DNA of 59,405 nt from Geotoga petraea. GTDB lineage: Bacteria > Thermotogota > Thermotogae > Petrotogales > Petrotogaceae. The first letter of the stretch is position 1. Each line of letters opens with the position of its first letter. This document shows positions 1 to 59,405 of the stretch, in pieces. The stretch covers positions 1-59,405 of the forward strand of contig NZ_FMYV01000001.1 of the NCBI RefSeq assembly GCF_900102615.1, in the 5' to 3' direction. The position numbers and the translations under genes were made by a program. The notes under the pieces are model-generated. The model worked only from the letters and a program-made list of their open reading frames with translations, searched no databases and was not told the DNA's origin.

Positions 1-252
1 CATTTCTCCGAGAGTTCCTTTCACTTTTTTACTTGTATATCCATTTCGGTAGTTATCTTTTTCTTCTGTTCTATCGTATTTTTCGTATCCTAGTTCTTCA
101 TCTAATTCAGCTTCTAACATTTCTTCTAATATCGTTCCTGATATCTCTTTTAGAAATCTGGTTACATCTGGTATTGTTTTTAATCCTTCTTTTTTGATCA
201 ATTCTTTGAAAAATGCTCTTTTTTCTCTTCTTTTCCTTGTTTCTTCTTTCAT
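1..252 (-). CDS. IS256-family transposase, N-terminal 84 residues (runs off the window)
   Basis: The frame is open from the ATG at 252 to the window edge. It begins MKEETRKRREKRAFFKEL, continues with ILEEMLEAELDEELGYEKYD and then NYRNGYTSKKVKGTLGEM. The last stretch is the RNGYxxKxVxTxxG hallmark of Mutator/IS256 DDE transposases, just before the catalytic domain. The N-terminus normally recognises DNA; the DDE residues lie beyond the edge. A CCAAAGGAGGTG Shine-Dalgarno precedes the ATG. Whether the full element is intact cannot be judged. Confidence 0.9.
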   Translation of the reverse strand, partial: MKEETRKRREKRAFFKELIKKEGLKTIPDVTRFLKEISGTILEEMLEAELDEELGYEKYDRTEEKDNYRNGYTSKKVKGTLGEM

Positions 253-307
253 TTTAAAAAACACCTCCTTTGGTTTTATTTTACTACCAAATTCGGTGTT
301 TTTTTAT

Positions 308-332
308 TTTACACAAAATTTCTTATACTCTC
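308..332. repeat. probable terminal inverted repeat of the IS256 element
   Basis: The segment TTTACACAAAATTTCTTAT followed by ACTCTC resembles the ends of IS256-type elements and lies about 55 bp outside the transposase start, as expected. Its partner lies outside the window, so the assignment rests on resemblance and position only. Confidence 0.55.
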
Positions 333-333
333 G

Positions 334-360
334 AAATGCAGTGGTTTTTCCACTGCATTT
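334..360 (-). terminator. hairpin downstream of the HD-domain gene
   Basis: There is a perfect 11-bp stem AAATGCAGTGG / CCACTGCATTT (334-344 and 350-360) with a TTTTT loop, directly 3-prime of the minus-strand HD gene. On that strand only TTT follows the stem before the IS end begins, so its U-tract is short. The insertion sequence appears to have landed right against it. Confidence 0.65.
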
Positions 361-370
361 TTTCTTTTTA

Positions 371-973
371 TTATTCGCTGATATCTATTTTATGTTTTTG
401 ATTCATTTCTTCGTGAAGACCTTTTAAATATTTTTCAATTCTTTCGTGTTTTTCTTCAGCTAACTCTTTTCCTTTTTTTGTATGCATTCCATCTTTCAAC
501 TTGAGTAATTTATCATAGAAATGCTGTATTTTACCCTGTATATCTCCTCTTTCATCTGCAAAGACTCTCATTATTCCAACATATCCTATGGCATCTAATC
601 TGTCAGCATCCTGTAATATTTTTGCCTCAATAGTTTCTGGTATAACTCCTTTAGAAAAGTTATGGACAGAAATTGCATAGCTAACCTCTTTAGCTTTTGG
701 ATAATTTAAACTTTTAAGGAATTCATAAGCTATTTTAGCCCCTGTGTTGGCATGATGGCCTTTTTTAATGTTATATTTATTAAGCATTTTTTTTGATCTT
801 CCTATATCGTGTAATAAAGCAGATATAATTACAACTTCTTTATCACATTCAACGGTATCGGCAATAAGTTTTGCATTATAAACTACTCTCAAAATATGCT
901 CTAAATCATGATTTCCATCTAAATCAGCGTTTGTTAAAAGTTCTTCTGATTTATTAATTATATTTTCATTCAT
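371..973 (-). CDS. HD-domain phosphohydrolase (YedJ-like)
   Basis: This 200-residue soluble protein has the metal-binding HD pattern. NHDLEH near residues 21-26 supplies the first histidine, LLHDIGR at 53-59 carries the HD dyad, a GHHAN stretch near 70 supplies more histidines, and LQDADRLDAIG further on supplies the distal Asp. Such COG1418/YedJ-type proteins hydrolyse phosphate esters of nucleotides or related compounds; the substrate here is unknown. The ATG at 973 follows a GAGGTGG-type ribosome site. It stands alone, ends at a hairpin, and diverges from the cytochrome-like pair at 1131. Confidence 0.85.
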   Translation of the reverse strand: MNENIINKSEELLTNADLDGNHDLEHILRVVYNAKLIADTVECDKEVVIISALLHDIGRSKKMLNKYNIKKGHHANTGAKIAYEFLKSLNYPKAKEVSYAISVHNFSKGVIPETIEAKILQDADRLDAIGYVGIMRVFADERGDIQGKIQHFYDKLLKLKDGMHTKKGKELAEEKHERIEKYLKGLHEEMNQKHKIDISE

Positions 974-1063
974 TTTACCACCTCATTTCTATTATAACAT
1001 TGTAAAATTCACTAAAATCAAACATTCTTTTGTAAACAATTTTTTATGGTTTTTTTGAACTAT

Positions 1064-1093
1064 TTGACAATAGTCCGCTCTATAAGATATAAT
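1064..1093 (+). promoter_or_regulatory. sigma-70 promoter for the haem-membrane/DOMON operon
   Basis: TTGACA at 1064-1069 and TATAAT at 1088-1093 are separated by 18 bp. The expected start of transcription is about 20-25 nt before the ribosome site AGGAGG at 1117-1122. Confidence 0.75.
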
Positions 1094-1130
1094 ATTTTTA
1101 ATGTATATTTAAGATTAGGAGGTGTTTTTA

Positions 1131-1529
1131 TTGGAAATATATCTTGTATTAGGCGAGATTACTGCCTTTTTACTTATACTAAATATTTGTTATTATTTGG
1201 TTAAGTTATACTATAAAAGACATAAATTTAGCTCTAAAGAAGCCAAACAAAAATTTATTCAAAGAATGAAAAAGATATCTATTTTTCATAGGTATAATGG
1301 AATTATCATTGTAATCTTGGCAATAATTCATGGAACTTTAGCTCTTGGAACTATTTTTACCCTTCATACTGGTACTATTTTGTTGTCTGCAATTATTATA
1401 AATTTACTTATTTATGTTTTGGGAAGATTAAAATTGTTAAAAAAATGGTTGTTAATTCATAGATACATGGCTTTTTTGATATTTATTTTTTTAATAATTC
1501 ATTTAACAGTTCCATCGTTATTCGGATAA
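1131..1529 (+). CDS. four-helix membrane protein with paired histidines, ferric-reductase/cytochrome b-like
   Basis: The protein has about 132 residues with four predicted membrane helices. Histidines sit at helix ends in FHRYNG, IIHGTL, LIHRYM and IIHLTV. That is a bis-His arrangement as in b-type haem membrane domains (ferric reductase-like and cytochrome b561-like families), so it probably carries haem across the membrane. I chose TTG 1131 because AGGAGG at 1117-1122 is 8 nt upstream; a GTG at 1122 overlaps that site. The next gene, 18 bp on, encodes a secreted DOMON protein, a frequent partner or fused domain of such cytochromes. Haem binding is inferred from histidine placement only. Confidence 0.65.
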   Translation: MEIYLVLGEITAFLLILNICYYLVKLYYKRHKFSSKEAKQKFIQRMKKISIFHRYNGIIIVILAIIHGTLALGTIFTLHTGTILLSAIIINLLIYVLGRLKLLKKWLLIHRYMAFLIFIFLIIHLTVPSLFG

Positions 1530-1547
1530 TATAAAGGAGTTATAATT

Positions 1548-2090
1548 ATGAAATTAAAGGAAATCTTAGTGTTGTTTTTAATGGTTATTATTTCTACATT
1601 TGTTTTTGGTGATAATCATAGCAATCAAGTGAATAGCAAAATGGTAGAAGGATTGACCTATACAAATTATATAGAAACCGAATTAGGAATGGATATTTAT
1701 TGGGAATTTTCAGAAAATCAAGAATTATTCATGATGTTAAAAGCTCCCGTATCTGGTTGGATATCAATAGGATTTGAACCAAGTAAAAAGATGAAAGGTG
1801 CAAAAATAATAATTGTGGGATTTAAGGATGAAGAAGTTATTCTCGAAGAATATTATGGTAATACACAAATAAGCCATAGGAAAATAAAAGAAAAATATAT
1901 AACGGAATTCTATGGAGAAAGAACAGAAGAATATTCTTTGGCTGAATTTGTAATTCCGTTAGATAATGAATCAAGATATAATAGCTTACAACCAGGTAGT
2001 ATAATCAAGACTATAATTGCATACCATAATAGTTCGGATAGTTTTTCAAGAAGGCACTCTAAAAGAGATACAATAGATATTAACTTTTAA
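1548..2090 (+). CDS. secreted DOMON-domain protein
   Basis: It starts with a signal peptide (MKLKEILVLFLMVIISTFVFG). Residues of about 35-175 look like a DOMON (dopamine beta-monooxygenase N-terminal) beta-sandwich: MDIYWEF, LFMMLKAPVSGWISIGF, KGAKIIIVGF and EEYYGNTQISHR, then a late FVIPL strand. DOMON domains bind haem or sugars and often feed electrons to a membrane cytochrome b. The Met residues in MMLK and the late His in SHR are possible haem ligands. It is co-transcribed with the four-helix protein upstream, so a periplasmic redox pair is the natural reading. The redox partner is unknown. Confidence 0.7.
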   Translation: MKLKEILVLFLMVIISTFVFGDNHSNQVNSKMVEGLTYTNYIETELGMDIYWEFSENQELFMMLKAPVSGWISIGFEPSKKMKGAKIIIVGFKDEEVILEEYYGNTQISHRKIKEKYITEFYGERTEEYSLAEFVIPLDNESRYNSLQPGSIIKTIIAYHNSSDSFSRRHSKRDTIDINF

Positions 2091-2126
2091 AAATAAATGC
2101 AACCATTTTAATGGCTGCATTTATTT
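2091..2126. terminator. bidirectional terminator
   Basis: The stem AAATAAATGCA / TGCATTTATTT (2091-2101 and 2116-2126) continues inside as CCATT / AATGG with one mismatch. It lies between convergent genes and has A/T runs on both sides, so it can serve both. Confidence 0.85.
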
Positions 2127-2687
2127 TTATACGATGTTGTCAAAGAACTCTTGTGAAATGTATTGTGGTTCATATGATTCGTTATATTTATTGAGTTGTC
2201 TTATAAAAGCTCTCATGTGATTTTCTGATCCTTTTTTTAAATTATTTAAAACTCTATCTACTTCATCATCATAGTTTTTAGAAAGCATTTCATCCAGATC
2301 AAAAATATCCAAATCTTCTATAGTCGCCCCAACTTCAATGGCATCGATTATTGAACCAGAAGCTTTTTCGATTAAAGTATCATATAAATCCTGTAATTCA
2401 GGTAATTGATAAACTCCTCTTTCATCTGAAATATCAATATAATCAAATCCATATTCATTAAGTAGATATTCTACAGCATCCATATGATTTTGCTCACTGT
2501 TTGAAATGTTGTCAAAAGTTCTTAACCCATACATATCGTATAATTCAGCGTAGACATCTCTGGCAACTTTTTCTTCTTGATAAAGATACAAAAGATCATT
2601 CTCTAATTCTGGAGTAGCAGCAAAACTACTAATAGAAACTAACAACACCATAATAATTAATAATAAACTTATAATACTTTTCTTCAT
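2127..2687 (-). CDS. secreted DUF2202 (ferritin-like) protein
   Basis: The protein has 186 residues with an N-terminal signal peptide (MKKSIISLLLIIMVLLVSI, cut near SFAA). The mature part is helical and carries LLYLYQEEKVARDVYAELYD and NSEQNHMDAVEYLLNEYG, the two ExxxxRD and ExxH helices typical of DUF2202. That family is ferritin-like in fold, with Glu/His residues arranged to bind metal; SENHMRAF near residue 155 repeats the pattern. The function of DUF2202 proteins is not established. Monocistronic; AAAGGAGATG precedes the ATG. Confidence 0.8.
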   Translation of the reverse strand: MKKSIISLLLIIMVLLVSISSFAATPELENDLLYLYQEEKVARDVYAELYDMYGLRTFDNISNSEQNHMDAVEYLLNEYGFDYIDISDERGVYQLPELQDLYDTLIEKASGSIIDAIEVGATIEDLDIFDLDEMLSKNYDDEVDRVLNNLKKGSENHMRAFIRQLNKYNESYEPQYISQEFFDNIV

Positions 2688-2835
2688 TTAACTCATCTCC
2701 TTTAAATTTAATTTCAATAATATTATAGTTTTAAACTATTAAATAAACCTATAATTTTAATGTGTAAATAACTAAAAATTGTGTGAAATTATGTGATATA
2801 AAAAATACGGATTATAAGCAAATAAATGTATTTAT

Positions 2836-2864
2836 TTGACAATATCTTTTTATTTTGCTATAAT
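2836..2864 (+). promoter_or_regulatory. consensus sigma-70 promoter of the met leader and operon
   Basis: TTGACA at 2836-2841, an exact 17-bp spacer, and TATAAT at 2859-2864. Transcription should start near 2871, just ahead of the leader ORF ribosome site GGGAG at 2879-2883. Confidence 0.88.
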
Positions 2865-2892
2865 AATAAAAAATTAAAGGGAGAGGCCTTTT

Positions 2893-2994
2893 ATGAAAAA
2901 TAATAAAATAATTCAAAAAATAAATATTAACTTATTCAATATGATGATGCCATGGTGTAACCGATTCTTTAGCCATGGTTGTTTTGTTATGTAA
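2893..2994 (+). CDS. 33-residue leader peptide with three consecutive Met codons
   Basis: This short ORF lies between a perfect promoter and a strong terminator, ahead of metQ. It has an AAAGGGAGAGG ribosome site 8 nt before ATG 2893. Its second half reads MMMPWCNRFFSHGCFVM: codons 17-19 are ATG ATG ATG (2941-2949) and the last sense codon is also ATG. Runs of the regulated amino acid in a leader ORF are the hallmark of ribosome-mediated attenuation (as in trp and his), here matching a methionine importer. There are also two Cys codons, so cysteine sensing is the main alternative. I know of no family for this peptide. Confidence 0.7.
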   Translation: MKNNKIIQKININLFNMMMPWCNRFFSHGCFVM

Positions 2995-3050
2995 AATAAT
3001 CAAGGATAATCAAAGGACGGTTACTTTTAAAAAGTAACCGTCCTTTTTTT
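2950..3050 (+). promoter_or_regulatory. candidate methionine attenuator: leader hairpin, antiterminator and terminator
   Basis: The terminator stem GGACGGTTACTT / AAGTAACCGTCC (3015-3026 and 3032-3043) is followed by seven T (3044-3050). GTAACCG at 2957-2963, right after the triple Met codons, is complementary to CGGTTAC (3018-3024) in the 5-prime terminator arm and could form an antiterminator. CCATGG at 2950-2955 can pair with CCATGG at 2973-2978 and hold GTAACCG in its loop. A ribosome waiting at the first Met codon would cover CCATGG and leave GTAACCG free. The terminator is clear; the switching is inferred. No T-box or SAM riboswitch signature is visible. Confidence 0.7.
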
Positions 3051-3076
3051 ATATAAAAACTATGGAGGTGTTATTT

Positions 3077-3874
3077 ATGAGGAAGTTAGTAGGAATTTTG
3101 GTGGTTTTAGTATTAGTTGTTGGAGGCGTTTTATATTATTTTAATGCTGGTGAGGATGTTTTAAGAGTTGGTGCTACCCCAGTGCCACACGCGGAAATTT
3201 TGGAGGTTGTTAAAGAAGACTTTGAAAAAGAAACTGGAGCTACTTTAGAAATTATTGAATTTAACGATTATGTTCAACCCAATTTAGCTTTGGATGATGG
3301 TTCGATTGATGCAAACTTTTTTCAGCATGGGCCTTATTTAGAATCATTTTCGAAAAATCAAGGATTAGAAGATTTGATATCTATAGCTAAAATTCACGTT
3401 GAACCTATGGGCTTTTATTTGAAATCTGATGAAGTGCAAGAAGGTGATACAATAGTTATTCCTAACGATAGCACAAATGAAGGAAGAGCATTAATTCTTT
3501 TGGAAAATAATGGTCTAATAACTTTAGAAGAAGAAGAAAAACTAACAGCAACAGTGCAGAATATAATAGGCAATCCTTTAAATTTGAAATTTGTCGAATT
3601 AGACGCTGCTTATTTACCAAGAACGTATAAAGAAGATGACACAGTTAATGGTGCCGTGATAAACACTAATTATGCCATTCAAGCTGATTTAAATCCATTG
3701 ACTGATGCTTTGTTTATAGAAGGTTCCGAATCTCCTTATGCAAATATAATAACTGTTAAGGAAGAAAACAAAGATGATGATCTAATCAAAACATTAATTG
3801 AACTTTTGCAATCTCAAAAAGTAAAAGATTTTATAAATGAAAAATACAAGGGTGCTGTAGTTCCAGTATTCTAA
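3077..3874 (+). CDS. metQ: methionine ABC transporter, substrate-binding protein (NlpA/MetQ family)
   Basis: The roughly 265-residue protein has the NlpA/MetQ pattern: LRVGATPVPHAEILEVV, then FNDYVQPNLALDDGSIDANFFQHGPYLE, IAKIHVEPMGFY, IPNDSTNEGRALILLE and a late INTNYAIQADLNP. It captures methionine outside the inner membrane and hands it to MetI. The start is ATG 3077, since GGAGGTG at 3064-3070 overlaps the alternative ATG at 3062. The N-terminus is a hydrophobic helix (VGILVVLVLVVGGVLYYF) with no lipobox cysteine, so it is probably anchored by the helix and not as a lipoprotein, unusual for MetQ. It is the first gene of metQNI, behind the attenuator. Confidence 0.9.
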   Translation: MRKLVGILVVLVLVVGGVLYYFNAGEDVLRVGATPVPHAEILEVVKEDFEKETGATLEIIEFNDYVQPNLALDDGSIDANFFQHGPYLESFSKNQGLEDLISIAKIHVEPMGFYLKSDEVQEGDTIVIPNDSTNEGRALILLENNGLITLEEEEKLTATVQNIIGNPLNLKFVELDAAYLPRTYKEDDTVNGAVINTNYAIQADLNPLTDALFIEGSESPYANIITVKEENKDDDLIKTLIELLQSQKVKDFINEKYKGAVVPVF

Positions 3875-3888
3875 TTGGAGGAGTTAAA

Positions 3889-4881
3889 GTGTTGGAAGTA
3901 AAAGATTTAAATCTAATATATAATCAGAAGTTACATGTTTTGAAAAATATAAACTTTGAAGTAAAAAAAGGAGAAGTTGCAGGTATAATAGGTCTTTCTG
4001 GAGCAGGGAAGACCTCTATACTTAGATCTTTGGTTTTGCTTGAAAAACCAACAAGTGGAGAAATTAAGCTTAACGGTAAAGATTTGTCAAAATTGAAAGA
4101 GAGAGATTTGATGATAGAAAGGAAAAAGATAAGCGTAGTTTTTCAAAATTATAACCTCTTAAGTACAAGAACTGTGTATGAGAATATAGCACTTCCTCTG
4201 GAAATTAATAAAGAAAAAAATATAAAAGATAGAGTTCTAAAATTAGCTGAAGAAGTGGGGTTAAAAGACAGGTTAGACCATTACCCTTCTTCTCTATCTG
4301 GAGGGGAAAAACAAAGAACCGCGATAGCAAGGGGTATGATAAACAATCCAGAGATATTATTGCTGGATGAACCAACTTCGGCTCTTGATCCAAATACCAC
4401 TGATAGGATTTTAAAATTAGTTCTTGATCTAAATAAAAAACATGATTTATCTACAATAATTGTTACCCATGAAATGGATGTAATAAAAAGAGCTTGTGAC
4501 AGAGTTGTTTATTTGAAAAATGGTGAAGTAAACTTTTTTGGGCCTGTATATAAATTTTTTATTGAAAAAGAAAAAGAGATATATGAAGAATTCTATAAAG
4601 AAATAAATATTGATTGGAAAGCCACACGGAAGAAAAGTGGCAAAGAAAATCAAAAGTTAATTAAAGTTACTTTTTATGGGGACTCTACTCATGAACCTAT
4701 TTTAGATGAAATATCGAAAAAATATGATGTTAAATTGAACTATATATATGGAAAAATTGAACATCTAAAATTAAAACCATATGGAACTTTGATCATTGTT
4801 GTTGAATACGAAGATAGAGATATTGAAGGTTTTATGAAAGAATTGGAATCAAAGGTTTATAAATTGGAGGAATTGTTATGA
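3889..4881 (+). CDS. metN: methionine ABC transporter ATP-binding protein
   Basis: This is a 330-residue ABC ATPase. Walker A is GLSGAGKTS near residue 34, the Q-loop VVFQNYNLL, the signature LSGGEKQRTAIARG, Walker B ILLLDEPTSALD and the switch His in VTHEMD. After about residue 250 a NIL/ACT-like domain (LIKVTFYGDSTHEPILDEISKKY) is present. In MetN this domain binds methionine and inhibits transport when internal methionine is high. GTG 3889 follows GGAGGAG at 3877-3883; TTG 3892 is a possible alternative. The stop overlaps the metI start (ATGA), so the two are translationally coupled. Confidence 0.93.
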   Translation: MLEVKDLNLIYNQKLHVLKNINFEVKKGEVAGIIGLSGAGKTSILRSLVLLEKPTSGEIKLNGKDLSKLKERDLMIERKKISVVFQNYNLLSTRTVYENIALPLEINKEKNIKDRVLKLAEEVGLKDRLDHYPSSLSGGEKQRTAIARGMINNPEILLLDEPTSALDPNTTDRILKLVLDLNKKHDLSTIIVTHEMDVIKRACDRVVYLKNGEVNFFGPVYKFFIEKEKEIYEEFYKEINIDWKATRKKSGKENQKLIKVTFYGDSTHEPILDEISKKYDVKLNYIYGKIEHLKLKPYGTLIIVVEYEDRDIEGFMKELESKVYKLEELL

Positions 4882-5516
4882 TAGATGAATTTATAAGAGC
4901 CACTTTGGAAACAATATATATGACATTTGTATCGGGCGGTATTTCTATCATTTTTGGTATTCCTTTGGGAATTTTATTGTTTTTTCTATCAAGATCAAAA
5001 AAATCTTTGAATAGAAGAATTTACTATTTTGTAGATTTCTTTGTTAACGTTTTTAGATCAATACCTTTTATTATTCTAATAATACTCTTAATACCTTTGA
5101 CAAAGATAATAATAGGAACAATAATCGGGCCAAATTCGGCAATAGTAGCACTTTCTATAGCGGCAATTCCTTTTATGGGTAGATTAGCTGAAAACTCTTT
5201 TAACAACTTATCCCAAGGTCTTATAGATACTGCGACGGTATTGGGGATGAATAAAAGACAATTTGTTTTCAAAATTTTAATTCCAGAATCGCTTGCAGAT
5301 ATTATTTCTGGTATAACTCTTTTGCTGATCAATTTGATAACTTTTACAGCGATCGCTGGGGCAGTTGGGGCTGGAGGCCTTGGAGCTATGGCTATAAATT
5401 ATGGTTATCAAAGGTTTAGATGGGATATACTGTGGTTAGATGTAATAATCTTAATATTCATAACGCAATTAATTCAGTATTATGGGAACAAATTATCAAA
5501 ATCATTAAGAAAATAA
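4878..5516 (+). CDS. metI: methionine ABC transporter permease
   Basis: The 212-residue integral membrane protein has five or so helices and the BPD-type EAA loop: AENSFNNLSQGLIDTATVLGMNKRQFVFKILIPESL, where the EAA-loop Gly and its surroundings contact MetN. The length is normal for MetI (about 215). It overlaps metN by 4 bp and ends the operon. No strong terminator is visible in the 144-bp gap that follows, so weak read-through into the hydrolase gene is possible. Confidence 0.92.
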   Translation: MIDEFIRATLETIYMTFVSGGISIIFGIPLGILLFFLSRSKKSLNRRIYYFVDFFVNVFRSIPFIILIILLIPLTKIIIGTIIGPNSAIVALSIAAIPFMGRLAENSFNNLSQGLIDTATVLGMNKRQFVFKILIPESLADIISGITLLLINLITFTAIAGAVGAGGLGAMAINYGYQRFRWDILWLDVIILIFITQLIQYYGNKLSKSLRK

Positions 5517-5660
5517 ATAAACATTTTATAAAAAACTTAATAAAAACATAATTATTGAAAATATTTACGGCGTCTTATGCAATAAAAAGCATTCAATAAG
5601 TTACTAAAATTTGTTAAAAATGGTAGAATATAGATAAGAAAGAAAAAAGGAAGTGAATAA

Positions 5661-6596
5661 TTGCAAACAAAAACATTAATGCTAATTTTATTGTTTACAA
5701 TTCCTTTTTTGTATAATTATGAAGATGGAGTATATTCTCATAGAGAATTAGCTTATTCTGATAGTAAATTTATGCGAATAGATGGTTTTGATGTTCATTA
5801 TAAAGAATACGGTGAACAAAATGAAAAAACCATTATTTTGTTACATGGTTTTGGCTCTCATACATACACATGGGATAAAGTTATCAAACAGTTAGGAGAA
5901 AAATATCATGTCATTGCTTTTGATCGTTCATCTTTTGGGCTAACAGAGAGGGTTTTTGATATTGAAGAAAATATTTATTCTACTGATTATCAGATAGATT
6001 TAATAAAAAAAATAATGAACAAAAAAAATATTGAAAAAGCTATTTTAATAGGCAATTCAGCAGGAGGCACAATTTCTTTAAACTTTTATTTTAGATATCC
6101 AGAATTAGTGGAAAGACTAATTCTGGTGGATGCTGCTGTTTATGTCGGTGGTGGTTTTCCAGATTTTGTCAAATTATTACTATTTTTACCACAGGTTAAT
6201 TATTTAGGTCCTGAAATAACTTCTATTTTGTTGAATAATAACAGTGATGAATTTATTAAGTCTGCCTTTTATGATGATTTAAAGGTAACAGATGAAGTTT
6301 TGGCTGAATATAAAAGACCAACTTTGGTTAAAGGATATAAAAAGGCTTTTTGGGAATTTATTAAAGGAACTCAAAATTACGAAATAATTGAAAAACTTGA
6401 TGAAATTGAAGTTCCTACGCTTGTTATTACTGGAGATAATGATGTTATAGTACCAACTGAACAAAGTATAAAATTATCTAAAGATATTAAAAATTCAAAA
6501 TTAGTTATTCTGGAAAATACGGGACATTTACCTCAAGAAGAAAATCCAGTTGAATTTATACAAGTTGTTGAAAAATTTTTAAAAACAGAACAATGA
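5661..6596 (+). CDS. alpha/beta-hydrolase, membrane-anchored or secreted
   Basis: The protein has 311 residues. A hydrophobic N-terminus (TLMLILLFTIPFLY) suggests a signal anchor. The alpha/beta-hydrolase core is complete: the oxyanion region LLHGFGSHTYTWD near residue 61, the nucleophile elbow GNSAGG near 131, Asp in TGDNDVIVP near 257 and His in NTGHLPQEENP near 285. It resembles the MhpC/BphD-like esterase and hydrolase group; the substrate cannot be read from sequence. TTG 5661 is chosen for its AAGGAAGTG ribosome site. It lies 46 bp before the exopolysaccharide-type genes and may share their transcript. Confidence 0.85.
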   Translation: MQTKTLMLILLFTIPFLYNYEDGVYSHRELAYSDSKFMRIDGFDVHYKEYGEQNEKTIILLHGFGSHTYTWDKVIKQLGEKYHVIAFDRSSFGLTERVFDIEENIYSTDYQIDLIKKIMNKKNIEKAILIGNSAGGTISLNFYFRYPELVERLILVDAAVYVGGGFPDFVKLLLFLPQVNYLGPEITSILLNNNSDEFIKSAFYDDLKVTDEVLAEYKRPTLVKGYKKAFWEFIKGTQNYEIIEKLDEIEVPTLVITGDNDVIVPTEQSIKLSKDIKNSKLVILENTGHLPQEENPVEFIQVVEKFLKTEQ

Positions 6597-6642
6597 AGAA
6601 GATGTTCGTTTTTTATTAATCCTAAATTATGGGTGATTCTAT

Positions 6643-7653
6643 ATGAAAAATACTGTAATTCTAATAATTATTTTAATATTTAGTGTAACTATATTCTCAA
6701 AGGGGATAATAATTGGAGAAGATCTCTTTATCTTAAAAACCTTTAGAGATGGTAAAAATGAAGATATACTAAACATAGTCAATAACATAGATGAACACTT
6801 TGATGAAGTTATTATACATATGGGTAGGGCGAATGTTTCTGAGAGAGGAAACTTCTTCTTTTATAGAACATCAAAAGAAAATCTAAAATATTTTTCTGAT
6901 CTTTTAGAAGATAGAGGAATAAAGTTGTTCTTATGGTTTTTTGATAGTTTTGGGTCAGAAGATTTTTTGTCATTATACAATGATAGATTTAGTTTGATCA
7001 CATCAAACAAAAAATTTATAGATGATTTGGGTCTTAATTATGCAGGTGTAGTCGTAGATTTTGAATGGATTAACCTTGGAGAAGGTGAAAATACAGAAAA
7101 ATACATGACGTTTTTAAAAGACATAAAAACTGTTTTTACAGGTAAAGAGTTATTGGCTTTCACCAATACTATAGATTCAGAAATTGAAAATACGAAAAGA
7201 GGATATGATCTTAAAAAGATGGCAGAGGTCATAGATGGAATGATCCCCATGTTATATGTAGTGGATTTTGGGTTGTACTATGAAAATGATGAAATAAAGA
7301 TGAATTTTTCAGATGATAGAATAGAGAATTTGTTAAACTTTTATTCGAATTATGAAAAAATTTACCCGGCCTTTTCTGTGACATCTGGGCTACTTTTGGT
7401 TAGGAATGGAAAAGTATTTTATATAAAAGATATTTCTCATGCATCAATTCCAGATGGATTAGAAATTGTTGGGAAACAAGAATCTCAATACCACAACATA
7501 TTTAAGTTAAATGTAAAAAAAGATATTGAAATTACAAGAAATGATGGTGTTTTAGAAACTATTAAAAAAGGCGAAGAACTTTTTATTTTAGAAGTGAAAG
7601 AACTAATTTATGAAATTTCAGATTACATTTGGAATTATACTTTTTATTTTTAA
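6643..7653 (+). CDS. secreted TIM-barrel protein resembling GH18-type glycoside hydrolases
   Basis: The 336-residue protein has a signal peptide (NTVILIIILIFSVTIFS). The body reads like a beta/alpha barrel: FDEVIIHMGR, RGIKLFLWFFDSFG, NYAGVVVDFEWINLG, KELLAFTNTIDS and DGMIPMLYVVDFG. The segment GVVVDFEW resembles the DxxDxDxE strand of GH18/GH18-like enzymes, with the Glu as potential acid; family membership is only suggested. It precedes a signalling protein and a polymerising glycosyltransferase, so it may trim or modify an exported glycan, as PgaB does for PNAG. Short linker to the next gene (stop 7653, start 7665). Confidence 0.55.
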   Translation: MKNTVILIIILIFSVTIFSKGIIIGEDLFILKTFRDGKNEDILNIVNNIDEHFDEVIIHMGRANVSERGNFFFYRTSKENLKYFSDLLEDRGIKLFLWFFDSFGSEDFLSLYNDRFSLITSNKKFIDDLGLNYAGVVVDFEWINLGEGENTEKYMTFLKDIKTVFTGKELLAFTNTIDSEIENTKRGYDLKKMAEVIDGMIPMLYVVDFGLYYENDEIKMNFSDDRIENLLNFYSNYEKIYPAFSVTSGLLLVRNGKVFYIKDISHASIPDGLEIVGKQESQYHNIFKLNVKKDIEITRNDGVLETIKKGEELFILEVKELIYEISDYIWNYTFYF

Positions 7654-7664
7654 GGGATGATTTT

Positions 7665-9650
7665 ATGACGAGTAACAACTCACCAAGAGAGATAGCTAAT
7701 TCTGTTTATTGGTTGAGCCCCAATATTCAACCTGGAAGTTTAAGAGTGAATCAATATTTAATCGTTAATGATAACGATATTATTCTTATAGATCCGGGTC
7801 CAATTATTTTGTTTGAACAATTAAAAGATACAGTAAATGAGATAATAAATTTTGAACAGATAAATAATATTTTGGTAACGTCAGCTGACATAGAAAAAGT
7901 TTCATCTTTACAAAAGGTTATTGATTCACTTCCAAAAAAACCAAAAATAATAACTTCTTGGAATATAAAGTTGTCTCTTGAAACTTTGGGAATGGATTGT
8001 GAATATTTAATTGTAGATTACAAAGATTCAATAGACTTCGTGGATGGGAATAATCTAAAGGTTATACCAATTCCGTATTTAAAGTCTCCTGGAACTTTTA
8101 TAATCTACGATGAAAAAAGAAAAGTTCTATTTTCCGGGAATTTATTTGGAGCAATAGCAAATAATTTACGAAAATATGCTGATATAGACTATTTTGATTA
8201 CATAGTGGCTTACCATGAGTACAACTTTGCCAGCTCAGAGTTACTGGATCCAATTATCGATTATATTGATAATATGGAAATAGATTTAATAGCACCTTTT
8301 TATGGTTCCATGATAAACAAGAATATTGATGAAGCCATCAATAAAATAAGAAACATAAATGCTGGGGTGTATTCTAAACACATAGCTAAAAAAATGTTAT
8401 CAATGGTTAATTACAAAAATTTAATAAAAGATATCACAAAAAAATTACCAGGAAAAAACGATAGAATAAAAGAACAAATGCTTTCATACACCAGACAAAA
8501 CCAAAACGAGGAGCCAGAAAAAGTTCTTAACGAAATTAGCTCTTTAATTTATTATCATAAAGGGTTAGAATCATTGGTTTTAGTAAAGAATATAATAGAT
8601 GATTTTTGTATAAAATACAATATAAAAACTCCATCAATAATAAAAGAGGTGTTGAATGAAACTGTTGGTGAGATAAACAACTTGAAGCAAAAATTAAACA
8701 ATTTAGAAGTCGATAACAAGATATTGAAAAAAACTTTGGACGATACAAAAGTAAATTTGTATAAAAATGACCTTACAAATCTAAAAAATGGGAAATCTTT
8801 TATTGAAACACTTTCATTTGATCTTCCAAAAGCTCTCGATGAAAAGAGAGATAATAAAATTATATTTATAAATGTGAACAATTTATCTGAGATCAACTCC
8901 TCGTATGGGGATACTATGGGTGATGAAACCCTAAGAAATGTTTCCATACTCCTTCGAGAGAACAAAGAAGAAAAACACGAACTTTACAAATTAAAAGGTT
9001 CATTGTTTGCATATTATATTAAAGATGGAAATGATCCATACCCATATGCAGAAAGAATCATAAACTTAATAAAAGATAGTGACATATTTATTGAAAAACC
9101 AAAGATATCGCTATCCATAGTTAGCTTTGGTGAATACTTTAATGAAAAAAAACACTACGATAAAATAATAGATGATATTTTTGATATGGGGCAATTAAGA
9201 TTGAAAATAGCAAAAGGCATTGGAGATAACATCCTATTTGAAGACCACATGTTAAAAGAATATTCTGAAGAATCAGAAGTTGTTTTAATAGTAGATGAAG
9301 ATCAGTATACTACAAATATTCTAAAGAATTATTTGATTGATTTAGGTTATAGGATTTTAACTGCCAGAAATGGAGAAAAGGCTTTAAAAATCATAAATGA
9401 AAGTAAAATTGACTTGGTCATTTCATCTATCTCGTTGCCAAAGTTAGATGGTTTTTCATTAAAACAAAAAATGAATGAAAAATCAAATACGAGAAAGATA
9501 AAGTTTATATTGATTGATTTCAAAAAATCTCCTTCAAATACAAAAAGAGCGTATTCTTTGGGAATAAATTATTTTATAAAAAAACCTTTTTTGATAGAAG
9601 AAGTCGTTGGAATAGTAAACAACATAATTTTGGGTGATTACAGTGCTTAG
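7665..9650 (+). CDS. three-domain regulator with degenerate MBL/ODP, GGDEF and receiver domains
   Basis: This protein has about 661 residues. Residues 1-225 follow the oxygen-sensing ODP/flavodiiron metallo-beta-lactamase fold, but every metal ligand is replaced: VTSADIEKV where HxExDH is expected, YLKSPG for HSPG, SGNLFG for SGD, PFYGS for QHGS. Residues 368-525 are GGDEF-like (LTNLKNGKSF, INSSYGDTMGDETL), but the active-site loop is KLKGSLF in place of GGDEF. Residues 539-655 are a receiver whose phospho-acceptor is Ser588 (VISSISLPKLDG) in place of Asp; the FIKKPF lysine is kept. It probably works by binding only. ATG 7665 has an AAGGGATG site. It overlaps the synthase gene by 8 bp. Confidence 0.8.
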   Translation: MTSNNSPREIANSVYWLSPNIQPGSLRVNQYLIVNDNDIILIDPGPIILFEQLKDTVNEIINFEQINNILVTSADIEKVSSLQKVIDSLPKKPKIITSWNIKLSLETLGMDCEYLIVDYKDSIDFVDGNNLKVIPIPYLKSPGTFIIYDEKRKVLFSGNLFGAIANNLRKYADIDYFDYIVAYHEYNFASSELLDPIIDYIDNMEIDLIAPFYGSMINKNIDEAINKIRNINAGVYSKHIAKKMLSMVNYKNLIKDITKKLPGKNDRIKEQMLSYTRQNQNEEPEKVLNEISSLIYYHKGLESLVLVKNIIDDFCIKYNIKTPSIIKEVLNETVGEINNLKQKLNNLEVDNKILKKTLDDTKVNLYKNDLTNLKNGKSFIETLSFDLPKALDEKRDNKIIFINVNNLSEINSSYGDTMGDETLRNVSILLRENKEEKHELYKLKGSLFAYYIKDGNDPYPYAERIINLIKDSDIFIEKPKISLSIVSFGEYFNEKKHYDKIIDDIFDMGQLRLKIAKGIGDNILFEDHMLKEYSEESEVVLIVDEDQYTTNILKNYLIDLGYRILTARNGEKALKIINESKIDLVISSISLPKLDGFSLKQKMNEKSNTRKIKFILIDFKKSPSNTKRAYSLGINYFIKKPFLIEEVVGIVNNIILGDYSA

Positions 9651-12465
9651 TCTTGATCTGCTATTCAAAATCATGTGGTTTTTATTATTTGTTGATATAT
9701 ATTTTTTTGCTCGTTTATTGCTCAGAAAATTTAATATGAGAAAATTTAGACAAAAAGAGGCTTATTATATTGAAAAAGTTGGAAAAAACTTCAAAGATAT
9801 AGATATAGATTTGATAATAGAAAACAGAGTTCACTTAAATCAGCTCATAGAGCACATTAAAATCGTTGATATGAGTGATGAAGAAAAAGAAAAATATACT
9901 CAAATATTTATCAACAACAATGTACATAAAAAATATATAAAAAGGCTATCTTCTTTATCCAAAATTAGAAGAAAAGAAGCAGCAGTAATCTTGGGTTACA
10001 TAAAAACATACGATGTTCTCCGAGAATTAGAAATAGCATTAATAAGAGAGAAAAAAGAGGATGTAAAATTTTATATTTTATGGGCTATTGTAAAGCATAA
10101 AAATAAGAACTCTATTCCTGTAATTTTAAGGAGTGTTAAAAACTCTACACCTTTTTATTTTAATAAAGTATCATCTTTAATGGTTGATTATGGGAAAGAT
10201 CTATATTATTATTTGAGTTATAAGATGGATACAGACGAAGAATATTTACAAAAATTGATAATCAATTTTGCTTCTTATTTTCCAAAAGAATCTTTTAGAT
10301 TTTTTTTAATTGAGAAAGCTACAAAATCCAGCTCTAAAGAAATAAAAGAATTAGCTGTTAATGCTTTATCAGAAAATTATCCAGAAGTTTTAGATGATGA
10401 ATTCTTTTTAAAAAATGATGACGAAGAAATAAGAAAAAAGGCTATAGAAGCAATTGCCTATAAGAACAATTTTTCAACAATTATAAAGGTTTCTGAATTT
10501 CTTGCAGATGAAAAAGTTTATCAAACTGCTATTTCAACTATATCTTCAATACTAAGATCCAGACCAGGACTTATAGAAAAAGTTGTAGAACTATTTAAAA
10601 AAGAGAAAAATAGTGAAAAAAAGAAGGCTTATGCAAGAATTCTATCCTTAAGAATTGAGTATTTTATGTACAAATTAATGTCTAGAGATAAAGAATACGC
10701 AAAAGAAATAATAAAAGAAATCATGTTTTCTCATAAAACCAGTGAAATAATAGACTTTGTGAACAAGAACAAAATAGAAGAAATTGAAATTGAGATGATT
10801 TCTGTCTTAAACTCAGTAAAATCAGATGATTATGTAAAACGGGAATTATCATATTACTTAAATGGCGATCTTTTAGAAAAGTTAAGTTTAGAAAGAGAAG
10901 AACCTGAGTCATTACCTCATTTTGTCACTAATGAAAAAGGTAAGATAAAATTTCAATGGTTTTTCTTGTTAATAACGTTTTTAATACCTATAGCAATATT
11001 TTATTTCACAAAATATGATTTTATACAAAATAATGAACAAACTGAAATTTTAAAGGAGTTTGTTGTTGATTTTAATATATATTTAGGATTTTATGTAATC
11101 TCATTAAACTTAATATATTTGATTATCTTAGTGTTTTCATATTTAGAAAAATACAGACAAGAGACTCTTTGGAATTTGAAAAATATGGAGATGCTTACAA
11201 AAGAAGGTATATTACCCTCAATTAGTGTAATAGCACCTGCATATAATGAAGAAAAAAACATCGTGGAAAGTGTTAATTCGCTTTTAAGTTTGGACTATCC
11301 CGAATATGAACTTATAGTTGTGAACGATGGTTCAAAAGATTCTACATTAGAAAAATTAAAATCTTATTTTTACCTTGAAAAAATAGACTATGTAGTAAAT
11401 GAAAAACTTATGACTCGGCCTATTAGAGGTATTTATTTTAATAAAAACATTCCAAACCTTATAGTTATAGATAAGGAAAATGGAGGTAAAGCTGATTCTT
11501 TAAATGTAGGCATTAATGTCGCTTCAAAAGAATATATATGTGGAATTGACGCGGACTCTATACTTGAAAGTGATAGTTTGTATAAATTGGTTTCTGTTAC
11601 TATTGATGAACCAAATGGAATATCAGCTGTTGGTGGTAATATTATTCCTGTAAATGGTAGTAAAACAGATAGAGGATTTTTTGAAGAAGTGAAAATTCCA
11701 AAGAATCCATTGGCACTTTTTCAAACAATTGAATATATTAGAGCTTTTTTGGCAGGTCGATTAGGTTGGTCCAGTATAAACAGTTTACTTATAATATCAG
11801 GAGCTTTTGGATTGTTTAACAGAGAGGACACGATTCAAGCAGGAGGATATATGACCGAATCAGAAAGATATGGTAAAAATACTCTGGGGGAGGACATGGA
11901 ACTTGTAGTCAGAGTTTTATCAGGTATTAAAGAGAGAAAAAGCAAGCGTAAAATTAGCTTTGTTTACAACGCCAATGCTTGGACTGAAGTTCCAGAAAAG
12001 TTTTGGAGCCTTTTTGTTCAGAGAGATAGGTGGCAAAAAGGTTTAATTGACATACTTCATTTTCACAGAAGAAAAATTTTCAACAAAAATTATGGAACTA
12101 TGGGATTAATAGGGTTACCTTATCATTTTATCTTTGAAGCACTTGGACCAATTTTTGAGTTTTCAGGCATAGTAGTTTTTTTGATAGGCCTGTATTTAGG
12201 CATAGTCAGTTTTGAAATATTTATATTTCTTTTTATTGCAGTAGTAATGCTTGGGACAGTTGTTTCAATATCATCTTTTATAATAGCTGAAGATGAGGTT
12301 AACTATTTTTCATTTAAAGAAACAATAGTTCTTTTAATATTTTCTATTTTAGAAAACTTTGGATACAGACAATTTCAAAATTTTGTAAGATTATTTTCTT
12401 ATTTCAATTCAATGAGAAGCAGGCAATCATGGGGTAAAAGTAAAAGGAAAGGTTTTAATAAATAA
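9643..12465 (+). CDS. HEAT-repeat / family 2 glycosyltransferase fusion, processive polysaccharide synthase
   Basis: The protein has about 940 residues. An N-terminal membrane helix (LLFKIMWFLLFVDIYFFARLLL) is followed by helical HEAT-like repeats (roughly residues 90-400), two membrane helices near 440-505, then a GT2 domain at 524-830 and more helices. The catalytic set is complete: VIAPAYNEEKN, VVNDGSKDST, CGIDADS (DxD), GEDMELV (the TED position) and QRDRW, the Q(Q/R)xRW of processive synthases such as PgaC, HAS and BcsA. It should polymerise and extrude a beta-linked glycan. GTG 9643 follows GGGTGA; GTG 9634 is also in frame. Lacking a PilZ domain, it probably depends on the neighbouring degenerate regulator. 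Confidence 0.85.
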   Translation: MLSLDLLFKIMWFLLFVDIYFFARLLLRKFNMRKFRQKEAYYIEKVGKNFKDIDIDLIIENRVHLNQLIEHIKIVDMSDEEKEKYTQIFINNNVHKKYIKRLSSLSKIRRKEAAVILGYIKTYDVLRELEIALIREKKEDVKFYILWAIVKHKNKNSIPVILRSVKNSTPFYFNKVSSLMVDYGKDLYYYLSYKMDTDEEYLQKLIINFASYFPKESFRFFLIEKATKSSSKEIKELAVNALSENYPEVLDDEFFLKNDDEEIRKKAIEAIAYKNNFSTIIKVSEFLADEKVYQTAISTISSILRSRPGLIEKVVELFKKEKNSEKKKAYARILSLRIEYFMYKLMSRDKEYAKEIIKEIMFSHKTSEIIDFVNKNKIEEIEIEMISVLNSVKSDDYVKRELSYYLNGDLLEKLSLEREEPESLPHFVTNEKGKIKFQWFFLLITFLIPIAIFYFTKYDFIQNNEQTEILKEFVVDFNIYLGFYVISLNLIYLIILVFSYLEKYRQETLWNLKNMEMLTKEGILPSISVIAPAYNEEKNIVESVNSLLSLDYPEYELIVVNDGSKDSTLEKLKSYFYLEKIDYVVNEKLMTRPIRGIYFNKNIPNLIVIDKENGGKADSLNVGINVASKEYICGIDADSILESDSLYKLVSVTIDEPNGISAVGGNIIPVNGSKTDRGFFEEVKIPKNPLALFQTIEYIRAFLAGRLGWSSINSLLIISGAFGLFNREDTIQAGGYMTESERYGKNTLGEDMELVVRVLSGIKERKSKRKISFVYNANAWTEVPEKFWSLFVQRDRWQKGLIDILHFHRRKIFNKNYGTMGLIGLPYHFIFEALGPIFEFSGIVVFLIGLYLGIVSFEIFIFLFIAVVMLGTVVSISSFIIAEDEVNYFSFKETIVLLIFSILENFGYRQFQNFVRLFSYFNSMRSRQSWGKSKRKGFNK

Positions 12466-13489
12466 ACTCAAAACCTACTCCAATTAATAAAAGATTAGAA
12501 ATAAAATCATAATCCCCAATAAATTTTATATTAAACGTATCATATATTAATTTATATGATGCGTTTAAATTATTTATATCAGTATGATTGAAAAAATAAT
12601 TAAGGTCAATATTATACAAATTAAGTCTTGGATTTAAATAGTAGCTGAAGATATTTTTTGTGCTTGAATCATAAAATTCCAAAGTATCTATTAAATTAAC
12701 GCTTAAATTTAAGTAACCATTATCAAAAAACATTGAATAACCTATCGTTCCATGATTTAAAAGAGAATAGTTTAAATTTATATCTTGATTACCTTTGTAT
12801 AGAGAATTTCTATATCCAAAATTAAAATTATCAAGATAAATTTTTCCACCTAAAAAATAAAATTGATTATGAGATAATCCAGCGAAAATATTGTAAAAGT
12901 CTTTGGAAAAATCTAACTGCAAAGAATATTTATCATAAGAATAGTTCAATAGAGTTAAATCGCCTGAAACATCAATACTATATATCTCTCTATTGTTATA
13001 TTGATAACCTCCAGACACAACACTTGTTATTTCTGTACCTATTAATTCGGTTTTATAATCAACGAAAATTCTGTTAAATTTGAAATCATAATAAGAATCA
13101 ATTAAATTTTTTACTTCATCAGTAAAATTATAGTTTTCAGCTTGCAATTTTTTTATAACTTCTAAAGCTTTTTCATAATCTTTTTTCCAAAAAAGAATCT
13201 TAGCTTTATTTTCTAAAACTGCAGGTGAATCTATACCAGTATTTTCAATTATTTTAATTGCCTCATCAAACTTTCCTTGCCAGGCTAAAACGTTTGAATA
13301 GGCTATTATAAGCTCTTCTGTTTTAAAGTCTTCCATCAATTTTGAATAAAGCTCTTCTGCTTTATCATACTGCCCATCCCATGCATATTGTTGAGCATCT
13401 CTGAGCAATTCATCATATCCAAAAGAAAATGTTATAGCGGTTATTAAAAGAAAAATAATGAATAAACTTATTTGTTTCAAAATAATCAC
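12455..13489 (-). CDS. outer-membrane protein with TPR head and beta-barrel (YaiO/PgaA-like)
   Basis: The 344-residue protein has a signal peptide (SLFIIFLLITAITFSFG). Three or so TPR-like helix pairs follow (QYAWDGQYDKAEELYSKLM, VLAWQGKFDEAIKIIE, ILFWKKDYEKALEVIKKL), then from about 150 alternating aromatic strands ending in GVGFEFIY. The terminal aromatic is typical of outer-membrane barrels recognised by Bam. TPR-plus-barrel proteins such as PgaA and YaiO export or associate with exopolysaccharide. It converges on the synthase gene with an 11-bp tail overlap, so it has its own promoter. The role as export porin is inferred from architecture and context. Confidence 0.75.
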   Translation of the reverse strand: MIILKQISLFIIFLLITAITFSFGYDELLRDAQQYAWDGQYDKAEELYSKLMEDFKTEELIIAYSNVLAWQGKFDEAIKIIENTGIDSPAVLENKAKILFWKKDYEKALEVIKKLQAENYNFTDEVKNLIDSYYDFKFNRIFVDYKTELIGTEITSVVSGGYQYNNREIYSIDVSGDLTLLNYSYDKYSLQLDFSKDFYNIFAGLSHNQFYFLGGKIYLDNFNFGYRNSLYKGNQDINLNYSLLNHGTIGYSMFFDNGYLNLSVNLIDTLEFYDSSTKNIFSYYLNPRLNLYNIDLNYFFNHTDINNLNASYKLIYDTFNIKFIGDYDFISNLLLIGVGFEFIY

Positions 13490-13608
13490 CCCTTGATATA
13501 AACTCTTTTTATCAATTATAACAAGTCAACATCATTTTTACGAATCAAAATGGCTTTTTAGTAAAAAACAAATTCCAAGGTTGGATTTGAGATATGTTAT
13601 TGAGAAGT

Positions 13609-14664
13609 TTAAAACCATTTTTTGATTTTAAAAATGATTAGCATTATAACTACCATTGTAGCCATTATTCCAAGAGCATAAAAATAACCAAAATCCCAAT
13701 TTAATTCGGGCATATAAGAAAAGTTCATCCCATATAGTCCAGCAACAAAAGATAAAGGAATAAAAATAGTCGAAATTATGGTTAAAACTTTCATTATTTC
13801 GTTCGTTTTGTTACCAATTAACGATAAGTATATTTCAGTTATATTAGTCGTTGTATCTTTCAATAAATCTAAATTATCTGATATTTGTAAAATGTGGTCG
13901 GTTAAATCTCTAAAATAGATCAAATTTTCTTTAAGCACATATTCGTTGTCTTCTTTGTTGAAAAACATGGCCAGATCTCTAAAAGATATTAAATTCTTTT
14001 TTAAAATTATTAACGACTGTTTGATTTCTTTTAGGTCTAAAAGTTGTGATTGTTCTGGATTTATTGTAACTTCTTCATCGATATCTTCTAACTCTTCAGC
14101 TGTATGATTTAAGATAATAAAATATTCATCTATTATTATGTCAAGCAAAGAATACAAAAGATAATCTACTGATTTGCTTCGTATTATCCCTTTGTTCTTT
14201 TCTAATCTTTCAATAATTTCGTGAATAAAAGAGAATTCTTTTTCTGTAAAAACTATTAGGTTATTACCAATTAAAACTATACTTATTTGATAGAAATTCA
14301 AATTATTTTCTTTTAGTTCAGGCAATTTGACTACTATATAAACATAATTTTCATAAGTTTCAAATTTTGTCCTTTGATTTATGTTGGAGATATCTTCAAG
14401 TGTGAGTTTGTGGATACCAACATGATTCCCAAAATTTTTGAGAGTTTCTGTATCTGAAATCCCCTGAAAATAGATTAAATTGTTTCTCTTGTCGATATTC
14501 TTTATTTCTGGAATAGAATTCATATCTTTTTTTAGTTTTTCGTTATCATAAGCTATGTTTATTATAGATGCTTTTCTTTCTTCATTTTCTTCGTCTCCAG
14601 TATAGGTTATTTCACCAGGAAGTTTTTTGGATTTTTTTAAAATATTTTTAACTGATAGTTTCAC
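13609..14664 (-). CDS. corA: CorA-family magnesium/cobalt transporter
   Basis: The 351-residue protein has a large cytoplasmic alpha/beta head, a long helical stalk (LLDLKEIKQSLIILKKNLISFRDL) and two C-terminal helices. The first of these ends in the diagnostic GMN motif (VAGLYGMNFSYMPEL), the ion selectivity site, and the acidic-aromatic loop follows before the last helix and a basic tail (KIKKWF). Length and layout match CorA of Thermotoga. Monocistronic, divergent from the polymerase gene; AAGGGAGGG precedes the ATG. Confidence 0.95.
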   Translation of the reverse strand: MKLSVKNILKKSKKLPGEITYTGDEENEERKASIINIAYDNEKLKKDMNSIPEIKNIDKRNNLIYFQGISDTETLKNFGNHVGIHKLTLEDISNINQRTKFETYENYVYIVVKLPELKENNLNFYQISIVLIGNNLIVFTEKEFSFIHEIIERLEKNKGIIRSKSVDYLLYSLLDIIIDEYFIILNHTAEELEDIDEEVTINPEQSQLLDLKEIKQSLIILKKNLISFRDLAMFFNKEDNEYVLKENLIYFRDLTDHILQISDNLDLLKDTTTNITEIYLSLIGNKTNEIMKVLTIISTIFIPLSFVAGLYGMNFSYMPELNWDFGYFYALGIMATMVVIMLIIFKIKKWF

Positions 14665-14753
14665 TTATATCCCTCCCTTATGATAATTATACATTAAATT
14701 AACATTATTTTGTTAAACAAGCATGAGTTATAATAAATATGGAGGTGGAAATT

Positions 14754-17246
14754 ATGAAAGTAAAATCATTTTGGCAAAACCAGCTGGACAAAACATTTTA
14801 TTATAAAGAAGAAAATAAAAATGATATAAAACGTTTGAAGAAAAATTTCCAACTCTTTTTTGAGAAAAAAGACTTAGATAAAATGAGAAGAATTTTCTAT
14901 AAACTTAAGATAAATAAAAACTATATCGTGAAAGTTGAAGATAGCTGGAAAGAAGTATTTGGCTTTCAAGTTGTGATGACAGAATTCAATTCAAAAGTCA
15001 ATTATTATAAATACAAGAAAATTATAGATACGATGAAATCTGAAGGGATAAAAACATACGGTACTTCAACTATGAACATTTTCCCATATGAAATAGTTGA
15101 AGATTTTTCAGAGAAAAGATCATGGTTTTTAGACATAGAGGTTATTGAAAATAGAAATCAAAAAATTTTCACCGGGGAGATTATATCTATAACCTTTTAC
15201 GATTCTCAAGATAAAAAATATTATTCTATAATAACAAAACCCTTTAATGCCAATATAGAAGAATATGATGATAACTATATTTTTGTGGAGAATGAATATG
15301 ATTTGATGAAAAAATTTGAAGAGTTTTTGAAACTCAAAAAGCCCGATGTTATATCTGGTTGGTATTCTGAGGGGTATGATATACCTTATATAATTAACCG
15401 GGCAAAGAATTATAATATAGAGTTATCTGTAATACCAGGTTTATATTCGAATTCTAAAACAATGGACATAGGCGGTAGAAAAATAACAAAAAATTACATA
15501 CCTGGCGTTGATCTGGTGGATTATTTGGAATTATATAAAAAATATATTTTTGATCAACCCACTTCTTTTAAGCTATCTACTGTAGCAAAATTTCACGATT
15601 TAAAAGGGAAAACTGAAGAAAAAGGATTTTTCAACTACAAAAAAGATTTTAAAAAATTTGTCGATTATGCTATAAGAGATGTTGAAATACTTGTAGAACT
15701 AGAGCAAAAACTAAATCTTCTGAATTTATTGTATGGGCTGCAGGCAGTGATAAAAATACCTGTTAATTTTTTAATGGCTAATTCTATAGCCATAGAACAT
15801 TTTCTAAACCAATTTTTATATGAAGAAAATACGACCGTTCAGGACACAGCAGAAATAAAAGATGATCAAATAGAAGTTGAGGGGGCAATAGTTTTGCAAC
15901 CAGAAGACGAAACATATAACAACGTTATTGTGTTGGATTACGCTTCTTTGTACCCTAATATCATAGTTACTTACAATATTTCTCCAGAAACTCTTATAGA
16001 AGAAGATAACGAAGATATCAAACAAGTTGATTTGACTGATATGTATAAAGAAGAGGACAAGAGTGATTCCGTTAAATTTTCTTTAGAAAAAGAAGGAATT
16101 TTTCCAAGGATGATCAACTTCTTGCTGGGTGAGAGACTGAAGTATAAAAAAATGGCAAAAGAAGCCAAACCCAACAGTTCAGAAAAGGTAAAATACGATA
16201 TAAAACAGTTAAATTATAAAATACTTTTAAATTCCATGTATGGAGTGATTGGTACATCTCGTTTTCCTCTGCACGATAAAAGATGTTCTTCTGCTATAAC
16301 AACGGCTTCAAGAAATGCTCTAAGATATCTCAACAAAAAATTGCATAAAAAAGAATTTGAGATGGAGTATGAAGAGAGAAAAATACAATTTAAAACACTT
16401 GTAATTTATTCAGATACTGATAGTTCTTTTGATCATATAACCCTAAAGAATGTAGAAAAAGCAGATAAAAATCTAATATTGGCTATAGCAAGCTATTTGG
16501 CAAAATATATAAACAATATCATTGCAAAAGAACTGCCAACCAAATATTCAAATACAAAAGAAATAGTCGATAGAACAACGTTGACAGTTGATGTAGACAA
16601 ACTATTTAAAAAAGTGAAATTCTTTGGTGTTAAAAAAAGATATTTTGGTATAGATTTTGAGGATAAAATAATAACTCACGGCGTTGAAGTTGTAAGGAAA
16701 GATACTCCAGCTGCAATAAAAAAAATGTTATCCCAACTTTTTATATTAGCTTTAAAGGGAGAAATAGAAGAAGCACATCTTCTAAAATCATTTGAGGTCT
16801 TGAAAGAACTGGATTTGGAAGATATTGCAATTTTCAAAAATATAACAAAAAGAAATTTCGATAAATATAAAACTATTCCCAATCAGGTTAGAGCTATTAT
16901 AGTAATGCAAAAGTTATTTGGATTGAAATACAGCTTAAACGACTCAGTCCTTTATTACCCTGTAATTTTTAAATCTCCAAGCACATTTAAAATTGTTTCA
17001 GAGGTTTTTAACTTAACTCCAAAAAATAATTTTGAGTTAAAAGCTTCATTGGCGATTGAATACGAACATGTGGAAAAACTAAAACAATTAATAAAAGAAA
17101 ATATAATAGAGATAGACTATTTAACAATTTTTGAGAAAAATATCTTGACACGCTTAGAACAATTTTCTGAAACTGTCAAGATTATTCAAAAAGTGAGATA
17201 TGATTTGGGAATAATAACAAAAAATAAAAATTTAAAGCTTTTTTAA
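14754..17246 (+). CDS. family B DNA polymerase with 3-5 prime exonuclease
   Basis: This protein has about 830 residues. Exonuclease motifs: Exo I FLDIEV (D127, E129), Exo II SGWYSEGYDIPYI and Exo III YAIRDVEIL, all with their acidic residues. Polymerase motifs: A LDYASLYPNII near 395, B KILLNSMYGVIG near 490, and C YSDTDSS near 552. All catalytic residues are present, so it should be an active proofreading polymerase. Family B enzymes are uncommon in bacteria outside Pol II of Proteobacteria; the size is archaeal-like, so lateral origin is possible. ATG 14754 follows GGAGGTGG; the ATG at 14739 lies within that site. Single gene. A repair or translesion role is a guess. Confidence 0.93.
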   Translation: MKVKSFWQNQLDKTFYYKEENKNDIKRLKKNFQLFFEKKDLDKMRRIFYKLKINKNYIVKVEDSWKEVFGFQVVMTEFNSKVNYYKYKKIIDTMKSEGIKTYGTSTMNIFPYEIVEDFSEKRSWFLDIEVIENRNQKIFTGEIISITFYDSQDKKYYSIITKPFNANIEEYDDNYIFVENEYDLMKKFEEFLKLKKPDVISGWYSEGYDIPYIINRAKNYNIELSVIPGLYSNSKTMDIGGRKITKNYIPGVDLVDYLELYKKYIFDQPTSFKLSTVAKFHDLKGKTEEKGFFNYKKDFKKFVDYAIRDVEILVELEQKLNLLNLLYGLQAVIKIPVNFLMANSIAIEHFLNQFLYEENTTVQDTAEIKDDQIEVEGAIVLQPEDETYNNVIVLDYASLYPNIIVTYNISPETLIEEDNEDIKQVDLTDMYKEEDKSDSVKFSLEKEGIFPRMINFLLGERLKYKKMAKEAKPNSSEKVKYDIKQLNYKILLNSMYGVIGTSRFPLHDKRCSSAITTASRNALRYLNKKLHKKEFEMEYEERKIQFKTLVIYSDTDSSFDHITLKNVEKADKNLILAIASYLAKYINNIIAKELPTKYSNTKEIVDRTTLTVDVDKLFKKVKFFGVKKRYFGIDFEDKIITHGVEVVRKDTPAAIKKMLSQLFILALKGEIEEAHLLKSFEVLKELDLEDIAIFKNITKRNFDKYKTIPNQVRAIIVMQKLFGLKYSLNDSVLYYPVIFKSPSTFKIVSEVFNLTPKNNFELKASLAIEYEHVEKLKQLIKENIIEIDYLTIFEKNILTRLEQFSETVKIIQKVRYDLGIITKNKNLKLF

Positions 17247-17252
17247 AAAAAA

Positions 17253-17280
17253 TAATCAGCCCATATTTTTGGGCTGATTA
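17253..17280. terminator. bidirectional terminator between polymerase gene and small-ORF cluster
   Basis: The perfect 11-bp stem TAATCAGCCCA / TGGGCTGATTA (17253-17263 and 17270-17280) is followed on the minus strand by TTATTTTTTTT, a strong U-tract. On the plus strand the following TCAGTATTTTTT is weaker. Its clear minus-strand polarity supports a real minus-strand transcript ending here. Confidence 0.88.
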
Positions 17281-17358
17281 TCAGTATTTTTTAATATTGT
17301 TAATTATTTCTATTTCTTCTTCTTGGTAAATATCACTTCTAATTTTTTGAACAAGCAT
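17281..17358 (-). CDS. 25-residue acidic small protein
   Basis: ATG at 17358 with AAAGAGGTGA six to seven nt upstream, stop TGA at 17281-17283 directly on the terminator stem. The peptide starts MLVQKIRSDIYQEEEIEIIN and ends NIKKY. It should be a single amphipathic, acidic helix. No family recognised. It lies 19 bp after the next small ORF and before a minus-strand terminator, so the two probably share a transcript. Confidence 0.55.
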   Translation of the reverse strand: MLVQKIRSDIYQEEEIEIINNIKKY

Positions 17359-17377
17359 TTAAATCACCTCTTTTGAT

Positions 17378-17491
17378 TTAAAATACCCTCATATCTAAAA
17401 CTAATTTAGAGTGTTTGCTGTATAGTTCTTCTTGTGCACTTTTGTAATTTAATGCTTTTCTCATTTTTTTATTTCTCAATCTTTTAAACAT
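17378..17491 (-). CDS. 37-residue basic small protein
   Basis: ATG at 17491 with a full AGGAGGT ribosome site, stop TAA at 17378-17380. The N-terminal half is very basic (MFKRLRNKKMRKALNYKSAQ); the rest is mixed (EELYSKHSKLVLDMRVF). It has no signal peptide and no recognised family. It could bind nucleic acid or membranes, or be a secreted peptide precursor. Together with the acidic 25-mer downstream it makes a basic/acidic pair on one short transcript. Confidence 0.6.
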   Translation of the reverse strand: MFKRLRNKKMRKALNYKSAQEELYSKHSKLVLDMRVF

Positions 17492-17563
17492 ATCAATACC
17501 TCCTAAATTTACGATTTTTTTATTTCAATAAAATCGGTATAAAAGAACATTTATCATTATCAA

Positions 17564-17599
17564 TGTTATTATAAATCTTCAAGTCCACCTGATGTCAAC
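17564..17599 (-). promoter_or_regulatory. possible internal promoter for the 37- and 25-residue ORFs
   Basis: On the minus strand TTGACA (17594-17599) is followed after 19 bp by TATAAT; TTATAA at 18 bp is an alternative. The spacing is long, so it is only a candidate. It would give a transcript of about 300 nt covering the two better small ORFs and ending at 17253. Confidence 0.4.
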
Positions 17600-17604
17600 A
17601 GCAT
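17569..17604 (-). CDS. 11-codon mini-ORF with a strong ribosome site
   Basis: ATG at 17604 is preceded by AAAAAAGGAGGTTT, a near-perfect Shine-Dalgarno; the peptide is MLLTSGGLEDL, stop TAA at 17569-17571. It starts inside the 3-prime end of the 25-codon ORF at 17595-17672. It could be a leader or coupling ORF. The coding case rests only on the ribosome site. Confidence 0.3.
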   Translation of the reverse strand: MLLTSGGLEDL

Positions 17605-17672
17605 AAACCTCCTTTTTTATGTAAATATTTCATTAAAGATTGGGTGCACTCCACTACGTTTCTTGTAACCAT
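17595..17672 (-). CDS. 25-residue cysteine-containing small ORF
   Basis: ATG at 17672, stop TGA at 17595-17597. The peptide begins MVTRNVVECTQSLMKYLHKK and ends GGLCC, with three cysteines, two of them C-terminal. The ribosome site is weak (AGTGAAA). It overlaps the start of the 11-codon ORF. The evidence for translation is poor, but it heads a run of tiny same-strand ORFs that ends at a strong terminator. Confidence 0.25.
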   Translation of the reverse strand: MVTRNVVECTQSLMKYLHKKGGLCC

Positions 17673-17755
17673 TTTCACTATATTTTTATAATCATCTTTA
17701 GTCTACTTTTAAATTATTTGATTATTATTCAGAATTATAAAAAAATATCAAAAAA

Positions 17756-17778
17756 AGAGACCTTTTAAAAAGGCCTCT
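17756..17778 (-). terminator. terminator of the acetyltransferase gene
   Basis: On the minus strand AGAGGCCTTTT pairs with AAAAGGTCTCT (one G-T pair), followed by TTTTTTT. Confidence 0.85.
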
Positions 17779-17843
17779 TAGTAAATAATCTGTTTTTTCA
17801 ATAATCTCTATTATTTTTTACACTCATATAAAAAACCCTTGTT

Positions 17844-18332
17844 CTACTTTTTGTATCTCATTTCAATATAGGCTTCTTTAAACCCCATTTTTTTATAAAC
17901 CTTTCTTGCTCTTTTATTGTCAAAGTCTACATGAAGAGCAATGTCTCCTTCACTTTTGTTAATCATAAGATCAAGTAGTTTTTTCCCTAATCCTTTTTTT
18001 CTATATTTTTTATCTAAAGCAATGTAAACAAGAATATTTTCTGGGATATATCCTTCCATATTTGTATTGTTTATTACTGCAACACCAACAAGAGCATTAT
18101 TTTCATTGAGAATAATACCGATAATACCGCTTAAAAACTTCTCTTTTCCTAACACGTATTCAAGAGCTTTTAAAATGTATTCTTTATCATCATTGTATTT
18201 TCCCAAATGTAAAAATAAAAAATCAACTATTTCTGTTTTGGAAACATTTATTTTTTCAAGGTCTTTCTCAGTGTCTACAAGAAAAAATCTGTAGTCTTTT
18301 TCTTCGTGGGTATGTTTAGTTTTGAACTTCAT
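17844..18332 (-). CDS. GNAT-family N-acetyltransferase
   Basis: The 162-residue GNAT-fold protein has the acetyl-CoA loop in VYIALDKKYRKKGLGKKLLDLMIN (R/Q-x-x-G-x-G/A form: RKKGLG), preceded by the strand GVAVINN and followed by the VDFDNKRARKVYKKMGFKEAYIEMRYKK end that is typical of the family. It should transfer an acetyl group to an amine on a small molecule or protein; the substrate is unknown. AAGGGGGG precedes the ATG at 18332. Single gene with its own terminator. Confidence 0.85.
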   Translation of the reverse strand: MKFKTKHTHEEKDYRFFLVDTEKDLEKINVSKTEIVDFLFLHLGKYNDDKEYILKALEYVLGKEKFLSGIIGIILNENNALVGVAVINNTNMEGYIPENILVYIALDKKYRKKGLGKKLLDLMINKSEGDIALHVDFDNKRARKVYKKMGFKEAYIEMRYKK

Positions 18333-18411
18333 TTTAAACCCCCCTTAAATTTTTGTGACATATAATTATAACACGAAAAAATGTAAAATCTTTTTTAGAT
18401 GGAGGATCGAG

Positions 18412-18680
18412 GTTGGAAGATAGTGAGAATTTGTTTTACAAATTCTTGGTTGTTTGTTGATAGTTGTTAAGATTTTTCTTTTAGAAAAATCGTTGTTGGT
18501 AAAAACAGAAACAGAAGCACAACTATGTCATGTCGACTAAACGAAGTGCATGGAGACAACTCATAAGTCAATTTTGCTTTGTAAAATTTTAATCTCCTCT
18601 GAATGTTTCAGAGAAGGGGAGCGCTTTATTGGAGAGGAGTTTAGACACTTGATTTTAGAACAATTTCGAAATATAAAAAC
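18412..18680. repeat. dispersed structured repeat, copy A
   Basis: This non-coding element starts GTTGGAAGATAGTGAG, continues with TTTTTCTTTTAGAAAAATC (a hairpin) and ATGTCATGTCGACTAAAC / GAAGTGCATGGAGACAAC, then AATCTCCTCTGAATG, and ends near GAAATATAAAAA. It aligns along its length with copy C (32229 onward), and its right part with copy B. The GTCAT-CGACT-CGAAGTGCATGGA-AATCTC core resembles a structured intergenic repeat common in many bacterial genomes. In this copy the second hairpin of the right part is altered. The ORF-like frame inside is spurious. Confidence 0.75.
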
Positions 18681-18877
18681 TCAAAGTAGGTCGTTTTTTA
18701 ACCTTCGTTCAACAATAAAATTGATGTACAGCTCATATTATCCATCCGTGGATAAATTCGCATGAAAAACATCCGTGTTTTTCAACATCAATTTTTATAT
18801 TGTTTCACTCAGTAAAACTCCAATACTTTTCATTTTTATATTTCTTCATTATTTAATTCATTGTTGAAGACTTTTGC

Positions 18878-19015
18878 ATATGTCATGTCGACTAAACGAA
18901 GTGCATGGAGACAACTCATAAGTCAATTTTGCTTTGTAAAATTTTAATCTCCTCTGAATGTTTCAGAGGAGTCCCTGTGAAGCAGGGGAGGAGTTTAGGT
19001 TTTTAAACAATTTTG
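18878..19015. repeat. dispersed structured repeat, copy B (right part only)
   Basis: From TATGTCATGTCGACTAAAC onward it is nearly identical to copy A over about 90 bp. It then carries the full double hairpin CTCCTCTGAA-TG-TTTCAGAGGAG and CCCTG-TGAAG-CAGGG, followed by GAGGAGTTTAGG as in copy C. It lacks the left GTTGGAAG part. The 200 bp between A and B hold no gene that I can support. Confidence 0.75.
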
Positions 19016-19038
19016 AAATTTTTTAAAATCTTTTAAAA

Positions 19039-19080
19039 TAATAAATAGAGCCCTTCACAAAATCAAATTATTGAAAAAAT
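19039..19080. repeat. 42-bp perfect direct repeat, left copy
   Basis: TAATAAATAGAGCCCTTCAC and the following 22 bases, ending TTGAAAAAAT, recur without change at 20372-20413. The two copies flank a 1.29-kb segment holding one gene. The right copy ends exactly at the -35 box of the addBA promoter. Confidence 0.9.
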
Positions 19081-19149
19081 AGTATCTTCAATCACTTGAA
19101 AATGCTAAAAATTGCAAACTCTCAAAAATCAGCTCAGACATGCAATTTT

Positions 19150-19188
19150 TTAATTAAGGGTACCCCATTAAGGGGCACCCTTAATTAA
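19150..19188. terminator. strong GC-centred hairpin 3-prime of the calcium-motif gene
   Basis: TTAATTAAGGGT and CCCC pair with GGGG and ACCCTTAATTAA (one A/C mismatch) around an ATTA loop. It directly follows the stop of the minus-strand gene at 19200. There is no clear U-tract after the stem, so it may protect or stop the transcript, or be a recombination structure. Confidence 0.55.
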
Positions 19189-19199
19189 AAGGGAGTTAT

Positions 19200-20297
19200 T
19201 TAGGTGTATAAATCAACATGCTGAACGGTTCCAGCACCACCATGGTCTTTAAGAAAAATTCCGGTACTTTTTATGACACCTAGTGCATCGTCAATAGATC
19301 TCTTGATAGAAAATTCAGAGTCAACATTACCTAAATATATAGCACCTATGTCTTTATCTTTTAAAGAAAACAAAACGTCAGACCCATCAGAAGTTTTTGT
19401 CCATAATTTCAAATCATCAAATACGCTATCATTTTCATCAATCCAGCCATTCCCATCTTCATCGTAGTTAGATAATTCTTCAAAACCATTTCCAGTTTGA
19501 GGTCCAAATAGTTCATTACCGTCATTTATTTTACCATCAGAATTTTTGTCTAAGACTAAAAAGCCACTACCTTCATCAGCAAAAGAAATTAAATCTTTTG
19601 TCCCATCTGAATCAAGGTCAAATTCAAACTTAGTGTCTGTTAATTCTGCAGCAGTTCCATCAAAATTAACTACCAATGGATCGATTGCGTCCCCCATTCT
19701 TACGCTAAGAGTTTCTTTTTCAAACATAGCCCTTTCCATAAAAAGAGAAACATCGATGTTGATCTCTTTCCCATCAGAAGTTTTTACAATGCCTTTTGCA
19801 GAAAATTCCATTTTTTCATACTCCGACCTTTCTGTTACAGAATCGTATTCAAGTCCCCAACCATATCTTCTTGACTGTTCTTTATTTTTGGGTAGATTTT
19901 TTTGAATTTCTCCAGTTTTTTCCTTTATTTCTGCAATCTTCTTTTTCAACTCTTCCATATCTTCTATGGTTGAAAAATTGATTTTTTTACCAGTTAATTT
20001 TTCAAGCATTTGTTGTAATAGTTCAAGTTCCATCTTTTCTTTTGAATCAATCTCCATCTCCTCTAAGTCTAATTCTTCTATGTTGGCTATATCTGTCGTT
20101 TTTAAAGTTTCTCTAAGATTTTTTACTAAAGATTTTAAATCATCTCTAAGTTTTTTAAGCAAGTCATTCTTATTTTCTGTTTCTTTGGGTCTTTTCCCTT
20201 TCCAAAAAAGAAGTCTTTCTTTTTTTGATTGTTTTGACATAAAAATTCGATTCGAGTTCAATTGCATATTTGAGCTTTCTATTTTCACCGTAAACAC
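19200..20297 (-). CDS. cytosolic coiled-coil protein with calcium-binding DxDxDG repeats
   Basis: This 365-residue protein has no signal peptide. Residues 20-145 are charged and helical (KNDLLKKLRDDLKSLVKNLR, LELLQQMLEKL), a likely coiled coil. The C-terminal half has the EF-hand-like series FDLDSDGTKDLISF, LDKNSDGKINDGNELFGPQT and YDEDGNGWIDENDSVFDDLK, then LW. This domain is known from RTX/VCBS-associated proteins in several phyla, where it probably binds calcium; its function is not known to me. It is flanked by 42-bp direct repeats and repeat elements, which suggests it moved here as a unit. GGGAGGTGT precedes the start. Confidence 0.65.
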   Translation of the reverse strand: MFTVKIESSNMQLNSNRIFMSKQSKKERLLFWKGKRPKETENKNDLLKKLRDDLKSLVKNLRETLKTTDIANIEELDLEEMEIDSKEKMELELLQQMLEKLTGKKINFSTIEDMEELKKKIAEIKEKTGEIQKNLPKNKEQSRRYGWGLEYDSVTERSEYEKMEFSAKGIVKTSDGKEINIDVSLFMERAMFEKETLSVRMGDAIDPLVVNFDGTAAELTDTKFEFDLDSDGTKDLISFADEGSGFLVLDKNSDGKINDGNELFGPQTGNGFEELSNYDEDGNGWIDENDSVFDDLKLWTKTSDGSDVLFSLKDKDIGAIYLGNVDSEFSIKRSIDDALGVIKSTGIFLKDHGGAGTVQHVDLYT

Positions 20298-20371
20298 CTC
20301 CCTACTAAAATTATATCGACTAAAACAAACTACATTATTAATTTAATAGTAAAGTTTGTTATTATAACAAG

Positions 20372-20413
20372 TAATAAATAGAGCCCTTCACAAAATCAAA
20401 TTATTGAAAAAAT
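20372..20413. repeat. 42-bp perfect direct repeat, right copy
   Basis: Identical to 19039-19080. Its last T is the first base of the TTGCAA -35 element used by the AddB gene, so the left copy lacks a matching downstream -10. Confidence 0.9.
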
Positions 20414-20441
20414 TGCAACGAGAGATTTTAAAATGTATAAT
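20413..20441 (+). promoter_or_regulatory. promoter of addB-addA
   Basis: TTGCAA at 20413-20418, 17-bp spacer, TATAAT at 20436-20441. It abuts the 42-bp direct repeat. The AddB ribosome site AAAGAGGTG follows at 20462-20470. Confidence 0.75.
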
Positions 20442-20475
20442 AGTATATATAGGTATTAGTGAAAGAGGTGTAGCT

Positions 20476-23400
20476 ATGAAAAATGTAAAAGTTTTTCCAT
20501 TGAATCAACATCATTTTGAGGAAGTTGCAAATTTAATAATCCCTGAATATGAAAAAGATCCATTCAATTTTTTGTTTATTGGACCTTCTGGTTTTTATGT
20601 AAAACAAGTTGCTGATTTGGTAGCTAAAAAATTAGATAAAACAATTAATAGAGATGCTTTCAGAGTCATCAACCAGTATATAACAGAACTCTTAAAAAAT
20701 AGCGAACCAGATTCAGTTGTTTTAGAAAGGGATTTTTTGAAAGTATACATAAAAAAAGAAATAGAGGATTTAATAGAAAAAGAAAAAGGTGATTCTGAAT
20801 TTTCAGAATATTTAAAGATAATTTCTAAATCACAAAAGTCTACTGATTATATTTTGGATATATTTGAAAAAGAATGGGAAATAACCAGACTACAGAATAC
20901 TGAATCTTTGAAGTATTCTGAAAATTTTGAAGAATTTCACAATTCTTTTGACGAAGAATCTAACTTGTATAAACTATATAAAAATTTGCAAGGATCTTTG
21001 GAAGATATCTTGAATAGTAAGTTTGATGGTTCGATTACCACAGAAAAAAACTACGACCCAACGAGTGTATATAAATGGTTTGTGGAAGATTATAATATTG
21101 AGAAAAAAGACAAAAAATTAATCATATCCGGTTTTTTTGATTTAACTCCTCTAACTTCTAATGTTTTGAACAAATTATTTGAAATGTTTGAAACTGTAGA
21201 TTTTTTCGTTTTTCAAAAATTAAACGATAGGTCATTTTTCTCACTAAATGGTGTATATAATTACCTTTTAGATAATGGTTTTGAAATTTCTACAAAATCA
21301 GAAAAATTAAAAACTTCTTTTCAAAATAAGAAGTTCAGAATAATAAAGATGTCAGATAATATAGATGAGATACAAAAGATCGCTGGTATGATAAAAAAAC
21401 ATTTGATAAACAATGATTATAAACCTGAGGAAATAGGAATAGTAATTCCAGACGATTCCTATGGCTCCATATTTTCAGATTACTTTGAAGAAATAGGGAT
21501 TCCTTATAGATTCAAACAAGACATCCCTTTGTCAGAAAGCCAAATTGTGAACATATTGCTTCAACCTCTTAAAACTGTTGTAAGAGGATATGAAGTTGAA
21601 GATTTGTTGGCAATGATTGAAACAGGTTTTGGCGGAGATTCCCCGTTAACTATGGAACAAATTGAAAGCTATTTAAGGCACTTAAATCTTATTTATTCTT
21701 CTGGAAAAAGTTCTCTCAACGCCAGGAAAAAAGAGTGGATAGAAAAAATAGAAATTTTTGAAAAAGAATTAAAAGTTAATTTAAATAAATCGGACGAAAA
21801 AGAAAGAATTGAAAAACAAATAGATGAGACAGAAAAATTAAAAGAACTGTTTTTAAACCTCTTTGATATATTAAAAGAAGTTTTGAAAAACAGAAAGAGT
21901 TTTACAGTTAGTTCTTACAGAAAATTACTTGAAAAATGGTTTAAAAATGATATTTTGAAAATAAAAAGGCTTGAAGATTATTTGGATGATATGTACGAAA
22001 ACAAAATGATACATTCTGAAATAAATGCATTAAAAGCGTTTGAATCTCTTTTACTAAAAACCGAAAAATCTTTAGAAAAACTTTTGAAAAAAGAAAAGAA
22101 CATCAAAATTGAAAAATTCTATAAAATTATATCAGAGCTAACCCAAATAGAAAGCTTTAGAGATTCTGAAAACTATTCCAATACAGTTGAAATAATGAAT
22201 TTATCAGATTCAAGATTTGTATATAAAAAGAAAAAGTTCTATACAGGCTTTACTGAAGATAGTTATCCAATGATAGCAAACAATCCGTTCTTAAATTCTA
22301 TAACTAACGAAACTGGGAATATGATGAGACTAGCAGAAAAAGGATTTAGAAGGAACCTAATCATATCCATGATTTTTTCTGATGAAATTATATTTACAAA
22401 CCCTGTTGCCACATTATCGGGTCAGCAAATTCTATCTTCTCCATATGAAAAGGAGTTTATAAATCTATTTAATATAAAGCCAGAAAAAATGTATAAAAAC
22501 AGAAGAGAGATAATAAAACAGAATCCGGATGAAATTTTTTCTTACAATGAAGCAATTCTTTATTACATATTAAATGGAATTGAAATTTCAGATGAAACTT
22601 TCAAAAAGGCCAAGATGGATATAGAAAAGCTATCAAATTACAAAGTAAACAACGAATGGATATCACCTAAAAAAACATCTGTGAACAATTTATCACACAA
22701 TAGGACATCAACCTACGTTGATTGCCCTTTTAAATACTACCTTTCAAATGTGGCTAAAATATCTGGCGAAAAAGATTTTAGCGTTTTTGCAGAAGGAAAT
22801 TTAAAACATAAAATAATGGAAAAACTGTTTATAAAATATCCAGATTATACCCAAATTAAAGAGATGGAAATTGACACTGAAAAGCTAAAAAATGAAATAA
22901 AAAAGATAGCTTTTGAAGTGTGGGATCAAACAGTGTATGATGAGATATCAAGGTATGAAGCAGTCAAAACTGTTGAAATAGAAAAAATAGCTGAAGATTT
23001 GTTATTGTCTATACAAAATCACCTTGAAGAATACATAAAAATAAGAAAAAACATGGAATTGAACTATTCTCAAGTTGTTAAGACAGAAGAAGTTCTACAA
23101 GAGAAGCTTGATTTCATAAAACATAAAGGGGTTAACTTCAATACACGTATAGATAGAATAGATCTTTTAAATGGTAATTACGAGTACAGGTTGGATGAAT
23201 TTGATGATATGATGTCTGGTAGTGCTTATTCAATAATTGATTATAAAAACAAATACAACATACAGAGTGAACAACTGTTTTTGTACTACATGACTTTAAA
23301 ACAAAGTCAAGAATGGAAGAATAAATTAGAAAATAGCAGTGTTTATCTAAAATTCGTACCTTTATCAGAAGTAAAGCTAAAAGTTGGGGATAAATTTATA

Positions 23401-23709
23401 AAAATCCAAGATGATACGGTAATTTTGAAAAAACCAGGTAATTCAAAGGAATACGTGAATTTTCATATTTCTGAATTCTATAAATGGATGGATAAATTAT
23501 TGGATTACATAGAAAACTCATATTTTGTCCCAATAGCGAAAGAACCAAGAAAGATAGAAAGATTCATAATAGAAATGAAGAATAAATATGAATGTAGAGA
23601 TACAGGAGACAAATATTATGAATGTGATTTTTGTGAATTTAGAAATCTCTGTACTTCTTTAGAGTATTTAGACAATTTCAAGGTAAAACCAAAATCTTTT
23701 TATAGGTGA
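20476..23709 (+). CDS. addB: ATP-dependent helicase/nuclease AddB-like subunit
   Basis: The protein has about 1077 residues. The middle shows the helicase-like scaffold of AddB (EIGIVIPDDSYGSIFSDYFEEIGIPYRF, then LSESQIVNILLQPLKTVV). The C-terminus is a RecB-like PD-(D/E)xK nuclease (FAEGNLKHKIMEKLF, NTRIDRIDLL, SIIDYKNKY). It is framed by cysteines in VDCPFKYYL and YECDFCEFRNLC that would hold a 4Fe-4S cluster. The N-terminal P-loop position reads FIGPSGFYVKQ and lacks GK(S/T), so ATP binding here is probably lost. It processes broken DNA ends with AddA. ATG 20476 follows AAAGAGGTG. The stop overlaps the next gene's ribosome site. Confidence 0.88.
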   Translation: MKNVKVFPLNQHHFEEVANLIIPEYEKDPFNFLFIGPSGFYVKQVADLVAKKLDKTINRDAFRVINQYITELLKNSEPDSVVLERDFLKVYIKKEIEDLIEKEKGDSEFSEYLKIISKSQKSTDYILDIFEKEWEITRLQNTESLKYSENFEEFHNSFDEESNLYKLYKNLQGSLEDILNSKFDGSITTEKNYDPTSVYKWFVEDYNIEKKDKKLIISGFFDLTPLTSNVLNKLFEMFETVDFFVFQKLNDRSFFSLNGVYNYLLDNGFEISTKSEKLKTSFQNKKFRIIKMSDNIDEIQKIAGMIKKHLINNDYKPEEIGIVIPDDSYGSIFSDYFEEIGIPYRFKQDIPLSESQIVNILLQPLKTVVRGYEVEDLLAMIETGFGGDSPLTMEQIESYLRHLNLIYSSGKSSLNARKKEWIEKIEIFEKELKVNLNKSDEKERIEKQIDETEKLKELFLNLFDILKEVLKNRKSFTVSSYRKLLEKWFKNDILKIKRLEDYLDDMYENKMIHSEINALKAFESLLLKTEKSLEKLLKKEKNIKIEKFYKIISELTQIESFRDSENYSNTVEIMNLSDSRFVYKKKKFYTGFTEDSYPMIANNPFLNSITNETGNMMRLAEKGFRRNLIISMIFSDEIIFTNPVATLSGQQILSSPYEKEFINLFNIKPEKMYKNRREIIKQNPDEIFSYNEAILYYILNGIEISDETFKKAKMDIEKLSNYKVNNEWISPKKTSVNNLSHNRTSTYVDCPFKYYLSNVAKISGEKDFSVFAEGNLKHKIMEKLFIKYPDYTQIKEMEIDTEKLKNEIKKIAFEVWDQTVYDEISRYEAVKTVEIEKIAEDLLLSIQNHLEEYIKIRKNMELNYSQVVKTEEVLQEKLDFIKHKGVNFNTRIDRIDLLNGNYEYRLDEFDDMMSGSAYSIIDYKNKYNIQSEQLFLYYMTLKQSQEWKNKLENSSVYLKFVPLSEVKLKVGDKFIKIQDDTVILKKPGNSKEYVNFHISEFYKWMDKLLDYIENSYFVPIAKEPRKIERFIIEMKNKYECRDTGDKYYECDFCEFRNLCTSLEYLDNFKVKPKSFYR

Positions 23710-23714
23710 TTAAT

Positions 23715-26700
23715 ATGGATTTATTAAATGAAATACAAAAAAACCCAAATAGAAATTTTTTCATATCTGCTTCAGCTGGAACGGGAAAAACTTATACCCT
23801 TACAAAATATTATATAAGTATTTTGGAAAATAACTATCCAGACTATGACATAGTGGATAGAATAGTTGCAGTAACCTTCACCAACAAGGCTGCGGGTGAA
23901 ATGAGAGAAAGAATTATGGAAGCTGTTTACGAAAAATTAGAAGAAAACCCGCCTAAAGGCACTGTTTATGAAGAGTGGTACAACTATTGGAACAACATAA
24001 AAATAAATTTATCCAGAGCTTGGATAAAAACAATCGACAGTTTTTGTTCCAGAATATTGAGGGATAACAATATACAAATTGGGATAGACCCTAACTTTGG
24101 AATGGTATCAGAATTTAAAAAAGATAGAGAAATAGACAAAGCTATTTATTATAGCTTAAAGATTATATTGGAATTATATGAAGATAGAGAAATAGAATGG
24201 TTGAGAAGTCTTTCGGATAAAAGAAAAAACAATATAAAAAACAACATAGAATTACTAAAAAAAGAAAAGGATAAGTTTAAAAAAACCCTATTAGTAATTT
24301 TGAATGAGCTTAAACTGGATAACTTCAAAGACCTCATTAAAGAAGTTATTCAAAAATGGAGACTTGAAATGGTTAGGGTAAAAGTATTTGAAGAGCTTGA
24401 ACTTGCTGATACTGATTTATCCAATAAATACACGGATATTTTATGGTTGTTCAAAATAATTGCGAATATATCAAAAGAATATTTTGAAAGCCTAACTTTA
24501 GACAACTTTCAGTTTGATTTCAAAGGAATATTGGAAAAAACTGTTGAAGCCCTTGATAACAAATCAATAAGGGAAAAATATAAAAATAGGTTTAAATATA
24601 TAATAGTCGACGAATTTCAAGACACAAATTACTTACAAAAAGAGATATTTGAAAAATTACACCATGAAGATAATTATTTATTCTATGTTGGGGATAGAAA
24701 ACAATCTATATATAGATTCAGAGGGGCAGATGTATCTGTATTTACAACAGCAAAAAATGAATTCCAGTCTAAGAACTATTTTTACTCCTCTTTAAATACA
24801 AACAGGAGATCTGAAAAAGAGATTGTAGATTTTGCAAACGAACTATCCTCACAGGTTCTTTTTAACACAAAGAATCTCAACCAGGAAAACATAGATTACA
24901 AAATACTTGAAGATGCAGACTTTCAAAAAGACGATTTCTCATATTCAGAAGATTCCAAAGATCAAATAATAACCCCCAATATAACTGGAGAAGACGATAA
25001 AAGAATAAAGTATATTAATATAACCCCAGAAGCTAATAACAATTCTGAAAGAAAAAAATCAGAAATACAAGCCATGGTGAAAACTGTTAAAAACCTTGTT
25101 GGTAAAGAGATGACTTTCAGAAAAAGAGTAAATGGAAAAATAGTTAGAGAAATAAGAAATATTCAACCAGGAGATATAGCGATACTACTGAAACAAATGT
25201 CTGGGTATGAAGAAGAAATAAAACAAGAGTTTAACAAAAACAAAATCCCTTTCTACATAATAGGGGGTAAATCTTTTTACTATAAATCTGAGATCCAGGC
25301 TCTTTTTTCAGCTTTATCTGCAGTTCAAAACCCATTTAACGATTTTGAATTTTCAAGATATATGATGTCTTTAATAGGTGGAATGACTTTTATAGAATAC
25401 GACAAATTAACAAAATTGAGAAAAGACAAAAATAGTTTATTCGAAACATTTGAAGAGAATTTAGATGTTTTTGAAAATTCCAATAATATTTTAATAGCCT
25501 ACAAGGTTTTGAAAAAGTATAAAGATTTAAAATATTTTTTAAAGCCAACTTCTATATTGAAAGGTATAGTAAATGAAACAGAATATCTTTTGAAACTATC
25601 TGTGTTGGATGATTCGGAATCGGCAATATCCAACGTAAAAAAACTGTTGTCCGATGCAGAAAAGTATAACAATATTGCAAGTTCTTTTTCAGAACTTGTG
25701 AGACTTTTAAAAAAATCTACGGATATAGACGAAGAAGAAGCCGTGTTGGAAGACGAAACATCTAACAGTGTAAAAATAATGACCATACATAAATCAAAAG
25801 GGTTAGAATTTCCCATAGTCATTATGGGAGGGTTGTACAAGAGCCAGAAAAAGAATAAATCTTCTGAAGTGGAATTTTCTTTGCCCAATTCGGAGGGAGA
25901 AAATTACTATATTATAAACAGTATTTTTGAAGATATATTGAAGGAAACAGATGACCCATTTTTGAAGTGGTTTAAAAACAACGATTTTTTAGATCAAACG
26001 GAAAACCACAGATTGATGTACGTTGGTGTAACCAGGGCAAAAGAGATGTTTTTACCTTTGTTGGTTGATACGAAAAATGCTACCTACAACGATTTTTTTA
26101 CCAAACTCAATTACAATGGAATAGACCAAATAAACGAAGAAGATTTACAAGAAATAGACATGGAAATAAAAGATAAAACAGACAGAAAAACAGTTATGGT
26201 GCAAGAAAGCAATTTAAAGAAGTTCGAACATTTGGCTTATAAACAATATATAGCACCAACTTATCTTATAAACGAAACAAAGCCTTCAGAATCAGAATAC
26301 GCAGAAGAACAAGGACAAAAAGTAGACAAAGTGAAATTGGATAGCCTTTTTTCTGATCAAGAACTTTTGTTTAGAGGGTCTGATTTACACGCAAAACTCC
26401 AGAGTTCTTATGAGTTTCACCATTTAGAAAATTTAGTGGAGAGGGAATTACTTCCAAAAAAATTGATCAAAAATGATATGATTAAATACGCTTTCAGCCC
26501 TGAAAATAAAGTTGTTAAAAATGAGTGGAGAATAGTAAAAAACATTGAAATAAACAATAGAGACTACATGCTTTTTGGAATCCCAGATAAAGTGATAATT
26601 GACAATGGAAAAATAACTATTTTAGACTACAAATATTCTGGATTATACGATGAGGAAAAGATAAAAGATTACAAATTCCAAATATCGTTTTACTTGTATT

Positions 26701-26828
26701 TGTTGAAAGACTTTGGAATTCCGAAAGAAGGTTACATAGTAAGCATAAAAAATGGAAAAACTGTTAAATTTGAATACGATCAAAATATAGAAAGCAAAAT
26801 ATTTAATAAAATCAAAGAGTTAAATTAA
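23715..26828 (+). CDS. addA: ATP-dependent helicase/nuclease AddA-like subunit
   Basis: This protein has about 1037 residues. UvrD/RecB helicase motifs appear in order: Walker A SASAGTGKTYTL near residue 17, TNKAAGEM, DEFQDTN, GDRKQSIYRFRGAD, NTNRRS, MTIHKSKGLEFPIV, and LMYVGVTRAKE. The C-terminal nuclease has LFGIPDKVIIDNGKITILDYKYSG, with the D and DYK catalytic residues. With AddB it resects double-strand breaks for recombination. ATG 23715 is chosen since AGGTGAT lies 6 nt upstream; GTG 23706 overlaps the addB stop. The gene ends at a GC-rich hairpin 50 bp downstream. Confidence 0.92.
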   Translation: MDLLNEIQKNPNRNFFISASAGTGKTYTLTKYYISILENNYPDYDIVDRIVAVTFTNKAAGEMRERIMEAVYEKLEENPPKGTVYEEWYNYWNNIKINLSRAWIKTIDSFCSRILRDNNIQIGIDPNFGMVSEFKKDREIDKAIYYSLKIILELYEDREIEWLRSLSDKRKNNIKNNIELLKKEKDKFKKTLLVILNELKLDNFKDLIKEVIQKWRLEMVRVKVFEELELADTDLSNKYTDILWLFKIIANISKEYFESLTLDNFQFDFKGILEKTVEALDNKSIREKYKNRFKYIIVDEFQDTNYLQKEIFEKLHHEDNYLFYVGDRKQSIYRFRGADVSVFTTAKNEFQSKNYFYSSLNTNRRSEKEIVDFANELSSQVLFNTKNLNQENIDYKILEDADFQKDDFSYSEDSKDQIITPNITGEDDKRIKYINITPEANNNSERKKSEIQAMVKTVKNLVGKEMTFRKRVNGKIVREIRNIQPGDIAILLKQMSGYEEEIKQEFNKNKIPFYIIGGKSFYYKSEIQALFSALSAVQNPFNDFEFSRYMMSLIGGMTFIEYDKLTKLRKDKNSLFETFEENLDVFENSNNILIAYKVLKKYKDLKYFLKPTSILKGIVNETEYLLKLSVLDDSESAISNVKKLLSDAEKYNNIASSFSELVRLLKKSTDIDEEEAVLEDETSNSVKIMTIHKSKGLEFPIVIMGGLYKSQKKNKSSEVEFSLPNSEGENYYIINSIFEDILKETDDPFLKWFKNNDFLDQTENHRLMYVGVTRAKEMFLPLLVDTKNATYNDFFTKLNYNGIDQINEEDLQEIDMEIKDKTDRKTVMVQESNLKKFEHLAYKQYIAPTYLINETKPSESEYAEEQGQKVDKVKLDSLFSDQELLFRGSDLHAKLQSSYEFHHLENLVERELLPKKLIKNDMIKYAFSPENKVVKNEWRIVKNIEINNRDYMLFGIPDKVIIDNGKITILDYKYSGLYDEEKIKDYKFQISFYLYLLKDFGIPKEGYIVSIKNGKTVKFEYDQNIESKIFNKIKELN

Positions 26829-26878
26829 CAAAGATTCATGGGAGAATTGCAAAGGTTTAAAACTTAATGATAAATTAT

Positions 26879-26900
26879 AACCCGGGGTTAAACCCGGGTT
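26879..26900. terminator. bidirectional hairpin between addA and the oxidoreductase
   Basis: AACCCGGG (26879-26886) pairs with CCCGGGTT (26893-26900) around GTTAAA; TTTTATATTTC follows on the plus strand and TATAATTTATC on the minus. The minus-strand gene stop at 26901 touches the stem. Confidence 0.8.
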
Positions 26901-28037
26901 TTATATTTCTATCCATTTATTGTTATTGTTTGAGCTTTCAACAGCTGCTTCTATGAATTTTACTCCTTGTATCCCAGTATCTATTTCCGGATAATAACCG
27001 GCAGAAATTTCAGCTCCATAATCCTTTCTCAAAATAGCGTGCATAAAATTTTTGTAAGTTCTGGCGAATGCTTCTATATAACCTTCGGGGTGTCCACCTT
27101 CAGTCAAAAAATCTTTTTTGATTTCTGGATAAATTAGAGAACTGTTTCTGGAGATTATCTGAGATGGTCCATTTAACTTTGAAAATTCTATATAATTAGC
27201 CCTATTTTGTTGCCATTTTATAGAACCTTTTGTCCCCACTATCTCAATTCCAAGATCATTGTCATGTCCTATAGCAATTTGAGATATCCAGTAATGGCCT
27301 TTTGCTCCATTATCATATTCAACCATCATAGTTACATTGTTATCCAGTTTAATATTATCTCCAAACTTATCTAATCTTGCAGATAATTTTTTGATTTTCA
27401 AATCAGTTGTAAAACTAACAAGATTTTCCAAATGAGTTCCAATATCCCCGGTTGAATTTGTTGGCCCGGAAATTTTTGGGTTTAACCTCCAATTGGCATG
27501 CTTGTTATTTAAAATATTCTCAGTATCTGCCATCCAATCCTGGATATATCTACCTGATATATATCTCACCTCTCCAATATTGCCATTTAAAACCATCTTT
27601 TTTATCTGGTGAACCATTGAATATCCTGTATAAGCATAGGTAACTCCAAAAAGGAGGTTGTTTTTCATTGCCAAATCTCTTAGTTCAACTGCTTCATCAG
27701 AATTAATAGTAACTGGTTTATCACAGATAACATGAAACATATTTTTTAAGGCTTTTTTGGCTATTTCATAATGAAAAGCATTTGGTGTAGCTATTATTAT
27801 AAAATCTGGTTTATCAGATCGTTTAGATTCTTTTTCTATCAGCTCTTCATAATCATTGTAAACCCTATCTTCATCAATTCCATAATCTAGTGCAAGAGAT
27901 AGATTTTTTTCATAATCTCTTGAAAAAACTGAACATACTGGTTTAGACAATCCGTGGTAAGAAGCAGCTTTTCTGTGAACTTCACCAATTAAAGAACCTG
28001 GTCCTCCTCCTATCATTCCATATCTTAACTTTCTCAT
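26901..28037 (-). CDS. Gfo/Idh/MocA-family oxidoreductase
   Basis: The protein has about 378 residues. The N-terminal Rossmann fold has RYGMIGGGPGSLIGEVHRKA (GxGxxxG-like dinucleotide loop), then PDFIIIATPNAFHYEIAKKAL and the EKP-type motif HVICDKPVT that marks Gfo/Idh/MocA enzymes. The C-terminal domain includes GDIGTHLENLVSF, supplying the catalytic His. Such proteins oxidise or epimerise sugars or inositols with NAD(P); the close family resembles inositol- or sugar-acid dehydrogenases. ATG 28037 is preferred over GTG 28046, which lies in the GGGGGTG site. Single gene. Confidence 0.88.
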   Translation of the reverse strand: MRKLRYGMIGGGPGSLIGEVHRKAASYHGLSKPVCSVFSRDYEKNLSLALDYGIDEDRVYNDYEELIEKESKRSDKPDFIIIATPNAFHYEIAKKALKNMFHVICDKPVTINSDEAVELRDLAMKNNLLFGVTYAYTGYSMVHQIKKMVLNGNIGEVRYISGRYIQDWMADTENILNNKHANWRLNPKISGPTNSTGDIGTHLENLVSFTTDLKIKKLSARLDKFGDNIKLDNNVTMMVEYDNGAKGHYWISQIAIGHDNDLGIEIVGTKGSIKWQQNRANYIEFSKLNGPSQIISRNSSLIYPEIKKDFLTEGGHPEGYIEAFARTYKNFMHAILRKDYGAEISAGYYPEIDTGIQGVKFIEAAVESSNNNNKWIEI

Positions 28038-28071
28038 ATGTTTCACCCCCTAAAATATATTGTATCACCAA

Positions 28072-28102
28072 AAAACTCCCATAAAAAGTATATGGGAGTT
28101 TT
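28072..28102 (-). terminator. terminator of the ars/phosphoesterase operon
   Basis: AAAACTCCCATA (28072-28083) pairs with TATGGGAGTTTT (28091-28102); on the minus strand TTTTTTGG follows. Confidence 0.85.
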
Positions 28103-28152
28103 ACATTATATAAGTTTATTTGATTTTTTATACGTTTTTAAAAATAAACAGC

Positions 28153-28929
28153 TTAAATTTTGAATTCAATTCCCTCATTATTTTGTTTTTTCGAAGGTCC
28201 CATATCAAAATTTTTTCCCAAGGCTATCACGGTTCCAAGTTCCGCAGGTAACCCAACTTTATTTATCTTTTCTATGGTTGTTTTTATATCATAATTAACC
28301 TTGACAAATTCGTGGGATACTACACCTTTTTCTATATTCAGTATTAAATAAACCGCTTTTGGGTTTCCTTCTTTTGTCCTTCCAACGCTTCCTGCGTTAT
28401 AAATTGTTTTACCTTTTACATATTTGTGCATAGATAAATGCGTGTGTCCATTAATAACTATATCTTCTTCAAATGAATTTGCTACTTCTTCCAATCTTTT
28501 TGCTTCAGTAGTAGGTTTTATGTATTCAAGAAGGTAATTAAGAGGACTACCATGTACCAATAAGATGCTCACACCTTCTATTTCAAAGCTCATTTTTTTT
28601 GGGAGATTTTTCAAAAACTCCTTGTTTTCTTTATTTGTGTTTTTTATTGTCCAGTTTATCGAGTCGTCTCCAACTTCTGTTTCCCTTCCTGGATTGTAGG
28701 CACAACCACAGCTCTCTTTTTCGTTTCCTATGGCGTCATCGTAATTACCCATAATGGTTTTTATTCCAAGATCCCTTATTTTTTCAACAACATAATCTGG
28801 GTCTGGCCCATATCCAACCAAATCACCTGTACAATATATTTCTGATATTTCTCTTTTTTCAATATTATTTAAAACCGCGTCAAGGGCTTCTTTGTTACTG
28901 TGTATGTCTGAAATAATAGCTATTTTCAT
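28153..28929 (-). CDS. calcineurin-like metallophosphoesterase
   Basis: The 258-residue protein has all five metallophosphoesterase signatures: ISDIHSN near residue 6, CTGDLVGYGPDP near 34, MGNYDD near 60 (GNHD-type with Tyr for His), LVHGSP near 122 and INGHTHLS near 160. It should bind two metal ions and split a phosphodiester or phosphomonoester; YfcE/YmdB-like and Ap4A-hydrolase-like enzymes share this pattern. A CGCAYNPGRE insert holds two cysteines. It is the last gene of arsR-acr3-arsC, 9 bp after arsC, so it is arsenic-regulated by position. That association is unusual. Confidence 0.88.
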   Translation of the reverse strand: MKIAIISDIHSNKEALDAVLNNIEKREISEIYCTGDLVGYGPDPDYVVEKIRDLGIKTIMGNYDDAIGNEKESCGCAYNPGRETEVGDDSINWTIKNTNKENKEFLKNLPKKMSFEIEGVSILLVHGSPLNYLLEYIKPTTEAKRLEEVANSFEEDIVINGHTHLSMHKYVKGKTIYNAGSVGRTKEGNPKAVYLILNIEKGVVSHEFVKVNYDIKTTIEKINKVGLPAELGTVIALGKNFDMGPSKKQNNEGIEFKI

Positions 28930-28938
28930 ATTTTCACC

Positions 28939-29391
28939 TCACAACAAAAAATTCTTTTTTTCCCACTCAGGATTTCCATCGTTTTCAACAAATTCTTTAA
29001 CCTTATTCTCTATTTCATCTCTTACTTCTCTAAATTTATTTAACTTTTCTTCTTCTGTACCATTCACATCATCTGGGTCATCAAAAGGCCAAAACATTCT
29101 TATGCTTATTCCAGGAAAAACCGGGCAATTTTCTTCAGCTTTTGAACAAACAGTGATTAAGAACCCAAATCTTTTATTATCAAAATCTTCAAAACCTTTT
29201 GAATATTGATCACTTATGTCAATACCTTTTTCTTTCATAACTTTTATTGTTAAAGGATTTATTTTTGAAGGGGTCAAACCTGCTGAATATACTTCATATT
29301 TATCATCTGCATAATATTTCAGAAACCCTTCTGCCATCTGACTTCTTGCGGAATTTCTTGTACATAAAAAAAGTACTTTTGGCTTTGACAC
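28939..29391 (-). CDS. arsC: arsenate reductase, low-molecular-weight phosphatase type (thioredoxin-coupled)
   Basis: The 150-residue protein begins with the P-loop VLFLCTRNSARSQMAEGFL (CX5R), as in ArsC of Gram-positive bacteria, then YEVYSAGLTP and FLITVCSKAEENCPVFPG, where C81/C88-type cysteines relay the disulfide. It ends with WPFDDPDDVNGTEEEKLNKF, the family's D-P motif acting as general acid. It reduces arsenate to arsenite for export by the Acr3 protein encoded upstream. Gene order is arsR-acr3-arsC, with the arsC start overlapping the acr3 stop region. Confidence 0.93.
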   Translation of the reverse strand: MSKPKVLFLCTRNSARSQMAEGFLKYYADDKYEVYSAGLTPSKINPLTIKVMKEKGIDISDQYSKGFEDFDNKRFGFLITVCSKAEENCPVFPGISIRMFWPFDDPDDVNGTEEEKLNKFREVRDEIENKVKEFVENDGNPEWEKKNFLL

Positions 29392-29392
29392 T

Positions 29393-30433
29393 TTATTTCG
29401 CCTCCTTAAATTTATGTTTTGTTTTGTTGGCTATTTTTACGAGGGTCAACATAACTGGTACCTCTACCAAAACTCCCACAACAGTTGCAAGAGCTGCCCC
29501 AGATTTTAAACCAAATAACGAAATTGCAGTTGCAACCGCAAGCTCAAAAAAGTTGCTGGCTCCAATCAAAGAAGCTGGTGCTGCTATTTCGTGTTTTAAA
29601 TTCCATTTATATGACCAAAAATAAGCGATTCCAAATATTAAAAATGTTTGTATGATTAAAGGAATTGCAATTAATCCAATGTGCAAAGGGTTGTTTAAAA
29701 TAATGTCACCCTGAAATGAAAATAAAAGTATGAGAGTCAATAATAGCCCAATCATAGTAACAGAGTTGAACTTAGGGATGAATTTTGTATTCAAATACTT
29801 TTCTCCTCGGTTTTTAATGATAATAACTCTTGAAATATAAGCTATTGCCAATGGGATAACTATAAAAATAAAAACCGAAAAAAATATTGTTGAAAAAGGT
29901 ACTAAAATATCGCTTATCTTCAATAAAAACCCAACAATTGGAGCAAAAGCTACCAATAAAATAAGATCATTAACCGCTACCTGTACCAAGGTATAAGCTG
30001 CATCTCCATCTGTTAGGTAACTCCAAACAAAAACCATAGCTGTACATGGGGCAGCCCCAAGTAAAACTGCTCCAGCAAGATATTCAGAGGCAAGATCGTC
30101 TGGAATAATGCCGTTAAAAATAACTTTGAAAAATAACCAGGCAAAAAAATACATGCTAAAAGGTTTTATCAACCAATTCACGGTTAATGTTACAACCAAA
30201 CCTTTTGGCTTTTTACCAGCATTAACAATACTTGTAAAATCTATTTTTAACATCATTGGGTAAATCATCAACCAAATTAAAATCGCTATTGGAATTGATA
30301 CGTTAAAATATTCAAACCTACTTAAAAAATCGGGAATTTCTGGTAAAAATTGTCCAACACCAATTCCCACTAAAATACTAATAGCTACCCAAATGGTTAG
30401 GTATTTTTCAAAAAACTTCATCCTTTTTTTCAA
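29393..30433 (-). CDS. acr3: Acr3-family arsenite efflux permease
   Basis: The protein has about 346 residues with ten predicted helices. Typical Acr3 segments are IWLMIYPMMLKIDF, NWLIKPFSMYFFAWLFFKV, LLGAAPCTAMVFVWSYLTDGDAAYT with the conserved Cys, and AAPASLIGASNFFELAVATAI. It extrudes arsenite (and often antimonite) using the proton gradient. TTG 30433 is favoured: AAGGCGGTG sits 8 nt before it, while GTG 30442 is part of that site; ATG 30421 is a shorter option. Second gene of the ars operon. Confidence 0.93.
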   Translation of the reverse strand: MKKRMKFFEKYLTIWVAISILVGIGVGQFLPEIPDFLSRFEYFNVSIPIAILIWLMIYPMMLKIDFTSIVNAGKKPKGLVVTLTVNWLIKPFSMYFFAWLFFKVIFNGIIPDDLASEYLAGAVLLGAAPCTAMVFVWSYLTDGDAAYTLVQVAVNDLILLVAFAPIVGFLLKISDILVPFSTIFFSVFIFIVIPLAIAYISRVIIIKNRGEKYLNTKFIPKFNSVTMIGLLLTLILLFSFQGDIILNNPLHIGLIAIPLIIQTFLIFGIAYFWSYKWNLKHEIAAPASLIGASNFFELAVATAISLFGLKSGAALATVVGVLVEVPVMLTLVKIANKTKHKFKEAK

Positions 30434-30449
30434 AACAAACACCGCCTTA

Positions 30450-30791
30450 TTATATATGACAAGATTTAGGAGAATCCAAATATTTCTTTAGTTTTTTTAA
30501 ATCATTTTGAAAAAGTTCTTCTTTTCTTATGTCTCTTAAAATTGATTCAACAAAATCGTATTTTTCAAAAATCTCATTGTTCAAACTGTAATATATCCAG
30601 TAACTCTGTTTTCTTTTTTTAAGAATGTTTAAATCACTCATCTTTTTAATATGCTTAGAAATATTTGGTTGAGTCATTTCTAAGACAGCTTCTAAATCAC
30701 AAACACAATGTTCTGAATCATACAAAATATTCAAAATTCTCAACCTGGTTTGATCTGAAAATAGTTTTATAATTTCAACTATGTTGTTCAT
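30450..30791 (-). CDS. arsR: ArsR-family arsenic-responsive repressor
   Basis: This 113-residue winged-helix protein contains the metal-site sequence SEHCVCDLEAVLEMTQPNISKHIKKM: the CVC pair on helix alpha-3 is the arsenite site of ArsR, followed by the DNA-reading helix. A further Cys lies in the C-terminal SPKSCHI. It should repress its own operon until As(III) binds. ATG 30791 follows AAAGGTGGTG; a longer in-frame upstream extension lacks a site. A perfect palindrome overlapping its promoter (30804-30829) is the obvious operator. Confidence 0.93.
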   Translation of the reverse strand: MNNIVEIIKLFSDQTRLRILNILYDSEHCVCDLEAVLEMTQPNISKHIKKMSDLNILKKRKQSYWIYYSLNNEIFEKYDFVESILRDIRKEELFQNDLKKLKKYLDSPKSCHI

Positions 30792-30803
30792 AATGCACCA
30801 CCT

Positions 30804-30857
30804 TTTATATAACTGTTTGGTTATATAAATTGTAGCTAATAAAACCACTTAAGTCAA
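30804..30857 (-). promoter_or_regulatory. ars operon promoter with ArsR operator
   Basis: On the minus strand, TTGACT (30852-30857), 17-bp spacer, TACAAT (30829-30834). Immediately downstream is a perfect inverted repeat TTTATATAAC-N6-GTTATATAAA (30804-30829) covering the transcription start. This is the arrangement expected for ArsR repression. Confidence 0.85.
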
Positions 30858-30898
30858 TAGCTTTAACAATTCTTTATTTTTCTTAATAATTCTTAAAC

Positions 30899-30948
30899 TT
30901 GACAAATAGTAGGTTATAAAATATAATTATATTAGAATATTCTAATAT
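30899..30948 (+). promoter_or_regulatory. promoter and palindromic operator of the second arsR operon
   Basis: TTGACA (30899-30904), 17-bp spacer, TATAAT (30922-30927). The 20-bp perfect palindrome ATATTAGAATATTCTAATAT (30929-30948) covers the transcription start. It differs in sequence from the divergent ars operator 100 bp away, so the two regulators should not cross-bind strongly. Confidence 0.85.
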
Positions 30949-30971
30949 ACTAAAATTAAGGAGGTTCAAAA

Positions 30972-31247
30972 ATGAATAAGATAAAAGAAAATAAAAGAAT
31001 AAGAATAATAAAAGCATTAGCTCATGAAGAAAGATTTAGAATTTTAGAGTTAATTTCAAAAAATCCTATGTGTGTATGTGAATTAAATGAAATGTCAGAA
31101 TATTCTCAATCAAATATTTCTCAACATTTAAAAATTCTTAGAGACGCCGATTTAATATATCCAGAAAAAGATGGGAATAAAGTTAATTATTATTTAGCAG
31201 ACAAAAAAATTATTGATTTAATCAAAACGATAAACAATCTTGTATAG
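30972..31247 (+). CDS. ArsR-family regulator of the permease operon
   Basis: The 91-residue winged-helix protein includes NPMCVCELNEMSEYSQSNISQHLKIL, with a CVC metal site like ArsR and the recognition helix. It differs clearly from the divergent ArsR. It starts 12 bp upstream of a permease gene and has a consensus promoter with its own palindrome, so it should control this operon in response to a thiophilic metalloid. AAGGAGG precedes ATG 30972. Confidence 0.88.
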   Translation: MNKIKENKRIRIIKALAHEERFRILELISKNPMCVCELNEMSEYSQSNISQHLKILRDADLIYPEKDGNKVNYYLADKKIIDLIKTINNLV

Positions 31248-31258
31248 GAGGCAATTAG

Positions 31259-32209
31259 ATGTTTCAATGGGCTCATGATTTAGCAACGATCGTTGTAGAA
31301 TGGTTAGGTCTCAATCCAGAATTAAGCTGGGGAGCTTCTCTTCATTTTTTTATATATGACACTATAAAAATATTGATATTGTTATTCATTATGATCTTCA
31401 TAGTTTCATACATCAGAAGTTATTTTCCACCAGAAAAAACCAAGAAAATATTGGAAAAATTCCCTGGGATTACAGGAAACATAATGGCTTCATTATTAGG
31501 AGTTGTTACCCCTTTTTGTTCTTGTTCATCTGTTCCTATATTTATTGGGTTTATAGAGACGGGAGTACCATTGGGGGTAACTTTTTCATTTTTGATTACA
31601 TCACCAATAGTTAATGAGGCAGCTTTTGGAATGCTTTTAGCATCATTTGGTTGGCAGGTCGCTACTATATATGTAATTTCAGGAATAGTTATTGGTGTAG
31701 TTGGTGGAGTTATTATAGGTAAATTTAAAATGGAAAACCAAGTAGAAGAATATGTTTACAACATTCAAATGGGAGAATCTCAAATAGAGAAAACAACACA
31801 AAATGAAAGATTTTCTTTTGCATATGAGAATGTGAAAGATGTAATTAAAAGAGTTTGGCTTTTTGTCATAATAGGTATTGGAATTGGTGGTTTAATACAT
31901 GGAAAGATTCCAGCGGAATTTATAACAACATATTTAGGTAATAACCTCTTTACAGTACCTTTGGCAACAGTTATAGCTGTTCCACTATATTCAAATGCTC
32001 TAGGAACTATTCCAATTGCAGAGGCTTTAATTGGAAAAGGTCTTGGCCTGGGAACTGCTTTAGCCTTTATGATGGCGACAACAGCTCTTTCTCTTCCAGA
32101 AGGGATATTATTAAGGAAAGTTATAAAACCTAAATTGATATTCACTTTTTTTGCAATAACTGCTTTAGCGATAATGTTTACAGGATATCTTTTTAACATA
32201 ATACTTTAG
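31259..32209 (+). CDS. permease of the DUF318/YraQ (ArsP-like) family
   Basis: The 316-residue protein has about eight helices. The signature VTPFCSCSSVPIFIGF near residue 82 carries three cysteine/serine-rich positions typical of DUF318, and the second half repeats it as VPLYSNALGTIPIAEAL. Family members include ArsP, which exports trivalent organoarsenicals. With an ArsR upstream and a CxxC thioredoxin-like gene downstream, export of an arsenic species or other thiol-binding metal(loid) is likely; the exact substrate is unknown. The operon is interrupted after this gene by a repeat element. Confidence 0.85.
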   Translation: MFQWAHDLATIVVEWLGLNPELSWGASLHFFIYDTIKILILLFIMIFIVSYIRSYFPPEKTKKILEKFPGITGNIMASLLGVVTPFCSCSSVPIFIGFIETGVPLGVTFSFLITSPIVNEAAFGMLLASFGWQVATIYVISGIVIGVVGGVIIGKFKMENQVEEYVYNIQMGESQIEKTTQNERFSFAYENVKDVIKRVWLFVIIGIGIGGLIHGKIPAEFITTYLGNNLFTVPLATVIAVPLYSNALGTIPIAEALIGKGLGLGTALAFMMATTALSLPEGILLRKVIKPKLIFTFFAITALAIMFTGYLFNIIL

Positions 32210-32228
32210 AAATTGTTATAAAACTTAT

Positions 32229-32624
32229 GTTGGAAGATAGTGAGAATTTGTTTTACAAATTCTCGGTTGTTTGTTGATAGTTGTTAAGATTTTTCTTTTA
32301 GAAAAATCATTGTTGGTAAAATCAGAAACAGAAGCGCAACTATGTCATTTCGGCTAATCGAAGTGCATGGATACAACACATCAGTTAATTTTGCTTGCAA
32401 AATTTGAATCTCCTCTAAATGTTTTAGAGGAGTACCTGTGAAACAGGGGAGGAGTTTAGGTATTTGATTTAAAAACAATTCCGGAATATAAAAAAGAAGA
32501 GTATTGAAGTTTTACTGAACGAAATATTATTTTGTTGGTAATTAAATGATAGAGCTTGATGGTTTTTGTCTATTCTAAATGTTTATTAATGTTTTTTTCC
32601 AACTTCCAACTATCAACTTCCAAC
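32229..32624. mobile_element. possible MITE-like element: dispersed repeat, copy C, with inverted ends
   Basis: It begins GTTGGAAGATAGT (32229) and ends with the inverted form of GTTGGAAG-TTG-ATAGT (32609-32624, within a longer CCAACTTCCAACTATC). Inside, 32229 to about 32495 aligns with copy A, and the hairpins CTCCTCTAAA-TG-TTTTAGAGGAG and ACCTG-TGAAA-CAGGG match copy B. It has no coding capacity. It separates the permease from the thioredoxin-like gene, which are normally adjacent. No target duplication is evident at these limits. Confidence 0.55.
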
Positions 32625-32665
32625 AAAAAGGGTGAAACAATTTTTATTTTTAGGAGGTGGTTATA

Positions 32666-32893
32666 ATGGACGTTAAAATTCTCGGTGGGGGTTGTGCAAA
32701 ATGTAATAAATTAGAAAAAAATACTATTGAAGCATTAAATGAAATAGGAAAAGAGTATGAAATTGAGCATGTTACTGATTTTGCAGAAATAGCTAAGTAT
32801 GGTGTTATGTCAACTCCAGCTTTGGTAGTTGATGGAAAAGTAGTTGTTTCAGGAAAAGTTTTGAATTCTTCAAAATTAAAAGAATTATTATAG
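32666..32893 (+). CDS. small redox-active thioredoxin-fold protein (TM0996/MTH895 family)
   Basis: The 75-residue protein has the active site LGGGCAKCNKLEKN (CxxC) at the start of helix 1, then EYEIEHVTDFAEIAKYGVMSTPALVVDGKVV with the cis-Pro of MSTP. This minimal thioredoxin-like family is commonly encoded beside DUF318 permeases and ArsR regulators, and may pass reducing power or bind the metal(loid). ATG 32666 follows TAGGAGGTGG. It was probably in one operon with the permease before the repeat entered. It has its own terminator. Confidence 0.88.
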   Translation: MDVKILGGGCAKCNKLEKNTIEALNEIGKEYEIEHVTDFAEIAKYGVMSTPALVVDGKVVVSGKVLNSSKLKELL

Positions 32894-32915
32894 TATTTGC
32901 TGGAAAAATGTTACT

Positions 32916-32950
32916 AAAAGTGGTAAAACAAAAGTTTTACCACTTTTTTA
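32916..32950 (+). terminator. terminator after the thioredoxin-like gene
   Basis: AAAAGTGGTAAAAC (32916-32929) pairs with GTTTTACCACTTTT (32934-32947), then TTA. Confidence 0.88.
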
Positions 32951-32987
32951 CTTGAATTTTTTTGTAAAAAAGTTAAAATTAAATTAA

Positions 32988-33305
32988 GAAAAGATTTTAA
33001 ATAGAAACAAAGTAAATGATACTAATTCTTATTTAAATAGATATATTGGGAAAAAATATGGAAAACATAAATTTGAAGTTATGGGAGGACAAAAATCTTT
33101 AGAAGGTGCAACTGTTATGTTTGTTGTGTCTTTTGTTGTAGCATTTATTATAGCTCAATTAGCAGGAGGTTCTTCTCTGCTTCTTCCTTTGAGCCTTGCT
33201 ATGATAGCAACACTTGTGGAATTATTTTCTCCATATGGAACAGATAATTTGACTGTTCCTTTCATCACATCACTTTCTTATTATTTTTTATGGTTTAATT
33301 TTTAG
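32988..33305 (+). pseudogene. 5-prime-truncated remnant of a SEC59/phosphatidate cytidylyltransferase-like prenol kinase
   Basis: The frame is open from 32988 (after a stop at 32985) to TAA at 33305, with no start codon or ribosome site near its beginning. It reads VNDTNSYLNRYIGKKYGKHK, then GGQKSLEGATVMFVVSF and SPYGTDNLTVPFITSLSYYF. This matches the C-terminal third of dolichol/phytol kinases (GDxxAxLxGxxYGKxK, KSLEGS, DNxxVP). The N-terminal helices are missing and the space upstream is only the previous gene's terminator. ATG 33081 could yield a 74-residue stump. It lies next to a DUF92 gene, the usual partner of this family. Confidence 0.7.
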
Positions 33306-33393
33306 AAAAAATTATAAAAATTGATTTCATATTTTAACAATAAAATAATAGAATTCAATTAAGATAAACAAATTTACATAGAGGTGTTATAAT

Positions 33394-34206
33394 ATGAATT
33401 TGATAATTGGATTGGTATTCGGATTGATAATAGCTTATGTTGCTTATAAAAAAAATGCTTTGAGTAAGAGTGGAACTATAGCCGCCACTTTATTGGGAGT
33501 TTCTCTTTACTATTTTGGAGGGTTATATTTTTTTTTAATTATGATTTCGTTTTTTGTGTCCTCTACGCTTTTGACGAAATATAAGTATTCAAAGAAAATA
33601 AATATAGAAAAAATGCATGAAAAAACAGGAAAAAGAGATTATACTCAAGTGCTTGCAAATTCATTACCAGCCCTAATTTATGCTTTATTTTATTATTATA
33701 CAAGTATGAACGTTTTCTTGCTTGGATTTGCAACAACATTTTCAGCAACAAATTCAGATACATGGGCCTCTGAATTGGGTGTGTTGAGTAAAACGAACCC
33801 TTCTTGCATTTTAACTGGGAAAAAAGTTCAAAAAGGAATGTCAGGTGGTATTACTAGTTTTGGGACTTTTGCTTCTTTTTTAGGCGCGTTATTTTTATCT
33901 TTTGTATTTATGATTGGATATATATTCAAATTTCAAAACAATATAAATATAAAAGATTTAATTATTCTTTCTGTACTAACTTTAATAGGAGGATTTTTAG
34001 GTTCTATAATTGATAGTATTCTTGGTGCATCTTTACAAGGTATATATAAACATGTAGAAACAGGCGAAATTACTGAAAAAAGATTTCATCAAAAAAAAGA
34101 AAACAAACTCATAAGAGGTTTTAAATTTATAAACAACAATGCGGTAAATTTATTATCCTCTTTATTGGCGAGTTTACTGATGATGCTTATATATATTTTC
34201 ATATAA
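33394..34206 (+). CDS. DUF92 membrane protein (VTE6-like phosphoprenol kinase family)
   Basis: The 270-residue protein has six to seven helices. Diagnostic DUF92 sequences are TFSATNSDTWASELGVLSKT and GTNGGVT-like MSGGITSFGTFASFLGA, with a later GGFLGSIIDSILGASLQG. The plant member VTE6 phosphorylates phytyl phosphate; bacterial members have been linked to isoprenoid alcohol salvage but are mostly uncharacterised. Its neighbour is the wreck of the first-step kinase family (VTE5/SEC59-like). GAGGTGTTATA precedes ATG 33394. It ends at a strong terminator. Confidence 0.8.
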   Translation: MNLIIGLVFGLIIAYVAYKKNALSKSGTIAATLLGVSLYYFGGLYFFLIMISFFVSSTLLTKYKYSKKINIEKMHEKTGKRDYTQVLANSLPALIYALFYYYTSMNVFLLGFATTFSATNSDTWASELGVLSKTNPSCILTGKKVQKGMSGGITSFGTFASFLGALFLSFVFMIGYIFKFQNNINIKDLIILSVLTLIGGFLGSIIDSILGASLQGIYKHVETGEITEKRFHQKKENKLIRGFKFINNNAVNLLSSLLASLLMMLIYIFI

Positions 34207-34211
34207 AAACA

Positions 34212-34238
34212 AACCCAGCTTTTTAGCTGGGTTTTTTC
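34212..34238 (+). terminator. terminator of the DUF92 gene
   Basis: AACCCAGC (34212-34219) pairs with GCTGGGTT (34226-34233), followed by TTTTT. Confidence 0.9.
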
Positions 34239-34310
34239 TTACTTTTCTATAATTTAAATAACGATAATATAAGGTGTGAGATATGACTATAAAAAGTTTT
34301 TAAACTCATT

Positions 34311-34841
34311 TCAAAAGTAAAGAACAAGGTGAATATCTTCTGGTTCTCTTTTAAATAGTCTGGAGTTTGGGTCTTCTGCAAGCTTCGCACCCTTTTTAAA
34401 ATAAAAATTCACAGTATGTTTTGAAGGAGTTGCAGAAATGTACAAGCCCTTTGCCCCTTTGGACTTTGCAAATTCTTTTGCCTTTTTTAAAAGTTTAGAA
34501 CCAATTCTTTTTCCTCGAATGTTGCTGGTTACATAAAGAGCATCAAGGCTCATTAAATCTGGATGGTCTTTTAAAAATCTATTTTCTACAGCTGTAATTC
34601 CTACCAGCTTTCTATTTTTGAAAGCACCATATACCAGTCCATCGTTATCAAATATTTTTTTAATTCTTGGAATAATGTGAGGGACTTCTTCTTTTTGCCA
34701 CCATTCATTTGTTGCACCGTAGTCATCTTTTTTCAAAACTATTTTGCCATTTTCATAGTAATATACATTTTTAACTTTTTCGTCTCTGTTTATTTCGGTT
34801 ATTTTTTCAATCTCATTTTTTTTGAGAGTTCTAAACTCCAT
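34311..34841 (-). CDS. GNAT-family N-acetyltransferase
   Basis: The 176-residue protein has the GNAT core LMSLDALYVTSNIRGKRIGSKLLKKAKEFAKSKGAKGLYISATPSKHTVNFYFKKGAKLAEDP. The acetyl-CoA loop is RGKRIG. The N-terminal region is longer than usual. The late KREPEDIHLVLYF strand fits the fold. It probably acetylates an amine on a small metabolite or antibiotic; the substrate is unknown. AAAAGAGGTG precedes the ATG. Single gene. Confidence 0.83.
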   Translation of the reverse strand: MEFRTLKKNEIEKITEINRDEKVKNVYYYENGKIVLKKDDYGATNEWWQKEEVPHIIPRIKKIFDNDGLVYGAFKNRKLVGITAVENRFLKDHPDLMSLDALYVTSNIRGKRIGSKLLKKAKEFAKSKGAKGLYISATPSKHTVNFYFKKGAKLAEDPNSRLFKREPEDIHLVLYF

Positions 34842-34908
34842 GGTTCACCTCTTTTAATATATAAAATAAAAATGTTATAATTTTATTACAAATAGGGGGA
34901 TGCGGAAA

Positions 34909-35943
34909 ATGTATGAAAACAAATTTGAAAGTAAAGATAAATTTCAAAAGGCAAAGGAAATGAAAATCAATTTGAATGGCTCTGATCTTAGGATAAAGCA
35001 AGGAGATAGTAACCAATATTGCCATACTTATGAAACCAACTCTGAAAAGATCCCTTCAACTAAATTATACAACGAGAATGAGATTTTTGAATACGAAGAA
35101 ATGAAAGATGTCAGTTTAAGGGGTAAAGGATTATTGGAAATAACAGTTGAAGATGTTCCAGAAACCATCACGATAATGAGTGAATCGGGAGATGTTTATA
35201 TTGACGAAATGACTTTGGGAGCAGTTGAAACAGATTTAAAATCTGGGGATATAACGGGGAAAAATCTCAAAATTAACTATGTGGATTTCAAGGCCTTCTC
35301 GGGAGATGTGAAAATACAAGGTTATCTTGATTCCGGTGTAAAAATAAATATTCAAACAAAATCAGGCGACATAAAAGTAGATAAAATAGGTTCTCCAACG
35401 ATCAATTGCCAAACGAAGTCTGGTGATATAAAACTTATTGAATGTAATTCAACCGATGTTATAAACATAAGTTCTAAATCAGGTGATTTAAATTTCGATA
35501 ACTTCATCGAAGGTAAAAACATAACTTTAAAATCAATTAGTGGAGACATAAAAACATCTAAAATAAAATGCGATATAGCAGAAATATCTACCAATTCTGG
35601 TGATATAAAAATATCGGAATTAGAATCCGAAAATTCTGATTTCCAAAACTTTTCGGGAGATGTGAGATTCAAAAAAGTGAATTCAGATGAATTGAGAGTA
35701 AAAACAGAATCTGGAAGTATAAAAGTAGAAGAATACAACGTTGAAATGGGAACTTTTTTGACTTTCTCCGGAAGTATTAAGATTTTAACTACTGATGAAG
35801 ATTACAAAATCATAGCTGAGAGCATCACAGGAGAAATAAAAGTTTTTGATAAAAATTATTATAAAAACGCAATATTTGGTGAATCTGACAGAGAGATAAA
35901 ACTAAGAACAGAATCTGGAAGCATAAAAATAGAAACAAAATAA
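34909..35943 (+). CDS. DUF4097-type beta-helix protein with SGDI repeats
   Basis: This protein of about 344 residues has no signal peptide. From about residue 75 it is built of roughly 17-20-residue rungs, each with a (S/T)(K/E)SGD(I/V) turn: IMSESGDVYID, TDLKSGDITGK, AFSGDVKIQ, TKSGDIKVDK, TKSGDIKLIE, SSKSGDLNF, SISGDIKTS, TNSGDIKIS, NFSGDVRF and TESGSIKVE. That predicts a beta-solenoid. DUF4097/adhesin-like domains are widespread and of unknown role; many are attached to membranes, but this one appears cytosolic. ATG 34909 is preferred because AGGGGG is 9 nt upstream; ATG 34900 is too close. Confidence 0.8.
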   Translation: MYENKFESKDKFQKAKEMKINLNGSDLRIKQGDSNQYCHTYETNSEKIPSTKLYNENEIFEYEEMKDVSLRGKGLLEITVEDVPETITIMSESGDVYIDEMTLGAVETDLKSGDITGKNLKINYVDFKAFSGDVKIQGYLDSGVKINIQTKSGDIKVDKIGSPTINCQTKSGDIKLIECNSTDVINISSKSGDLNFDNFIEGKNITLKSISGDIKTSKIKCDIAEISTNSGDIKISELESENSDFQNFSGDVRFKKVNSDELRVKTESGSIKVEEYNVEMGTFLTFSGSIKILTTDEDYKIIAESITGEIKVFDKNYYKNAIFGESDREIKLRTESGSIKIETK

Positions 35944-35944
35944 A

Positions 35945-35969
35945 AAAGTGGCCTTTAAAAGGCCACTTT
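35945..35969. terminator. bidirectional terminator
   Basis: AAAGTGGCCTT (35945-35955) pairs with AAGGCCACTTT (35959-35969) between convergent genes. Confidence 0.88.
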
Positions 35970-35978
35970 CAATTATAT

Positions 35979-37193
35979 TTACCAGTCTAACCAAGCAGGT
36001 ACTTCCCATGTTCCTGTTTTGTATTCAAGAGGCCATACAGCTCTCCATTCACCGTCAGATTGCCATTGGTAGATGATACCTTGTGCGCCATTTCCACCGT
36101 AAACCAAGTCGTGATTTTCTGTGAACATAACTGGTGATACACCTTTTTCTCCACCTAATGGGAATTCTACTTTTTCTATTGCAGCGATAACTTTATCTTT
36201 GTTATCCCAATCGGATTTATCTATGCTTTCTAAAGCTTCTTCTAAAACATATAAAGCATTATAAGCTGGAAAAGCAATAAAACCTGGGGATGTTCCAAAT
36301 CTTTCTTTGAATTCAGCAAACCAATCTAATGTATTTTCTGTTAATGGAGCAGGTCCACCATTAGGATAAGCTGAAGTTTCATATGTAGCTTTACCGTTTG
36401 TTTGTTCTAAAAATTCTGGTTTTAATGCAGCAGCAATAGCACCAACAATAGCTGCATCAACTTTAAGATCTTGCCATTGCTTTGTAAATTGAATTCCATC
36501 TGCTGTAACGATAGCATCGATTATAACTTGTGCACCGGCTTGCTCAGCTTTACTGAATGAAGCAGAAAAGTCAGTGTGTCCAACGGGAAAATAATCTTCG
36601 TAAACTATTTCTACTCCAGCTTCTTCAGCTAATCTTACGGCTTCTTCAGCAATTTGTTTTGAATAAACTAAGTCAAGAGATATAACAGCAGCTTTATCGA
36701 TTCCATATTCTGGAACAAGATAATTTGCAATGAACTCACCAATTGATTTTCCTTGTGAATAAGAATCCAAAGTACCTACTCTGAAGTAGTATTTATATTT
36801 GTTGAAGTTTTCTGCTACTTTCTTTGTTGTATCTGGAGAAGCAGCACCTGTTCCCAACCAGATTAATTCATATCTAGCCATTGTATCCAAAGATGCCAAT
36901 ACAGCACCACTGCCTACTCCACCTATTAAATAATCAACTTGATCCCTTGTAACAAGTCTTGTAATGCCCGAAATCATTTTTGAGGCAGTATCTTCATCGT
37001 CAACAAAAAATAATTCAATTTTTTCTCCGTCAATTCCACCATTTGCATTTATTTCTTCTGCAGCCATGGTAACTGCTTGTTTAACCCATTCCCCATTTTC
37101 TGTTTGGAGTGGAGCTGTTACACCGACTTTGATAACTGCAAATAAAGATAATGATGCTAAAATAGCTAAAACTACCAATAAACTCTTTTTCAC
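35979..37193 (-). CDS. livJ: branched-chain amino-acid type ABC transporter substrate-binding protein
   Basis: The 404-residue protein has a signal peptide (SLLVVLAILASLSLFA). The mature part follows the LivJ/Leu-Ile-Val-binding fold: VIKVGVTAPLQTENGEWVKQ, INANGGIDGEKIELFFVDDE, VDYLIGGVGSGAVLASL, YYFRVGTLDSYSQGKSIGEF and AQVIIDAIVTADGIQFTKQW. It binds an amino acid or similar ligand outside the membrane for the LivHMGF transporter. The ligand could also be urea, an amide or an aromatic compound. It is the last gene of the operon, after livF by 12 bp, and ends at a terminator. Confidence 0.9.
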   Translation of the reverse strand: MKKSLLVVLAILASLSLFAVIKVGVTAPLQTENGEWVKQAVTMAAEEINANGGIDGEKIELFFVDDEDTASKMISGITRLVTRDQVDYLIGGVGSGAVLASLDTMARYELIWLGTGAASPDTTKKVAENFNKYKYYFRVGTLDSYSQGKSIGEFIANYLVPEYGIDKAAVISLDLVYSKQIAEEAVRLAEEAGVEIVYEDYFPVGHTDFSASFSKAEQAGAQVIIDAIVTADGIQFTKQWQDLKVDAAIVGAIAAALKPEFLEQTNGKATYETSAYPNGGPAPLTENTLDWFAEFKERFGTSPGFIAFPAYNALYVLEEALESIDKSDWDNKDKVIAAIEKVEFPLGGEKGVSPVMFTENHDLVYGGNGAQGIIYQWQSDGEWRAVWPLEYKTGTWEVPAWLDW

Positions 37194-37205
37194 AATAAAT
37201 CCCTC

Positions 37206-37913
37206 CTATAATCCTAAGTATGCACTCTTAATAGAGTCATTATTTTTTAATTCATTTGAAGTTCCCTCAAAAATTATGTGACCATGTTCAAAAATAGATA
37301 TTTTATCTGCAATAGGCATAACCATCGTTGAATCTTGTTCAACTATTAAAATAGTTTTACCTGTTTCTTTGATCTTTTTTATCCCATTGAATATTTGTTC
37401 TTTGATTATTTGTGCCAGACCCATTGAAGGTTCGTCTAATAACAATATTTTTGGATCCATCATAAGAGCTCTACCGACAGCGAGCATTTGTTGTTCTCCA
37501 CCACTCATGGTTCCAGCTTTTTGGGAAACTCTTTCTTTTAATCTTGGAAAAATTTCGTAAACAAAATTCAAGTTTTCCTTACTTTTTGTTTCGTCGGTAA
37601 AAATAGTTGCAATTGTTAAATTCTCATGTACAGTTAAATCAGAGAAAAGTCTCCTGTTTTCAGGAGAGAGAGAAACTCCTTTTCTTGCTATTTTGTGTGT
37701 ACTCATACCATTAATTTTTTCACCCAAAAATTGAATTTCTCCAGCGGTTGGTACAACTGTACCTGTTATAGTTTTTAAAAGGGTAGATTTTCCAGCACCA
37801 TTTGGCCCCAATACAGCGTGACATTCTCCTTCTTTCACTTCTAAACTCATGTTTTCCAAAACTACAGCCTTACCATAACCAGCTGTTATTTCTTTTAAAC
37901 TAAGAATTGACAA
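37206..37913 (-). CDS. livF: branched-chain amino-acid ABC transporter ATPase
   Basis: The protein has about 235 residues. Walker A is GPNGAGKSTLL, Q-loop LSPENRRLF, signature MSGGEQQMLAVGRAL, Walker B ILLLDEPSMGLA and the switch His replaced in VEQDS, the Gln-containing form usual in LivF. TTG 37913 is preferred, since AAAGGTGGTG is just upstream; the frame also extends to 37934. It overlaps the livG end by 14 bp, so translation is coupled. Confidence 0.93.
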   Translation of the reverse strand: MSILSLKEITAGYGKAVVLENMSLEVKEGECHAVLGPNGAGKSTLLKTITGTVVPTAGEIQFLGEKINGMSTHKIARKGVSLSPENRRLFSDLTVHENLTIATIFTDETKSKENLNFVYEIFPRLKERVSQKAGTMSGGEQQMLAVGRALMMDPKILLLDEPSMGLAQIIKEQIFNGIKKIKETGKTILIVEQDSTMVMPIADKISIFEHGHIIFEGTSNELKNNDSIKSAYLGL

Positions 37914-38655
37914 TGTCACCACCACCTTTACCAAGATAAGATTCTATAACTTTAGCGTTGTTCACTATTTCGTTTGGAGTTCCTTCTGCGATCACTTCTC
38001 CATAATCAATAGCTATTATTCTGTTTACCAAAGCCATGAACTCTTTCAATCTATGTTCTATAAGAACAATAGTTGTCTCTCTCTCTTCGTTGGCTTTAAT
38101 AATAACCTTGGATATAGGGTCTATTTCTGAAACTGTTAACCCTGCAAATGGCTCATCTAAAAGTAAGACTTTTGGGTTCACTGAGAGTGCCTTAGCAACT
38201 TCAAGTTTCTTTAAATATCCTTGTGGTAACATTTCTGAATCGGTGTTTAAGACTTCTTTTAACTCACAAATATCTGCTATATATTCAATCCATTTTCTTC
38301 TCTCTGGTTCTGATTTAATTTCCTCTTTCATTTTTGGAGTTAAAGTAGTTACTTTTAAATTTTCATATACCGTTAATTCCTTAAAAGGTTTAACGATTTG
38401 AAAAGTTCTTACAAGACCTTTGTTTGCAATTTTTTCTGGTGAAAGCCCAATTATATTTTCACCATTGAAAATGATAGATCCTTCATCTGGCTTTATGAAT
38501 CCAGATATTTGGTTGAACAATGTTGTTTTACCAGCACCATTTGGCCCTAAAATTCCAAATCTTTCGCCTTCAACAACGTTAAAAGTTATGTTGTCTGTAG
38601 CTTTTAACCCCCCAAATCTTTTTATAAGATTTTTAACTTCAAGAATATTACTCAT
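37900..38655 (-). CDS. livG: branched-chain amino-acid ABC transporter ATPase
   Basis: The protein has about 251 residues. Walker A is GPNGAGKTTLFNQISG, then the livG hallmark RTFQIVKPFKELTVYENL, signature LPQGYLKKLEVAKAL (variant of LSGG), Walker B VLLLDEPFAGL and IEHRLKEF. It pairs with LivF on the LivHM channel. ATG 38655 follows GAGGTGAGG and overlaps the livM stop. Confidence 0.93.
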   Translation of the reverse strand: MSNILEVKNLIKRFGGLKATDNITFNVVEGERFGILGPNGAGKTTLFNQISGFIKPDEGSIIFNGENIIGLSPEKIANKGLVRTFQIVKPFKELTVYENLKVTTLTPKMKEEIKSEPERRKWIEYIADICELKEVLNTDSEMLPQGYLKKLEVAKALSVNPKVLLLDEPFAGLTVSEIDPISKVIIKANEERETTIVLIEHRLKEFMALVNRIIAIDYGEVIAEGTPNEIVNNAKVIESYLGKGGGDIVNS

Positions 38656-39613
38656 TTTCCTCACCTCTTAATTTAGGGGTTTTATTTTTTTTGTTTTTTG
38701 GTTTTAAAAATTCTCCCAAAGTTTTAAATGCGCCTTTAGGAAGGAACAAAATTGAAAGCATCAAAATTACTGTGTAAATAAGATTATTCCATTGTCCCAA
38801 ACCTCTTAGTAATTCTGTAAGTAGTGAAATAAAAAAACCACCAAGTGCAGCGGGAATTATTCCACCTATGCCACCTACTACTGCCATAATCAACGTGTTA
38901 AGAGATAAAGGGTACACAATGTCTGGTCCTACATATCCATAAAAATGGCCCATTACAGCACCGGCCATACCAGCAAACATAGCAGATAAGGCAAAAGCTG
39001 TGACTTTGTACTTAGTAGTTTTAATACCAACTGCTTTAGCGGCATCTTCATCAGATTTTATTGATTTTAAAATCAAACCAAAGTTAGATTTTCCAGCAAT
39101 AAACAAAATTAATATTGAAATGAAGGAAAAAATCAACATAAAATAATAATCACTTGTTGGGCCAGGAGTTAAGAAAGGAATTCCAAAAATCCCTTCTTCC
39201 CCACCTGTGAACTCAGAATAAGAAATAGTTAGATTTTCAAAAATCGAAGCAACAGCTAAAGAAGCTAAAGCAAAATAAGGCCCTTTAAGCCTGAGTGTTG
39301 GAACACCAATTGCAATTCCAAATAGAGCAGAAGCTACAGCAGCCATAGGTATAGAAAGCCATGGCTGTATCGAATAAACCGCAGAAACAAAACCCAACAA
39401 ATAAGCTCCAATTGCAATAAATGCAGCATGTCCCATGTTTTCTTTTCCTGTAAACCCAGACAAAATATCCCAACTACCAGCGTAAACAGCATAGATAAAT
39501 GCTATAGATAAAATATTTATCAAATAAAAGTCTGAAGATAAAACAGGAAAAATAAAAAGAAAAACTAATCCAATAAAAATTAAAATAAATCTAATATCTT
39601 TTAATCTATTCAT
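38648..39613 (-). CDS. livM: branched-chain amino-acid ABC transporter permease
   Basis: The 321-residue protein has eight to nine helices. LivM features are DILSGFTGKENMGHAAFIAIGAY, PTLRLKGPYFALASLA and the coupling loop IKSDEDAAKAVGIKTTKYKVTAFALSA, then GGIGGIIPAALGGFF. It forms the channel with LivH. 12 bp after livH. Confidence 0.93.
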   Translation of the reverse strand: MNRLKDIRFILIFIGLVFLFIFPVLSSDFYLINILSIAFIYAVYAGSWDILSGFTGKENMGHAAFIAIGAYLLGFVSAVYSIQPWLSIPMAAVASALFGIAIGVPTLRLKGPYFALASLAVASIFENLTISYSEFTGGEEGIFGIPFLTPGPTSDYYFMLIFSFISILILFIAGKSNFGLILKSIKSDEDAAKAVGIKTTKYKVTAFALSAMFAGMAGAVMGHFYGYVGPDIVYPLSLNTLIMAVVGGIGGIIPAALGGFFISLLTELLRGLGQWNNLIYTVILMLSILFLPKGAFKTLGEFLKPKNKKNKTPKLRGEENE

Positions 39614-39625
39614 AAAACCACCCTT

Positions 39626-40483
39626 TTATATAGTTTTCTTTCCCATGATTCCAGTCGGTTTAAAAATTAAGAAAATAAATACAAGAACTAAGAAAGACAC
39701 TTCAGCCATGGAAGATGACCAAGCATAGGATATAAAGCCTTCTAAATATCCCATAATGAAGGCAGCAACGATACTTCCACCTATACTTCCTAAACCACCT
39801 AAAATAACAATTGAGAAAGCTTTTAATAGAGTTGAAAGCCACATATCTACAGATATAGACAAAAATGGCGAAATCGCTATACCACCAATCCCAGCCAATA
39901 CTGCAGAAATTGCAGCAACAGCAACAAATACTCTTGAAGTGTTTATTCCGACTAACTCCGCAGCATAAGTATCTTGAGATGTGGCTAAAATTTGTTTACC
40001 AAAAGTAGTTTTATTAATAAAAAGCATTAAAACAATAATAGTAATAATTGAAATTAAAAAAGCAAATGACCTTGAACCAGGTATGGTTTCGCCCAATAAT
40101 TCAATTGATGTATCAAAAAATGGTTCTATCGAATATCTTCTGGCTCCGAAGATCAATGTCAAAAGATATTGAGTAAAATAAGAAGCGCCTAAAGTAAAAA
40201 TAAGAATATAAATACTCTCTCCTCTTTTTCTCAAGTACAAGATGGGTCCTTTCATCATTGCACTACCCAAAATCGCTACAAAAAGTAATGACAATAAAGC
40301 AGCCAAAATAGGAGAAACCCCTATACTAACAAACCAGTACATCATATATGCGGCGACCATATAATATGCACCATGATAAAGGTTAACAACTCCCGCTACC
40401 CCAAAGGTTAATGAAAAACCTAATGCGATTAGTGCGTAAATAGAACCATTTATAGTTCCGTTTATGAACACATTAGCAAACAA
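39626..40483 (-). CDS. livH: branched-chain amino-acid ABC transporter permease
   Basis: The protein has about 285 residues. LivH features are NGSIYALIALGFSLTFGVAGVVNLYHGAYYM, the coupling loop ATSQDTYAAELVGINTSRVFVAVAAISA, and FSIVILGGLGSIGGSIVAAFIMG. First gene of livHMGFJ. TTG 40483 is likely: AAAGGGGTGTG lies upstream, while ATG 40501 would precede and include that site. Confidence 0.92.
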   Translation of the reverse strand: MFANVFINGTINGSIYALIALGFSLTFGVAGVVNLYHGAYYMVAAYMMYWFVSIGVSPILAALLSLLFVAILGSAMMKGPILYLRKRGESIYILIFTLGASYFTQYLLTLIFGARRYSIEPFFDTSIELLGETIPGSRSFAFLISIITIIVLMLFINKTTFGKQILATSQDTYAAELVGINTSRVFVAVAAISAVLAGIGGIAISPFLSISVDMWLSTLLKAFSIVILGGLGSIGGSIVAAFIMGYLEGFISYAWSSSMAEVSFLVLVFIFLIFKPTGIMGKKTI

Positions 40484-40501
40484 AACACACACCCCTTTCA
40501 T

Positions 40502-41010
40502 CTATTAAACTAAAATATTATGGCTGAATCATATCTCACAGTTGTAAAAAAACATAATCACCAAAAAAATTATGCAAGTTTAATTAGGTTTGGTGATGTT
40601 TAATTATTATTTTTTAAAGAAATAAATCTTATATTATAAATAAAGTTAAGGGTGAATCATATCTCAAATCTCTCAAATTTAATTTTATTACTTTTTACAA
40701 AATTATCAAAATATAGTAATGTTTGCTTAGGACTGATTGTTAGCAAATGGAATCATATATATGCAAGGAAGAGAGATTTTCTAACAAATGAAAATGGTTT
40801 AAATTTTGTACTATTTTTTAATGATTTAAAGTGAAAATAATAACAATAAATTTACGTAAATTAATCAATTGGTAGATTAATGGTAAAAATTTACTAAGTT
40901 AGTTTAACTAATGATATTGTTATCATAGCAAAATAATTCATGAAAAAAAATTCGTGAAAAAACGAGTAAAACGGATTATAACAAAGAATTATAATGATAG
41001 TTAATGATAT
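40502..41010. promoter_or_regulatory. 510-bp liv/symporter intergenic region with repeated TGAATCATATCTCA
   Basis: No gene is supported here. It holds two exact copies of TGAATCATATCTCA (40525-40538 and 40653-40666, 128 bp apart) and a related GGAATCATATATATGC near 40750. There is also a split inverted repeat, CACCAAA near 40560 with TTTGGTG near 40590. The liv promoter must lie here on the minus strand but no consensus stands out. The repeated sites may bind a regulator. Confidence 0.4.
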
Positions 41011-41039
41011 TTGACTTTAATCATCTTATGTAATATAAT
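41011..41039 (+). promoter_or_regulatory. promoter of the NSS symporter operon
   Basis: TTGACT at 41011-41016, 17-bp spacer, TATAAT at 41034-41039. It leaves a roughly 35-nt leader before AAGGAGGGAG. Confidence 0.83.
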
Positions 41040-41079
41040 AACACCAATATTGCGGAGTATATTTAAGGAGGGAGATATT

Positions 41080-42597
41080 ATGAAGAGACAGAGGTGGGGT
41101 ACTCGTTTTGCGTTTGTTCTTGCTGCAATAGGATCAGCTGCAGGGTTGGGGAATGCTTGGAGATTTCCTTATAAAGCTTATGAAAATGGAGGTGGAGCAT
41201 TTTTCATTCCCTATTTTATAGCTTTATTTATTGTAGGCATACCTTTATTGATTGCTGAGTTTGCTATTGGGCAAGGATTCCAGTCAAGTGCACCCAAATC
41301 AATGGCAAAAATATCAAAAAAATTTGAATTTGCTGGTTGGTGGGCTGTGCTTTCTGCAGCTATAATCACATTTTATTACAGTGTAATTATGGGTTGGATT
41401 TTTAATTATTTATTATTTTCTTTAAATGTTTCTTGGGGGAACAATACTGGAGACTTTTTTGTTTCTTTTTTAAACAGATCTTCTGGCCCAGAAAATGTTG
41501 GGGGTATAGTTTTACCAATAGCAATAGGACTGGCTTTAAGTTGGTTGTGGGTTTATTTTATCTTGAGAAAAGGGACATCGAGTGTTGGTAAAACAGTTGC
41601 CTGGACAGTTCCTTTACCAACAATATTGTTGGTGATACTTGGGATAAGAGGGATGACATTAGAAGGATCGGCATCGGGATTGGAATATTTATTTTCACCA
41701 AATTTTTCACAGTTAACTTCAGCTACAACATGGGTTGAAGCTGTTGGCCAAATTTTCTTTTCTCTCAGTTTAGGATTTGGAATCATGATAGCATATGGAA
41801 GTTATAATACAAAAAAATCTGATATAAACAACAACTCTATGATAGTGGCTTTTGGTAACTCAGCAACATCTTTTTTAGCTGCCATAGCTGTATTTTCAAT
41901 TCTTGGTTATATGGCGAATATACAGGGGGTTCAAGTACCGGATGTTGTTAACGGAGGGATAGGACTTGCTTTTATCACATATCCTCAAGCTATTTCTTTG
42001 TTACCAGGAGGAGTTATAGTTCAGACAATATTTGGATTATTATTTTTTGTAATGCTTTTAACTTTGGGGATTGATTCAGTTTTTTCCCTTGTGGAAGCAG
42101 TAGAATCGGCCTTTTCAGATAAATTTTTAATTACAAAAAAGAAATTTTTAATTACTTTTATCACTATTGGATTTTTGTTGGGATTATTCTTTTCAACTCA
42201 GGGAGGAATTTTCTGGTTAGATATTTTTGATCATTTTGTTGGTACATATTCTTTGCTGGTAGTGGGTATATTAGAAACCATAATATTTGGTTGGTATGTT
42301 GGTGCTGATAACATTAGGGAATATGTAAATAGTGTTTCAGAAATAAAAATTGGTAAATGGTTTGAGTACGCTTTAAAATATGTTATACCTATTTTATTGA
42401 TTTTTGTTTTTGTTAGAGGAGCTATAGAAGAATTTAAAACACCTTACGAAGGATATGAGCCATGGGCTCTTATTACTGGAGTATCAATAGTATTGCTCAG
42501 TTTTGTTGTTGGAATAGTATTTACTATACTAAAACCAAAAGATAAAAAAGATTATACTAAAAAAGAATTTTTAACTAACTTGGAATCAGAGGAATAA
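41080..42597 (+). CDS. sodium-dependent amino-acid symporter (NSS/SNF family)
   Basis: This protein has about 505 residues and about twelve helices. The family hallmark WGTRFAFVLAAIGSAAGLGNAWRFPYKAYENGGGAFFIPYF covers helix 1, with the unwound sodium/substrate site (GLGNAWRFPY). GIDSVFSLVEAVESAF forms the helix 8 site. It imports an amino acid with sodium; bacterial members carry Leu/Ala, Met or Trp. The small membrane peptide gene 17 bp downstream argues for the MetP/MetS-like subgroup. ATG 41080 follows AAGGAGGGAG. Confidence 0.9.
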   Translation: MKRQRWGTRFAFVLAAIGSAAGLGNAWRFPYKAYENGGGAFFIPYFIALFIVGIPLLIAEFAIGQGFQSSAPKSMAKISKKFEFAGWWAVLSAAIITFYYSVIMGWIFNYLLFSLNVSWGNNTGDFFVSFLNRSSGPENVGGIVLPIAIGLALSWLWVYFILRKGTSSVGKTVAWTVPLPTILLVILGIRGMTLEGSASGLEYLFSPNFSQLTSATTWVEAVGQIFFSLSLGFGIMIAYGSYNTKKSDINNNSMIVAFGNSATSFLAAIAVFSILGYMANIQGVQVPDVVNGGIGLAFITYPQAISLLPGGVIVQTIFGLLFFVMLLTLGIDSVFSLVEAVESAFSDKFLITKKKFLITFITIGFLLGLFFSTQGGIFWLDIFDHFVGTYSLLVVGILETIIFGWYVGADNIREYVNSVSEIKIGKWFEYALKYVIPILLIFVFVRGAIEEFKTPYEGYEPWALITGVSIVLLSFVVGIVFTILKPKDKKDYTKKEFLTNLESEE

Positions 42598-42614
42598 ATA
42601 AGGAGGGGGTTATC

Positions 42615-42719
42615 ATGTCTTTAGGAGCTTGGATAGTTATGATTGGTTCTGGATTAATATTATTTGGAGGATTATTTTACTTTTTAGGTATAGCCTTTAA
42701 AAAATCAAATAAAAAATAA
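42615..42719 (+). CDS. 34-residue single-helix membrane subunit (MetS-like)
   Basis: ATG 42615 follows AGGAGGGGG and lies 17 bp after the symporter. The peptide begins MSLGAWIVMIGSGLILFGGL and ends FYFLGIAFKKSNKK: a short N-terminus, one membrane helix and a basic tail. Small proteins of this form (MetS) accompany NSS transporters in other bacteria and are needed for transport by them. Translation is supported by the ribosome site, the helix, and a terminator right after the stop. Confidence 0.8.
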   Translation: MSLGAWIVMIGSGLILFGGLFYFLGIAFKKSNKK

Positions 42720-42721
42720 AA

Positions 42722-42747
42722 TACAGGTGGATTTTTTTCCACCTGTA
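42722..42747. terminator. bidirectional terminator
   Basis: TACAGGTGG (42722-42730) pairs with CCACCTGTA (42739-42747) around an AT-rich loop, between the symporter operon and convergent arcC. Confidence 0.85.
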
Positions 42748-42752
42748 ACTAT

Positions 42753-43694
42753 TTATTTTACTATTTTAGTTCCTGTTTTTCCTTCTAAAGCTTCAGTTAA
42801 TTTTTGCATATCAGTTATCAAAGCGGGTTTTCCACTTTCTTTAACAAAAGAAAGACAAGCTTCAATCTTTGGAAGCATACTCCCTTTTGCAAAATGGCCT
42901 TCAGACATATATTTTTCAGCTTCTTCAACTGTTAATTCATCCAAGTCTTTTTGGTTTTCTTTTCCAAAGTTAAGAGCCACTTTTTCAACAGCAGTCAAAA
43001 TAATGAATTCATCTGCATTTAAATCTTTGGCTATCAATGCAGAAGCTCTGTCTTTGTCTATGACTGCTTCAACACCAATTATTTTTCCATCTTTTTTAAT
43101 GACAGGTATTCCGCCACCGCCACCAGCAACTACTAAGAAATCTTCATCAACCAATTTTTGGATTATTTTTTTCTCAATTACTTCTAACGGTATAGGAGAT
43201 GGTACTACTCTTCTCCAACCTCTTCCTGAATCTTCTTTGAAATCCCAGCTTTTTTCTTCTTGCAACTGCTTTCCTTCTTTTTCTGTATAAAAAGGCCCAA
43301 CTGGTTTAGAAGGGTTTTTAAATCCTTCGTCTTTTTCGTCTACCACAATTTGAGTTACAACTGAAGCAATTTCTTTTTCTATGCCTCTTTCAACTAAAAT
43401 ATTTTTCAAAGATTTTATTATCATATATCCAAGATATCCTTGTGTCATAGCCCCGTTCACATCCATTGGGAAAGGAGGAACTTTATCTTTTGCTATATCT
43501 TGTTGAATCAATATATTTCCCACTTGTGGCCCATTGCCGTGTGTTATAACTATGTCATAATCTTTTTCTATCATGTCAGCTAAATAACTTGCAGTTTCAG
43601 ATATATTTTTTAACATATTTTCTGCATTAGGAACTTCACCAGGTCTGTTAACTGCGTTACCACCAATTGCAATAACTGCTAATTTTTTTGCCAT
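42753..43694 (-). CDS. arcC: carbamate kinase
   Basis: The protein has about 313 residues. Family motifs are LAVIAIGGNAVNRPGE, ITHGNGPQVGNIL, GRGWRRVVPSPIP, VVAGGGGGIPVI and VEAVIDKDRASALIA. It makes ATP from carbamoyl phosphate and ADP, the last step of the arginine deiminase pathway. ATG 43694 follows AAGGAGTTG; the frame extends upstream without a better site. Third gene of arcABC. Confidence 0.95.
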   Translation of the reverse strand: MAKKLAVIAIGGNAVNRPGEVPNAENMLKNISETASYLADMIEKDYDIVITHGNGPQVGNILIQQDIAKDKVPPFPMDVNGAMTQGYLGYMIIKSLKNILVERGIEKEIASVVTQIVVDEKDEGFKNPSKPVGPFYTEKEGKQLQEEKSWDFKEDSGRGWRRVVPSPIPLEVIEKKIIQKLVDEDFLVVAGGGGGIPVIKKDGKIIGVEAVIDKDRASALIAKDLNADEFIILTAVEKVALNFGKENQKDLDELTVEEAEKYMSEGHFAKGSMLPKIEACLSFVKESGKPALITDMQKLTEALEGKTGTKIVK

Positions 43695-43728
43695 TATATC
43701 AACTCCTTTTTTCATTATTAGAAATGAA

Positions 43729-43748
43729 AGACGGGATTTCTCCCGTCT
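43729..43748 (-). terminator. hairpin between arcB and arcC
   Basis: AGACGGGA (43729-43736) pairs with TCCCGTCT (43741-43748). On the minus strand TTCATTTC follows, so it is at best a leaky terminator or an mRNA stability element that lowers arcC relative to arcAB. Confidence 0.5.
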
Positions 43749-43769
43749 ATATATATTAAAAACAAAAAA

Positions 43770-44759
43770 TTAACCGTGAATAGTTGCAACCATAACAGCT
43801 TTAATAGTATGCATTCTATTTTCAGCTTCATCAAAAACTTTAGAATATTTACTTTCGAACACTTCATCGGTAACTTCCATTTCTGATATACCAAATTTTT
43901 CGTAAATTTCAGCACTTACAATAGTATCTGTGTTATGGAAAGAAGGCAAACAATGTAAGAAAATAACATCTGGATTGTTAGTTTTTTTGATCATATCCAT
44001 ATTAACTTGATATGGTTTTAACAATTTGATTCTTTCTTCAAATTGGTCTTCTTCTCCCATGGATACCCAAACATCAGTGTAGATAACGTCAGCATTCTCA
44101 ACAGCGTTTACATCGTCTGTAATTGTGATTGAACCTCCTGATTCTTTAGCTACTTCTCTCATTTCTTTCACCAAATCTTCTTTTGGGAACAGTTCTTTTG
44201 GAGAAATGGTAACAAAATCCATTCCCATTTTTGCAGCACCTATCATTAATGCGTTACCCATGTTGTTTCTTCCATCTCCCACATAAACAAATTTAACTTT
44301 GTTTAATGGTTTATTTACGTTTTCCATAACTGTTAAGAAATCAGCCAATATTTGTGTTGGGTGGTCTAAATCTGTTAAACCATTCCAAACTGGAACTCCA
44401 GCGTTTTCTGCCAATTCTTCAACTGTTTCTTGTTTGAACCCTCTAAATTCTATTCCATCGTAATATCTACCAAGTACTCTTGCTGTATCTTTTATGCTTT
44501 CCTTTTTACCCATTTGTGAGTTAGATAAGAAAGTAACGTGTGCTCCTTCGTCTAATGCAGCAACTTCAAAAGCAGCTCTAGTCCTTGTTGAAGTTTTTTC
44601 AAATAATAAAACTATGTTTTTACCTTCAAGCATATTTCCTTTAATACCCATTCTTTTCTTTTGTTTCAAGTCTTTAGAAAGATCCAGCATATATTGGATT
44701 TCTTCTTTTGTGAAGTCTTTCAAAGTTAAAAAGTTTCTTCCTCTTAAATTTACAGGCAT
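43770..44759 (-). CDS. arcB: ornithine carbamoyltransferase (catabolic, arginine deiminase pathway)
   Basis: The 329-residue protein has the carbamoyl-phosphate site [16 protein letters not shown], then [17 protein letters not shown], the partner motif [18 protein letters not shown] and the ornithine-site [10 protein letters not shown]. In this pathway it converts citrulline and phosphate to ornithine and carbamoyl phosphate. It sits between arcA and arcC, which makes the catabolic assignment secure. Confidence 0.95.
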
Positions 44760-44789
44760 AAAATCCCTCCTATGTTATTTGATGTTGTA

Positions 44790-46004
44790 TTATTCTCTGT
44801 ATAATGGCATACTCATGCATCTTGGCCCGCCTCGGCCTCTTGAAAGTTCACTGGATTCTATTTCTAAAACTTCTACTCCATGATCTTTTAACAATTTATT
44901 TGTGATAATATTACGGTCATAAGCAATTATTTTCCCTGGTTCTATGGCAAGAACATTTGAACCATCGTTCCATTGTTCTCTTGCAGCTGCTATTTCGTCT
45001 CCATCTCCACATTTAATAAGGGTTATTTTGTCTTTATCTAAATGTTTTTCGAGTATTTTGTTTAGGGAACCAGTTTCTTCTTCAATAACGTAATCTGATT
45101 CATCATTTTTCCTCAATACAAAAATTTTCATTGCTTCTTCGAGTTCAGAATGTACTACAAATTTATCATAATCAATCATGGTAAAAACTGTATCAAGATG
45201 CATATAAGCTCTTTTGGCTGGTATCAAAAATCCAAGAATTGTATCAAAAGAATCATTATACTCTTTAAAAATTTTATCCGCAAGAGTTTCTAATGCTTCT
45301 GGGTCAGTTCTTTCAGATATACCCACGGCTATAGTTTTTTCATCTAATATTAAAATATCCCCACCTTCAACTGCATATGGGAAAGACTTTTTATAATAGA
45401 GAGGAGTATCCTTAAAATCTTGGTGATATTTTAAAACGTATTCCATAAGCATAGATTCTCTTCTTCTTGCTGGTGTTCTCATCCTGTTTATGCTGGCTCC
45501 TTTACCAATCATAGCAACAGGGTCTCTTTGAAAATAAAGGTTTGGCATAGGGTTTAGAAAAAATGGAATATCCATATTTGATTTTCTAACCTTTACCGAA
45601 AAAATCTCTTTTTTAAGTTCCAGTTCATTTGTTCTAACTCCAGCGATCATTTTTGCAACCATAGATTTTGTATCCATAGATAACAAATAATCTTCTAAAG
45701 AAGATTTAATGATCTGGTTATTAATTTCTGACATTTCCAAAAATTCATCTAAAAAAATCTTTTTTATATTTTCATTTTCAAGAGTTTCTTCTAAAAGATT
45801 TGAAATATAGTATACTTTTGAACCATTTTCTTCTAAAACTTTTGCAAAATTATCGTGTTCTTCCTGGGCTTTTTTTAAAAAAGGAATATCATCAAAAAGC
45901 AAATCAGATAAGTAATTAGGAGCTAAATTTTCAAGCTCTGCTCCAGGTCTGTGAAGTAATACGCTTCTAAGTTTTCCTATTTCAGAATAAACTCTTATAG
46001 CCAC
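44790..46004 (-). CDS. arcA: arginine deiminase
   Basis: The protein has about 404 residues. Motifs include GKLRSVLLHRPGAELENLAP, FQRDPVAMIGKGASINRM (the substrate-binding FxRD), VEGGDILILDEKTIAVGISERT, MHLDTVFTMID with the catalytic His, and the C-terminal SELSRGRGGPRCMSMPL with the catalytic Cys. It hydrolyses arginine to citrulline and ammonia. GTG 46004 is chosen for the AAAGGGGGAGA site; the open frame reaches ATG 46031. First gene of arcABC. Confidence 0.95.
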   Translation of the reverse strand: MAIRVYSEIGKLRSVLLHRPGAELENLAPNYLSDLLFDDIPFLKKAQEEHDNFAKVLEENGSKVYYISNLLEETLENENIKKIFLDEFLEMSEINNQIIKSSLEDYLLSMDTKSMVAKMIAGVRTNELELKKEIFSVKVRKSNMDIPFFLNPMPNLYFQRDPVAMIGKGASINRMRTPARRRESMLMEYVLKYHQDFKDTPLYYKKSFPYAVEGGDILILDEKTIAVGISERTDPEALETLADKIFKEYNDSFDTILGFLIPAKRAYMHLDTVFTMIDYDKFVVHSELEEAMKIFVLRKNDESDYVIEEETGSLNKILEKHLDKDKITLIKCGDGDEIAAAREQWNDGSNVLAIEPGKIIAYDRNIITNKLLKDHGVEVLEIESSELSRGRGGPRCMSMPLYRE

Positions 46005-46031
46005 CAAATCTCCCCCTTTGTATCGTTTCAT

Positions 46032-46326
46032 ATAATTATAATATGATATTGTTATTTAATTAAATCTTATATGAGCTGGTTATTGAGAATGAGAACGAAT
46101 GTTATGAAATATTTTTCATTAATCTTTTTAATACTTAAATTATATATTTTTAAAAAGTAATCTAAATATTCTTACATAAGCACAAAAACGTTAATTGAAA
46201 AAAATATCAGAGATAAAAATAATCATATATATTATATAAGAAATAACAAAAAAATAAAAACTTTTTTTAAAAGGGTAATTAATAGTATAATGAAAATGAA
46301 ATGATTTTTTAAAAGGAGGCAAAAAT
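46032..46326. promoter_or_regulatory. 295-bp divergent region between arcA and the dehydrogenase operon
   Basis: Very AT-rich; no ORF with a ribosome site. A TATAAT-like element at about 46287-46292 (AGTATAATGAAA) lies some 30 bp before the dehydrogenase ribosome site AAAAGGAGG and is its likely -10. I could not pick out the arcA promoter with confidence. Confidence 0.4.
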
Positions 46327-47451
46327 ATGGCTATGGTTTATGATGATGTATCTTGGGTAGATTTTGACAAATTGGAAAATTTCATGACAGATGTTTTTAA
46401 AAGTGTTGGTGTACCAGAAGAAGATGCGAAAATATGTGCCAATGTTTTAATTGCCGCAGATAAAAGAGGAATAGATACTCACGGAATAGGCAGGTTAAAA
46501 CCTATTTACATAGATAGAATAAACGATGGAATACAAAAACCAGTAACAAATTTTGAAATTGTTAGAGAAACTCCAACAACAGCTGTGGTAGACGGACACG
46601 ATGGGATGGGTCATGTAATAGGTTACAAATCCATGAAAATGGCTATAGAAAAAGCAAAGAAATATGGAATGGGCATGGTTGTGGTAAGAAACTCCACTCA
46701 TTATGGAATCGCAGGATATTACGGACTTATGGCATCAGAACAAGACATGATTGGAATAACAGGAACAAATGCCAGACCTTCTGTGGCTCCAACTTGGGGA
46801 GTAGAACCTATGCTTGGAACAAACCCTTTGACTTTTGTTATGCCTACAGACGAAGAATTTCCTTTCTTCGCTGACTTTGCAACACCAGTATCTCAAAGAG
46901 GAAAAATTGAAATGTATGATAGAGCTGGTAAAGAAGTACCGGAAGGCTGGGTAGTTGGGAAAGACGGAAAAAGCAAAACAGACCCAAAAGAAATATTAAA
47001 ATTGATCCTTGCAGGAGAAGCTTCATTAGTTCCTCTTGGAGGAATAGGTGAAGAAAACGGTGGCTATAAAGGATATGATTATGCAACGGTTGTAGAAATC
47101 CTTTCAGCTGCTTTACAACAAGGGGCATTTTTAAAAGCTCTTTCAGGTTTTGATAAAGACGGAAACAAAAGGCCATATAGATTGGGACACTTTTTTATAG
47201 CAATTGGTATAAACGCATTTACAGAACCAGAAAAATTCAAAAAAACAACAGGTCAAATATTGAGAGAATTGAGAAATTCAGAAAAGATGCCAGGAGCAGA
47301 AAGAATATGGACTGCAGGAGAAAAAGAATACGAAACATGGCTCGAAAGAAAAGACAAAGGAGCACCATTAAACAAAAAGCTTAGAGAACAGATAATAGAG
47401 TTAAGAGATAAATACAATTTGAATTACAAATTTGATTTTGAAAAGGGATGA
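46327..47451 (+). CDS. Ldh2-family malate/L-lactate/ureidoglycolate dehydrogenase
   Basis: The 374-residue protein is of the Ldh2/MDH2 family, an NAD(P) fold unrelated to classical LDH. Motifs are NVLIAADKRGIDTHGIGRL with the catalytic His, DGHDGMGHVIGYKSM, MVVVRNSTHYGIAGYYGLMA, GTNARPSVAPTWG and GTNPLTFVMPT. It interconverts a 2-hydroxy acid (malate, lactate or similar) and the 2-oxo acid. Its co-transcribed neighbour, malic enzyme, points to malate or pyruvate. AAAAGGAGG precedes ATG 46327. Confidence 0.92.
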   Translation: MAMVYDDVSWVDFDKLENFMTDVFKSVGVPEEDAKICANVLIAADKRGIDTHGIGRLKPIYIDRINDGIQKPVTNFEIVRETPTTAVVDGHDGMGHVIGYKSMKMAIEKAKKYGMGMVVVRNSTHYGIAGYYGLMASEQDMIGITGTNARPSVAPTWGVEPMLGTNPLTFVMPTDEEFPFFADFATPVSQRGKIEMYDRAGKEVPEGWVVGKDGKSKTDPKEILKLILAGEASLVPLGGIGEENGGYKGYDYATVVEILSAALQQGAFLKALSGFDKDGNKRPYRLGHFFIAIGINAFTEPEKFKKTTGQILRELRNSEKMPGAERIWTAGEKEYETWLERKDKGAPLNKKLREQIIELRDKYNLNYKFDFEKG

Positions 47452-47456
47452 TGTAA

Positions 47457-48602
47457 ATGGATATGAGAGAAAAGGCTTTAAAAGAACACGAATTATGGAG
47501 AGGAAAGCTCGAAATAAAATCGAAAGTAAAGGTTAACACATCAGAAGATTTAGCCATAGCATACACCCCAGGAGTTGCTGAACCTTGTAAAGAAATAGAA
47601 AAAGATATAGAAAATGTTTATAAATATACCATGAAATCAAATACTATTGCTGTAGTTACAGATGGTTCTGCAGTTCTTGGCCTTGGTGATATAGGCCCAG
47701 AAGCAGCACTCCCGGTTATGGAAGGGAAATGTGTTCTTTTCAAAGAATTTGCAGATATAGATGCTTTCCCAATATGTTTGGACACAAACGATGTAGACGA
47801 AATAGTAAATACAATAAAAATAATATCTCCCGGACTCGGTGGGGTAAACCTCGAAGACATATCCGCTCCAAGATGCTTTGAAATAGAAAGACGACTAAAA
47901 CAAGATTTAAAAATCCCTGTTTTTCACGATGATCAACATGGTACTGCGATAATAGTTCTTGCAGGTATAATGAACTCTTTAAAAATAATAAAAAAGCAAA
48001 AAGAAAATTTAAAGGTAGTTATAAGTGGTGCTGGTTCAGCAGGAATAGCAATAGCAAAAATATTGTTGAACTTTGGGATAAAAAATATAATACTTACAGA
48101 CAGAAAAGGAATACTAACTCAAATGGAAGATAATTGGGCAAAAAGAGAAATAGCAGATATGACAAATCCAGAAAAAATACAAGGTGATCTTTCTGAAGCT
48201 TTGATAAACAGCGATATTTTCATTGGTGTTTCTGCACCTGGAATAGTGACAAAAGAAATGATAGAAACAATGAATAAAGATGCAATAGTCTTTGCAATGG
48301 CAAACCCTGTACCAGAAATAATGCCAGAAGAAGCCAAAGCAGGTGGGGCGAGAATAATTGGTACAGGTAGATCAGATTTTCCAAATCAGGTAAACAATGT
48401 ACTCGCTTTTCCAGGGATACTAAAAGGTGCTCTAAAAGCCAGAACACAAATTACTGAAGAAATGAAAATAGCAGCTGCAAAGGCAATAGCAGAAATGATT
48501 CCAGAAGAAGAATTAAACGAAGAAAATATATTGCCAAAAGCTTTTAAACCAGGAATTGCAGAAAACGTTGCAAATGCCGTAATAAATGCAGCTGAAAAAT
48601 AA
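47457..48602 (+). CDS. NAD(P)-dependent malic enzyme
   Basis: The 381-residue short-form malic enzyme has AIAYTPGVAEPCKEI, VTDGSAVLGLGDIGPEAALPVMEGKCVLFKEFADIDAFPICLD, PVFHDDQHGTAIIVLAGIMN (metal-binding DDQHGT), the nucleotide loop VISGAGSAGIAIAKILL and a late FAMANPVPEIMPEEA. It decarboxylates malate to pyruvate with NAD(P)H production. It starts 6 bp after the dehydrogenase stop; GGGATGA serves as ribosome site. Its single MDH2-like neighbour suggests a malate-pyruvate redox module. Confidence 0.95.
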   Translation: MDMREKALKEHELWRGKLEIKSKVKVNTSEDLAIAYTPGVAEPCKEIEKDIENVYKYTMKSNTIAVVTDGSAVLGLGDIGPEAALPVMEGKCVLFKEFADIDAFPICLDTNDVDEIVNTIKIISPGLGGVNLEDISAPRCFEIERRLKQDLKIPVFHDDQHGTAIIVLAGIMNSLKIIKKQKENLKVVISGAGSAGIAIAKILLNFGIKNIILTDRKGILTQMEDNWAKREIADMTNPEKIQGDLSEALINSDIFIGVSAPGIVTKEMIETMNKDAIVFAMANPVPEIMPEEAKAGGARIIGTGRSDFPNQVNNVLAFPGILKGALKARTQITEEMKIAAAKAIAEMIPEEELNEENILPKAFKPGIAENVANAVINAAEK

Positions 48603-48617
48603 ATAATAATTAAAACA

Positions 48618-48648
48618 AACCCTTACAAAATTTTGTAAGGGTTGGTTA
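48618..48648 (+). terminator. terminator of the malic enzyme operon
   Basis: AACCCTTACAAAA and TTTTGTAAGGGTT (48618-48643) form a perfect 26-bp palindrome. Confidence 0.83.
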
Positions 48649-48711
48649 TTTTAAATAATTGCAATGATACTTTTATAAAAAGATTAAGAAAGCTAACTTT
48701 TTTGATTTTCT

Positions 48712-48740
48712 TTGACATTGATTTATATATCGTTTATTAT
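48712..48740 (+). promoter_or_regulatory. promoter of the MATE gene
   Basis: TTGACA at 48712-48717, 17-bp spacer, TATTAT at 48735-48740. Confidence 0.8.
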
Positions 48741-48782
48741 TAAAGTGGTAGTTAAAAAATCATTTTATAAGGAGAATAAATT

Positions 48783-50177
48783 ATGCCGGCAGGAAACAAA
48801 TCTGACAGACTCGGACAAGAAAAAATAAGTAAATTATTGATAAAACTATCTCTTCCTGCAATAGCAGGAATGATAATTCAGTCTTTATACAACATAATAG
48901 ACAGTATTTATATTGGAAACCTTGGAACAGAATACCTTTCTGCACTATCCCTTGCTTTCCCCGTCCAATTAATAATAATAGCTTTAGGCGTTGGTACTGG
49001 GATAGGAGCCAGTTCTTTAATATCCAGACTTCTGGGAGAAGGAAGAAAGAAAAGAGCGAGTAATGCGGCGGAACATGTTTTTATACTGGCTATAGTATAT
49101 GGTGCAGTAATAGGAACAATAGGTTTTTTCTTATCAGATGAAATAATGTCTATATTTACAAACGATCCCGTACTAATTGACTTATCTCAAAGATACATAA
49201 GGATAATCATGACTGGTTCATTGGCAATTTTTGCTCCAGCTACATTTAACTACATTCTGAGAGGTGAAGGAAACACTTTTCTTCCCATGGTTACTATGTT
49301 TATTGGGGCCATAACGAATATAATATTAGATCCATTATTGATATATGGAATATGGATATTTCCAGAAATGGGGGTAGAAGGAGCTGCAACTGCTACTATA
49401 ATTGCAAGAACTCTTGGAGGAATATTCATAACATTTGTTCTATTTAGCGATAAAAACGAAATTAAATTCAATTTTAAGCTTTTCAAGTTTGATTTTCAAA
49501 TAATAAAAGATATTTTTAAAGTAGGAATACCAGCAATGGTAAACAGACTGATGTTTAGTTTTGCCATAACTATAATAAATGGAATACTTGGTATGTACAA
49601 CACCACTGCAATAGGTGTTATGGGTGTAGTATTTAGACTTCAATCCTTTTATCTAATGGCAGTGTTTGGATTGAATCAAGGTTATCTACCGTTGCTCGGG
49701 TACAATTACGGATACAAAAAACCCGAAAGAATGAAAAGAACAGTTCTTATTGGATGGCTAACCGCTTTAACCTTTGGAGCCATAGGCTTTACAGTATTCC
49801 AGGTTTTCACAGAACCTCTTCTGAGAATGTTTAATTCAAATCCAGAATTTATAGAAATTGGTATACCAGCTTTTAGAAAAGTAAGCATATCTTACATGTT
49901 TATGGCTTTAAATGTCATAGGAGCTGGAACATTCCAGGCACTTGGAAAAGGTGTACCGAGTTTAGTAATAACATTTTTAAGACAGGCATTGATACTTTTG
50001 CCATCAATGTATATTTTAGCAAGGATAGGAGGGCTTGACTCGGCATGGTTTGCCTTTCCAATAGCAGAATCAATTGCTTTCATAGTAAACATAATTTGGG
50101 TAGTTCTGTTACTAAGAAAAAATATGAAAGAAATGAAAAATGAAAATATGCAAAAAGAATATGTAAAACAAGAATAG
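48783..50177 (+). CDS. MATE-family multidrug/cation exporter
   Basis: The 464-residue protein has twelve helices in two similar halves. The first half starts KISKLLIKLSLPAIAGMIIQSLYNIIDSIYIGNLG, with GTGIGASSLISRLLGEGRKKRAS; the second starts IFKVGIPAMVNRLMFSF, with GLNQGYLPLLGYNYGYKKPERM. It exports cationic compounds in exchange for sodium or protons. AAGGAGAATAA precedes ATG 48783. No terminator is seen before the small RNA unit 150 bp downstream. Confidence 0.93.
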   Translation: MPAGNKSDRLGQEKISKLLIKLSLPAIAGMIIQSLYNIIDSIYIGNLGTEYLSALSLAFPVQLIIIALGVGTGIGASSLISRLLGEGRKKRASNAAEHVFILAIVYGAVIGTIGFFLSDEIMSIFTNDPVLIDLSQRYIRIIMTGSLAIFAPATFNYILRGEGNTFLPMVTMFIGAITNIILDPLLIYGIWIFPEMGVEGAATATIIARTLGGIFITFVLFSDKNEIKFNFKLFKFDFQIIKDIFKVGIPAMVNRLMFSFAITIINGILGMYNTTAIGVMGVVFRLQSFYLMAVFGLNQGYLPLLGYNYGYKKPERMKRTVLIGWLTALTFGAIGFTVFQVFTEPLLRMFNSNPEFIEIGIPAFRKVSISYMFMALNVIGAGTFQALGKGVPSLVITFLRQALILLPSMYILARIGGLDSAWFAFPIAESIAFIVNIIWVVLLLRKNMKEMKNENMQKEYVKQE

Positions 50178-50325
50178 ACTCCATAGATACGGTTGAAAAA
50201 ATCAGTAACTAAAGCTTTTAAAAAACAGCAAAAATTAAATAAATAATCAACGCACCAGAAAAATAAAAGTCAGCATTTTGAATGATACTCACAAAAAGTA
50301 AACACAAAAATTAATTATTAAATGA

Positions 50326-50334
50326 TGGTATAAT
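50326..50334 (+). promoter_or_regulatory. extended -10 promoter of the crRNA-like RNA
   Basis: TGG-TATAAT (TGN at 50326-50328, TATAAT at 50329-50334) is an extended -10. No good -35 is visible at 17 bp, which extended -10 promoters can tolerate. Transcription would start near 50341, within the degenerate repeat. Confidence 0.6.
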
Positions 50335-50338
50335 AAAA

Positions 50339-50368
50339 AAATAACAACTATAGTTTCTATATTTAAAT
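50339..50368 (+). repeat. degenerate CRISPR repeat (pseudo-repeat) upstream of cas6
   Basis: Aligned without gaps to the array repeat, 22 of 30 positions are identical. Matches concentrate in the 5-prime TAACA.C and in an unbroken 3-prime TATATTTAAAT. The latter includes the final 8 nt (ATTTAAAT), the crRNA 5-prime handle that type I-B Cas6 would leave. Orientation is the same as in the array. Confidence 0.8.
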
Positions 50369-50425
50369 TGTTGTATTTAAATTGCAGGTAATTTAAAAAA
50401 TTCAAACAATAACACTATGTGTGTA

Positions 50426-50451
50426 AACTCCCTTTTAAAGGGAGTTTTTTT
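50426..50451 (+). terminator. terminator of the crRNA-like RNA
   Basis: AACTCCCTTT (50426-50435) pairs with AAAGGGAGTT (50437-50446), effectively an 8-bp stem with a TTAA-type loop, followed by TTTTT to 50451. The cas -35 begins 6 bp later. Confidence 0.85.
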
Positions 50452-50456
50452 ATCAT

Positions 50457-50486
50457 TTGACAATAAGTAATAAAAAGGTATACAAT
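50457..50486 (+). promoter_or_regulatory. promoter of the cas operon
   Basis: TTGACA at 50457-50462, 18-bp spacer, TACAAT at 50481-50486. A 150-nt AT-rich leader precedes cas6. The region 50483-50498 is the target of the upstream guide. Confidence 0.78.
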
Positions 50487-50503
50487 ATAAATACAACATG
50501 AAA
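50481..50503 (-). promoter_or_regulatory. predicted Cascade target site (protospacer seed plus PAM) in the cas promoter
   Basis: Read on the minus strand: TTTCA (50503-50499), then TGTTGTATTTATATTG (50498-50483), matching guide positions 1-16 except 12. It overlaps the cas -10 element. TTTCA is, to my knowledge, among the PAMs reported for a clostridial I-B system with a similar ATTTAAAT-ending repeat. Confidence 0.72.
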
Positions 50504-50635
50504 TAAAATATATTGATATATTTTATCTTTATATTAAAATATGAATAAAATAAACGATATTAAAGTGAAATAAAAAGATTTGATGATGATATAATAAAAA
50601 TATAATGTAAAACGATTAATAAAAGGAGGTATAAA

Positions 50636-51331
50636 ATGAAATATTATGAGTTGTTAACCACTGTATTTTCGAAAAAAGATATAGATTATCAAGAGATAAA
50701 CTGGCGTATTGGGGAATTGATAAATCAAAGTATGTATTTTTCTGAGGAGCTAAAAAAGTTTCATAAAGAAAATAAAATAAAGTACTATGTTTTTAGCGGA
50801 TTATCTCCAATTGAAAAAGATAAAGTTTACAAAAGGGGGAGAGTGTATTTTTTTAGATTAAAATCATTGAATAAATCATTTATTGAAGAAATCAAAAATA
50901 ATTACAATAAAATCAACAATGATTTTTTTCATATAGTTTCATCTGAAATAAATGTTTACCAACAGCAATTTATAACAAGTCTTTATACTTTAAATGCTTC
51001 AATCAGTACATTAGATGGAAATAAAGGTTATTGGAAAAAAGAAGATGGGTTAGAGTTAATAAAAGAAAGAATAAAAAACAATCTTTTAAAAAAGTATGAA
51101 AACTATTTTGAAGAAGAATTAGATTTGAAAGATGAATTTATTGAGTATATAGAAGTGATAAATAAAAAGCCTATAGTTTACAAATACAAAGATTTTAAAG
51201 TTTTAGGGAATAAATTCAATATTAAAGTAGGTACATCGGTGGAATCTCAAAAATTAGCGAAATTAGCAAATGCTGTAGGAATTTTAGAAAAAAATAGTAG
51301 CCTCGGTGGAGGATACGTTATTGGAAAATAA
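50636..51331 (+). CDS. cas6: CRISPR pre-crRNA endoribonuclease Cas6
   Basis: The 231-residue protein starts MKYYELLTTVFSKKDIDYQE and ends with the glycine-rich loop SSLGGGYVIGK, the C-terminal G-loop of Cas6 that contacts RNA, preceded by KIKVGTSVESQKLAKLANAVGILEKN-type sequence as in Cas6b. It cuts repeat RNA to give guides with an 8-nt 5-prime handle. A catalytic His may be in NDFFHIVS or KKFHKEN, not certain. AAAGGAGG precedes ATG 50636. First cas gene; it would also process the upstream crRNA-like RNA. Confidence 0.9.
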   Translation: MKYYELLTTVFSKKDIDYQEINWRIGELINQSMYFSEELKKFHKENKIKYYVFSGLSPIEKDKVYKRGRVYFFRLKSLNKSFIEEIKNNYNKINNDFFHIVSSEINVYQQQFITSLYTLNASISTLDGNKGYWKKEDGLELIKERIKNNLLKKYENYFEEELDLKDEFIEYIEVINKKPIVYKYKDFKVLGNKFNIKVGTSVESQKLAKLANAVGILEKNSSLGGGYVIGK

Positions 51332-51337
51332 AAGGAG

Positions 51338-53125
51338 GTGTTTGAAATTTTATTAGAATTGTTAAATATTTTTAGTAGAGAGTTTGAAAAAGACCCAAAT
51401 ATAATTTTAGATAACTATAGTTTAAAAGATGGAGTATATATCAAATTAGATGAAACTGGTGAAATAATAGATCATTTATTTGTAAAAAACAAAAAAGATG
51501 ATGATGAACTTTTTCATAGTGAAAAATATGAATGGTTTAAAGAGAGAGATTATTTTAGTTCAATTTTAGATACCAACAAATGTATTGATACAAAAAATAG
51601 AAAAATACATTCTAACAATTTTTTCACAATGTTTTTAAAGATGGAAAATTATAAAGAAAAAAACAATTATATCAAATTATTAAATTCACATTTTGAAAAA
51701 CTAAAAAATCCTAGATCATATGGAAGCAATGATAAAAATACTCAAAAAATATTTGACACGCTTTCTGAAACATTACCAGTAGATGATATGGATAATTATA
51801 ATATAGAAGAATATAAAAAAATTTTAATCGATAAATACGGAGATATAAAGAATCTATTAGAAGAAATTAAAGAAAAAAATAATGAAAAAGATTCTAAATT
51901 CAAGAGTTATTATTTAAAAGTATTTTTTGATAAAGATTTAGATAAATATAAAAAATTTTACGAATTATACACAAAACCGAGGATTTTTGCAAGTAATAGT
52001 TATAACAGAGAAGGTAGAGAAGGAGAAATTTACGGATTACCGATTCCAAATATTTCTTTAAATTCAAAAAAACCATTCAATCAGTTAAAAAGCACAAAAT
52101 TTGAAGCCCCATTTAGAGTATCTCCTGAACAAGCAATGGATTTATATAATTTCTTTGAATTTCTTTCTAATTTAAAAAACAGGTATTTCTATATAACTGG
52201 AAATTGTAAGTTTAAAGGAGATTACAACCAAGAAAATGTCGATAAAGAAAACTGTCATTTTATTTATAAAGAAAATGAAAATGGGAAAGCCATTATTAAA
52301 GACTATGATTATCTCATAGATTTTGATAACAATATAAATTTTGACTATAAAAAAATAATCGAACCATCTAAAAAATTAAAAATGAAAGAAGAATATAGGC
52401 CAATATCACGATTATATGAATTAGAGAGTAAGGTAGATTATTATTTTTTTAATCAAAAATTAAAAAATAATTATTTTGAAGAAAGGATACGCGACCAATC
52501 AATCAGCTCATATTTAAAAGAAATATTGATGATAACAAGAGATAGTTTTTATAATTATTTTAAGAAAAATAAAGTAAGAGATATAAAACATATTTTAACT
52601 AAATATGGAGTAGAAATAATAAAAGAGAATTTTAAAAAATCAGGAGATTATGTAATACCAGCATTTAATTTGTATATTTCAATGAAAATTTATTTTGAAT
52701 TAGGAGGAGTAGAAATGAAAGATAAAATAAGAAGTAATTTAGAGTATTTCAAAAAAAATGGAGAAGATATAACTCAATTACAAAATATTGAAGAATACTC
52801 TTTTTTAGCAGGTCAAATAGTAAAATATTTGATAGGTAAAAGTAAAAAAAGTAAAAAAACTCATGAATTAGTTTCACCATTTTTAAATTGTTCAACAGTT
52901 GAAGATATGAAACATGAAATAGCAGGATACTTTGAAAAATATAAACATGAATTGATGCTAAATCAATTTAGAGACAACCTTATATCAATTTTATTTAATT
53001 TTGAGAATGAAAAAGAAAAGATAGACTTTGACATGTTTTTTGCTGGTTATTTAACAAGAGAAAATATATTTTATTCAAATAAAGAAGATAGAGAAAATTT
53101 AAAAAAAGGAGATGAAATAATATGA
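51338..53125 (+). CDS. cas8b: type I-B Cascade large subunit Cas8b (Csh1/TM1802 family)
   Basis: About 595 residues. It occupies the large-subunit slot between cas6 and cas7. Recognisable family features are the start FEILLELLNIFSREFE, the central ARPRIFASNSYNREGREGE-like loop (TKPRIFASNSYNREG), YNFFEFLSNLKNRYFYITG with a nearby Cys pair, and a helical C-terminus (EEYSFLAGQIVKYL) typical of Csh1, where the small subunit is fused or internally translated. It recognises the PAM and recruits Cas3. The start is uncertain: GTG 51338 is part of the AAAGGAGGTG site, and the codon at normal spacing is ATT 51347. It overlaps cas7 by 4 bp. Confidence 0.85.
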   Translation: MFEILLELLNIFSREFEKDPNIILDNYSLKDGVYIKLDETGEIIDHLFVKNKKDDDELFHSEKYEWFKERDYFSSILDTNKCIDTKNRKIHSNNFFTMFLKMENYKEKNNYIKLLNSHFEKLKNPRSYGSNDKNTQKIFDTLSETLPVDDMDNYNIEEYKKILIDKYGDIKNLLEEIKEKNNEKDSKFKSYYLKVFFDKDLDKYKKFYELYTKPRIFASNSYNREGREGEIYGLPIPNISLNSKKPFNQLKSTKFEAPFRVSPEQAMDLYNFFEFLSNLKNRYFYITGNCKFKGDYNQENVDKENCHFIYKENENGKAIIKDYDYLIDFDNNINFDYKKIIEPSKKLKMKEEYRPISRLYELESKVDYYFFNQKLKNNYFEERIRDQSISSYLKEILMITRDSFYNYFKKNKVRDIKHILTKYGVEIIKENFKKSGDYVIPAFNLYISMKIYFELGGVEMKDKIRSNLEYFKKNGEDITQLQNIEEYSFLAGQIVKYLIGKSKKSKKTHELVSPFLNCSTVEDMKHEIAGYFEKYKHELMLNQFRDNLISILFNFENEKEKIDFDMFFAGYLTRENIFYSNKEDRENLKKGDEII

Positions 53126-54069
53126 AATTTAAAAAAAGAGTATACGGGGCAGTGTCGATAAAATCAAAGATGGCTAATTTTAATGCAGATTTTACAGGTA
53201 GACCAAAATCAATTTCAAGAGGAGAATATTTTGCAAGTGATAAAGCAGTAAAATTCCCTATGAAATATATGTGGGATAAAGATGGAGAAAAGGTAATGTA
53301 TATTAGATCTTATACTGAAACAGAGAACAAAAAGAAAGAAAAGAAGATAGTTCCAAGAACACTATCTGAGAGATACGAGTATTTATTTGAAACAGAAATA
53401 AATAAAAAGGATTCAAATGAAGTGATGGGGAACCTCTTTTCATGTATAGACGTTTTAAATTTTGGAGCAACATTTGCAGAAGGTGGACAAAATTTATCTA
53501 TAACAGGAGCAGTTCAATTTAATCAAGGAATGAACAAATACTCTGAAACAAAAGTAATAACACAAGATATATTATCTCCTTTTAAAGATGCAACTTCTGA
53601 AGATGCGCAGATGACATCTATAGGTAAAAAAATTGTGACAGATGAGGCCCATTATATTTATGGCTTTTCTGTAAACCCAAAATCATATGAAGAATATGAA
53701 AATATTGTAGAAGGATTTGAAGGTTATTCGGAAGAAGCATACGAAAAATTTAAAGAAGCCGCACTAATAAGCACAACAGCATTAAATACTAATTCAAAAT
53801 TTGGTTGTGAAAACGAATTAGGTATATTTGTTGAGACAAAAGAAGATTCAAAAATGTATTTACCAGATATCTCTAATTTTATAGAATTTTCAAAAAGTGA
53901 AAAAGATGTATTTGATCTTAATAAACTTGAATTTTTAAATGATTATATAGAAGAAATAGAAAAAATAGAAATATATTATAATGAATTTTTAACAGAAATA
54001 AAAATGGAAAAATTAAATAAATTACCTATAAAATTGATGAACATATATACAAAAAAAGAGGTTGAGTAA
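53122..54069 (+). CDS. cas7: type I-B Cascade backbone Cas7 (Csh2)
   Basis: The 315-residue protein begins KKRVYGAVSIKSKMANFNADFTGRPKS, typical of Csh2, and has SCIDVLNFGATFAEGGQNLSITGAVQFNQGMNKY and SKFGCENELGIFVET, with RAMP-fold glycine-rich loops. Six or so copies line the guide and bend every sixth base out of the helix. ATG 53122 overlaps the cas8b stop; AAAAAGGAGATG serves as ribosome site. Confidence 0.93.
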   Translation: MKFKKRVYGAVSIKSKMANFNADFTGRPKSISRGEYFASDKAVKFPMKYMWDKDGEKVMYIRSYTETENKKKEKKIVPRTLSERYEYLFETEINKKDSNEVMGNLFSCIDVLNFGATFAEGGQNLSITGAVQFNQGMNKYSETKVITQDILSPFKDATSEDAQMTSIGKKIVTDEAHYIYGFSVNPKSYEEYENIVEGFEGYSEEAYEKFKEAALISTTALNTNSKFGCENELGIFVETKEDSKMYLPDISNFIEFSKSEKDVFDLNKLEFLNDYIEEIEKIEIYYNEFLTEIKMEKLNKLPIKLMNIYTKKEVE

Positions 54070-54072
54070 AAA

Positions 54073-54792
54073 ATGAAAGCTCTGAAATTCAATTTGAGTG
54101 GAAAAACGGCTTTTTTTAAAAAACCAGATGTAAATCAATATGCCTATTATACTTACAACAATATACATAAAATAGCATTATTAGGAGTATTTGGAGCTAT
54201 TATAGGGTTAAAAGGATATAATCAACAAAAAAAAGAAAAATATCCAGAATTTTATGAAAAATTAAAAGATTTTAAAATATCAATAGTACCAAAGAAAAAG
54301 TATTTTGACAAAAAAATACAAATATTTAATAATACAGTCGGTTATGCTTCTCAAGAAGCTAATAACATCTTAAATGTAAGAGAACAATGGTTAGAAGAAC
54401 CAGAATGGGATATATATATATTAGAAAACCAAAGTCAGGAATATGAGAAAATAGAAAACTTCCTTTTAAATAAAAAAACCGAATATATCCCTTATTTAGG
54501 TAAAAATGATCATTCAGCAGATATAAAAGATGTAGAAAAAGTGAACCTATCAAAAGAAGAAAAAATAAACCATATAGATTCAATATTTTTAGAAAAAATA
54601 TGTGAATTAGGGATTTATCCATATGATGATGAAAATGAATATATTCTAAAAGAAAAGCAACCAATTAAATTAAACGAAATGTATAATTTCTATGAATTTG
54701 AAAATACAATATACACAAATTTAGAAATTGAAAAATTGAAAAATGGCAGCGATGTATATACTGATGGAGAAAAAATCTTGTACTTCTTCTAA
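54073..54792 (+). CDS. cas5: type I-B Cascade subunit Cas5
   Basis: The 239-residue RAMP protein begins KALKFNLSGKTAFFKKPDVNQYAYYTYNNIHKIALLGVFGAIIGL, the Cas5h/Cas5t N-terminus, where the first strand and the following glycine-rich helix cap the crRNA 5-prime handle. It lies 3 bp after cas7. In this system it would bind the handle ATTTAAAT. Confidence 0.92.
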   Translation: MKALKFNLSGKTAFFKKPDVNQYAYYTYNNIHKIALLGVFGAIIGLKGYNQQKKEKYPEFYEKLKDFKISIVPKKKYFDKKIQIFNNTVGYASQEANNILNVREQWLEEPEWDIYILENQSQEYEKIENFLLNKKTEYIPYLGKNDHSADIKDVEKVNLSKEEKINHIDSIFLEKICELGIYPYDDENEYILKEKQPIKLNEMYNFYEFENTIYTNLEIEKLKNGSDVYTDGEKILYFF

Positions 54793-54803
54793 AGGAGAAA
54801 AAA

Positions 54804-57314
54804 ATGTATATAGACATGGGGAATTTATTAAATGAAAAAACAGTTTATGCTCATTTAAGTGAAGATAAAAAAGAAACACTAATAGAGCATACTGAATTAA
54901 CAAAAAAATATTTAAATAAAATTCTTGAAGATAAAAAAATAAAAAAAATAATAGATGATCTAATAATTAATTTAGAAATTAAGGAAAATATAAAAAGCCT
55001 TATAAATGAAATGTTTTATAACGCAATAATATTACATGATATAGGGAAAATAAATCCACTTTTCCAGATAGAAAAAATGTCAAATAAAGGCTTAAACAAA
55101 GAAAAATATAAAAATATAAATTCTACAGATCATTCCATAATATCCTCAATAATATATTCAATATATTATATAGAAAAAATATTAAAGAATTACCGATCCA
55201 ATGATGAAAAATATCCATTAATATATTTCAATTTGCTATTCTCATATAACATCTCAAGACACCATTCAAACTTAGAAAATATGGATGAATTTATAGATAA
55301 AATGAGTAATTATTATAATAAAATATTGAATAACAAAGAGTTCTTAGATTTATTATCTGAAGATATTAAAAATACAATTGTTTCAAATGAACATGGTTAT
55401 TTTTCTCAAAAATCTTATTATAAAATTGAAAGAAATTCTGAAAAAATTATAAAAGAAAATTATATAGAAAATATATTGCTAACAAAGCTAAATTATTCTT
55501 TGATAGTATCTTCGGATTATTATGCAACCTATGAGTTCTTCAATGGAGAAATAACAGATATTGGTTTGATTGATAAAAAAGAACAGATAATAGAAAACTA
55601 TCAAAGTACAGAAATTTATAAAAATATAGAGAAATACAAAAATAATGAAATGAACTTTGAAAAAATGCCAATAAATAAATTAAGAACAGAAATGTTTTTA
55701 GAAAGTGAAAATGAGTTAAAACAAAATATTGAAAAAGATATATTTTACCTGGAAGCTCCAACAGGCAGCGGAAAAACAAATACATCAATAAATTTAGCTT
55801 TAAACTTATTAGAAGTAAACAAAATGGATAAAATAATATACGTTTTCCCTTTTAACACATTAGTTGAACAAACATATGAAATTTTAAAAGAAATATTTGG
55901 ACAAGAGTTGGATCCAGTAGTAATAAATTCATTAACAGGATATTATGATAAAAAAAATGAAAAAGAATCTGAAATTGAATATTCTAAAAGTGATTATGAT
56001 CAAATATTATTAGATAGAATATTTTGGCATTATCCTTTTATAATAACAACACATGTAAATTTATTTCAAGCTTTTTTTGGTAATTCAAGAAATGCACATT
56101 ACTCTTTACTGCATCTAACAAACTCTATAATAATAATTGATGAAATACAAAGTTATAAAAATTCTTTGTGGGAAGATATAATAAATTATTTTGATAAATT
56201 TGCAAAATATTTAAATATAAAATTTATAATAATGTCTGCCACTCTTCCAAAACTAGATAAAATGCTAGAAAATAAAAAAAGTCATTTTGTTGATTTAATA
56301 AAAAAACCAGATAAATATTTTAAAAATCCTTTATTTAAAAACAGAGTAAATTTAAATTTTGAACTATTAAGAAAAGAGGGAACATCTTTCGAAACTTTAA
56401 AAAATCATATATTAGAAAACACAAAAGGAAAAGACAAAATATTAATTGAATTTATAGAAAAAAAAGAAGCTTTTAATTTCTATAAATATCTAAAAAAAGA
56501 AATAAAAAGAGATATTGAATTAATAACCTCGGATGACAATCCTATAGAAAGACAAAGAATAATATCAAAAGCTAAAAATAAAGAAGGATTCATATTAATT
56601 TCAACGCAGGTAATAGAAGCGGGAGTAGATATAGATATGGATATTGGTTATAAAAATATAGGATATTTAGATAATGAAGAGCAATTTCTTGGGAGAATTA
56701 ACAGATCTTCAAAAAAGAAAGATGCTATTGTTTATTTTTTCAAAATAACAGACCCAAAAAAAATATATAAAAATGATGCCAGAACATTATTCAATATATT
56801 AGAATATCCAGAAAATATAGAAAATTTAAAAAACAAAAACTTTAATGACTATTACAAAAATGTATTTCAAAAAATAAAAACTACCAATCAAAAGCATAAT
56901 GAAAATAGCATTGAAAGTCGTAAAAATAAAATTAAAATTTTAGATTTTAGAGGAATATCAAACGATATGAAGCTAATAGATGATGAAAAAATTCAAATAT
57001 TCTTAAATTTCGATGAAACAATTAATGGTGAAATTATATCTGGGAAAGAAGTTTGGGAAGAATTTAAAAAAATATTAGAAGAAAAAACAGAATATTCTGA
57101 AAAGAAATACAAATTATCCAAAATATATCAAAAAATGAATTATTTCTTGAAGCAAGTAAATAAATTCATAAAAAAAGAAAGCTATAGCGAAAAAATAGGA
57201 GAAATATATTATTACCCTAACGGTGAAATATTTTTTGAGGATGGAAAGTTCAGTATTGAAAAATTTAAAGATTTTGAAAAAGGAGATTTTATCCCAGAGA
57301 ATGACATTCTATAA
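54804..57314 (+). CDS. cas3: CRISPR helicase-nuclease Cas3 (HD fused to helicase)
   Basis: The 836-residue protein has an N-terminal HD nuclease: EHTELTKKYL near residue 31, ILHDIGKINP near 75 and STDHSIISS near 108, with NISRHHSN near 150. The helicase motifs follow: Walker A EAPTGSGKTNTS near 314, FPFNTLVEQ, DEIQ near 446, MSATLP near 475, STQVIEAGVDIDMD near 608 and EEQFLGRINRSSK near 630. Cas3 degrades DNA flagged by Cascade. AAAGGAG precedes ATG 54804. It is the last cas gene here; no cas4, cas1 or cas2 follows before the array. Confidence 0.95.
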   Translation: MYIDMGNLLNEKTVYAHLSEDKKETLIEHTELTKKYLNKILEDKKIKKIIDDLIINLEIKENIKSLINEMFYNAIILHDIGKINPLFQIEKMSNKGLNKEKYKNINSTDHSIISSIIYSIYYIEKILKNYRSNDEKYPLIYFNLLFSYNISRHHSNLENMDEFIDKMSNYYNKILNNKEFLDLLSEDIKNTIVSNEHGYFSQKSYYKIERNSEKIIKENYIENILLTKLNYSLIVSSDYYATYEFFNGEITDIGLIDKKEQIIENYQSTEIYKNIEKYKNNEMNFEKMPINKLRTEMFLESENELKQNIEKDIFYLEAPTGSGKTNTSINLALNLLEVNKMDKIIYVFPFNTLVEQTYEILKEIFGQELDPVVINSLTGYYDKKNEKESEIEYSKSDYDQILLDRIFWHYPFIITTHVNLFQAFFGNSRNAHYSLLHLTNSIIIIDEIQSYKNSLWEDIINYFDKFAKYLNIKFIIMSATLPKLDKMLENKKSHFVDLIKKPDKYFKNPLFKNRVNLNFELLRKEGTSFETLKNHILENTKGKDKILIEFIEKKEAFNFYKYLKKEIKRDIELITSDDNPIERQRIISKAKNKEGFILISTQVIEAGVDIDMDIGYKNIGYLDNEEQFLGRINRSSKKKDAIVYFFKITDPKKIYKNDARTLFNILEYPENIENLKNKNFNDYYKNVFQKIKTTNQKHNENSIESRKNKIKILDFRGISNDMKLIDDEKIQIFLNFDETINGEIISGKEVWEEFKKILEEKTEYSEKKYKLSKIYQKMNYFLKQVNKFIKKESYSEKIGEIYYYPNGEIFFEDGKFSIEKFKDFEKGDFIPENDIL

Positions 57315-57451
57315 TCAACGTAACCTTCATTAAAAATAGAAAACATAAAATCAACGGTTTTTAAGAAAATTACTGGGAAAAAACTTCTGAAAATATAATA
57401 AAAAGGGAAATATTTAAAATATTCATCTTTAAAAAACTTGAATTGATGACT
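57315..57451 (+). promoter_or_regulatory. CRISPR leader
   Basis: This 137-bp AT-rich stretch lies between cas3 and the first repeat. A TATAAT at 57394-57399 predicts transcription from about 57406, some 45 nt before repeat 1. GAAATATTT-AAAATATTC (near 57407-57424) is a near-palindrome. ATCAACG occurs twice (near 57314 and 57350). The array orientation given by the pseudo-repeat also places the leader on this side. Confidence 0.7.
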
Positions 57452-59405
57452 ATCTAACATCAATAATGATTATATTTAAATAATTCTTTTTTTGCTTGTT
57501 TCATGTCTGTTAAGATTATCTAACATCAATAATGATTATATTTAAATAATTGTCAATACATGGATTAATCACATAAAGAATAGATCTAACATCAATAATG
57601 ATTATATTTAAATCGTTGTTTTTGAAAAATGGATAATATCTGATAACGTATCTAACATCAATAATGATTATATTTAAATATTATTTCTTTTTCTTCTGTT
57701 TCGTAAGTTAATATAATCTAACATCAATAATGATTATATTTAAATTTCCAACCTGCTATCTCTCCCCAACCGTCGTTTTTTATCTAACATCAATAATGAT
57801 TATATTTAAATTCTAAGACGTAAATCTAATTGATTAAAATCTTTTTCATCTAACATCAATAATGATTATATTTAAATGATACTAATTCTTCTTTATTTTT
57901 TCTGTTTGAGCGAATCTAACATCAATAATGATTATATTTAAATAAGCTCCATCAAATCCCATGAACGCTCTACCAAGCTATCTAACATCAATAATGATTA
58001 TATTTAAATTGAGGAATATTTTTTGCTTTTCTTTGCAACATATTAAATCTAACATCAATAATGATTATATTTAAATAGCGTATGCCCTGTGTTTTGAGAA
58101 TGATTGCCACTCATCTAACATCAATAATGATTATATTTAAATTAAAATTTGTAGAATACGCTCCTGTTTTTTTTATACATCTAACATCAATAATGATTAT
58201 ATTTAAATCCGAAAGGATCTTCATCTGGAGTTTCTAAATCTGCATCTAACATCAATAATGATTATATTTAAATAAAATCATACTCATTTTTACTCCTCCT
58301 TTTTTTGTTATCTAACATCAATAATGATTATATTTAAATCCATACGAGTTAACTATCTGATTTGTGTTTGGATCCATCTAACATCAATAATGATTATATT
58401 TAAATAAATACAATTTATCCGATATGTATTTTGCGTCGTATATCTAACATCAATAATGATTATATTTAAATAAATATAGTTCTATTCTTTCACTTTTAAA
58501 AAATAAAATCTAACATCAATAATGATTATATTTAAATAAACTTTTGTTCAAATCGTCTAAAAGCTTGTCTATAATCTAACATCAATAATGATTATATTTA
58601 AATCACGAAAAAGTGGACTGATAGATTATGCTTATCATGCATCTAACATCAATAATGATTATATTTAAATGGCCTACCAGTAGCATTTTTCCCGTTGTCT
58701 TTTTTTATCTAACATCAATAATGATTATATTTAAATTGTCGTGTGCAGTGTAAGGACTGTTTATAATTTCCTATCTAACATCAATAATGATTATATTTAA
58801 ATTTCCGATATCTCGCCCGTTTTGTTTCTTTCTTTTTCCATCTAACATCAATAATGATTATATTTAAATCCATGTTGCGTTCTGGACTAATTCTGGTTTG
58901 TATTCATCTAACATCAATAATGATTATATTTAAATCATATTCACATATCAACAAACTGTTAACTAACTGTTATCTAACATCAATAATGATTATATTTAAA
59001 TACGTATATTTCGTCTAATTCCATCATATAACATATTATCTAACATCAATAATGATTATATTTAAATAGATATTCCAATTCTTCTTGACTTATTCCCTCT
59101 AAGATCTAACATCAATAATGATTATATTTAAATAGTATTAATCTAAACGTTGATGAAATTGAAACTAAACATCTAACATCAATAATGATTATATTTAAAT
59201 CCTATAACTCCAGTTTGTTGCAATGTTGAAGCCAAAATCTAACATCAATAATGATTATATTTAAATACTATTATTTTATGTCTTTGAAGAAATTTAATGC
59301 CGATCTAACATCAATAATGATTATATTTAAATGCATGTCCGCAATTTCGGAGGCTATCTCTATAAAATATCTAACATCAATAATGATTATATTTAAATCT
59401 CCTTT
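57452..59405 (+). CRISPR. type I-B CRISPR array, 30 complete repeats, continues past the edge
   Basis: The repeat is 30 bp, beginning ATCTAACATC, with core ATAATGATTAT and end ATTTAAAT. First copy 57452-57481, then 57518, 57584, 57650 and so on to 59369-59398. By eye all 30 copies are identical. There are 29 full spacers of 35-37 bp (mostly 36) and 7 bp of a thirtieth. No degenerate terminal repeat is seen, so the array goes on. All spacers differ and I saw none matching this window. On the reverse strand several look coding or regulatory: the spacer at 58274-58309 holds GGAGGAG-TAAAA-ATG, and 57746-57781 reads NDGWGEIAGW. That fits mobile-element targets. Confidence 0.98.

Follow-up and report, generated by a model that had tools for sequence, protein, structure and literature searches.

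Does the short region between a MATE gene and cas6 in Geotoga petraea encode a crRNA-like RNA with which a type I-B CRISPR-Cas system represses its own cas genes? This question was addressed in a stretch of 59,405 nucleotides (the window) and, beyond it, by comparison with related type I-B loci.

The type I-B locus and its lineage

The cas genes and the array lie on the same strand, as follows.

50636-51331, + strand: cas6 (PADLOC Cas6b, E=1.6e-75)
51338-53125, + strand: cas8b (PADLOC Cas8b, E=1.8e-111)
53122-54069, + strand: cas7 (Pfam Cas_Cas7, E=3.3e-31)
54073-54792, + strand: cas5b (NCBIfam TIGR02592, E=1.8e-49)
54804-57314, + strand: cas3, with HD and helicase parts (PADLOC Cas3b, E=8e-271)
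57452-59405, + strand: CRISPR array with 30-nt repeats and mostly 36-nt spacers, running on past the window

The ORFs that follow the array beyond the window have, by eye, the order and look of cas4-cas1-cas2, and the locus is thus a type I-B CRISPR-Cas system, its interference genes being assigned by profiles and its cas4-cas1-cas2 from ORF order and sequence. No close copy of the operon was found in the other 102 of the phylum's 103 genomes examined, nor did a Cas7 search of genome contigs return any close relatives. Since such copies are lacking in the phylum and the best Cas5 matches (about 60%) come from Clostridia, the locus was probably acquired horizontally. Reverse gyrase scored over the cut-off in 31 of the phylum's 103 genomes, a count that fits Thermotogota.

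A mini-CRISPR unit upstream of cas6

The interval separating cas6 from the MATE gene contains four elements in close succession, an extended -10 element, a degenerate repeat (psi-repeat), a guide, and a terminator.

50327-50335, + strand: promoter of the CreR-like RNA, extended -10 TGGTATAAT, as read from the sequence
50339-50368, + strand: psi-repeat 1, a degenerate CRISPR repeat with 22/30 identity to the array repeat, the last 11 nt being identical
50350-50360, + strand: hairpin of psi-repeat 1 (ATAG-TTT-CTAT), in the same register as in the array repeat, with one compensated pair
50361-50368, + strand: 5' handle expected once the RNA has been processed, ATTTAAAT, equal to the 3' end of the array repeat (predicted cleavage)
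50369-50400, + strand: guide (psi-spacer) of about 32 nt, the first 16 nt matching the cas promoter (predicted 3' end)
50401-50430, + strand: tentative psi-repeat 2, 14/30 to the repeat, with a hairpin (ACAC-TAT-GTGT) at 50412-50422 and the handle lost
50425-50451, + strand: intrinsic terminator, its stem confirmed at 50425-50447

The extended -10, the degenerate repeat with its perfect 3' end, and the terminator after the guide had all been described in the initial annotation and were recovered here; a consensus scan for a -35 element of this promoter found none, and an Rfam search gave only sub-threshold matches. What that annotation did not contain was the compensated hairpin, the possible second degenerate repeat, and a promoter-like site at 50587-50595. 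The array repeat carries a stem of 4 bp with a 3-nt loop (ATAA-TGA-TTAT) directly 5' of the 8-nt handle, and psi-repeat 1 retains this stem with G-C in place of A-T at one pair. The second psi-repeat is weak in sequence, but its position is that of the clearer second repeats of relatives, in which the stem is kept and the handle lost.

The guide and the cas promoter

50457-50486, + strand: P1, the cas promoter TTGACA-18-TACAAT (11/12), with the -35 at 50457-50462 and the -10 at 50481-50486
50483-50498, - strand: guide target (protospacer), overlapping the -10 box and start region of P1
50499-50501, - strand: PAM TCA, within TTTCA over 50499-50503

The guide at 50369-50384 matches the target at 15 of 16 positions, the sole mismatch falling at position 12, and the target overlaps the best-scoring cas promoter. 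Both the match over the -10 box and the TTTCA at the PAM position stand as the initial annotation had given them. Its further claim that chance would very rarely produce such a match is upheld by dinucleotide shuffling of the 184-bp sequence ahead of cas6, in which this match length was never reached (0/20,000), and by a genome-wide search with TCA and the non-sixth positions of the guide, which found a single site in 2.17 Mb when as many as 2 mismatches were allowed. Experiments on the type I-B system of C. pasteurianum, which has the same gene order, have shown that TTTCA works there as a PAM (PMC4860712).

Protospacers of the array's own spacers were also sought as a source for the PAM, and none was convincing among phages, 100 relatives, and three viral-contig scans, the spacer list being partial because the array past the window reads N at about 59406-59997 and at 61085-62933 of the contig (G000:C1). 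A weak self-match at G000:C1:160795 was judged to be chance. Separately, 58124-58202 of the window shares 78% DNA similarity with Listeria phage LPJP1 (34155-34235) across about 79 nt of repeat and spacer, and the phage may carry a repeat-like sequence there.

Recurrence in related type I-B loci

Eighty related I-B loci were retrieved by Cas5b alignment, and 68 regions upstream of cas6, mainly of Clostridia and Campylobacterota, were compared. A unit with handle, stem, and TCA-flanked guide match was present in 27 of the 68, the window's unit included. Guides and target positions vary among these loci. Each guide has its match in the cas-upstream region of its own locus and seldom scores against that of another; as both the guide sequences and the target positions differ, guide and promoter change in step. 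Such co-variation across related cas-upstream regions had been put forward in the initial annotation as a check on its reading, and it is borne out in these 27.

This comparison is the decisive line of evidence. At a score of at least 14, which is the score of the window, TCA preceded the match in 24 loci and any other triplet in 3 at most, the other 63 triplets totalling 8, of which 3 were AAT, the end of array repeats. Because the non-TCA triplets give so few matches, the number of TCA matches expected by chance in the compared set is only about 0.1. When positions 6, 12, 18, and 24 were left out of the scoring, 18 loci with TCA were retained, as against 6-7 for the other phases, and this 6-nt mismatch phase is the pattern known for guides that Cascade reads. 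High-scoring matches in L068, L108, L125, L137, and L113 proved to be real array repeats and were discarded; the automatic best match in L071 looks like repeat-to-repeat similarity, the psi-repeat at L071:68 having a TCA match of its own.

The hairpin is conserved as well. The stem was scored in 23 sequences, namely the window's array repeat and 22 degenerate repeats from the family, and 98.9% of cells are paired, a percentage biased upwards by a detection step that demanded at least 3/4 pairs. The covariation score of the stem over the same 23 sequences was 0.553, compared with 0.175 when shuffled and at most 0.166 in slid controls. A scan requiring neither stem nor handle returned, at high-scoring guide starts, a handle of 7/8 or 8/8 in 21 cases, 20 of them 8/8, and all 4 stem pairs were present in 16 of these 21. 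In L065, L095, L102, and L130, the strict register gives 0-1 pairs, and stems appear once the loop length is left free.

These data bear on two other accounts of the unit. It could be the remnant of a CRISPR array that has degenerated, or a functionless chance match in AT-rich DNA, given that the region is about 80% A+T and that a repeat similarity of 22/30 is by itself unremarkable, being reached by chance at one other site in the window. That other site does not have the intact 3' end; moreover, the guide match, the PAM, and the stem covariation all exceed chance, and 26 other loci show this layout built from sequences that differ, which leaves decay or coincidence very improbable. Alternatively, the guide might bring Cascade to P1 not for promoter control but chiefly to act as a decoy or to prime the acquisition of spacers. 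Type I systems can, as is well established, prime from partially matched targets, but the target positions track the cas-upstream region in 27 loci and self-priming at the cell's own cas locus would be harmful, so that this account is scarcely credible.

Certain relatives show arrangements of their own. In L090, L102, L121, L133, L134, and the window, the target lies on the strand opposite to the guide unit, most others having it on the same strand, and the two layouts may have separate origins. In Clostridium tetanomorphum (L128:6249-6476), the guide targets a site just 5' of a 75-aa ORF immediately upstream of cas6 whose product looks like a helix-turn-helix regulator, through which a CreR-like guide may control cas indirectly. 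The target in Clostridium muellerianum (L107:6112-6228) precedes an ORF for a 38-aa hydrophobic peptide, possibly a CreTA/CrePA-like toxin; about 350 nt separate the end of this ORF from cas6.

A model of self-repression

Taken as a whole, the unit is very likely a CreR-type mini-CRISPR whose RNA would load Cascade, bind P1, and repress cas6-cas8b-cas7-cas5-cas3 as negative feedback. The sequence parts, the conservation, and the chance levels are computed results; that the RNA is transcribed and processed, that Cascade binds and represses P1, and that this repression can be lifted is inferred from them. Transcription of the CreR-like RNA would start near 50342 and stop at the terminator, whose last position is 50451, and Cas6 would cleave the RNA 8 nt ahead of the guide, yielding a processed RNA that begins ATTTAAATTGTTG / ATTTAAATTGTTGTATTTAAATTG and is loaded into the type I-B Cascade. 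Cascade would then bind P1 over the -10 box via the TCA PAM and the 16-nt match, the mismatch at position 12 being tolerated as a flipped-out guide position. With a guide of 32-36 nt, its full footprint from the PAM is predicted to extend over about 50463-50501, which includes the -10 box as well as the greater part of the promoter spacer. The match appears too short to favour destruction by Cas3, and Cascade would therefore stay in place as a roadblock. Feedback on the five genes would ease once crRNAs or anti-CRISPRs occupy Cascade. Self-repression of a type I-B system by a crRNA-like RNA, the central proposal of the initial annotation, thus gains support from the 27 of 68 loci, the TCA PAM, the 6-nt phase, and the conserved hairpin.

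The cas6 leader and a possible second promoter

50587-50595, + strand: P2, perhaps another promoter of cas6 (extended -10), with 24/28 identity to 50317-50344 (0/300 shuffles)

P2 resembles the promoter of the CreR-like RNA, sits outside the guide target, and may drive cas6 free of CreR control; its position means that repression may be partial. The likeness between the two promoters has no clear recurrence in relatives and is a lead specific to the window. The P1 leader of cas6 also contains a perfect AT-only inverted repeat (TAAAATATAT/ATATATTTTA, 50501-50530), possibly a stabilising hairpin.

The leader admits a different assignment of roles, in which P1 would drive a small toxic RNA silenced by the guided Cascade, making the cell addicted to Cascade, and cas would run from P2. 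The stretch of 138 nt that separates the target from cas6 has an AT-rich hairpin and the separate promoter-like P2, the architecture of CreTA is the same (PMC9458426), and some relatives have a small ORF between target and cas6. Against this, that interval in the window holds neither a terminator nor a plus-strand ORF of at least 20 aa, and in many relatives the target is just 11-106 nt from cas6, with scant room for a toxin gene. A toxin-silencing role is accordingly considered unlikely, and repression of the cas operon by a CreR-like RNA is preferred.

Under autorepression, a two-promoter arrangement is conceivable as a tentative and rather doubtful refinement, with P1 shut by CreR-guided Cascade and P2, which closely copies the CreR promoter, left uncovered. 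If this were true, basal cas expression would vary with CreR, and P1 would be a reserve freed by titration or inhibition of Cascade. To our knowledge, no such set-point circuit has been described for CreR.

Comparison with known systems

The primary paper on CreR reportedly appeared in Cell Host Microbe in 2023. CreR RNAs regulate cas genes and bring about autorepression in type I-B, I-E, and V-A systems (PMC12737573, PMC13131331, PMC12948488), type I-B autorepression being already described (PMC12737573, PMC13131331). The Geotoga petraea unit agrees with them in being a crRNA-like mini-CRISPR that has degenerate repeat(s) and adjoins a type I cas operon, in having a guide with partial complementarity to the promoter of its cognate cas genes beside a PAM (15/16, TCA), in the predicted role of Cascade as repressor, and in the absence of a toxin gene under the targeted promoter (no plus-strand ORF of at least 20 aa before cas6). 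An untranslated toxic RNA would escape such an ORF scan. It differs in its Thermotogota host, its minus-strand target over the -10 box, and its possible second, untargeted promoter; de-repression by anti-CRISPRs has been described for other members.

CreA of the type VIII toxin-antitoxin system CreTA (PMC9458426) likewise has a degenerate repeat whose 8-nt handle is intact and a partial promoter match, and the second CreTA repeat is degenerate in the handle, as are the second repeats of relatives here. CreA, however, represses a toxin RNA (PMC9458426) and the present locus has no toxin candidate, while the haloarchaeal psi-repeats are without the conserved hairpin that those of the present family possess.

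In type II systems, the long-form tracrRNA directs RNA-guided autorepression of Cas9 by partial complementarity. The principle is shared with the present unit, and the effector and the origin of the RNA are different; Cas9 autorepression is also mentioned in PMC13131331.

The Geotoga petraea unit is hence a new member of CreR and not a new kind of system, its mechanism being already known. No description of CreR in Thermotogota was found in the literature; what is new is the Thermotogota member, the rules at the family level, and the possible second, untargeted cas promoter. CRISPR autoregulation of the CreR type is thereby extended to Thermotogota, and the 27 loci provide testable rules, namely a TCA PAM, a match of about 16-23 nt, mismatches tolerated at every sixth base, and a conserved hairpin, which make CreR detectable from sequence alone and indicate co-evolution of guide and target.
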